From the NCBI GenBank assembly GCA_034440135.1, contig JAWXBP010000043.1, forward strand, positions 1 to 32,969: DNA of 32,969 nt. The letters run 5' to 3'. Shown here in pieces: positions 1-32,969 of this stretch. Origin of the DNA: Planctomycetia bacterium. GTDB lineage: Bacteria; Planctomycetota; Planctomycetia; Pirellulales; JALHLM01. Below the pieces are notes generated by a model. That model was not told the origin of the DNA and did not search any database. It saw only the letters and a list, made by a program, of their open reading frames with translations. The first letter of the stretch is position 1. Each line of letters opens with the position of its first letter. The translations under genes and the position numbers were made by a program.

Positions 1-233
1 CCGCACAATCTTGCCGAGGGGGACGCAGCTTGTCAAAATAGGCGACATTCCCAGCTTGGAGCGGTTCCCGGCTCAACCCATCTGGGAAATGTCGGTTGAT
101 TGAGCACACCGCGGCCAACACGCGCGCCACCGACGCCGTCTTCGCGCAACACGCGGCGACCGAAACGAAAATGCCGACGCGCCGCCCTGCGCGCTCCCGC
201 TGAATCGCCGCCAGCACGCTATAATCGCGCGGC
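1..233. other. Intergenic start of window, no gene seen
   Basis: I see no convincing reading frame here. An imperfect inverted repeat lies at 43-54 (CGACATTCCCAG) and 81-93 (CTGGGAAATGTCG), with one unpaired base between the arms. It could form a hairpin, but it has no T-run and is not a clear terminator. A TATAAT hexamer at 220-225 sits just before the first gene and is listed separately. Confidence 0.4.
220..225 (+). promoter_or_regulatory. Candidate -10 box directly upstream of the first gene
   Basis: An exact TATAAT lies 8 bases before the ATG at 234. If used, transcription would begin at or next to the start codon and give a leaderless mRNA, which fits the absence of a Shine-Dalgarno sequence there. 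No good -35 hexamer is visible at 16-18 bases spacing, so the call is tentative. Confidence 0.3.
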
Positions 234-584
234 ATGAGCGAAACTCACGTCATCCGCCTGCGCGGGCCTTGGGATGCGGAACGGATCGACGGTTCCTACG
301 CCATGCGCTGGACCCGCCGCTTCGGACGTCCCACCGGTCTCGAAACCGGCGCGCGCGTCTGGTTCTGCCTGCTACCGGTCGATGGCGTCCAGTCGTGGCA
401 GCTGAACGACTCGGAATGCCATGCCGTCGATGCAGCACAATCCACCCGACGGCTCGACATTACCGATCAACTTCAGCAGCGCAACCGCCTGGAAGTACAC
501 GTCGAACGAGGCCCCGCGCCGTCGGGCGAACAGCTGCCGTTCGATGCCTGGCTGGAGATTGTGGCGGTGGAGGGGCGAGTGTAG
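234..584 (+). CDS. Small hypothetical protein, possible beta-sandwich fold
   Basis: This encodes 116 residues with no signal peptide and no membrane segment, so it is probably cytoplasmic. It is rich in Trp, Arg and acidic residues. A segment near residue 83 (RNRLEVHVERG) resembles the strand that closes galactose-binding-like beta-sandwiches, such as the N-terminal domain of family 2 glycoside hydrolases. That resemblance is only by eye and is not a functional assignment. There is no Shine-Dalgarno sequence in front of the ATG, but a TATAAT lies immediately upstream. It stands alone, with the next gene about 110 bases downstream on the same strand. Its function is unknown. Confidence 0.6.
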   Translation: MSETHVIRLRGPWDAERIDGSYAMRWTRRFGRPTGLETGARVWFCLLPVDGVQSWQLNDSECHAVDAAQSTRRLDITDQLQQRNRLEVHVERGPAPSGEQLPFDAWLEIVAVEGRV

Positions 585-695
585 GCATTCCCATGTGCCA
601 GAGGTTAGAATCAGAGCGCGCGCTTCAGTTTTCAATTCTCAGCAGACCACAACTGGGATAAGTGAATCAGTATGAAAATCTCGGAGAAGAAATCC

Positions 696-869
696 ATGCT
701 GAAGTGGAACACGATGCTTTGGCTGGTGGCCATGGTATTGCCATGGTTCTTCAGCATCGCCTTTGCATCGGCCAAGTTTCCTTGGCCGCTGATTCTTCCA
801 TTTCTGCTGCTCGGGCCAATGCTGGCCTCCAATAAGATGCTCAGCCAGGCGATCGGGGAGTCGCAATAG
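696..869 (+). CDS. Small two-helix membrane protein of unknown function
   Basis: The product is about 57 residues with two hydrophobic stretches, one near residues 5-25 and one near 29-45, separated by a short KFPWP turn. This predicts a small inner-membrane hairpin protein. An in-frame ATG at 672 would add eight residues. I prefer the ATG at 696 because GGAGAAG at 683-689 is well placed as a ribosome binding site, whereas nothing comparable precedes 672. The gene is followed by about 170 bases with no gene before feoB, so the two may not share a transcript. No family was recognised, and a short chance frame cannot be fully excluded. Confidence 0.5.
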   Translation: MLKWNTMLWLVAMVLPWFFSIAFASAKFPWPLILPFLLLGPMLASNKMLSQAIGESQ

Positions 870-1040
870 CGGCTCGTAATTCCCCACGCTCCCCAACCAC
901 GTCCAAGCCTGATAAACTATCAACTCACGCCGCCAGCCTAGGCGGTCGCGGTGGGTTGCGGGAATTCGCATCGCCGCGGCACGACCGGCCAGCCAAGAGC
1001 CGCGTCCCCTTCTGTCCGCCGTCATGAATGGCGCTGTGCT

Positions 1041-3233
1041 ATGCCGACCACCGCCGCGATCACTGTCGCCTTGATCGGGAATCCCAACACCGGCAAGTCC
1101 ACGCTTTTCAACGCGCTGGCCGGCGTCCGGCAACGCGTCGGCAACTATCCCGGCGTCACGGTCGAACGCAAGACCGGGCAGTTGAATCACGCCGGCCGCC
1201 ACTTTACGCTCGTCGATCTGCCGGGCACTTACAGCCTGGCGCCGCGCTCGCCGGACGAGATGGTGGCCGTCGACGTCCTGCTCGGGCGACGCGCCGATAC
1301 GCCCGCGCCGGATGCCATCCTCTGCATCGTCGACGCCTCGAATCTGGAACGCAATCTGTACCTGGTGAGTCAGGCGCTGGAACTTGGCCTGCCGACCGTC
1401 GTGGCGCTCAACATGACGGACGTCGCCGCGACGCGCGGGATTTCGATCGATCATCAAGAGTTGGCGCGAAGACTTGGCATTCCGGTCGTGCCCGTGCAGG
1501 CGAATCGCCGTCGCGGATTGAAGGAGCTAGCCAACGCATTGGCGGCCGCAGTCGAACAGCCGCGAGCGGAACGCGAGAGTCCCTTCCCGAAAGCGTTTCA
1601 GCGCGAAGTCGCTCAGCTTTCCGAGCGGCTCGAACGGGATGCGCCGACGCCGCGCTATCTCGTGGAACGGTTGCTGCTCGACACCAGCGACTATCTCGAA
1701 GGCGTGCTCGGAGGCGACCAACACGCGGCGCTGACGCAGTCGCTTGTCGACGCCCGCGCGCGACTGGCCGCGGCGGGATTTCCCGTGCCGGCCGTCGAAG
1801 CGATTGCCCGGTATGGTTGGGTCGGGCGCATCATCGACGGCGTCGTGGCCCGGCCCTCGCGGCGTCCGGCCACGCGCAGCGACGCGATCGATCGCATGCT
1901 CACGCACAAAGTCTGGGGAACGCTCGTTTTCGCCTTGGCGATGATGCTGTTGTTCTCGTCGATCTTCGTCTGGGCCGACCCGTTGATGGGCATGATCGAA
2001 GACGGGCAAGGTTGGCTGCAAGGGCTGGTCGGTTCACGGATGGCGGCAGGCCCGTTGCAATCGCTGGTCGTTGACGGCATCATCGGCGGCGTCGGCAGCG
2101 TAGTGGTGTTTCTGCCGCAGATCTTCATCCTGTTCGGCCTGATCGCCATTCTCGAAGACTGCGGGTACATGGCCCGCGCGGCGTATCTGATGGACAAGCT
2201 CATGTCGCGCGTCGGCTTGAGCGGTAAATCGTTTATTCCGCTCCTGTCGTCGTTCGCCTGCGCCGTGCCCGGGATCATGGCGACACGGGTGATCGAAAAC
2301 CGTCGCGATCGCTTGACGACCATCCTGGTCGCGCCGTTGATGAGTTGCAGCGCCCGTTTGCCGGTCTACACGCTGCTGTGCGGCATGTTGCCAGCGAAGA
2401 CGTATCTGTTCGGAACGCTATCGTTGGGCGGATTGACGATGTTCGCGATGTACCTGCTCGGCATCGTCGCGGCGATGCTCGTCGCGCTGGTGCTCAAGCG
2501 CAGTTTATTGCGCGGGGCGACGCCGCCGTTCGTAATGGAACTGCCCAGCTACAAGTTTCCTTCCATCACGGGCGTACTGTACCGAATGCTCGAACGCGGC
2601 TGGGCGTTTATTCAGCGCGCGGGGACGGTGATCTTCGCGGTGAGCGTGCTGGTCTGGGCCGCGAGCTATTTTCCGCGCGACGAGGCCGCCGTCGAAGGTC
2701 CCTACGCCGCGGAGCGCGAGCGCCTCGAAACCGTCGTGGAGACCGGCGCGGATGACGACAAAACAGTTGCCGAAGAGCGGCTCGCGGAGATCGACCACGA
2801 GGTCGCTTCGCTTTACCAGCAGCGCAGTTGGCTCGGCCAGGCCGGCAAGTGGATCGAGCCGGCCGTGAGACCGCTCGGCTGGGACTGGCGGATTGGCGCG
2901 GCGGCGATTGCCTCGTTCCCGGCCCGCGAAGTGATCATCGGCGTGTTGGGGGTGATCTACAACGTCGGCGACGAGCCAGAAGAAACGTCATTGCGCGAAA
3001 GACTTAGCCGCGCCCGGTGGGACGGGACCGATCGCCCCATCTACACGGTGCCGGTGGCGCTCTCGATCATGGTCTTCTTCGCGCTTTGTGCCCAATGCGC
3101 GGCGACGTTGGCGGTCATCAAGCGCGAAACCAACAGTTGGGGCTGGCCGGCATTCACTTTCGGCTACATGACCGCCTTGGCGTACGTTGGCGCGCTGCTG
3201 ACGTATCAAGTCGGCACTTGGCTTGGTTTCTAA
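1041..3233 (+). CDS. feoB: Ferrous iron transport protein B (FeoB)
   Basis: FeoB is a GTP-binding inner-membrane transporter for Fe(II). The 730-residue product has the expected layout. The N-terminal G domain shows G1 GNPNTGKST (13-21), G3 DLPG (59-62) and G4 NMTD (124-127). A helical regulatory segment follows, then a polytopic membrane domain from about residue 295 with conserved Gly- and Cys-containing gate segments (for example FACAVPGIMATR and MSCSARLPVY). A charged, probably coiled, loop of roughly 80 residues (about 555-635) interrupts the last membrane helices. The ATG at 1041 is chosen because family homology begins there; an in-frame GTG at 951 would add 30 unrelated residues. No feoA or feoC is adjacent, so partner proteins would be encoded elsewhere or be dispensable. 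Length matches the family. Confidence 0.95.
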   Translation: MPTTAAITVALIGNPNTGKSTLFNALAGVRQRVGNYPGVTVERKTGQLNHAGRHFTLVDLPGTYSLAPRSPDEMVAVDVLLGRRADTPAPDAILCIVDASNLERNLYLVSQALELGLPTVVALNMTDVAATRGISIDHQELARRLGIPVVPVQANRRRGLKELANALAAAVEQPRAERESPFPKAFQREVAQLSERLERDAPTPRYLVERLLLDTSDYLEGVLGGDQHAALTQSLVDARARLAAAGFPVPAVEAIARYGWVGRIIDGVVARPSRRPATRSDAIDRMLTHKVWGTLVFALAMMLLFSSIFVWADPLMGMIEDGQGWLQGLVGSRMAAGPLQSLVVDGIIGGVGSVVVFLPQIFILFGLIAILEDCGYMARAAYLMDKLMSRVGLSGKSFIPLLSSFACAVPGIMATRVIENRRDRLTTILVAPLMSCSARLPVYTLLCGMLPAKTYLFGTLSLGGLTMFAMYLLGIVAAMLVALVLKRSLLRGATPPFVMELPSYKFPSITGVLYRMLERGWAFIQRAGTVIFAVSVLVWAASYFPRDEAAVEGPYAAERERLETVVETGADDDKTVAEERLAEIDHEVASLYQQRSWLGQAGKWIEPAVRPLGWDWRIGAAAIASFPAREVIIGVLGVIYNVGDEPEETSLRERLSRARWDGTDRPIYTVPVALSIMVFFALCAQCAATLAVIKRETNSWGWPAFTFGYMTALAYVGALLTYQVGTWLGF

Positions 3234-3419
3234 ATCGTCGGATCGTCGTCCGCAGTTTGCCGAAGCTGCCCAAACTTCCGGCGATACGCAACTGATCTGT
3301 TCCCGATTTCGCCCATCTGCTAACTAGGCGCATTGCAGGATTGCCAGGGAAGGCGCATCCACGCGCCGGGGCATGAATTACCGATCATCGCGGCTGTTTG
3401 CCGCCAATGGGTGGGCGTT

Positions 3420-5681
3420 ATGGACAACGCAGGGATGAAGCGAATCCTGATCCGGGTCTCCGTCGTTTCCGGCGTCGTGATCTTGGGGTTAATCGGCGTG
3501 AAGGCGGCCCAGTACTGGGGTAAAAAATCCGCGCCCACGCCGGATAAAATCGCGGCGGCGAAAAACGAAAGTAAGAAGCTTACGGAGGCGGCCAAGAGCA
3601 GCGCATCGCACTTAATGGCCGCGGCCGAAGAGGCCGTCAACGAAGCCACGGCGAATGTCTCCGAGACCGACCCGTTTCAAACCACGGCGAAATTCGTCGC
3701 CGCGCCGCCGCCAGACGATCGTTACGCCGACTATCGCCAGGCCGAAGAGCATATCGAAGCGGCCGCGAACGAGGTTGTCGAAGAAGCCGGCAACCTGATC
3801 AGCGATGCGGCGGAAAATCTCGTGCCCGTCGCGCCCGTTGCAAATGCGGAGACTGACTTCGACAACAGTACGCCGAATCAGGCAGCCGACGACACTGCGC
3901 CGGCCGACGAGGCATCGCCCGCGCCGGCGGCCGACAATCGTTACTCCGAGTGGCAAGGCGAACAGTCGGAAACGCCGCACGAACCCGTCGTAGCGGAAGA
4001 ACCGGCCGCCACTCAACCATACGAGTCGTCGCAGGAAGCGCCGACCGCCGCATCGCAGGGCGAGGAGCCAGCGACCGAAGACAATTCCGCTGCACAGCGC
4101 GCGATCGTGGCCGCACCTGGCGAAGAACAGAACAACGCCAGCAAGTTCGAACCCACGCCAGCGGAACCGCGTCGCTGGGACAACGAACCCATTGCTGATG
4201 CTCCGAGCGCGCCTGAAGCGATGAGCGAGCGCGCCGTCGCCGCGGCGCCGCGGGCAACCAGATTGCAATCAGGCGCCGTCAGCGCAGGCGTGCCGGGCGA
4301 TCCTGAACTGGAGAAGGAGCAAGGCGCGGCGCTGGTCATTCATAAAACCGGACCGCCGGAAGTGCAACTCGGCATCGAGACCGCCTACGAGATTCGCGTG
4401 CAGAATGTCGGCGATGCGCCGGCGCACGATGTGGAAATCCACGATGTCGCTCCGCAGGGCGCTGACCTGGTCGCCACGCAACCGCGGATCGCGCCTGGAC
4501 CGAACGGCGAGTTGGTCTGGTCGCTTGGCACGCTGGCGCCCGGTGAGGAAATCACCGTGCAGATGCGGGTCACGCCGCGCACCGAGGGGGAGATCGGCAG
4601 TGTCGCGCGGGTCTTCTTCAGCGCCGACGCGGCGGTCCGCACGCTGGTCACGCGGCCAGTGCTGGAACTGTCCGTCGAAGCGCCGAAGAGCGTATTGTCC
4701 GGCGAGCGGGCGCAGCTCTTCGTTCGCGTGACGAACACCGGCACGGGCGTCGCCACGGGAGTGAGCCTGGAAGAAATCGTCCCGGCCGGATTCGAACACC
4801 CGGCCGGAGCTTCGTTGGAATATCGCGTCGGGACGCTCAAACCCAGGGAATCGAAGGAACTGCCGCTGACGCTTTCGGCGGTGAGGCCGATGGAAGCCAC
4901 GAACGTGGTCTCGGTCCGCGCGGATGGTGACATCCTAGTGGAACAGCGGACCGCGATCGCGGTCGTCGCGCCGGAATTGAAAGTTGAGTTGCAAGGTCCG
5001 CGCCGCAGGTTCCTTGATCGCGACGCGACGTACACGTTGGCCGTCTCCAATCCTGGCACCGCGCCAGCGAAAGAGATCGAATTGGTGACCTTCCTGGCGC
5101 CCGGCATGGAGTTCGTCTCCGCTGATAGTGCTGGTCAGTACGACCCACAAACTCGGGCCGTCTACTGGCTGCTGGACGAACTACCGCCAAATGAGATGGG
5201 GAACGTTACCGTCACCGCGCGGCCGACCAAGCCGGGCGAACATGTCCTGCGGGTCGAAGGCCGCGCCCAGCGTGGCCTGGAGGACGTCGAGGAGCAGCCG
5301 ATCCTGGTCGAGGGGCTCGCGGCCGTGGAGTTCCAGGTGATCGACTTGTCAGATCCGGTCGAGATTGGCGGCGAAGCGGCCTATGAGATCGTCGTGAAAA
5401 ATGGCGGCACGAAGGCCGCCTCGAACGTGGAAATCGTGGCCATGCTGCCGGTGGAAATGCAGCTCGTGGCCGCCGAGGGACCGGTCCGGCACAAGATTGC
5501 CGGCCAAAAGGTCGCCTTCGAACCAATCCCCACGCTCGCCCCCGGCGATACCGTTACGCTACAATTGACGGCCAAGACGCTCGAAGCCGGCGACGCCCGG
5601 CTGCAAGTGAAGCTGCTGACAACGGACATGCAATCGCCGGTGACGAAGGAAGAGAACACGAAGATTTTTGGGGATGAATGA
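3420..5681 (+). CDS. Membrane-anchored protein with four DUF11-like repeats
   Basis: The product is about 753 residues. It has a single N-terminal membrane anchor (about residues 7-28) after a short basic stretch, then a low-complexity region of some 270 residues rich in Ala, Glu and Pro (about 30-300). Four immunoglobulin-like repeats of the DUF11 type follow, starting near residues 302, 413, 518 and 633. Recurring signatures include NxGxxxAxxVxxxxxxPxG and LAPGExxTVxxxxxP. Proteins of this build are common in planctomycetes and are usually placed at the cell surface or periplasm. The acidic linker may span the envelope. I chose the ATG at 3420; an ATG at 3435 is also possible, and the frame is open upstream to 3333. 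The exact role is unknown. Confidence 0.85.
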   Translation: MDNAGMKRILIRVSVVSGVVILGLIGVKAAQYWGKKSAPTPDKIAAAKNESKKLTEAAKSSASHLMAAAEEAVNEATANVSETDPFQTTAKFVAAPPPDDRYADYRQAEEHIEAAANEVVEEAGNLISDAAENLVPVAPVANAETDFDNSTPNQAADDTAPADEASPAPAADNRYSEWQGEQSETPHEPVVAEEPAATQPYESSQEAPTAASQGEEPATEDNSAAQRAIVAAPGEEQNNASKFEPTPAEPRRWDNEPIADAPSAPEAMSERAVAAAPRATRLQSGAVSAGVPGDPELEKEQGAALVIHKTGPPEVQLGIETAYEIRVQNVGDAPAHDVEIHDVAPQGADLVATQPRIAPGPNGELVWSLGTLAPGEEITVQMRVTPRTEGEIGSVARVFFSADAAVRTLVTRPVLELSVEAPKSVLSGERAQLFVRVTNTGTGVATGVSLEEIVPAGFEHPAGASLEYRVGTLKPRESKELPLTLSAVRPMEATNVVSVRADGDILVEQRTAIAVVAPELKVELQGPRRRFLDRDATYTLAVSNPGTAPAKEIELVTFLAPGMEFVSADSAGQYDPQTRAVYWLLDELPPNEMGNVTVTARPTKPGEHVLRVEGRAQRGLEDVEEQPILVEGLAAVEFQVIDLSDPVEIGGEAAYEIVVKNGGTKAASNVEIVAMLPVEMQLVAAEGPVRHKIAGQKVAFEPIPTLAPGDTVTLQLTAKTLEAGDARLQVKLLTTDMQSPVTKEENTKIFGDE

Positions 5682-6151
5682 GGGGATAAGAAGTAGGTGG
5701 AGTAGTTAGTAGGTGAAGCAGTTATTCAGAAAAGCGATTGCCGGCATGTTGGCCGCCTCCCTTGCGCGACTCTTCGCGGTGATGGGGATTTACCGACGGT
5801 AGTTGAAACTCTTGAGCGACTCGGCTGGCTTGGCCGAAATTCCTTAAAAGGTTCACCTGAGCGGTGTTTTTTTTGGCACGGCATGTGCCAGGAAAAATGT
5901 TGACAACAGGCTGGTTTCTGGCAAACTAGGAGTCCCACGCCCCCACAGGCGTACGCACTTCGACTGGAAGTCCCACCCCGCGTACGCCGCATCGCCGGAC
6001 CCTTGGTCCGCGATTGCCCCAGTGGCTCACAGATCCGCCGTGTGCGGATCATGTCGAGTCAGCTCCATGGAAGGTTCCTTGGTTCGCCGTTTGCAGTTTG
6101 CGCTCACGAACGTCGTCCGCAGACATCGAGCTACGAATTCGGAACAACCTG
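5682..6151. other. 470-base intergenic stretch, no gene seen
   Basis: No credible coding frame was found. The stretch holds a short degenerate tandem repeat just after the DUF11 gene (GTAGGTGGAGTAGTTAGTAGG, around 5694-5714). A hairpin TGGCAC/GTGCCA with a T-run on its 5' side lies near 5870-5892. A 9-base inverted repeat, GGCGTACGC at 5948-5956 and GCGTACGCC at 5980-5988, lies in front of the desaturase gene. The last could be an operator, but there is no independent support. Confidence 0.4.
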
Positions 6152-7258
6152 ATGAAATCTGGCAAAGCTGCGCACGGCGCGTTCTCGATTGGCGAGGCGC
6201 GCGGGATCGTCCGCGATCTGTTCGAGCCGAACCCCTGGCTATACTGGATCGATTTCCTGGCGAGCATGACGCTCGGCGTGGCAGGCTTTTTTGCGATTCG
6301 CCGCCTGCCGCTCAATTGGCCGCTGATCGCCGTGGCGTTCGCTGTTTCCGTCCTCGCGTTTTATCGAGCCACGCTGTTCACGCACGAATTAACGCATCTG
6401 CGGCGCGGACAATTTGCTGGCTTCCGTCTGGCGTGGAATCTACTGTGCGGCATTCCGTTCCTGATGCCGTCGTTTCTCTATCACACGCACGTGGCGCATC
6501 ATATGCGCCGCCATTTTGGCACTTCGGACGACGGCGAATATCTACCCTGGGGCGCGCGGCCGATCTGGCATCTGTTTGTTTATCTGGCGCAATGCCTGGT
6601 AATGCCGGTGATCGCCGTGGCGCGATTCGGCTTGCTGACGCCGCTTTGCTGGTTCAGCCCGTCAGTGCGCGAGTTCGTCCAGCGCCACTGCTCGTCGATG
6701 GTGGTGGATCCCTACTATGTGCGGCCGCTGCCGACGCGGAACGATCGCTGGGTGTGGCGCGTGCAGGAAGGCGCATGCTGTGCGCTCGTTTGGGGCAACG
6801 CGGCGGCGATGTACTTCGGCCTCGTGCCACGGCCGGCGGCGTTGTTGCTGCAAGGCTACCTGACCGCCGTATTGATTATGCTGATCAATCAGATTCGCAC
6901 GCTCGGCGCCCATCGCTACACCAACACCGGCGGCGAGATGACGTTCGTCGAGCAAATGCTCGACTCGGTGAACTACCCCGGCGGCAATTGGTTCCGCGCA
7001 CTCTGGGCTCCGGTCGGGCTGCGCTACCACGCCTTGCACCACTTGTTCCCGTCGATGCCATATCACCACCTCGGCGCGGCGCACTGCCGGCTAATGCAAC
7101 AACTGCCCGCGGACAGCCCTTATCGGCTGACAAACTGCCCCAGTCTTTGGCTGGCCTTGAGCGAACTATGGGCGAACGCCCTGGCCTCATCCCGCACTCA
7201 ACGATCGCCGGCGCGGCCGCACTTTTCAGGGAGAACACTGCAGCGCCGGGCTGGTTAA
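6152..7258 (+). CDS. Membrane fatty acid desaturase / hydroxylase family protein
   Basis: The product is 368 residues and belongs to the membrane di-iron fatty acid desaturase superfamily, which inserts double bonds or oxygen into acyl or related lipid chains. The three histidine clusters are present: HELTH at 78-82, HTHVAHH at 111-117 and HALHH at 293-297. An additional His lies at 254 in GAHRY. Hydrophobic segments near 35-75, 95-110, 140-165 and 205-245 would form the membrane helices that place the His boxes at the cytoplasmic face. The ATG at 6152 gives a start consistent with the family; the frame is open upstream but has no homology there. The substrate (acyl lipid, acyl-ACP, carotenoid or sterol-like) cannot be told from the sequence. 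A methyltransferase follows after 66 bases and may be co-transcribed. Confidence 0.85.
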   Translation: MKSGKAAHGAFSIGEARGIVRDLFEPNPWLYWIDFLASMTLGVAGFFAIRRLPLNWPLIAVAFAVSVLAFYRATLFTHELTHLRRGQFAGFRLAWNLLCGIPFLMPSFLYHTHVAHHMRRHFGTSDDGEYLPWGARPIWHLFVYLAQCLVMPVIAVARFGLLTPLCWFSPSVREFVQRHCSSMVVDPYYVRPLPTRNDRWVWRVQEGACCALVWGNAAAMYFGLVPRPAALLLQGYLTAVLIMLINQIRTLGAHRYTNTGGEMTFVEQMLDSVNYPGGNWFRALWAPVGLRYHALHHLFPSMPYHHLGAAHCRLMQQLPADSPYRLTNCPSLWLALSELWANALASSRTQRSPARPHFSGRTLQRRAG

Positions 7259-7324
7259 TTGGTCTCCGGTTAGCGACAATCGGTTGGACCGTCCTGCCCC
7301 GTTTCAGCCTTGCCTTGAACTCGC

Positions 7325-7990
7325 ATGACAATGCTCCCGCGTACGCTCGAACCGGAGGTCATGGAGTCGCTGCAGGATGCGCTCGACTACGACTCCATGG
7401 ACCACCGCGAGGTCAATCGTGTGTTCGTCCGCGACTTTTTAACGACGTCGCCCGACCTCGACGAAGTGCTCGATCTTGGAACCGGTACGGCGCAAATTCC
7501 CATTGAACTTTGCCGGCAGTCGGCAGAAGGGCGCGTGCTGGCGATCGATCTTTCCGGGGAGATGTTACTCGTCGCCAAGGCGAACGTGGAGGTAGCTTCG
7601 CTACGCGATCGAATCATGCTCGACCGCATCGACGCCAAGGGCCTGCCCTACGCTGACGGGCGATTTAGCGCAGTGATGTCGAACAGCATCGTCCATCACA
7701 TTCCCGATCCTGCGCCATCGTTTGCGGAAGCAGTACGCGTCACGCGCAGCGGCGGCCGGCTGTTTTTCCGCGATCTGGCGCGCCCGGATTCCGCCGAACA
7801 AGTGCGCATGCTCGTCCAACAACACGCTGTGGGTGCGAACGAGCATCAGCGCAAGTTGTTTGGGGATTCGCTCCACGCCGCCCTAAGCCTCGACGAGGTT
7901 CAGGCGACGGTCGGCGCATTGGGTTTCTCGCCCGAGACGGTCAGCCTGACAAGCGACCGCCATTGGACTTGGTCGGTGATCAAGCCGTAG
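7325..7990 (+). CDS. Class I SAM-dependent methyltransferase
   Basis: The product is 221 residues with a Rossmann-type SAM-binding fold of the Methyltransf_11/UbiE class. Motif I is LDLGTGTAQIP (about 49-59), with the acidic residue of motif II at Asp75 in AIDLS. The segment SNSIVHHIPDP (about 119-129) is the typical post-motif IV region, and SGGRLFFRDL is the following strand. There is no signal peptide, so it is cytoplasmic. The ATG at 7325 is used; a second ATG at 7331 is equally possible. It lies 66 bases after the desaturase on the same strand, which suggests a shared transcript and perhaps a lipid or small-molecule substrate. That is inference only; the substrate is not recognisable. 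Confidence 0.85.
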   Translation: MTMLPRTLEPEVMESLQDALDYDSMDHREVNRVFVRDFLTTSPDLDEVLDLGTGTAQIPIELCRQSAEGRVLAIDLSGEMLLVAKANVEVASLRDRIMLDRIDAKGLPYADGRFSAVMSNSIVHHIPDPAPSFAEAVRVTRSGGRLFFRDLARPDSAEQVRMLVQQHAVGANEHQRKLFGDSLHAALSLDEVQATVGALGFSPETVSLTSDRHWTWSVIKP

Positions 7991-8041
7991 CGCGATCCAA
8001 ACGACTTTACGCTTCTATCCCTGCTGCGTTGCGATCGGGCC

Positions 8042-10453
8042 TCATTGCGGCACTGCTGCCGGTAGCGATGCTTTTTCTTGCAACATTTCCCGCACTTCGA
8101 TGAATGCGTCCATACCGCTGATGGTTTTGAACTCCGGATTGGCCGCCGTAGCGTCGAACTGTTTCAGGAACTGCGTATACGGCTCGGAGTTGATGTCGTA
8201 GACGTCGAAGAGTTCTCCGTCGGCCAATTGCTCCAGTTGCGCCAGCCGCAGATACTTGATCCATCCTGCGCCCTGGGGCGAGGACTTCAATTCCGCCAGG
8301 AGCTCACTGACGGCCGCGGCCAGGGAACGTGCGGCTCGTGGCGCCGGCGGTGCGACGTACGGTGGTGAAGTTGAAGGTCCGTTCGCGGCGCCAGCGGGCT
8401 GTCCGGTTTCATCAACTGCTCGGTCATTGCCGCTCGCAGCGGGACGACTTGCTGTACGACCGGAAGTCGTACGCGAGCGAACCGATTGATCCGTGGGCGC
8501 TGCATCACCAGTTCGCGCATTTGGCCGCCCGCTCGTGACGTTGCGTTGTGTCATGCGCGTCGACGCGGTGGCAGTCGCCGTTGTTTGCTGCGAAGGGATG
8601 AGTCGCTGTGAGGCGAGTTGAAACAGATTGCCGTTGGTCAAGTCCGCGGTGTGGACGCTCAACTGCAAGCTGAGCGGTTCATTCATGATTCGGCCGACGA
8701 CGAGTAACTCCATTTGCCCGCCTTGTTCGAAAACGGACAGGCCGCACATCAGCCGGGCGCTCTCGACGGCGAGCAGTTGACCCGATGCCGCCGCGGCTGT
8801 CGCCTTAGCAGCCCATTGGACGGCGTCGCCCATAGCGCCGACGGCGGCTTTCGCCACATCCAGGGCAGTCAGCGCCGCATCTCGCGAGACAAACAACGAT
8901 GCGACGCGCGGGTCGGCATCGGGGGTTACGGAATGCACAGCATCGAAGGCCGCCTGAGCGACGGAGACGGCGCCTTTCGCCGTATCCCTGGCAGCGAATA
9001 ACGTCGCGACGCGCGGATCGGCGTCAATCGGGGCCGTGCCATGAATCGCTTTCAGGGCGTCCTCCGCTACACCTAGGGCAGCTTGCGCGACCTGTTGTTG
9101 CGCTGCGAGGGCCACGGTTTGCGGATCGAGATCGATGGGCACCTTATTGAGATTCGTTCGCGCCGCTTCGTAAGCGCCGGCCGCCGCCTGGTAGACGCCC
9201 TTCTTGACGTCACGGTCAATTCCTTTCGCGTCCTTGTCGACACCCTTGGCGATCTTGTCGAGACCCTTGGCTTTCTTCCAGGCTGCCACAGCCTTCTGGA
9301 ACGTCGCCTCGGCCTTGTTGAGATCGCTTTTGGCGCGGTCGCGAGCGGTCTTCACGCCCGCCAGGTCTTTTTCACGCTGGACGGCCACGGCCTTGCGCCG
9401 CGCGCCGATTTGCGCACTGATGCGGCTCACATCTTGCTGGGCTTTGTTGATGCCGGCCAAATGCTGTGCGCGTTCCTGCTTCACCACTTTGCGCATGGCG
9501 TCGATGTCACGCGTAATCTTGTTGAGATCGGTCTGGGCGCGGCGCAAGGCCGACTCATTGATTTCACGATCGCGCTCGACTTGCTGCCGCGCCTTCGCGA
9601 TGTCGGCGTCAATCCTGCGCACGTCGCGCTGTGCTTGCTCCAAGTCCGCGTTGGCCTTGGCGAAATCCTGTTCGGCTTGCCCGGCCCAAGCCAGAATGTC
9701 GTCCGACACACGGCTCTGGAACGTGCGATGGAAGTCGTTTTTGAGTCCCGCGGAGAACATCCACTCCGCGTTCCGCACGTCGCTGGTCACGGACACATCC
9801 GCGTCGAACGCGTTGGCGATCCGACCGGACATCGTAACTTCCGACCGTTGGGCGCTCAGGTTCGCCAACGCGGCGACGCGGTTGCCCAACAAATCACAAC
9901 CGCCGCGGGCGAGAAAGTGACTGTCTGCACTGGCCGCCAACAAGATGTCGAGTTCGGTTTCATGCAACGTCAAAGGCCCGAGTTGAAACTCGGCGACGGT
10001 CGCCTTGACCGTCGCTTTCGGCGTGCGACTGGAGACGTCCACGAGACCGTCAACCTCCGCGGCGCGGCGATCAAACAGGTAGAGTTGCCCTCGCAGGCCG
10101 ACGCCACTCTCCACGCCGAGCTCCTCCGATCCGCCCGCGGGGGCGAAGTTGACCGTCACCTGTCGCAGGTCGAAGTCAGGTAGCAGCACCGCCGCTACCG
10201 GAGACTCGACGCCGCCATGCGCCGCGCCGGCCAGATCGTTGGCCATCGCCACGAGATCATCACGATTCAATGAGTCGATCGAGCCCTTGAGGAACACGCT
10301 GGGCGGGCCTTTTCGAGCCGCCATTCCACCGGCCAAACCAATCCGCTTGTTGGCTACTTTCAAGTCCCCCTGGACGCCGATCTGTAGTCGCGGCGGGCCG
10401 CCGTTGCTCAGTTCGTTCTTGAGCGCCAATTGCGCGGAGAGCAGTTCCAGCCC
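8042..10453 (-). CDS. C-terminal part of a split secreted coiled-coil protein
   Basis: This frame runs directly on, in phase, from the stop codon of the gene ending at 10454, with no gap, no ATG and no ribosome binding site at its head. The first usable non-ATG start would be TTG at 10429 (795 residues). Counted from there, residues 1-240 continue the beta-rich repeats of the upstream part. About 252-385 is a long charged coiled coil. About 433-530 holds three Ala-rich repeats of 35-36 residues, each opening with DP (435, 471, 506). About 610-700 is a Ser/Thr/Ala/Pro linker, and a helical tail follows. I interpret it as the 3' part of one gene of about 1,130 codons interrupted by TAA. Alternatives are a sequencing error, stop readthrough or a decaying gene. 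Function unknown. Confidence 0.65.
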   Translation of the reverse strand, partial: GLELLSAQLALKNELSNGGPPRLQIGVQGDLKVANKRIGLAGGMAARKGPPSVFLKGSIDSLNRDDLVAMANDLAGAAHGGVESPVAAVLLPDFDLRQVTVNFAPAGGSEELGVESGVGLRGQLYLFDRRAAEVDGLVDVSSRTPKATVKATVAEFQLGPLTLHETELDILLAASADSHFLARGGCDLLGNRVAALANLSAQRSEVTMSGRIANAFDADVSVTSDVRNAEWMFSAGLKNDFHRTFQSRVSDDILAWAGQAEQDFAKANADLEQAQRDVRRIDADIAKARQQVERDREINESALRRAQTDLNKITRDIDAMRKVVKQERAQHLAGINKAQQDVSRISAQIGARRKAVAVQREKDLAGVKTARDRAKSDLNKAEATFQKAVAAWKKAKGLDKIAKGVDKDAKGIDRDVKKGVYQAAAGAYEAARTNLNKVPIDLDPQTVALAAQQQVAQAALGVAEDALKAIHGTAPIDADPRVATLFAARDTAKGAVSVAQAAFDAVHSVTPDADPRVASLFVSRDAALTALDVAKAAVGAMGDAVQWAAKATAAAASGQLLAVESARLMCGLSVFEQGGQMELLVVGRIMNEPLSLQLSVHTADLTNGNLFQLASQRLIPSQQTTATATASTRMTQRNVTSGRPNARTGDAAPTDQSVRSRTTSGRTASRPAASGNDRAVDETGQPAGAANGPSTSPPYVAPPAPRAARSLAAAVSELLAELKSSPQGAGWIKYLRLAQLEQLADGELFDVYDINSEPYTQFLKQFDATAANPEFKTISGMDAFIEVREMLQEKASLPAAVPQ

Positions 10454-11440
10454 TTAGATGCCGAGTGCGTTTCGCCAGAGCGATGCGTCGTCGCTGCGGG
10501 CGGTGATCGAGAAACCGGACATGCCGCCGCCCTGTGGCTGTCCGCCTAGAAACAAGCCCTCGCAGATGAATTTGCGCTGATCACTCCCGGCGCCGACGAG
10601 CATGTTGAACGCCACGCCGACCGACGGCTTGCCCGTGACGAGGAGCGCGAATTCACTCACTTGGAAAGTGTCGGGCAGATTGATGATCGCGCCTTGCGCC
10701 AGCCTGGCGCGGAGTACAGCGTCTTTGGAGACGGCGCTTATCAGCCGGCCTTGATCGCGGGCTTGGCGCAATGTCGTCGCATCGAAGTTCTTTAACACCA
10801 CGCCTTCCAGCACCAGGCCTTGCGGATTGACGCCCAAGGTCTGCATGCCAGCCAGCAACTCGCCGCGAAGTTCAATCGAGGTCACGAGATTGACGCCGTC
10901 CTCAACATGCAGCGAGTACGCACCGTCGCCATAGACTTCACGGTAAAAATCTCTCACCGGGGCGGCCATCGACGACGAAGCGATTTCGACGGGCTGTGTC
11001 GAGAAGATCATCACGGGCGTGGCCAATTGCAGGCCTTGGTTGGCGACTGCGGCCATCGCGGGAATCAATTCGCCGAGGTTGCGCGTCGGTAGCCGCCAGG
11101 CCAGCAACCACTGTCCCGCGCCGCCTGATTCTCCGCCGACGTATTGCAATAGGACCGGCGCGTCCTGCCCGGCGAATGTCGCCGTCCCGGATAGGCTACC
11201 GTCATCGCCGATCTTCGGCGTCTGAATCGTCACGTCGGCCAGATAGGTGTTCTTGAACGCCGAGATCTCGCCCAGTGCAAGCTTGCCGTGCGTCTGCGCG
11301 GCGGCTCGAAACTGCTCCGCGATCTCTGTCGGAGCAGCGGCAGTTGCACCGGTCGGCATGGCCAAGAGTAATGCCATCGCCAACTGTCGAAACGTCGGCT
11401 TCGAGAGCACTACTCGGTGCTCGTTTGGGCCTCGACTCAT
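10454..11440 (-). CDS. N-terminal part of a split secreted protein, unknown function
   Basis: The product is 328 residues. A signal peptide is seen at residues 1-35: a basic start, the hydrophobic core LAMALLLAMPTGA and a likely cleavage after TAAA, so it is exported. The rest is beta-rich, with segments of the kind GLVLEGVVLKNF that recur just after the stop codon as GLELLSAQLAL in the same frame. GAGGTG, 10 bases upstream of the ATG at 11440, serves as the ribosome binding site. The frame ends with TAA at 10454-10456 and then stays open for another 800 codons with matching domain character. I therefore think the natural product is longer. No enzymatic motif is visible. Confidence 0.7.
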   Translation of the reverse strand: MSRGPNEHRVVLSKPTFRQLAMALLLAMPTGATAAAPTEIAEQFRAAAQTHGKLALGEISAFKNTYLADVTIQTPKIGDDGSLSGTATFAGQDAPVLLQYVGGESGGAGQWLLAWRLPTRNLGELIPAMAAVANQGLQLATPVMIFSTQPVEIASSSMAAPVRDFYREVYGDGAYSLHVEDGVNLVTSIELRGELLAGMQTLGVNPQGLVLEGVVLKNFDATTLRQARDQGRLISAVSKDAVLRARLAQGAIINLPDTFQVSEFALLVTGKPSVGVAFNMLVGAGSDQRKFICEGLFLGGQPQGGGMSGFSITARSDDASLWRNALGI

Positions 11441-11864
11441 TGGACACCTCGCAAGGGATCACTCCGACGCCGCGCATCGGTTGACAGCGCGTGGCCGGGA
11501 TGAGTTCGATTGGTTCGAGACGAGTTGCGACATCCCTGGACGATCATTGCTTCCGCTTCCCGACGCAGCCGACACCAAGTCTACCGTGCCGGTCGGGGCA
11601 AGGGCCGTGCAAATCGCCGCTTTTGCCGCAACTCTGTATTCAGCGCAGCATCCGAGTGGACGTTACAGCGCCGTTAGCAAAGCCCGTTTTTTTCTCGCCT
11701 AAGCCGCGACGAGCCTCATCCATCGACTACGCCAATGAACGCGGAGATTCGGTTAGCGGGACAAAATCATGGAGGACAGAGTCAACCTCAGCGCAGCTCC
11801 GCGCCAGGCGACTTCGCTTGTTCGATTCAGCGAATGCGCAGATGCCAGCGAACCAAGACTTCGC
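11441..11864. other. Intergenic, no gene seen
   Basis: This stretch lies upstream of the minus-strand secreted protein. Several short frames cross it, but none has recognisable features or a ribosome binding site. The promoter of the minus-strand gene should lie in its left part, but no consensus is evident. A T-rich run (CCCGTTTTTTTCTCG, near 11686) is the only striking low-complexity spot. Confidence 0.4.
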
Positions 11865-12128
11865 CTATGCGAGATAGAACTCGATCGAACGGCGCAAACC
11901 TTCTTCAAAGGTGAGTTGCGGCTCGTAACCCAGGTGAAGCCGGGCTTGCGTGATATCAGTCTGGCTGGTGCGCACGTCGTCGTAAAACGGACTTGCGTTG
12001 AAGTTCCAGTAGTCGGCCAAGTAGGGACCTTGGACTATGGGCGTCGCCACAGGCTCATGCTCCCGACCCACGGAAATGGACGATGAAAGCAACACCAGCG
12101 CCAAGGCGATTGATATCCAGCGCGGCAT
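11865..12128 (-). pseudogene. Remnant of an NAD-dependent sugar epimerase C-terminus behind a signal-like peptide
   Basis: The 87-residue frame has two unlike halves. Residues 1-21 (ending near SISVG) look like a signal peptide. The last 38 residues match the C-terminal consensus of GalE-type extended short-chain dehydrogenases. In it, DVRTSQTDITQARLHLGYEP corresponds to the usual GDVxxxxADISKARxxLGYEP, and FEEGLRRSIEFY corresponds to FEEGLRRTVEWY. The nucleotide-binding and catalytic parts (GxxGxxG, YxxxK) are absent, both here and in the flanking sequence. It is therefore probably a gene fragment left by a deletion or rearrangement, possibly joined by chance to a signal-like sequence. Expression as a small secreted protein is possible but unlikely. 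Confidence 0.5.
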
Positions 12129-12311
12129 GCCCCAGCCCTCCGTCGTGAATCAGGCGAACTGCTCGGGCAATCTCGGGCGACCTAACCGCGGGCGTCAATT
12201 GCAGTTCTGTGAGATCGGCCCTTCACTGGCGCGTCGAGTTGGTATGAGGCGCCCCCCTCCTCAACCCCCGCCAGTTACCTGATAATGCCGGGTTACCCCC
12301 TCGCCGACCCC
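12129..12311. other. Leader region in front of guaB
   Basis: No gene was seen. A 24-base motif beginning CTGGCGCGTCG at 12226 recurs in diverged form at 20625. A GATAAT at 12281-12286 could be a -10 box for guaB, but no good -35 is visible at the right distance. Confidence 0.3.
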
Positions 12312-12319
12312 AGGAGGAG
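12312..12319 (+). promoter_or_regulatory. Strong Shine-Dalgarno sequence of guaB
   Basis: AGGAGGAG ends 10 bases before the ATG at 12330. It is the best ribosome binding site in the window and fixes the guaB start. Confidence 0.8.
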
Positions 12320-12329
12320 TAACTGAGAT

Positions 12330-13805
12330 ATGGCTGACAAGGTGGCGTACCTGGGCATTACGTTTGACGATGTGTTGCTGGAGCCGCGGTTTAGTGACGT
12401 GGTGCCGGCCGAGGTCAGTGTGGCGACGCGGTTGACCAAGCGCATTGAGCTGAACATTCCGCTGCTCAGCTCTCCCATGGACACCGTGACCGAGAGCGAG
12501 ATGGCGATTGCGCTCGCGCAGGAGGGGGGCCTGGGGGTCATCCACAAGAACCTCTCGGTCGAGCGGCAGACCGAGGAGGTCGACCACGTCAAACGGAGCG
12601 CTAACGGGATTATCGTCGACCCGGTCACCTTGCCTCCGGAGGCCACCCTCGCTAAGGCCCGCGAGGTAATGGCCCAGCACAATGTCTCCGGCGTGCCGAT
12701 CACGGTCGAAGGCCGCCTGGCCGGCATCATCACGCGCCGTGACCTGCGCTTTCAGGAGGACAGCGAGCGGAAGATTTCCGAGGTCATGACCCGGGATTCG
12801 TTGGTAACGGCTACGGGGACCGTGACGTTGGAGGAAGCTGAGAAGATTTTGATGGCAAATAAGGTCGAGAAGCTTTTGCTGGTTGACGAAAATAGAAAAC
12901 TGACCGGCCTGATCACCATCAAAGACATCGATAAGATGCGGCGCTTTCCGCAAGCCTGTAAAGACAGGCAAGGGAGGCTGAGGGTGGGGGCTGCGGTGGG
13001 CGTCTACGACTACGACCGGATCGCGAGCCTCATCTCCAAGGGGGTCGACGTCCTCGTGGTCGACAGTGCTCACGGGCACTCGGCCAACGTGATCGAGACG
13101 GTCAAACAAATCAAGCAACGCTGGGATATCGACGTCGTCGCCGGAAACGTGGCCACGCGCGAAGGCGCGGCGGCCTTGATCGAGGCCGGCGCCGACGCGG
13201 TGAAAGTGGGCATCGGCCCGGGATCGATCTGCACGACGCGGGTCATCTCGGGCGTGGGCGTGCCGCAGGTGACCGCGATCATGGGCGCGGTCGAAGCAGC
13301 TAAGGAACGGAAGATTCCGATCATCGCCGACGGAGGGATTCGTTACTCGGGAGATATCACCAAGGCCATCGCCTCCGGCGCCAGCGCCGTGATGGTGGGC
13401 GGATTGTTCGCCGGCCTGGCCGAAAGCCCCGGGCAACAGATTTTGTTTCAGGGACGAAGCTTCAAGGTCTACCGCGGGATGGGTTCGCTCGGCGCCATGG
13501 TCAAGGGCTCCAGCGAGCGTTACCGCCAGGGGACGAATCGCACCGGAGATAAGTTGGTTCCCGAGGGGGTCGAAGGACGCGTGCCGTTCAAGGGACCTTT
13601 GGGACCATTCGTATATCAACTCGTGGGAGGGTTGCGGGCCGGCATGGGTTATTGCGGGTGCCGCAACATTGACGAGCTGCGCAACGAAGCGCGGTTCATC
13701 CAGGTATCAGCCGCCAGCGTGCGGGAGAGCCATCCACATGACATCGCCATTACGCAGGAAGCGCCCAATTACACCGTCGAACACGGTGGCGGCGAAGGGA
13801 CCTAA
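12330..13805 (+). CDS. guaB: Inosine-5'-monophosphate dehydrogenase
   Basis: GuaB oxidises IMP to XMP with NAD+, the committed step of guanine nucleotide synthesis. The 491-residue product shows the full family structure. A TIM barrel is split by two CBS domains at about residues 91-205, whose second half carries [10 protein letters not shown]. The catalytic loop GPGSICTTR has the nucleophile Cys301. DGGIRYSGD (334-342) is the IMP phosphate site. The mobile flap has the Arg397-Tyr398 pair in SSERYRQG. The C-terminal GYCGC (440-444) belongs to the potassium-site region. Length matches bacterial enzymes. The next gene begins inside its 3' end, so the two are probably co-transcribed. Confidence 0.97.
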
Positions 13806-14610
13806 CGCCTGGACCAAACTGGTCGCCGGCGCCGGTTTGGCATTGCTGCTCACGGCCAGCGCGCAAGCGGCCGAACGCAAGTCGAGCGTGCTCAAGATTC
13901 GCACCGTCGAATCGAGCACGCCTGAACCTGCAAAGCCCGCGGCAAAGCGCTCCAAGGCGCGAGCCAGCGAAGCGACGAAATTGAAAACGCTGGCGCACGC
14001 GCCCAAGTTGTCGCCGACGCCGGCGCCACCGATGTTCGAGGAGGAATTAGATTCCTCGGTCGATCAAGTCGCCTACGAGCAATACGAGTTGATCTCGCAG
14101 GAGCAAGATCCGGAGCCGATGGAACGCTCCGCGCCGCTCCTCAACAGCAACGGCGCGCAGTCCCGTCGCAGTTGCGATATCAAGAATGCGCGGTCAATCC
14201 ACGATTTGACCGATGCCACGAAGGCGACGCCGGGACGGATGCCAGAGGAGTGCGCCGCGCCACACAGCGGACCGTTCGAGGCCCGCATGTGGGACGAAAC
14301 CACGTTCATGTGGAAAGCCTCGGGCCTGTGCCACAAGCCGCTCTACTTTGAAGACGTGCAACTCGAACGCTACGGTCACTCCTGGGGACCCGTCGTGCAG
14401 CCGGTCATCTCGGGCGGCATGTTCTTCGCCACGGTGCCGGTGTTGCCGTATAAGATGGGCGTTGAAGCCCCCTGGGAATGCGTCTATCCGCTGGGCTACT
14501 ATCGCCCAGGCGACTGTGCTCCGTATATGATTCCGCCCGTGCCAGTCAGCGTCCGCGGGGCCGCGGTGCAAGCCGCGGCGGTAACGGGTGGCGTGTTGCT
14601 GATTCCGTAG
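13738..14610 (+). CDS. Secreted planctomycete protein of unknown function
   Basis: The product is about 290 residues. A basic N-terminus (SPLRRKRPI) is followed by a hydrophobic core ([18 protein letters not shown], about residues 27-44) and a likely cleavage after AQA. A Lys/Ala/Pro-rich linker and an acidic stretch come next. The C-terminal region of roughly 150 residues is rich in Cys, Trp, Tyr and Pro, for example [17 protein letters not shown] and [18 protein letters not shown] know this C-terminal pattern as recurrent in planctomycete envelope proteins without assigned function. Several Cys residues could form disulphides. The ATG at 13738 lies 68 bases inside guaB; an earlier in-frame ATG at 13669 would give no signal peptide at the N-terminus. 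Translation may be coupled to guaB. Confidence 0.75.
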
Positions 14611-14643
14611 CGTGCGCGTATGCCCCGATCCCAACTTCGATAA

Positions 14644-14829
14644 AGCCCCAACGGGGCGTCAGATAATAGCCAGGGGTGGCAACCCCTGGAAATTGATCGA
14701 ACAAAACGTGCAGAGCCCCACCGGGGCGACACAACAAAGGTGTCGTCCCGGTGGGGCTGCACTGTTTGTTGGGGCCCTCATTTCCAGCGGTTCGCACCGC
14801 TGGCTATTATCTGACGCCCCGTTGGGGCT
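14644..14829. repeat. 186-base nested palindromic element
   Basis: The outer arms, 14644-14673 and 14800-14829, are perfect 30-base reverse complements (AGCCCCAACGGGGCGTCAGA...). Each is followed on the inside by its own 8-4-8 hairpin: CCAGGGGT/ACCCCTGG at 14670-14689 and CCAGCGGT/ACCGCTGG at 14784-14803. At the centre, 14714-14732 pairs with 14740-14758 over 19 bases with one G-T wobble. The unit could fold into a branched cruciform. The architecture resembles REP/BIME-type or MITE-like repeats; no coding capacity is seen in it. It lies between the secreted protein gene and the PEP-CTERM gene and fills most of that gap. Confidence 0.85.
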
Positions 14830-14996
14830 GAGCGACGACTCGGAATTGCCACTTGGCGAGTGGCCGAAAAATCGCGCCGGGACTTGGCGTACCACGATCG
14901 TGGCAATTACACTGTCGGCGCAAGGACGTCGGTCCCGCTACGCCGCCTCCTGCGACTTGTTCAAGTCTCGCGCCCACATCGCTGAGGATTCGTATC

Positions 14997-15878
14997 ATGT
15001 CTCTTGCGTTCTTGTCGGCGCAAAGCCGTCGGCTGTTCTGCGTGTCGCTGGTTTTGGGATTTGTCGCCGTGAACACGCATCAAGGCGTTCGCGCGGACTA
15101 CGTCGTCAGCGATTTCAACTCCGCGGATGAAGCCGCGGCTTGGTTTTACGAAACGTGGAGCAGCGCTCCCTCGACGGCGTCTTGGGATCCCACGGTGGAT
15201 TCCTCGGACAATCCCGCTTCGGGTTCATTGAAGATCGAAATCGATTTCGACGCCGCCGGCCTCAAGGAAAAGGGGGACTTCACTTACATTTTTCCAACTC
15301 CGTTCGATGCCACGCCCGCTTACCTCTTCATTGCCGATGTTCGTGTGGCTGAGGAATCTCCTGACACGCCTTGGCTCGATGACGGATACTTGGACATTGT
15401 CGCGCGCACTGGCGACAACTGGGATTGGACGCCTCAGCACTCCGGCAATCTCAGCAGTCGCGGCGCTTGGGTGAACCTCGACATTACGCCCACTGGGGCG
15501 ATCAACGATATTCGCGCGTTAACGTTGCAGCTCTGGGGCGGCGGCGGTCAGGCGTTGCAGGGGAAAACGACTCTCTGGTTAGACAACATTCAGTTTCTTG
15601 GTGAGTTCCCTGATCCCGATCCAACACAACTCGGGGACACCGACGGCGATCTCGACGTCGACATCACGGACCTGAACAACGTCCGCAACAATTTCAGCGG
15701 CGAAGGGCTGGGCGACACCGACGGCGATCTCGACGTAGACATCACGGACCTGAACAACGTCCGTAACAACTTCGGCGCGGGCGCCCCGGTGGGAGTGCCC
15801 GAGCCAACCTCGGCAGTGCTCGTCCTTTGCGGATTGGGGGGCGTTTTGCTGGCACGCCGACGATTGTTGCGCGGATAG
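14997..15878 (+). CDS. Secreted PEP-CTERM protein with two dockerin-like repeats
   Basis: The product is about 293 residues. A signal peptide covers roughly residues 1-30 (hydrophobic core LFCVSLVLGFVAV). A beta-rich domain follows (about 32-205), resembling carbohydrate-binding or concanavalin-like modules, with a line such as TTLWLDNIQFLG near its end. Two nearly identical 26-residue repeats then start at about residues 213 and 239, each with GDTDGDLDVDITDLNNVRNN. Their spacing of Asp residues matches the calcium-binding loop and helix of type I dockerins. The C-terminus is a PEP-CTERM sorting signal: VPEPT, a hydrophobic helix, then ARRR. This signal is normally processed by an exosortase, which is not encoded here. 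The ATG at 14997 is the start that puts the signal peptide at the N-terminus. Confidence 0.85.
   Translation: MSLAFLSAQSRRLFCVSLVLGFVAVNTHQGVRADYVVSDFNSADEAAAWFYETWSSAPSTASWDPTVDSSDNPASGSLKIEIDFDAAGLKEKGDFTYIFPTPFDATPAYLFIADVRVAEESPDTPWLDDGYLDIVARTGDNWDWTPQHSGNLSSRGAWVNLDITPTGAINDIRALTLQLWGGGGQALQGKTTLWLDNIQFLGEFPDPDPTQLGDTDGDLDVDITDLNNVRNNFSGEGLGDTDGDLDVDITDLNNVRNNFGAGAPVGVPEPTSAVLVLCGLGGVLLARRRLLRG
15633..15776 (+). repeat. 78-base direct repeat inside the PEP-CTERM gene
   Basis: Two copies start at 15633 and 15711. They differ at only a few positions in the shared GGCGATCTCGACGT...CTGAACAACGTCCG core. The near-identity at DNA level, including synonymous sites, indicates a recent duplication or gene conversion of the dockerin-like unit. 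Confidence 0.85.
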
Positions 15879-15928
15879 ACTTGGCGCACGTCATGTTCGC
15901 CTTTCGCGGAGCGAAAGGAGGCGATGGT

Positions 15929-18409
15929 TTACGCCAGGATTCGGGCCCGTTTCGGATCATACGGCGGCTGCAGGTGCGCCGTCGCCGCGTAGCGCTGGCC
16001 GTTGACTTTGATTTCGTACTTGCCAGCGCGGATGAAAGCATTGTCGATCGGTTCCGCCTGGCTGACGTAGCCCATGCCGATGGCGTGGCCGAGCGTGTGG
16101 CCGTAGGCGCCGCTCGTGGTGTAGCCGACCGCGCGGCCGTCGCGATAGATCGGTTCGCTGCCCCAGAGCACTGGCTCCGGGTCGTCGATCGTGAACGTGA
16201 CGAGCCGCTTCTTCACACCCTCTTGTTGCTGTTGCAGCAGCGCGTCCATGCCCAGGAACTCCGGGCACTTGCCCCAGGCCACGGCGAAGCCCAGGCCGGC
16301 TTCGAGCGGCGTGTCCTCGGGCGAAAGCTCCGCGCCCCAGGCGCGATAGGCCTTTTCCAATCGCAGCGAATTGATTGCGTAGTGTCCGGCGTTGGTCAGT
16401 CCATGTTTGTCGCCAGCGGCGACCAGCGCATCATACGCGCAGGCCGTTTGATCGACCGGCACGTGCAGTTCCCAGCCCAGCTCGCCGACGTAGGTGATGC
16501 GGATCGCCAGCGCCGTGGCGCGGCCGATGCCAATCCAGCGCGCCGCGCCGAATGGAAAACTCGCGTTCGAGAGATCCGCGTCGGTTAGTTTCTGCAACAG
16601 CGCGCGCGAGTTAGGGCCCATCAATCCCAGCACGCCGTACTGCGCCGTGACGTCGTGAAGTTGGACGTTGGCTTCTGCGGGGATATGGCTGCGAATCCAG
16701 TGGTAGTCTCGCATCGTCTGCGCGCTGCCGGAGACCAGATAGAACCGATCGTCGGTCAAGCGAGTGATCGTCAGGTCGCTCTCGAACCCGCCGTCCTCGT
16801 TGAACAAACCCGTGTAGACCGCGCGGCCGATCGGGACGTTCATTTCGTTGCCGCAAAGCCGTTGCAGAATCTCCAGCGCGTCCGGGCCCTGAAAGATGAA
16901 CTTCGAGAACGCCGATTGATCGAACACGGCGACGCGTTCCCGCGCGGCGCGGTGCTCGGCGGCGGAGTACTCGAACCAATTCTGGCGACCGAAGGAATAG
17001 ACCGTCTCCGGTTTGACGCCCGGCGGCGCGAACCAATTGGGGCGCTCCCAGCCCATCTTGCTGCCGAAGCAGGCCCCGCGCTGGGCGAGCCGTTCGTGGA
17101 TGGGCGACATCCGCAAAGGGCGCGCGGTCTCGAATTCGTAGTTCGGCCAGGCCATTTGATAGTGCAGGCCGAGCACTTCCGCCACCCGTTCGCGCAGGAA
17201 CGTGCGATTGTTCTGCGACGGCGCGAAGCGCCGGATATCGACGCTCCACACGTCAGAGGGCGGCGCCCCGTCGACGATCCAATCGGACAGCACCTTGCCG
17301 GCGCCGCCGGCGCTCGCGATCCCGACCGAATTGAATCCCGCCAAGACATAGCAGCCAGGCAATTCCGGGGCTTCGCCGCAGATGAAATGATTGTCCGGCG
17401 TGAAGCTTTCCGGGCCATTGCAAAACACCGGGAACGTCACCTTCTCCAACACCGGAATTCGCCACTTGCCGCTTGCCAGCGGTTCGGCGTATTTCGGCCA
17501 ATCCGGTTCCAGCAACTCGAAGCTGAAATCTTTCTTCACGCGGTCCACGGTCCACGGATTCGAGTGCTTTTGAAACGCGCCCAGGACGATCTGATTGCCG
17601 TCGGTGCGGAAATAAATCGCGCGGTCCGGATCGCGTCCCACCGGCATGTCGTCGTGGACGCCATCGATCGGCTCGGTGACGATGTAGTGATGCTCCACGG
17701 GATGGAGCGGCACTTGGATGCCGTGTTGCTGGCCGAACTGCCGGGTCCACATCCCGCCGCAGATGACGACCACGTCGGAGCGAATCGAACCGAGCGACGT
17801 TTCTACGCCGCACGCGCGGCCGTTCTGCGTCAGGATTTTCTGGACTTCGACGTGTTCCAGCACCTTGGCGCCGCGATCGACCGCGCCTTTGGCCAAGGCG
17901 CGCGTCGTCAGGTCGGGCCGTAGCTTGCCGTCCAGCGGCAGCCAAGCGCCGCCGAGAATGTCTTCCCGCCGCAAGAACGGCCAATGCCCGACGACTTCGT
18001 CGGCCGTGATCAAGTGCACTTCCACGCCGAATAATTCGGACATCGCGGCGGTGCGCTCCAGCAATTGCATCCGCGCCGGAGTCGTGCCGACGATCAGGCT
18101 GCCGACTTGCTTCCAACCGGTGGGTTCGCCCGTTTCTTCCGCTAAGCGGGAATAGAGATCAGCGCTGTACTTGTTGATCTTGGTCAGCGCGTTGCTATTT
18201 CGCAAACGGCCGATCATGCCCGCGGAATGCCAAGTCGTGCCACCGGCAAGGCGGTTTTGTTCCAACAGGACGACGTTCTTCCAGCCGGCCAGCGTGAGGT
18301 GATACGCGACGCTACAGCCGACTATGCCGCCGCCGATAATCACGGCCTGCGCGTGTGACGGAAGTTCCTTCGACCCATGCGGCCAATCGGCCTCAAAGCG
18401 GTTCAGCAT
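15929..18409 (-). CDS. FAD-dependent dimethylglycine/sarcosine dehydrogenase-like protein (DAO + GcvT domains)
   Basis: The 826-residue product joins an N-terminal FAD oxidoreductase (DAO family, about 20-385) to a C-terminal GcvT/aminomethyltransferase-like folate domain (about 430-815). The dinucleotide site is IIGGGIVGCSVAYHL (24-38), with the acidic residue at Glu50. GGTTWHSAGM carries His61 at the position that binds FAD covalently in dimethylglycine and sarcosine dehydrogenases. The GcvT part shows GGFESDLTITRL and YVGELGWELHVP. Enzymes of this type demethylate N-methylglycines and pass the one-carbon unit to tetrahydrofolate. No signal peptide is present, so it is cytoplasmic. The exact substrate cannot be fixed from the sequence. 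It is transcribed alone, in the same direction as citrate synthase. Confidence 0.88.
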   Translation of the reverse strand: MLNRFEADWPHGSKELPSHAQAVIIGGGIVGCSVAYHLTLAGWKNVVLLEQNRLAGGTTWHSAGMIGRLRNSNALTKINKYSADLYSRLAEETGEPTGWKQVGSLIVGTTPARMQLLERTAAMSELFGVEVHLITADEVVGHWPFLRREDILGGAWLPLDGKLRPDLTTRALAKGAVDRGAKVLEHVEVQKILTQNGRACGVETSLGSIRSDVVVICGGMWTRQFGQQHGIQVPLHPVEHHYIVTEPIDGVHDDMPVGRDPDRAIYFRTDGNQIVLGAFQKHSNPWTVDRVKKDFSFELLEPDWPKYAEPLASGKWRIPVLEKVTFPVFCNGPESFTPDNHFICGEAPELPGCYVLAGFNSVGIASAGGAGKVLSDWIVDGAPPSDVWSVDIRRFAPSQNNRTFLRERVAEVLGLHYQMAWPNYEFETARPLRMSPIHERLAQRGACFGSKMGWERPNWFAPPGVKPETVYSFGRQNWFEYSAAEHRAARERVAVFDQSAFSKFIFQGPDALEILQRLCGNEMNVPIGRAVYTGLFNEDGGFESDLTITRLTDDRFYLVSGSAQTMRDYHWIRSHIPAEANVQLHDVTAQYGVLGLMGPNSRALLQKLTDADLSNASFPFGAARWIGIGRATALAIRITYVGELGWELHVPVDQTACAYDALVAAGDKHGLTNAGHYAINSLRLEKAYRAWGAELSPEDTPLEAGLGFAVAWGKCPEFLGMDALLQQQQEGVKKRLVTFTIDDPEPVLWGSEPIYRDGRAVGYTTSGAYGHTLGHAIGMGYVSQAEPIDNAFIRAGKYEIKVNGQRYAATAHLQPPYDPKRARILA

Positions 18410-18453
18410 GATGGCGAGGTAAGACGAATTGATACGGGAATGTTGGGTTCAGA

Positions 18454-18607
18454 AGTTCGACGTGGGTGCCTGGGGCTGCGGCGAACGGTAGAGGCAACCA
18501 CGTCGAACTGGCTGGGGCATCGTGGCGGTTTGTTGGCAAGTCCAGCGAAGCCCCAGAGGCTTGACCATGGCGACTGCGCAATCGTTGCCCCTGCCCCAGG
18601 CACCCAC
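18454..18607. repeat. Nested palindromic element between two minus-strand genes
   Basis: GTGGGTGCCTGGGGC at 18462-18476 is the perfect reverse complement of 18593-18607 (15 bases). Overlapping the left arm, AGTTCGACGTGG at 18454-18465 is the perfect reverse complement of 18498-18509 (12 bases). Further short complementary GGGGC/GCCCC segments lie inside. The two pairings compete for the left arm, so alternative folds are possible. No gene is present in 18410-18680. Confidence 0.75.
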
Positions 18608-18680
18608 CGCAATTGTTGATCCGAAACTGACATGGCACGGACCTCTGTCGCGACGCGCTAGTGTTGTTACGACAAACGAA

Positions 18681-19970
18681 CTATTTGCGGTCCTTCATCG
18701 GCAGGAATGGGCGTTCCACCGGGCCGGTGTAAATCTGCCGTGGGCGGCTGATTTTCTTGCTGGGGGACTCCATCATTTCTTTCCAGTGGGCGATCCAACC
18801 GGGCAGGCGGCCAATGGCGAACATCACCGTGAACATGCTCACCGGCAGGCCCATCGCGCGGTAAATCACGCCGGAATAGAAGTCCACATTCGGGTAGAGC
18901 TTCCGTTCGATGAAGTACGGATCGGAAAGCGCGGCGGCTTCCAACTCCTGGGCGATCTCGAAGATCGGGTCGCTGATGTGCCGCTTTTTCAAGAGTTGAT
19001 CGCAACTGGCCTTGATGATCGTGGCCCGCGGGTCGTAGTTCTTGTAGACGCGATGGCCAAAGCCCATCAGGCGAATGTTGCTGGTCTTGTCTTTGACTTT
19101 GTTGATGTAGGCCTTCACATCGCCGCCCGAGTCCTTGATCGCTTCGAGCATCTCCACGCAGGCCTGATTCGCTCCGCCGTGTAGCGGTCCCCATAAGGCG
19201 CAGATGCCGGCCGAGATCGATGCGAACAGGTTCGCATCGCTGGAACCGACCATCCGCACGGTCGACGTACTGCAGTTCTGCTCGTGGTCGCCGTGTACGA
19301 TCAGGAGGAGGTTCAGCGCCTGCACCATTTCCGCATCGATCCCGTACGACTCGCTGGGGACGGCGAACATCATCTGCAGGAAATTTTCGCAGTACGTCAG
19401 ATCGTTGCGCGGGTAGATAAACGGTTGCCCCACCGATTTTTTGTAGGCCAAGGCCGCGATCGTCGGTAACTTGGCCATCAGCCGGTAGATGGAAATCACG
19501 ACCTGCTTGGGGTCGTGCGGGTCGAGGGCGTCCTGATAGAACGTCGAGAGCGCACCGACCACGGAGCTCAGGATCGCCATCGGATGGGCGTCACGCGGGA
19601 AGCCGTTGTAGAACAGCCGCATGTCCTCGTGCAGCATCGTGTGACGCCGCAGATTGTTGCTGAATTCCTGCAACTGGGCGCCGTTCGGCAATTCACCGTA
19701 GATCAGCAGGTAGCTCACCTCGACGAAGCTGCAATGCTGGGCCAGAACCTCGATGGGGTAGCCGCGATAGCGAAGAATGCCCTGCTCGCCATCAAGGAAG
19801 CAGATCGCGCTGGTCGTGGAGCCGGTGTTGACGTAGCCGTCGTCGAGCGTGATGGCCCCGGTGAGGGCGCGCAGCTTGGAAATATCCAAGCCGGTTTCTT
19901 GTTCGCTCCCGACGATCACCGGCAATTCGACCTTCTTGTCGCCGAATTCGAGTTTGGCCACGTTTCCCAT
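18681..19970 (-). CDS. gltA: Citrate synthase (type II)
   Basis: Citrate synthase condenses acetyl-CoA and oxaloacetate at the entry of the TCA cycle. With the ATG at 19970 the product is 429 residues, close to the 427 of the E. coli enzyme. The catalytic triad is intact: His264 in GPLHGGAN, His306 in GFGHRVYK and Asp363 in VDFYSG. The segment DHEQNCSTSTVR (228-239) and the C-terminal RPRQIYTG are typical. I prefer 19970 because GGGAG precedes it at a proper distance. The frame is open to 20027, with further ATGs at 19982 and 20027 that lack a ribosome binding site and lie beyond the conserved N-terminus. The gene appears monocistronic. Confidence 0.96.
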   Translation of the reverse strand: MGNVAKLEFGDKKVELPVIVGSEQETGLDISKLRALTGAITLDDGYVNTGSTTSAICFLDGEQGILRYRGYPIEVLAQHCSFVEVSYLLIYGELPNGAQLQEFSNNLRRHTMLHEDMRLFYNGFPRDAHPMAILSSVVGALSTFYQDALDPHDPKQVVISIYRLMAKLPTIAALAYKKSVGQPFIYPRNDLTYCENFLQMMFAVPSESYGIDAEMVQALNLLLIVHGDHEQNCSTSTVRMVGSSDANLFASISAGICALWGPLHGGANQACVEMLEAIKDSGGDVKAYINKVKDKTSNIRLMGFGHRVYKNYDPRATIIKASCDQLLKKRHISDPIFEIAQELEAAALSDPYFIERKLYPNVDFYSGVIYRAMGLPVSMFTVMFAIGRLPGWIAHWKEMMESPSKKISRPRQIYTGPVERPFLPMKDRK

Positions 19971-20306
19971 CGCCACTCCCATTCCAGACGCCAAGCCCCC
20001 AAGGTTGGGGGCATTTTGCCAGCTCAAGACAGCAGTTTAGCGAGCCTAGGTCGGTTCCACAAACCACTCGCGCCGGCATTTAACTTGCTGCTATAGCGCC
20101 GCAGCACCTAAGCCCAGGGAAGGCCCTCAAAGCCATCTTTGCGGTCCAGAATTCTTGGTGGCCTTCCCTGGGCTTGAGTCGAAGTGCCAGCAATCTTGGC
20201 GATCAAGGGGAATGCTGCCGCCGTGCCGATAAGACTAGAATTGCCTCGGCGATGAACCGGGCGTCGCGCCAGCCGTATCCAAATCTGTCGGAAAGGACTC
20301 CTGCCT
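19971..20306. other. Divergent intergenic region with a 16-base palindrome
   Basis: No gene was seen. It should hold the promoters of citrate synthase (minus) and of the small protein at 20307 (plus). Its main feature is the inverted repeat at 20110-20175, listed separately. Confidence 0.4.
20110..20175. repeat. Inverted repeat with nested hairpin
   Basis: AAGCCCAGGGAAGGCC at 20110-20125 is the perfect reverse complement of 20160-20175. The 34-base loop holds a small hairpin, CAAAG-CCAT-CTTTG at 20128-20141. There is no T-run, so it is not a typical intrinsic terminator. Together with the elements at 14644 and 18454 it looks like part of the interspersed palindromic repeat content of this genome. 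Confidence 0.75.
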
Positions 20307-20567
20307 GTGGCGGAATACAGCAAATACCAGCAGAACATCATCAAGAACTACTACGAGCACGCCGACCAGATCGCACTGCAGCGGCTCTCGGAGTTGGTCA
20401 CGGAACTGTACTTGGCCGAGGGCAAAGCCCGGGCGCGGCACTGGAAAAACCTCATCGTCGTCTTGGAGAAGCTCAAGATTCCGGCCACACGCATCGAACA
20501 CCTGCGGGAGAAGGACGATCCCGCGCTCCTGGCCAAGCTGGTTGAGGAGCTGATGGCCAATAAGTAA
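20307..20567 (+). CDS. Small conserved planctomycete protein of unknown function
   Basis: The product is 86 residues, charged, predicted all-helical, with no signal or membrane segment. It starts with GTG; GAAAGGA about 8-11 bases upstream (near 20290-20296) is a suitable ribosome binding site. The N-terminus AEYSKYQQNIIKNYYEHAD and the middle LVTELYLAEGKARARHWKN are strongly patterned, and I recall similar small proteins as common in planctomycete genomes without assigned function. Its base composition fits the neighbours. It is separated by 150 bases from the ABC transporter genes and may be transcribed alone. Confidence 0.8.
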   Translation: MAEYSKYQQNIIKNYYEHADQIALQRLSELVTELYLAEGKARARHWKNLIVVLEKLKIPATRIEHLREKDDPALLAKLVEELMANK

Positions 20568-20718
20568 CTGCGTGCCGTTCGAGTGCGTGGCCGGCAAGCA
20601 ATTTGCCCCGTCAACTCCCCCTCGCTGGCGCGTCGGGCTAGTATGGGTGGGACGCCATTGTGAGTGAGACGGTTGGCGCGACTTTGACCTTCGGATTTCG
20701 TTCTTCGACAGTCCCCTA

Positions 20719-21663
20719 ATGCCTCTTCTCGACATTCATCACGTCAGCCGCAATTTCGGGAGAGTGCAGGCGCTGCGGGATGTGACTATCGTGCTGGAGC
20801 CGGGGGCTATCGGGCTGGTCGGGAACAACGGCGCCGGCAAGTCGACGCTGCTCAAAGTGCTGCTCGGGCTGCTCAAGCCGGACGCCGGCAACGGCACGAT
20901 TTTGGATTGCGATATTCGGCACAATTCCCGGGCGCTGCGCGGCCGCGTGGGGTATATGCCGGAGGCCGCGGCCGTAGTGTCGATGCTCAAGGGAGTCGAG
21001 TTCGTCACGCTCTCCGGCGACCTCTACGGCATGCCGCACCGTGACGCCCGGCGCCGCGCCCACGAGGTGTTGAACTACGTCGGCCTGGGCGAGCTGCGCT
21101 ATCGTCGGCTGGAAGAATACTCCGCCGGCAACCTGCAGCGATTGAAACTGGCCGCCGCGTTAGTGCATGACCCGCAGTTGTTGTTGTTGGACGAACCGAC
21201 CAACGGACTGGACCCCGCCGGCCGGATGGCGATGTTGCGATTGATCGAGGACCTGATCGCGGAAACCGGCAAGAGCGTGATCCTCTGCACGCATTTACTG
21301 AGCGACGTGGAACAACTTTGCGAACAACTCGTGGTGCTGCATCGCGGTACGGTCGTGCAGAGCGGCCCGATGGCGGTGCTGTGTGCGCAGACGGCGAATC
21401 GCTATGAGATCGGCTGGGACGGAGACTCGGCCGCGATGCTCGCGGCGCTTAAGGCGCGCGGTCACGTTGTGGTCGCTCAGCCGGAAGAGAATCGGGCCGT
21501 AGTTACCACGCGAAACGGCTGGGAAACCCGGGATTTCTTTCTTCTCGCACAAGCGGCCGGCGCGACCATTACCCATCTGCGGCCCGAAGAAGAAGACCTG
21601 GAGCAACTGTTCTTCCGAGTGACTTCGGCGTCAAACGCAGCTACCACCGCGCAGTCTACTTAG
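20719..21663 (+). CDS. ABC transporter ATP-binding protein
   Basis: The product is 314 residues: one ABC ATPase domain (about 3-225) and a C-terminal extension of the kind seen in ABC-2 exporters. Walker A is GNNGAGKST (35-43). Walker B is LLLLDEPT (154-161), with catalytic Glu159, and the switch residue is His192. The signature motif reads YSAGNLQ (134-140) instead of the usual LSGGQ. This preserves the Ser and one Gly but is unusual at the last position. The permease gene follows after 53 bases on the same strand, so the two form an exporter. The substrate is unknown; candidates for this class include drugs, lipids or polysaccharides. Confidence 0.92.
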   Translation: MPLLDIHHVSRNFGRVQALRDVTIVLEPGAIGLVGNNGAGKSTLLKVLLGLLKPDAGNGTILDCDIRHNSRALRGRVGYMPEAAAVVSMLKGVEFVTLSGDLYGMPHRDARRRAHEVLNYVGLGELRYRRLEEYSAGNLQRLKLAAALVHDPQLLLLDEPTNGLDPAGRMAMLRLIEDLIAETGKSVILCTHLLSDVEQLCEQLVVLHRGTVVQSGPMAVLCAQTANRYEIGWDGDSAAMLAALKARGHVVVAQPEENRAVVTTRNGWETRDFFLLAQAAGATITHLRPEEEDLEQLFFRVTSASNAATTAQST

Positions 21664-21716
21664 CATCGCACACAACCCGAATCGTTTATTTTGCACCACT
21701 GGATTCCGTAACTCAC

Positions 21717-22607
21717 ATGGGCATCGACGTCGCACATTATCACGGCTGGCAGGGCGAATTGGAATCGCCGTGGTGGAGCTGCCTCGCCTTGGTACGTGTG
21801 GCGATTCTGCAAGTGCTGCGGCGGCGCGTATATTGGTTCGTGCTGGCGCTCGGGATGCTGAACTTCCTGATTTTCTGGTCGATCATCTACGCCACGACGC
21901 AGTTGCCGATTCCTCCGGAGGCCCGCGGTGAGTTGTTGAATCGATTCGACTTCCGCACGCAGCCGGACATCGCCAAGGACTCCGGCTATGTCAAGTTCAT
22001 GGAAGGGCAAAGCCTGATCGTGATGATCCTGCTCGCCTTTTCCGGCAGCTTACTCGTCGGCGCGGACTTTCGCACTCGAGCGCTGCCGTTCTACTTGTCC
22101 CGGCGGATCGATCGCGCGCACTGCATCATCGGAAAGCTGCTGGCGGTCAGTTCGTTGATTGCGCTCTTGACCAGCCTGCCGGCGTTGTTGCTGTTCGTCG
22201 AGTACGGCATGTTCACCTCGTCGTTTGACTATTGGCTCGACAATTGGGAAATCGCGGTTTCGATTCTCAGCTACGGGCTCGTACTCTGCGTCGTATTGAG
22301 CATTTGGATCGTGACGCTCTCGGCGTATTTGCAAACGATCGCGCCGATTGCGATCACCTGGTCCTGCCTGTTCGTCTTGATGAGCGGCATGGCGAACGCG
22401 ATTCGCCGCACGACGGACAACCGCTATTGGGAATTGCTCGACCCCTGGCGCGATATCCGCTACGTCGGCCGCCTGATCTTCGGCGGTTTCGAGCGCGAAA
22501 TGGACCGGGAACTCGCCATCTGGGCCGCCTGGATCGTCGGCGGAATCTGCCTCGCCTGCCTGGCGCTACTCGTCCGCCGCGTCCGCGCCGTCGACGTGGT
22601 CGAGTAG
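21717..22607 (+). CDS. ABC-2 type transporter permease
   Basis: The product is 296 residues with about six hydrophobic segments (roughly 38-58, 100-120, 138-160, 178-200, 205-228, 265-285), as in ABC-2 family permeases. The segment SLLVGADFRTRALPFYLSRR after the second helix corresponds to the coupling region of this family. It partners the ATPase encoded 53 bases upstream; the pair is probably one operon and would export a substrate that cannot be named from sequence. The ATG at 21717 is the first suitable start. The protein ends close to a GC-rich intergenic stretch with an inverted repeat. Confidence 0.85.
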   Translation: MGIDVAHYHGWQGELESPWWSCLALVRVAILQVLRRRVYWFVLALGMLNFLIFWSIIYATTQLPIPPEARGELLNRFDFRTQPDIAKDSGYVKFMEGQSLIVMILLAFSGSLLVGADFRTRALPFYLSRRIDRAHCIIGKLLAVSSLIALLTSLPALLLFVEYGMFTSSFDYWLDNWEIAVSILSYGLVLCVVLSIWIVTLSAYLQTIAPIAITWSCLFVLMSGMANAIRRTTDNRYWELLDPWRDIRYVGRLIFGGFEREMDRELAIWAAWIVGGICLACLALLVRRVRAVDVVE

Positions 22608-22923
22608 TAGTTCGGCACTCGCTCCGATAGAGCCGGGAACGTAAGTGACCGGAGCGCGACCTACTCTGACGTTGATTGCACAGAAACGGGCCGCCCGTGG
22701 GAGAGGGGGGGGGCTATCGCGGGAGTCAATCGAGCCCACGGGCGGCGCGGCTGAGTTCCTGGTGCGCCAGGGTAGGAAAGGAGAGTGAACTCCGCCGCAT
22801 ACGTTCCTGCTGTCGGGCAGGATTTTAACAAGCAAATATGCGGACTTGATGAGCGCGCCGCGAAAGTTACTTGCGGATTAGCCGCATACCTGATGAGGAG
22901 AAGATGGCGAATCGAAATCGCGC
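22608..22923. other. Convergent intergenic region, no gene seen
   Basis: This 316-base gap lies between the ends of the permease (plus) and the isomerase (minus). It holds a perfect 12-base inverted repeat, GCCGCCCGTGGG at 22690-22701 and CCCACGGGCGGC at 22735-22746, around a loop with a run of nine G. It may act as a transcription barrier from both sides, but there is no T-tail. Nothing else was identified. Confidence 0.45.
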
Positions 22924-23748
22924 TCAGCCCATCAACTGCTCAACGCGTTCACGGAGATAATCAATACTCTCCTTCGCCAATCGCTCCGGCCCGGGGCTGT
23001 AGTCGAACACTTCGACGGAGACCCAACCGCGGTAGTCGATCTGCGCCAGCGCTTCGAGAATCGGCAGGAATTCCAAGTCCCCCATGCCAGGCCCGCGCCG
23101 ATTGGGATCGTTCGCATGGAAGTGCGTCAGCAGCGGCGCATACTGGCGAATGATCTCCGGAATCGATTGCACTTCGCTGGACATCGCCTTGCAATCGAGA
23201 TGCAGCCGGCAATGCGTGGAACCGACGCGTTCGATCAGCGCAGCGGCTTCCGCCGCGGTCAGCAGGAAGTTCCCCTCTGCCGGGCCCAAAGGTTCCACGG
23301 CCAAGATGACGTCTAAGTCCTCCAACACCGGCATCGCCGCGCTAAACACTTCGACGGCGAACTCAGTCGCCTGCTCGTGCGACACGCCCGGCAAGAGATT
23401 GCGTTGCAATGGCGAGCCAAAGACCAGCACCGACCCGCCCAATTCACGGCAACAGCGGCCCAAGTCCTGGAGATACTCCGTGGTTGCCTGGCGAATCACA
23501 GCGTCCGGACTCGTGAGGTGGTACCCCTCGGTCTTCGCCAATAGCCAGTGCAGCCCAATGATCTCCAGCTCGAACCGTTCCGCCAGCGACCGCATCTCCT
23601 GGATTTGCTGGGGAGTGACCGCCCGTACGTCCTTCGCCAACGTGAACGGCGCAATCTCGATGCCCGTATACCCACACTCCCGCGCAAACTCAAACGCCCG
23701 CGCATGGGGCCAATCGACGAAGGTTTCGTTGCAGATGGCGAGTTTCAT
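22924..23748 (-). CDS. Sugar phosphate isomerase/epimerase family protein (TIM barrel)
   Basis: The product is 274 residues of the xylose isomerase-like/AP endonuclease 2 superfamily. The predicted metal ligands are all present: Glu152 in AVEPLG, Asp185 in HLDCKAM, His211 in HFHAND and Glu246 in VEVFDY. The N-terminus KLAICNETF is the usual first strand of these barrels. No signal peptide is found. Such enzymes isomerise or epimerise sugars, inositols or hydroxypyruvate-like compounds, and the substrate cannot be told here. The gene stands alone, divergent from the methyltransferase operon, with about 190 bases between the two starts. Confidence 0.88.
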   Translation of the reverse strand: MKLAICNETFVDWPHARAFEFARECGYTGIEIAPFTLAKDVRAVTPQQIQEMRSLAERFELEIIGLHWLLAKTEGYHLTSPDAVIRQATTEYLQDLGRCCRELGGSVLVFGSPLQRNLLPGVSHEQATEFAVEVFSAAMPVLEDLDVILAVEPLGPAEGNFLLTAAEAAALIERVGSTHCRLHLDCKAMSSEVQSIPEIIRQYAPLLTHFHANDPNRRGPGMGDLEFLPILEALAQIDYRGWVSVEVFDYSPGPERLAKESIDYLRERVEQLMG

Positions 23749-23831
23749 GGCGGTGACGAAAGAAAGGCTGTGGCGAAATGCAATCTGAGCGAGCGATCAC
23801 TATACCGGAGCGATCAGCGCGGGTAACCTGC

Positions 23832-23863
23832 TTGAACTCCGAAGTGTATCTGGTACGATACCA
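23832..23863 (+). promoter_or_regulatory. Candidate promoter and palindromic operator of the restriction-modification-like operon
   Basis: A TTGAAC at 23832-23837 and TACGAT at 23854-23859 are spaced 16 bases apart. The -10 is preceded by TGG, giving an extended -10. The -10 lies inside the perfect palindrome TGGTACGATACCA (23851-23863). The GTG start of the methyltransferase is 73 bases downstream. A palindrome over the -10 suggests an operator; the binding protein is not known. Confidence 0.45.
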
Positions 23864-23935
23864 CAATGGACACAAGTACACTGGCGAGGCGCCGCTACTG
23901 GCGCGCTTGGCCGCAACAATCGTGGGAGCGTTGTT

Positions 23936-25627
23936 GTGTGGCAATCTGGAATTGAACAAGGGGACTGCGTCGCCAAATTGGCGGAGTTGGAGCCCGGCAG
24001 CGTGGATTTGGCGTTCGCCGATCCGCCGTTTAACATCGGCTACAAGTACGATGTTTACGACGACCGCAAAGGCTACGAGCAGTATCTCGAATGGAGCCGG
24101 CAATGGATGCGCGGCGTGGTCCGTGCGCTCAAGCCGACGGGGACATTCTGGCTGGCGATTGGCGATGAATACGCCGCCGAACTCAAGTTGATTGCCCAGA
24201 ATGATTTGCGCCTAACTTGTCGCAGTTGGGTGATCTGGTACTACACGTTTGGCGTCAACTGCACCCAAAAGTTCAATCGCTCACACGCCCATTTGTTTCA
24301 CTTTGTGAAGGATGGGCGCATCGGCAAATTCACGTTCAACGCTCAAGACGCGAACGTGCGCGTTCCGTCCGCTCGGCAGTTAGTCTATGCGGACGGTCGC
24401 GCCAATCCCGATGGCCGACTTCCCGACGACACCTGGATTTTGCGCCCGCAAGACGTCCCGGACGGATTTGCCGCCGAGCAGGATACGTGGTATTTCCCGC
24501 GCGTCGCGGGAACCTTCAAAGAGCGCGCAGGCTTTCACGGCTGCCAGATGCCGGAGCAGCTTTTGGGGCGAATCATTCGCATCTCCTCCAACCCGGGCGA
24601 TCTTGTGCTCGATCCCTTCGGAGGAAGCGGCACGACGCTGGTGGTTGCCAAGAAGCTTGGCCGGCAGCACAAGGGATTCGAGTTGTCGAAAGACTATGCG
24701 GCGAAAATCCGCGAGCGCTTGAACGGCGTGCGCGAAGGACAGGCGCTGGATGGCTCGGCGGAGCCGCAGCGTAGCGCGCCCACGACGCCACGCGCGCGAG
24801 CGCTCGATTTGAAGTCGGGCATCATTGAGGCGTTTGAAGCGGCGAGGGCGGGCTTGTCGGTCGATCACGTGCTGGCAAATCCTGAGATCAATGAAGCGTT
24901 CGTGAGTGGCTGTCAACGCCGGTCATTGCCTGGACAAGCAACTGACTGGAATCGATTTCTTCTGCGGCTCCGAAAGGCCAAGGAGCTGCCAAAACTGGAA
25001 GTGATTCGGCGTCGAATTCTGAATCGCGAGGAAATCGATGAGTTCGGATTTGCCAGCGAGATGGCATTGCGGGAGATGACGTCGAGTACTCATTTGACTT
25101 TGGATGAGATTTTATGCGATCAGGAGCTTGCAGCCCAGTTTGACCGGCGCGCACAGGCGTATTGTCCTGGTCGCACGCCGTTCGAATATCGATGGGCAGC
25201 GCTCGCCTTGCGTAAATATGCAAGGGAATTTCGTGAGTATCGAAAGGATTTCAGCGAGGAAGTCGCCACGTGTCAGTTGCAGGGCATGAAGTCATGGGAC
25301 CAGATCTTGCGAAAAGAGGGGTTTGCGATTCCTGGCGTTTACATGTTGCAGAGTGAAAATGGTCAAAAGGTGTACGTTGGCGCATCGGTTGATCTTCATC
25401 GTCAATTGAGGCGACAATTTGAATTGAGCGTGTCTCCCGGTTGGTCCGATTTGCGTGTCGTGGGCGCCCGGATCGCGCGGGTGCCTAGCCACGTTGGCGT
25501 AAGTACGACGAAAAAGACACGAGAATCTCGACAGCACCGTTGTGCTGTTGCAATTCAGTCCACATGCATTCAGAAATACCGCCCGATGCTGAACATCCAG
25601 GACTTGGCGGCCGTGTTAAGCGTATGA
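23936..25627 (+). CDS. DNA adenine methyltransferase fused to a degenerate GIY-YIG domain
   Basis: The product is 563 residues in three parts. Residues 1-265 form an N4/N6 DNA methyltransferase of the beta order: catalytic DPPF at 29-32 (typical of N6-adenine) comes first, and the SAM-binding LDPFGGSGTT at 225-234 comes later. Residues 307-351 and 387-431 are two copies of a roughly 45-residue repeat. Residues 465-555 form a GIY-YIG-like domain with GVY (467-469), YVG (480-482) and a C-terminal PMLN, but Gln490, Gln494 and Gln541 stand at the positions of I-TevI Arg27, His31 and Glu75. This nuclease domain is probably inactive. GTG at 23936 is the start, supported by GGGAG at 23924-23928. The stop overlaps the next gene's start as ATGA. 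The distal half looks AT-richer than the flanks, which hints at transfer. Confidence 0.9.
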   Translation: MWQSGIEQGDCVAKLAELEPGSVDLAFADPPFNIGYKYDVYDDRKGYEQYLEWSRQWMRGVVRALKPTGTFWLAIGDEYAAELKLIAQNDLRLTCRSWVIWYYTFGVNCTQKFNRSHAHLFHFVKDGRIGKFTFNAQDANVRVPSARQLVYADGRANPDGRLPDDTWILRPQDVPDGFAAEQDTWYFPRVAGTFKERAGFHGCQMPEQLLGRIIRISSNPGDLVLDPFGGSGTTLVVAKKLGRQHKGFELSKDYAAKIRERLNGVREGQALDGSAEPQRSAPTTPRARALDLKSGIIEAFEAARAGLSVDHVLANPEINEAFVSGCQRRSLPGQATDWNRFLLRLRKAKELPKLEVIRRRILNREEIDEFGFASEMALREMTSSTHLTLDEILCDQELAAQFDRRAQAYCPGRTPFEYRWAALALRKYAREFREYRKDFSEEVATCQLQGMKSWDQILRKEGFAIPGVYMLQSENGQKVYVGASVDLHRQLRRQFELSVSPGWSDLRVVGARIARVPSHVGVSTTKKTRESRQHRCAVAIQSTCIQKYRPMLNIQDLAAVLSV

Positions 25628-26385
25628 AGGAGCGGCTCGCATCAGCGTTCAGGCATGTTTGTGACGGCTTCTCCGCCGATCGCGTCGTCGCCGATCCTGA
25701 ACTAAACCCCCGATTTATCGAAGCTTGTCGCCAGGCTGGCCTGACCGTGTCGGTGCGGGATCTGAACATTGCGTTGCTCAATCTTCGCAAGTCGGGCGAC
25801 CTGGGTAGCACGGTGAAGGTGCGGCGCACGGAATTTCGCGACCAGGAAGAGTATCGCCATGCCAGCGAAATCGCGGCGCGGCATATGGAGCTGAAGCACG
25901 GCGTCAGTTGGGACGTGATTGTCTCAACACCGGAGTTGGTCGCCGAGTTCGACGCTGAGGCCGCTTCGATCGCGCCCGGCTTCGATGCTTTGCGATACCG
26001 CTGGGCGGTTTTCAGCCTCAGAAAGCAGCGCAAGCTTGTTCCGGAACTTTTGGCGCGTGTTGTCTCGCCGGTAGCCGTGAGTATGGGCGCTATCTCGGCG
26101 CTCGACGTTGCGTCGATCGTAGCGGAGCAAGGCATCTACCTCTTTCATAGCCCTACGGCGACGCTTTATATCGGCGAAGCGGAGAATCTTCGCAAGCGAA
26201 TAGCCAAGCACTTGGATCACTCGGATAACAAGGGCCTCGCGCGCTGGCTCTGGGATCAAGGCATCGAAGGCGCGCACTTGGAGTTGCGAATTTTGCCGCC
26301 GGACACTCCGACGCGCGTCCGCCGTGCTCTGGAGGCCGAGCTGATTCGATCGCGCCAGCCGTTGTTCAATATCAAATTGACTTGA
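25624..26385 (+). CDS. GIY-YIG nuclease with the same repeat domain (candidate restriction enzyme)
   Basis: The product is 253 residues. Two copies of the repeat found in the upstream methyltransferase occupy residues 16-60 and 94-138. The C-terminal 85 residues are a GIY-YIG nuclease with GIY at 170-172, YIG at 182-184, Arg192, His196, Glu237 and Asn249, so all the family's catalytic residues are in place. The start ATG at 25624 shares the ATGA overlap with the methyltransferase stop, which implies translational coupling. Longer in-frame starts at 25540 and 25564 exist but lie deep inside the upstream gene and before the conserved region. GIY-YIG enzymes such as Eco29kI and Hpy188I are restriction endonucleases, so this is a candidate partner of the methyltransferase. 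A repair or homing role is the alternative. Confidence 0.85.
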   Translation: MKERLASAFRHVCDGFSADRVVADPELNPRFIEACRQAGLTVSVRDLNIALLNLRKSGDLGSTVKVRRTEFRDQEEYRHASEIAARHMELKHGVSWDVIVSTPELVAEFDAEAASIAPGFDALRYRWAVFSLRKQRKLVPELLARVVSPVAVSMGAISALDVASIVAEQGIYLFHSPTATLYIGEAENLRKRIAKHLDHSDNKGLARWLWDQGIEGAHLELRILPPDTPTRVRRALEAELIRSRQPLFNIKLT

Positions 26386-26406
26386 ACTTTATTTCAGGTT
26401 TTTGGC

Positions 26407-26760
26407 ATGTCGATCGCTGAGGAGTCGCTCCGCATCACGGGGCTGTTTGAGGCCGAGCTCCTCGTGGAGCTCATGTTGCGACATTGGCATCATCCACTTG
26501 CCGACGATGCTGACTTTCGCATTGAACTGCTTGAGCTTGCGGCGGAAGCACTTCGGCTGGCGGTAGCGGGAAATGTGTTGATTCCTGAACTCCCTGCGGT
26601 GAAAATGAATCTCGTGGCCGCGGTCTGGTATGCGGAGCAATCACAGAGTTCCATCTCCGCAGTCGAAAGCGCCGCAGTCACTCCCGCCAGAGTCGCTTGG
26701 CTTGATGCCGTACGACGCTCACTCCCCTCCTGTTTCTGCGATCCCGAGTTCCTGCCGTGA
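26407..26760 (+). CDS. Small acidic protein of unknown function downstream of the nuclease
   Basis: The product is 117 residues, predicted helical, acidic in its first half (for example ADDADFRIELLELAAEALRL), with no signal peptide, membrane segment or helix-turn-helix that I can see. It starts 21 bases after the nuclease stop, and its stop overlaps the GTG at 26757 of the next gene. It therefore probably belongs to the same transcript as the methyltransferase and nuclease. Codon choice looks like that of a real gene. It might be a regulator, inhibitor or accessory subunit of the module, but there is no direct evidence. The call is a hypothetical protein. Confidence 0.6.
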   Translation: MSIAEESLRITGLFEAELLVELMLRHWHHPLADDADFRIELLELAAEALRLAVAGNVLIPELPAVKMNLVAAVWYAEQSQSSISAVESAAVTPARVAWLDAVRRSLPSCFCDPEFLP

Positions 26761-29753
26761 ACATGCTGGCTGTGCCCTCCTTTCACACTTACTTAGTCGC
26801 CTTGCTCGCCTGCACTGCCTGGCATGAACTTGGCTTGCTTGGTGTCGCGCAGGAACCGCAGCCGGACTTCGCCGCCGAGCTTGTTCGCGTGCCACCGCTG
26901 GCGCCAGCGGATGCTTTGGCGTCGTTCGAAGTTCAACCGCCGTTTCAGTTGGAGCTCGTCGCGACTGAGCCGCTTGTGAATGATCCGGTCGCAGTGGCCA
27001 TCGACGACCGGTTGCGGATGTATGTCGTGGAGATGCGCGACTACTCCGAGGACCAGGAAGGGCATCTCGGGCAAGTGCGCTTGCTGGAGGACCAGAATGG
27101 CGACGGGAAATATGATGCCGCCACTGTGTTCGCCGACAAGATCTCCTGGCCCACGGCGGTCGCGTGTTGGAACGGAGGCGTGTTCATCGGCGCCGCGCCG
27201 GATATCTGGTATTGCCGCGACAACGATGGCGACGGGCGCGCGGACGAGCGGCGTGTCGTGTTCACCGGCTTCCGGCGGCACAATGTGCAGGGATTGCTCA
27301 ACAGCTTTCATTGGGGACTCGACAATCGCATCCACGGGTCGTCGAGCTCCTGCGGTGGACTCATCGTCCGCCCCGATCAGCCTGACGCGCCGGGCGTGAA
27401 TGTGAACGGCCGCGACTTCGCTTTCGACCCGCGCACGCTAGAACTTGAGGCCACGAGCGGCGGCGCGCAGCATGGCATGTCGTTCGACGATTGGGGTCGA
27501 AAATTCGTCAGTTCCAATAGCGATCACTTGCAGCAAGTCATGTTCGAGGAGCGCCGTATCGCGCGCAATCCGCTATTGGCCGCGCCCGGCCCGCGCGTGA
27601 GCATCGCGGCGGACGGTCCGCAGGCGGAGGTGTTTCGCCGCAGCCCGGTCGAGCGTTGGCGCGAATTGCGCACCGCGCTGCGCGTGGCCGGCAAAGTGCC
27701 AGGCCCGATCGAAGGCGGGGGCCGCGCCGCCGGCTACTTCACCGGCGCGACGGGCGTGACGATTTATCGGGGCGACGCCTGGCCCGAGGAATTTCACGGC
27801 TTAGCGATCATCGGCGACGTCGGCAGCAACATCGTGCATCGCAAGCGCCTCGAACGAAACGGACTGGAATACATTGGACGGCGCATGGACGAGGCGTCGG
27901 AATTCGTCGCGTCGACCGATATTTGGTTCCGACCCGCGCAGTTCGCCAATGCGCCGGACGGTTCGCTCTATATCCTGGACGTGTACCGCGAAGTCATCGA
28001 GCACCCGGACAGCTTGCCGCCAATCATCAAGCAGCATCTCGATTTGACGAGCGGCAACGATCGAGGGCGTATCTATCGGATTGTGCCGGAAGGCTTCAAG
28101 GAGCCGAAGGTTGTTCGGCCGAGTGACTTGGACACGCGGCAACTGACGGCGCTGTTAGAACACCCGAACGGCTGGCATCGCGACACGGCGGCGCGGCTGC
28201 TCTTCGCGCGTCAAGATTCGGCCGCGGTCCCGGAGTTGGAGCGACTCGCCGCGGAATCGTCGCTGCCGCTCGCTAGAATGCACGCGCTTTATGTATTGGC
28301 CGGATTGAATTCTTTGAGCGACGCACAATGGGCGAAATCGATTGCCGACCACGATCCACGCGTCGCGACGCACGCGGTGCGTTTGTGCGAGGGACGCCAG
28401 CTCTCGGAATCGCTCGTCATGGCGATTCGGACGGCACTGAAGCGTGGGGACTTGGACCTCGACTACGAAATCGCCTTCACGCTGGCGGAACTGCCGCTGG
28501 ACACGCGCGTCGAACTGGCGAGCGAGCTGGCGATGCGCTACCCCGACGATCGCTGGCAGCAGCTCGCGCTCCAGAGTTCGCTATTGCAGGGCGCCGGGCA
28601 AGTGGCGGCGCGGTTGATTCAAAGCGCCTCAGCGCCGAACGCCACGTTTCCGACGGCGTTCGTGGAATCGCTCGCCGCGCAAGTCGCCAAGGCCGACGAG
28701 CCGGAGGAATTCGCGGCACTTGTAATGGCGTTTCGCAATGCGCCATCCGAGACACAATCAACGCTAGCGCCGGCGTTGGATCGATTCTGCGCCGCGACCG
28801 TGGCGCGCACCGGCCAGGCGAATCGCATCGAGGCCATTCCTGATGCGAGTTTGCGCGAGCTCATGTCGCAGAATCTCCAACAGGCGCTAACGACGGCCAC
28901 CAATGCTCAAGCATCGCTTCCGCAACGCGCGACGGCGATGCGCATGCTGCGTTGGCTGCCGTGGGAAGCGCTGCACGAGTTGGTTGCCGAATCGCTTTCC
29001 GCTCGCTCGCCGCTAGAACTACAACTCGCGGGTTTGCATCTCGTCGCGGCGGTCGCTGATCCGGCCGCGGCAAACTTGCTGCTTGAGAACTGGCCTGGCT
29101 TCAGCCCCTCCGCCCGTTCCGCCGCGTTGGAAGCGATTTGTTCGCGGCCGACCTACATCGCCGTGTTACTGCAAGCAATCGAACAAGGCGATTTCTCCGT
29201 GCGCGAACTAGATGCGGCCCGTGTGAAAATGCTCACCGGTCATGCGGACGCTGAAATCAAAAGGAAAGCTCGGCGCATACTGGCCGACACCGCGCCGTCA
29301 CCCCGCGCCGAGGTATTGAACACATACCAGTCGGCGTTGAGCCTGCAGGGCGACGTCGCGCGCGGCCGCACCGCGTTTCAGCGCGTTTGCGCGGCGTGCC
29401 ATCGTTTGGAAAACGTGGGCCATGAACTGGGCCCGAGCCTTGCAGCGATGCGCTCGCGCGGTCCCGAGGCGATTCTCACGAATGTCCTTGATCCGAATCG
29501 TGAAGTGAATCCGCTGTTCGTGAGCTACGTCGTGAATACGACGGATGGCCGCGCGGTGACCGGCATCATGGCCGCCGAAACCGCCACGAGCATCACTCTG
29601 CGCCGCGGCGAAGGGGCCGAAGATACGATTCTCCGCGCGGAGATTGACGACATCGCCGGCACCGGCATGTCATTGATGCCCGAAGGTCTAGAGCAGCAAC
29701 TCGAACCGCTAGCCCTGGCCGACGTGATTGCTTATGTGATGAGTGCGAAGTAA
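26757..29753 (+). CDS. PVC-type dehydrogenase with HEAT repeats and CxxCH haem-binding C-terminus
   Basis: The product is about 998 residues. A signal peptide lies in the first 35 (FHTYLVALLACTAW...GVAQ), so it is exported. Residues about 45-470 match the Pirellula/Verrucomicrobium 'membrane-bound dehydrogenase' N-terminal domain, a beta-propeller like that of PQQ glucose dehydrogenases (LRMYVVEMRDY and GLLNSFHWGLDNRIHG). About 470-850 are helical HEAT-like repeats. The C-terminus holds the haem c motif CAACH (878-882), with a likely distal ligand Met in SLMPEGLE. This architecture is typical of planctomycetes and is linked to polysaccharide or sugar oxidation, but substrates are unproven. 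GTG at 26757 overlaps the preceding stop (GTGA); an ATG at 26763 is the alternative start. Confidence 0.9.
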   Translation: MNMLAVPSFHTYLVALLACTAWHELGLLGVAQEPQPDFAAELVRVPPLAPADALASFEVQPPFQLELVATEPLVNDPVAVAIDDRLRMYVVEMRDYSEDQEGHLGQVRLLEDQNGDGKYDAATVFADKISWPTAVACWNGGVFIGAAPDIWYCRDNDGDGRADERRVVFTGFRRHNVQGLLNSFHWGLDNRIHGSSSSCGGLIVRPDQPDAPGVNVNGRDFAFDPRTLELEATSGGAQHGMSFDDWGRKFVSSNSDHLQQVMFEERRIARNPLLAAPGPRVSIAADGPQAEVFRRSPVERWRELRTALRVAGKVPGPIEGGGRAAGYFTGATGVTIYRGDAWPEEFHGLAIIGDVGSNIVHRKRLERNGLEYIGRRMDEASEFVASTDIWFRPAQFANAPDGSLYILDVYREVIEHPDSLPPIIKQHLDLTSGNDRGRIYRIVPEGFKEPKVVRPSDLDTRQLTALLEHPNGWHRDTAARLLFARQDSAAVPELERLAAESSLPLARMHALYVLAGLNSLSDAQWAKSIADHDPRVATHAVRLCEGRQLSESLVMAIRTALKRGDLDLDYEIAFTLAELPLDTRVELASELAMRYPDDRWQQLALQSSLLQGAGQVAARLIQSASAPNATFPTAFVESLAAQVAKADEPEEFAALVMAFRNAPSETQSTLAPALDRFCAATVARTGQANRIEAIPDASLRELMSQNLQQALTTATNAQASLPQRATAMRMLRWLPWEALHELVAESLSARSPLELQLAGLHLVAAVADPAAANLLLENWPGFSPSARSAALEAICSRPTYIAVLLQAIEQGDFSVRELDAARVKMLTGHADAEIKRKARRILADTAPSPRAEVLNTYQSALSLQGDVARGRTAFQRVCAACHRLENVGHELGPSLAAMRSRGPEAILTNVLDPNREVNPLFVSYVVNTTDGRAVTGIMAAETATSITLRRGEGAEDTILRAEIDDIAGTGMSLMPEGLEQQLEPLALADVIAYVMSAK

Positions 29754-29772
29754 CGATTGTTTTGTAAGGCGA

Positions 29773-30939
29773 TCACTCGCTTGCCTTGCCCGCGAAGAGC
29801 CGCCGGTACTCGCGTTCGGCATACCGGTCGGTCATGCCGGCGAGATAATCGCAAACGGTGCGTTCCACGCCGTCGCTCGGCATGCGCTCCCGAAATCTCT
29901 CCGGCATCAGCTCAGGGCGCTGCACATAGCCGGCGAACATCGCGTGCAACGACGTTTGCGCTTCCTCGCGCAGTCGTAGCACGTCCGGATGGCGGTAGAC
30001 GCGGTCAAAGAGGAATTGCTCCAGTTCCCGTTTGCGCTCCAGCAGCGGGCTGCTCGCGCGTACGATCGTCGGCGCCGTCTTGGCATCCTCGGCGCTGCGG
30101 ATGCCGTGCGCGGCGATGCCTTGCTCGGCCTGTGCGACGAGGTCGCCGACTTGCCAATCGATCAGCGTGTGCAACAGCGCGCGCCGCAGCGTCTTGCCGC
30201 GTAGATTGCGGTAACTCTCGCGCAATTGTTCTCGCGCCTGTCGCCAGAGCGGGATCTTCAGCAACTCGTCCAGCGTCAATAATCCAAGCTCCATCGCGTC
30301 GTCGGCGTCGTGCGTGTCGTAGGCGATGCTGTCGGCGGCTTCGACGACTTGTACTTCGATGAGATTGCCCGCGTCGAAATGCTTGTCGATTCGCGCCGCG
30401 TGGCCGTCGAGAATCTCCGCGGAGACGTTCAATCCGGGGAATTCCGGGTAGCGTTGCTCCAGCAACTCCAAGACGCGCAGTCCCTGGCGGTTGTGCGAGA
30501 AACCGCCATGTTCGGCGAGGCATTCGTTCAACGCGTCTTCGCCCGCGTGGCCGTAAGGCGGATGGCCCAGATCGTGCGCCAGGGCCAATGACTCGACGAG
30601 GTCTTCGTTGAGTCGTAGCGCCCGGGCCAAGGTCCTGGCGACAGTGGCGACTTCCAAAGTGTGCGTTAGCCGATTGCGGTGATAATCGCCCAAATCGCCG
30701 GTGAAGACCTGCGTCTTGTAGGCCAATCGCCGGAAGGCGCTGCTATGGAGAATGCGGTCGCGATCCCGTTGGAACGGCCCGCGATAGGGATGCGGCGATT
30801 CGGGATACCGCCGGCCGCGACTCGTCTCGCTGTGCATCGCATACGAGGCAAGCGTGGCCCTCTCGCGCGTCACGATCGACTCCGGCGCGGGCGAACTGAA
30901 ATAGGTTGAGGTCACAGCAGTCGACTTAAGGGAGAGCAA
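29773..30939 (-). CDS. dgt: Deoxyguanosinetriphosphate triphosphohydrolase-like protein
   Basis: The HD-domain enzyme hydrolyses dNTPs to deoxynucleoside and triphosphate, and so helps to control nucleotide pools. The product is up to 388 residues. The metal ligands are visible: His93 in LTHTLEVA, the HD pair His122-Asp123 in AHDLGHPPYG, and Asp203 in AADSIAYDTHD. The N-terminal YAMHSETSRGRRYPE and RDRDRILHSSAFRRL are typical of the dGTPase-like type 2 subfamily, in which substrate range varies. The start is uncertain: TTG at 30939 or GTG at 30915 give the N-terminal length of homologues, whereas the first ATG (30837) would cut off about 34 residues. It converges with the haem dehydrogenase gene, with only 19 bases between the stops. 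Confidence 0.92.
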   Translation of the reverse strand: MLSLKSTAVTSTYFSSPAPESIVTRERATLASYAMHSETSRGRRYPESPHPYRGPFQRDRDRILHSSAFRRLAYKTQVFTGDLGDYHRNRLTHTLEVATVARTLARALRLNEDLVESLALAHDLGHPPYGHAGEDALNECLAEHGGFSHNRQGLRVLELLEQRYPEFPGLNVSAEILDGHAARIDKHFDAGNLIEVQVVEAADSIAYDTHDADDAMELGLLTLDELLKIPLWRQAREQLRESYRNLRGKTLRRALLHTLIDWQVGDLVAQAEQGIAAHGIRSAEDAKTAPTIVRASSPLLERKRELEQFLFDRVYRHPDVLRLREEAQTSLHAMFAGYVQRPELMPERFRERMPSDGVERTVCDYLAGMTDRYAEREYRRLFAGKASE

Positions 30940-31011
30940 TTCCGTCGCGGCGCGCCCGGCGCTGCCGCCGAGTGTTCAGCGCTTTGAAATTCTATCAACC
31001 ACGGGAAACGC

Positions 31012-31926
31012 CTACCATGCCGCGTCGTCGATCGGCTCGCCTCCTTGGATCGTAGCCAGCTGGCGATATAGCCGTAGTTCGATGCTCTCGTTCACCCAAC
31101 GGACCGAACCATCGCACATCGCGAAAAACAGGCCTCCGGGATGCTCGCTGCGAAACCCTTGCGCGTTCGGCCACCAGTGCGGGCTTTCCACGGCAAGGTT
31201 GGGCGGCATCGCGCAGGTGCTGTAGACGTTGTTGGCATAAGGCCAACTGGTGAAGTGGTCCTCCTCCGGCAACGCTTCGCCGAGCAGAAACGTCGTACTC
31301 GTCCCGTCGCGAATATGGTTCTGGCCGCGAGGTTTTTCGTGGTCGGCGCGAAACATCGGTCCGTCGCCGTCCTCCAGGCCGTCGAACGAATTCGTACGGC
31401 TGGGGTTGCGCCAAGCGGTGCCGATTTCTTCCATCCGCTGCGAACCGTCGGCGCCCCAATTGGCGCCCATCACGGCCTTGTAATTCGTCAGCCCGACGTC
31501 AAAGCCCTCCAGATTGCCAGCGTCGCTGGTCGGGCCGGACGTACTAAATCCATCGCTCGGGCAGCGGTACAGGGCAATGGAATGCGCCGCGATGCCGCTT
31601 TCGCGCAGCGTCTTCTTGGGCACGCCGCCGGCGCGGTGCAGGTCGTTCCGTTCGATGCGGGGCAACAGCGCGGCGAGAAAACTCCAAGAAGTGCTGTCCG
31701 GGCCGATGCCTTGCGGGACTTCGAAACCGCCCGCCGGAAAGCGGCGAAACGCGGCATGATGGTTTTCGATCGCCAACGCGACTTGCCGGAGATGATTCTG
31801 ACACTGCGCTTTGCGAGCCGCTTCGCGACTGTTCTGAATCGCGGGGAGCAGGATCGCCACCAGCATGCCGATGATGGCGATCACCACGAGCAATTCGACT
31901 AGTGTCACTGCGCGGCGTGCGTCCAT
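31012..31926 (-). CDS. DUF1559 domain protein with type IV pilin-like N-terminus
   Basis: The product is 304 residues. Its start, RRAVTLVELLVVIAIIGMLVA, is a type II secretion/type IV prepilin signal with Glu at +5 if cleavage follows Ala6. The conserved Arg/Lys-rich segment SREAARKAQCQNHLRQ comes next. The body is the DUF1559 (SBP_bac_10) domain, closed by the characteristic FAMCDGSVRWVNESI near the C-terminus. DUF1559 proteins occur in large families in planctomycetes and are thought to be surface or pseudopilin-like; no specific role is established. The ATG at 31926 is chosen because it places the pilin motif at the N-terminus; a GTG at 31959 would add 11 residues. Confidence 0.92.
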   Translation of the reverse strand: MDARRAVTLVELLVVIAIIGMLVAILLPAIQNSREAARKAQCQNHLRQVALAIENHHAAFRRFPAGGFEVPQGIGPDSTSWSFLAALLPRIERNDLHRAGGVPKKTLRESGIAAHSIALYRCPSDGFSTSGPTSDAGNLEGFDVGLTNYKAVMGANWGADGSQRMEEIGTAWRNPSRTNSFDGLEDGDGPMFRADHEKPRGQNHIRDGTSTTFLLGEALPEEDHFTSWPYANNVYSTCAMPPNLAVESPHWWPNAQGFRSEHPGGLFFAMCDGSVRWVNESIELRLYRQLATIQGGEPIDDAAW

Positions 31927-31970
31927 AGTCAAATCGCCTTCGATGAGTTCGGAACGCACGGCAGTTCGAT

Positions 31971-32969
31971 TTAAGGATCTCGCGTGAAAAGCGTCAAACT
32001 CACTTGATGGCTGCCAGCCACTTCACGCGTGGCGGGAGGGCCGGTGAATTCCTGATGCGACTCAAGCCGCCATCCATCGCGCGAATTCGCGAACGGCTCT
32101 TGTACTTCTAATCGCCACCAGCGGACGCAGTCGGCAGGCGGCGCGTGCGGGCCGTCGGCAAGCAATTCCGCTGCTTGAAGCGAAGTCGTATGAATCGGTT
32201 GCCCGCCTTCGGCGACGTGCGTCAGGTACACGCGCGCGTCGACCTCGAATCCGGCGCGGTGCGAGTAGTATTTCGCGATGTTCACCGTTTGCGGTAGGCT
32301 GACGGTTACTACGTCGCCGTCGCGGTATTGGTTCCGCAGCGAGTTCATCGCCTTCTCCATCGCTGGCGTGTCCGTCGGCAAGGAACACATGTACGCGGCC
32401 GTGGCCGGCAGAAATAACAGTCCCAACGTGGCCAGGTAGGCGAAGCGTGTGGCGTTGGAGTTCAACACGACGTATACGCCGCCGAGCAGCATCAAGAGTC
32501 CAGCGTCGGCGAACAGGAGATAGCGTTCCTGCAGCAACGGACGCCCGGCGAGCCCTGAGATGGCAAGCGTACACAACCAAGGCAAGGTGACCATCAACCC
32601 GAACAACGAGCCCGCCAATGCCGCACGTCGCATCAATACCACCGCTCCGGCAACGAGCCCGATGAGCAATGCGCCGGTAAGCCATGCACTCTCCGGCGGG
32701 CGGCCGACGTTCCATTCGTACATTGCCGAGAGAGTCGCCGCGAATCCGCGCGACGGCACCCAGAACCAGGCTTTTGTGCGCTGCGCCTGCGCCATGAGCA
32801 CCGGCAACCAAGGGCTGTAAACAACCATCGCAGCCAGCACCGCCGCGGCCATGCCCAGCAGCGTCGACTTTGCTAGTTCTCGCTGGCGTTTCATCGCCAA
32901 GCAAGTCGCCATGCCGAGCGCCACGACACCATGTGCTACCAACGTGAAGAATGCGAAGTGATGTCCTAA
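31971..32969 (-). CDS. Membrane glycosyltransferase, 3' part (gene leaves the window)
   Basis: The frame is open to the last base of the window, so the gene begins outside it and at least 332 codons are seen. The visible part starts with LGHHFAFFTLVAHGVVALGM and has about six hydrophobic segments, followed by a soluble C-terminal domain of roughly 120 residues (from about the RNQYRDGDVV segment). This matches the C-terminal half of polytopic glycosyltransferases of the GT-C/ArnT/dolichyl-phosphate-mannose type, including a periplasmic loop with QERYLLFADAG after a helix. The donor is probably a polyprenyl-phosphate sugar. The catalytic N-terminal loop is not in the window. It lies 45 bases upstream of the DUF1559 gene in the same direction. 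Confidence 0.7.
   Translation of the reverse strand, partial: LGHHFAFFTLVAHGVVALGMATCLAMKRQRELAKSTLLGMAAAVLAAMVVYSPWLPVLMAQAQRTKAWFWVPSRGFAATLSAMYEWNVGRPPESAWLTGALLIGLVAGAVVLMRRAALAGSLFGLMVTLPWLCTLAISGLAGRPLLQERYLLFADAGLLMLLGGVYVVLNSNATRFAYLATLGLLFLPATAAYMCSLPTDTPAMEKAMNSLRNQYRDGDVVTVSLPQTVNIAKYYSHRAGFEVDARVYLTHVAEGGQPIHTTSLQAAELLADGPHAPPADCVRWWRLEVQEPFANSRDGWRLESHQEFTGPPATREVAGSHQVSLTLFTRDP

Follow-up and report, generated by a model that had tools for sequence, protein, structure and literature searches.

Introduction

In type II systems, the enzyme that restricts and the one that modifies are as a rule unrelated and have to converge on one site. Two kinds of described system resemble the locus reported here: Eco29kI and Cfr42I, in which a DNA methyltransferase (MTase) gene lies beside the gene for a GIY-YIG nuclease, and Hpy188I, a restriction enzyme that uses the same catalytic fold. 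A preliminary description of this DNA held that the MTases of such systems are not known to carry a copy of the nuclease-side domain. In the freely available papers on Eco29kI, Cfr42I and Hpy188I, to which the search extended, an MTase with a copy of the nuclease unit was not found; an earlier description in REBASE or a subscription paper is possible.

Nuclease and MTase are combined in one chain in type IIC/IIG enzymes and in an engineered Eco29kI restriction-modification fusion (PMC3039593), and an Slx1-like GIY-YIG domain is fused to a COG4123 methyltransferase in Lactobacillales (PMC1564403). The COG4123 protein and the engineered Eco29kI enzyme are the closest known fusions to the one that we describe. 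COG4123, however, is an NPPY-type MTase of another family, which is not reported to have a second, free copy of the nuclease. The DnmA-YeeB-YeeC locus of Bacillus subtilis also combines an adenine MTase with a GIY-YIG/T5orf172 neighbour, and DnmA is described as an orphan MTase left from a restriction relic (PMC9973331). Unlike our cassette, DnmA is MmeI-like and has partners that include a helicase, and it is not reported to carry a fused nuclease copy (PMC9973331). By analogy, we regard it as the closest functional parallel for an MTase that outlives restriction.

Here we analyse a cassette in a 32,969-nt stretch of planctomycete DNA (the window; contig JAWXBP010000043.1). The cassette encodes an MTase fused to a repeat-GIY-YIG unit (gene 1), a separate repeat-GIY-YIG protein (gene 2) and a small helical protein (gene 3; Table 1). 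Unlike Eco29kI and Cfr42I, it has an MTase of the N6-adenine beta class bearing a predicted dead copy of the nuclease unit, and a nuclease with two helical repeats before its GIY-YIG domain; a third gene is usually present, and the family was confined to Planctomycetota within the searches made.

Table 1. Features of the cassette, in positions of the window
Feature	Position	Strand	Basis
Gene 1, adenine-type DNA MTase with fused repeat-GIY-YIG unit	23936..25627	+	ORF, 563 aa, GTG start, N6_N4_Mtase match
Beta-class MTase domain of gene 1, DPPF before FGGSGTT, residues 1-269	23936..24742	+	Sequence, Pfam, structure model
Helical repeat unit 1 of gene 1, residues 289-347	24800..24976	+	AlphaFold2 model, pLDDT above 90; hhalign to gene 2 unit 1, 99.8%
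Helical repeat unit 2 of gene 1, residues 371-438	25046..25249	+	AlphaFold2 model, hhalign
Degenerate GIY-YIG domain of gene 1, residues 461-556	25316..25603	+	Alignments, model, hhalign
Q541 codon, replacing the metal-binding Glu of GIY-YIG nucleases	25556..25558	+	Alignments
Gene 2, separate repeat-GIY-YIG predicted nuclease, 253 aa, ATG within ATGA overlap	25624..26385	+	ORF, Pfam, six active-site residues
Repeat unit 1 of gene 2, residues 1-66	25624..25821	+	hhalign
Repeat unit 2 of gene 2, residues 70-142	25831..26049	+	hhalign
GIY-YIG domain of gene 2: Y172, Y182, R192, H196, E237, N249	26116..26379	+	Pfam, alignments
Gene 3, conserved 117-aa all-helical protein	26407..26760	+	ORF, relatives in other loci, model pLDDT 92.4

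An adenine-type methyltransferase with a fused repeat-GIY-YIG unit

Gene 1 is preceded by GGAG about 8 nt upstream of its GTG start and has the marks of a beta-class N6-adenine DNA MTase, with motif IV before motif I (FADPPF, then DPFGGSGTT) and the N6_N4_Mtase fold. Pfam N6_N4_Mtase (PF01555) matched residues 23-258 at 6.4e-49, so the adenine-type MTase that had been read from the motifs was borne out, now with exact coordinates and with motifs and fold complete. The DPPF motif suggests adenine as the methylated base. In sequence and fold the domain resembles YhdJ, CcrM (6pbd; Z 28.0, rmsd 2.8 over 224 residues), M.MboIIA (1g60; Z 26.6) and M.BceJIV (9c3u; Z 24.9). The list from the structure search with the gene 1 model was filled by MTase matches covering residues 1-269, and among the matches listed these four structures did not cover the repeat-GIY-YIG region.

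The catalytic parts and the target-recognition part (TRD, residues 126-200) of the family were equally conserved, with top-residue fractions of 0.78, 0.75 and 0.76. A TRD as conserved as the catalytic parts indicates that the gene 1 family probably has one common target, in which case no co-diversifying reader is required in the repeats. Our literature search found no planctomycete methylome paper naming this MTase and nothing useful on M.BceJIV. The methylome of Kuenenia stuttgartiensis MBR1 comprises six adenine motifs (PMC5854607), but no link was found from that strain to the three metagenome-assembled (MAG) records named Kuenenia among our loci (L045, L047, L048), and none of the motifs was assigned to the MTase.

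Behind the MTase domain, two helical units (both modelled mostly at pLDDT above 90) lead into a region, residues 467-548, whose modelled beta-beta-alpha-beta-alpha order is that of a GIY-YIG domain. Residues 292-555 of gene 1 align with residues 1-251 of gene 2 at 27% identity over 268 aa (45% positives, E=5e-25), a value that rules out chance likeness of the two C-termini. When profiles of the two proteins were compared with hhalign, each repeat unit matched its counterpart at 99.8% and the GIY-YIG parts matched at 99.0%. Within each protein the two units are also tandem relatives, unit 1 matching unit 2 at 90.5% probability in the MTase copy and at 95-97% in gene 2. In Pfam, the gene 1 tail falls below the GIY-YIG (PF01541) cut-off (17.3 vs 22.6 bits), and 18/73 fused relatives match that model at E <=0.01, the best at 1.2e-6. 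Judged by its sequence, the C-terminus of gene 1 is homologous to the GIY-YIG domain. The fusion, and the GIY-YIG relationship of both C-terminal regions, had been proposed beforehand and were upheld by these searches.

The fused copy has lost its active site. By alignment, gene 1 retains Y469, Y480 and N553, and the catalytic R, H and E are replaced by Q490, Q494 and Q541. The metal-binding Glu was found in 0/87 fused relatives (Q in 60, K in 13, R in 12, A and V in 1 each); at the other sites, the 87 proteins kept His in 6, Asn in 86, Arg in 77, the first Tyr in 78 (Phe in 9) and the second Tyr in 79 (Phe in 8). This loss was identical in copies with and without a nuclease neighbour. With no catalytic Glu in any of the 87 fused members, the MTase copy of the nuclease is predicted to be dead, and an active fused nuclease was ruled out. 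In type IIC/IIG enzymes and the engineered Eco29kI fusion the fused nuclease is active, whereas in the gene 1 family the site is lost in every member seen; gene 1 thus lacks the functional nuclease in the MTase chain that defines type IIC/IIG. The E142A mutation of Eco29kI abolished cutting and left DNA binding intact (PMC1952068). Taken with the loss of Glu, this means that the fused domain is best read as non-cutting and possibly as a DNA-binding or assembly domain.

The separate nuclease keeps all catalytic residues

As the preliminary description had noted, an ATGA overlap leads from gene 1 into a second gene with the same repeat region and an intact GIY-YIG site. Gene 2 passes the PF01541 cut-off (24.7 vs 22.6 bits) and has the half motifs and the catalytic R, E and N of the superfamily. 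Its active site agrees with that of Eco29kI at all six positions (Y, Y, R, H, E, N; PMC1952068). These are the classical residues, unlike those of Hpy188I, in which a Lys replaces the second Tyr (PMC2630997). Among the separate neighbouring nucleases, Glu was present in 13/13 and His in 14/14 where the site was covered. The cassette nucleases share 52% mean identity with all catalytic residues kept, indicating that the nuclease is under constraint where it is present.

A third gene usually completes the cassette

The locus had been described as a two-gene module. This count was too low, as the cassette is usually of three genes, gene 3 included. The third product is modelled confidently as a five-helix bundle, and relatives (47-57% identical to the window copy where aligned) were found in nine fetched cassette or MTase loci and in one further locus (L185). 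In an unbiased sample of genomes, gene 3 occurred in just 2/392, both times behind this MTase. Comparison of the model with known structures gave no convincing fold (best Foldseek E 1.7, best Z 4.7); Pfam, PADLOC and PHROGs gave no match, and neither did virus-like contigs. No counterpart in known restriction systems is known. The third gene is one of three features that the first reading had missed, the others being the absence of catalytic residues from the MTase copy and the absence of a nuclease gene beside most relatives.

The duplication is old and both genes were inherited together

In a tree of repeat-GIY-YIG units, all fused copies formed one clade (95/95), while the cassette nucleases and a group with signal-peptide-like N-termini formed a second (98/97). 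Nearest to the fused copies was a third group, P, found beside unfused or D12 MTases (87/82). The MTase copy was no more like the nuclease of its own cassette (identity 0.318) than those of other cassettes (0.327; p=0.98). The separate clades and the lack of within-cassette likeness indicate that the duplication is old, and they rule out a recent duplication specific to the window; the identity comparison likewise rules out gene conversion or matched divergence of the two sets of repeats. Pairwise distances of MTase and nuclease were correlated over 14 cassettes (Mantel r=0.56, p=0.0003), indicating that both genes have been inherited together since the duplication. The preliminary description had inferred duplication of the unit and recruitment of one copy to the MTase: the duplicated arrangement stands, recurring in the 14 cassettes, but recruitment specific to this lineage is not supported, given the separate old clades.

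Nuclease presence requires at least 11 changes on the MTase tree, which is weakly resolved. The simplest reading is repeated loss of the nuclease from an old cassette, and the count of 11 fits gain or loss alike.

Most fused methyltransferases stand alone

A scan of GTDB genomes for the fused MTase gave at least 572 relatives. The 80 loci that we compared are the best 80 of these relatives, a choice that biases any count taken from them; nearly all are planctomycetes by name, with mis-binning possible for MAG contigs. Linkage counts in the cassettes are biased because members were mostly found through their MTase, a bias from which the samples of 398 and 392 genomes are free. Among the 398 class genomes, drawn evenly, a repeat-GIY-YIG protein of some kind occurred in 124 and a fused-length protein in about 80 (open frames of 540-850 aa, counted from a table, hence the approximation). 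An intact cassette-type nuclease (E below 1e-100) occurred in 7/398, in 7/7 cases directly behind a fused MTase. The nuclease is thus present in about 7 of the roughly 80 carriers, and most fused MTases stand alone, among them those of the cultured Thalassoglobus neptunius KOR42 (L090) and strain K23_9 (L081): the MTase of the window adjoins its nuclease, but most of its relatives are orphans.

Where the nuclease is present, the arrangement is regular. The two genes overlap or nearly overlap in 14 diverse cassettes, with a start-stop overlap of 1-5 nt at 12/14 junctions. The gene pair that had been singled out for survey recurs in diverse cassettes but is not the common state; adjacent MTase and endonuclease genes inherited together, as in a type II system, characterise a minority of MTase carriers. 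In four loci (L030, L044, L063, L193) the nuclease is broken or absent and the MTase or small gene is retained. In one of these (L030, 5586-8767) the MTase and small gene have a GC3 of about 0.29, against about 0.45-0.55 in most neighbours, and so look horizontally acquired; a PIN-like gene lies beside them. At another locus (L027, 8557-9626) two TIR-domain genes come right after a solo fused MTase, the first overlapping it.

The flanks of the window are ordinary chromosomal genes rather than a defence island. PADLOC 2.0.0 matched the MTase to type II MTase models only, with no system model beyond generic MTase, and gave the nuclease weak PDC-S14/UzuA matches on the GIY-YIG part only. The MTase relatives on virus-like contigs mostly lacked the fusion and shared 40-65% identity across the MTase domain, and the nuclease profile matched one such contig. 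Searches of plasmids with gene 2 and of phages with the MTase C-terminus gave zero matches, and a plasmid or catalogued-phage origin was rejected.

Related repeat-GIY-YIG proteins

Relatives of the unit lie beside other adenine MTases or carry signal-peptide-like N-termini. Twelve proteins (L165-L169, L171-L175, L178, L180) have all catalytic residues and a hydrophobic, signal-peptide-like N-terminus and do not lie beside the fused MTase; another of the same clade (L024, 7967-8920) has such an N-terminus as judged by eye. These are possibly exported nucleases derived from the cassette nuclease. Outside the cassettes, every intact copy examined either had a signal-peptide-like N-terminus or lay beside a D12 adenine MTase gene (L170, L196), which is the pattern expected if the nuclease endangers unmethylated DNA of its own cell. 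The second of these, on a virus-like contig (L196, 1589-3609), is an intact cassette-type nuclease gene divergent from the D12 MTase gene and next to a terminase-like ORF.

Four proteins (L170, 6408-7586; L176, 6415-7545; L177, 6220-7365; L179, 6383-7642) fuse a HicB/ribbon-helix-helix domain to the unit; 3/4 have lost the Glu, and a D12 (Dam-like) adenine MTase gene is near those in L170, L177 and L179. At three further loci (L190, 5849-8283; L194, 1809-3237; L182, 1907-4237) a small protein ('IVPSHDK', similar to phrog_3543), a degenerate repeat-GIY-YIG protein and an unfused beta-class or D12 MTase are neighbours. The same repeats also occur near the C-terminus of a 1602-aa DrmMI/type IIG-like MTase (L184, 948-8620; L192, 1299-8998), which in L184 follows a gene matching DpdE of the 7-deazaguanine Dpd system at 7.6e-266.

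Discussion

Our preferred reading, at a probability of roughly 55%, is a type II-like restriction-modification cassette in which a single unit exists in two copies, one live and one dead, and which often decays to an orphan MTase. The beta-class MTase would methylate adenine in a fixed recognition sequence, and gene 2 would cut the same sequence when unmethylated, its two helical repeats holding DNA or a partner while the GIY-YIG domain cuts. The dead duplicate may allow the MTase to sit on the same DNA, or to bind the nuclease, with no cleavage, and the 117-aa protein may be an accessory or assembly factor. In most lineages the nuclease would have been lost and the MTase kept with its dead domain as an orphan, probably a regulatory one. 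All seven intact nucleases in the class sample lie directly behind a fused MTase, the position to be expected of a nuclease that does harm where the mark is missing. Against restriction stand the scarcity of the nuclease among carriers, the lack of a defence island, a third gene without parallel in known restriction systems, and the lack of repeat matching within cassettes. The last of these neither proves nor excludes a common target or complex, since the TRD of the MTase is itself highly conserved.

The prevalence of solo MTases suggests a second reading, which we consider rather doubtful: the family would consist mainly of orphan regulatory adenine MTases, with the dead domain as a tail for DNA binding or dimerisation; the separate nuclease, where present, would be a decaying or accessory remnant without restriction. 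Equal conservation of catalytic part and TRD would fit, as orphan MTases are typically conserved (PMC4752239), and DnmA-YeeB-YeeC offers a precedent (PMC9973331). A decaying remnant, however, accords poorly with a nuclease that is constrained where present and has been co-inherited with its MTase.

The nuclease might instead be modification-dependent, reading the mark of its own or a foreign MTase, or might act on intermediates of replication or repair, under the control of the small protein and the MTase tail. In sequence, the UvrC and Cho repair nucleases come nearest to the gene 2 GIY-YIG domain (UvrC GIY-YIG structures vs the nuclease family profile, 5e-6), helper-controlled GIY-YIG repair nucleases exist, as described for SLX1-SLX4 (PMC8287910), and the third gene is unexplained. 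We nevertheless think this unlikely: cutting at its own mark would be lethal to a carrier whose DNA is fully methylated, and protection by the mark is a simpler account of the 7/7 linkage to the MTase. That gene 2 is a selfish homing-type endonuclease gene settled beside the MTase is very improbable, because for all the resemblance of GIY-YIG plus helical DNA-binding-like repeats to homing enzymes, and the intact relative on a short virus-like contig, gene 2 always has the same place and orientation behind the same co-inherited MTase, with no intron or intervening element.

Returning to a type II-like cassette with a live and a dead copy, we tentatively raise a broader possibility, less probable than that reading itself: the two-repeat helical module with its GIY-YIG domain may be a general, exchangeable partner of adenine MTases in Planctomycetota, the dead version acting as a cis or trans reader or assembly subunit, the live version supplying the matched nuclease, and a small, dedicated third protein joining them. 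If true, this would be a restriction-modification design in which paralogues of one module guide both enzymes to their site or to each other. What the modification and restriction chains have in common here is a paralogous three-part unit, predicted dead in the former and live in the latter. Should this unit determine the target or hold the two enzymes together, it would offer a simple route by which matched pairs arise. The widespread planctomycete MTase family probably has one conserved target, and long-read sequencing of any carrier could read its mark; those fused proteins that lack a nearby nuclease gene provide a way to ask how restriction systems become regulatory MTases.
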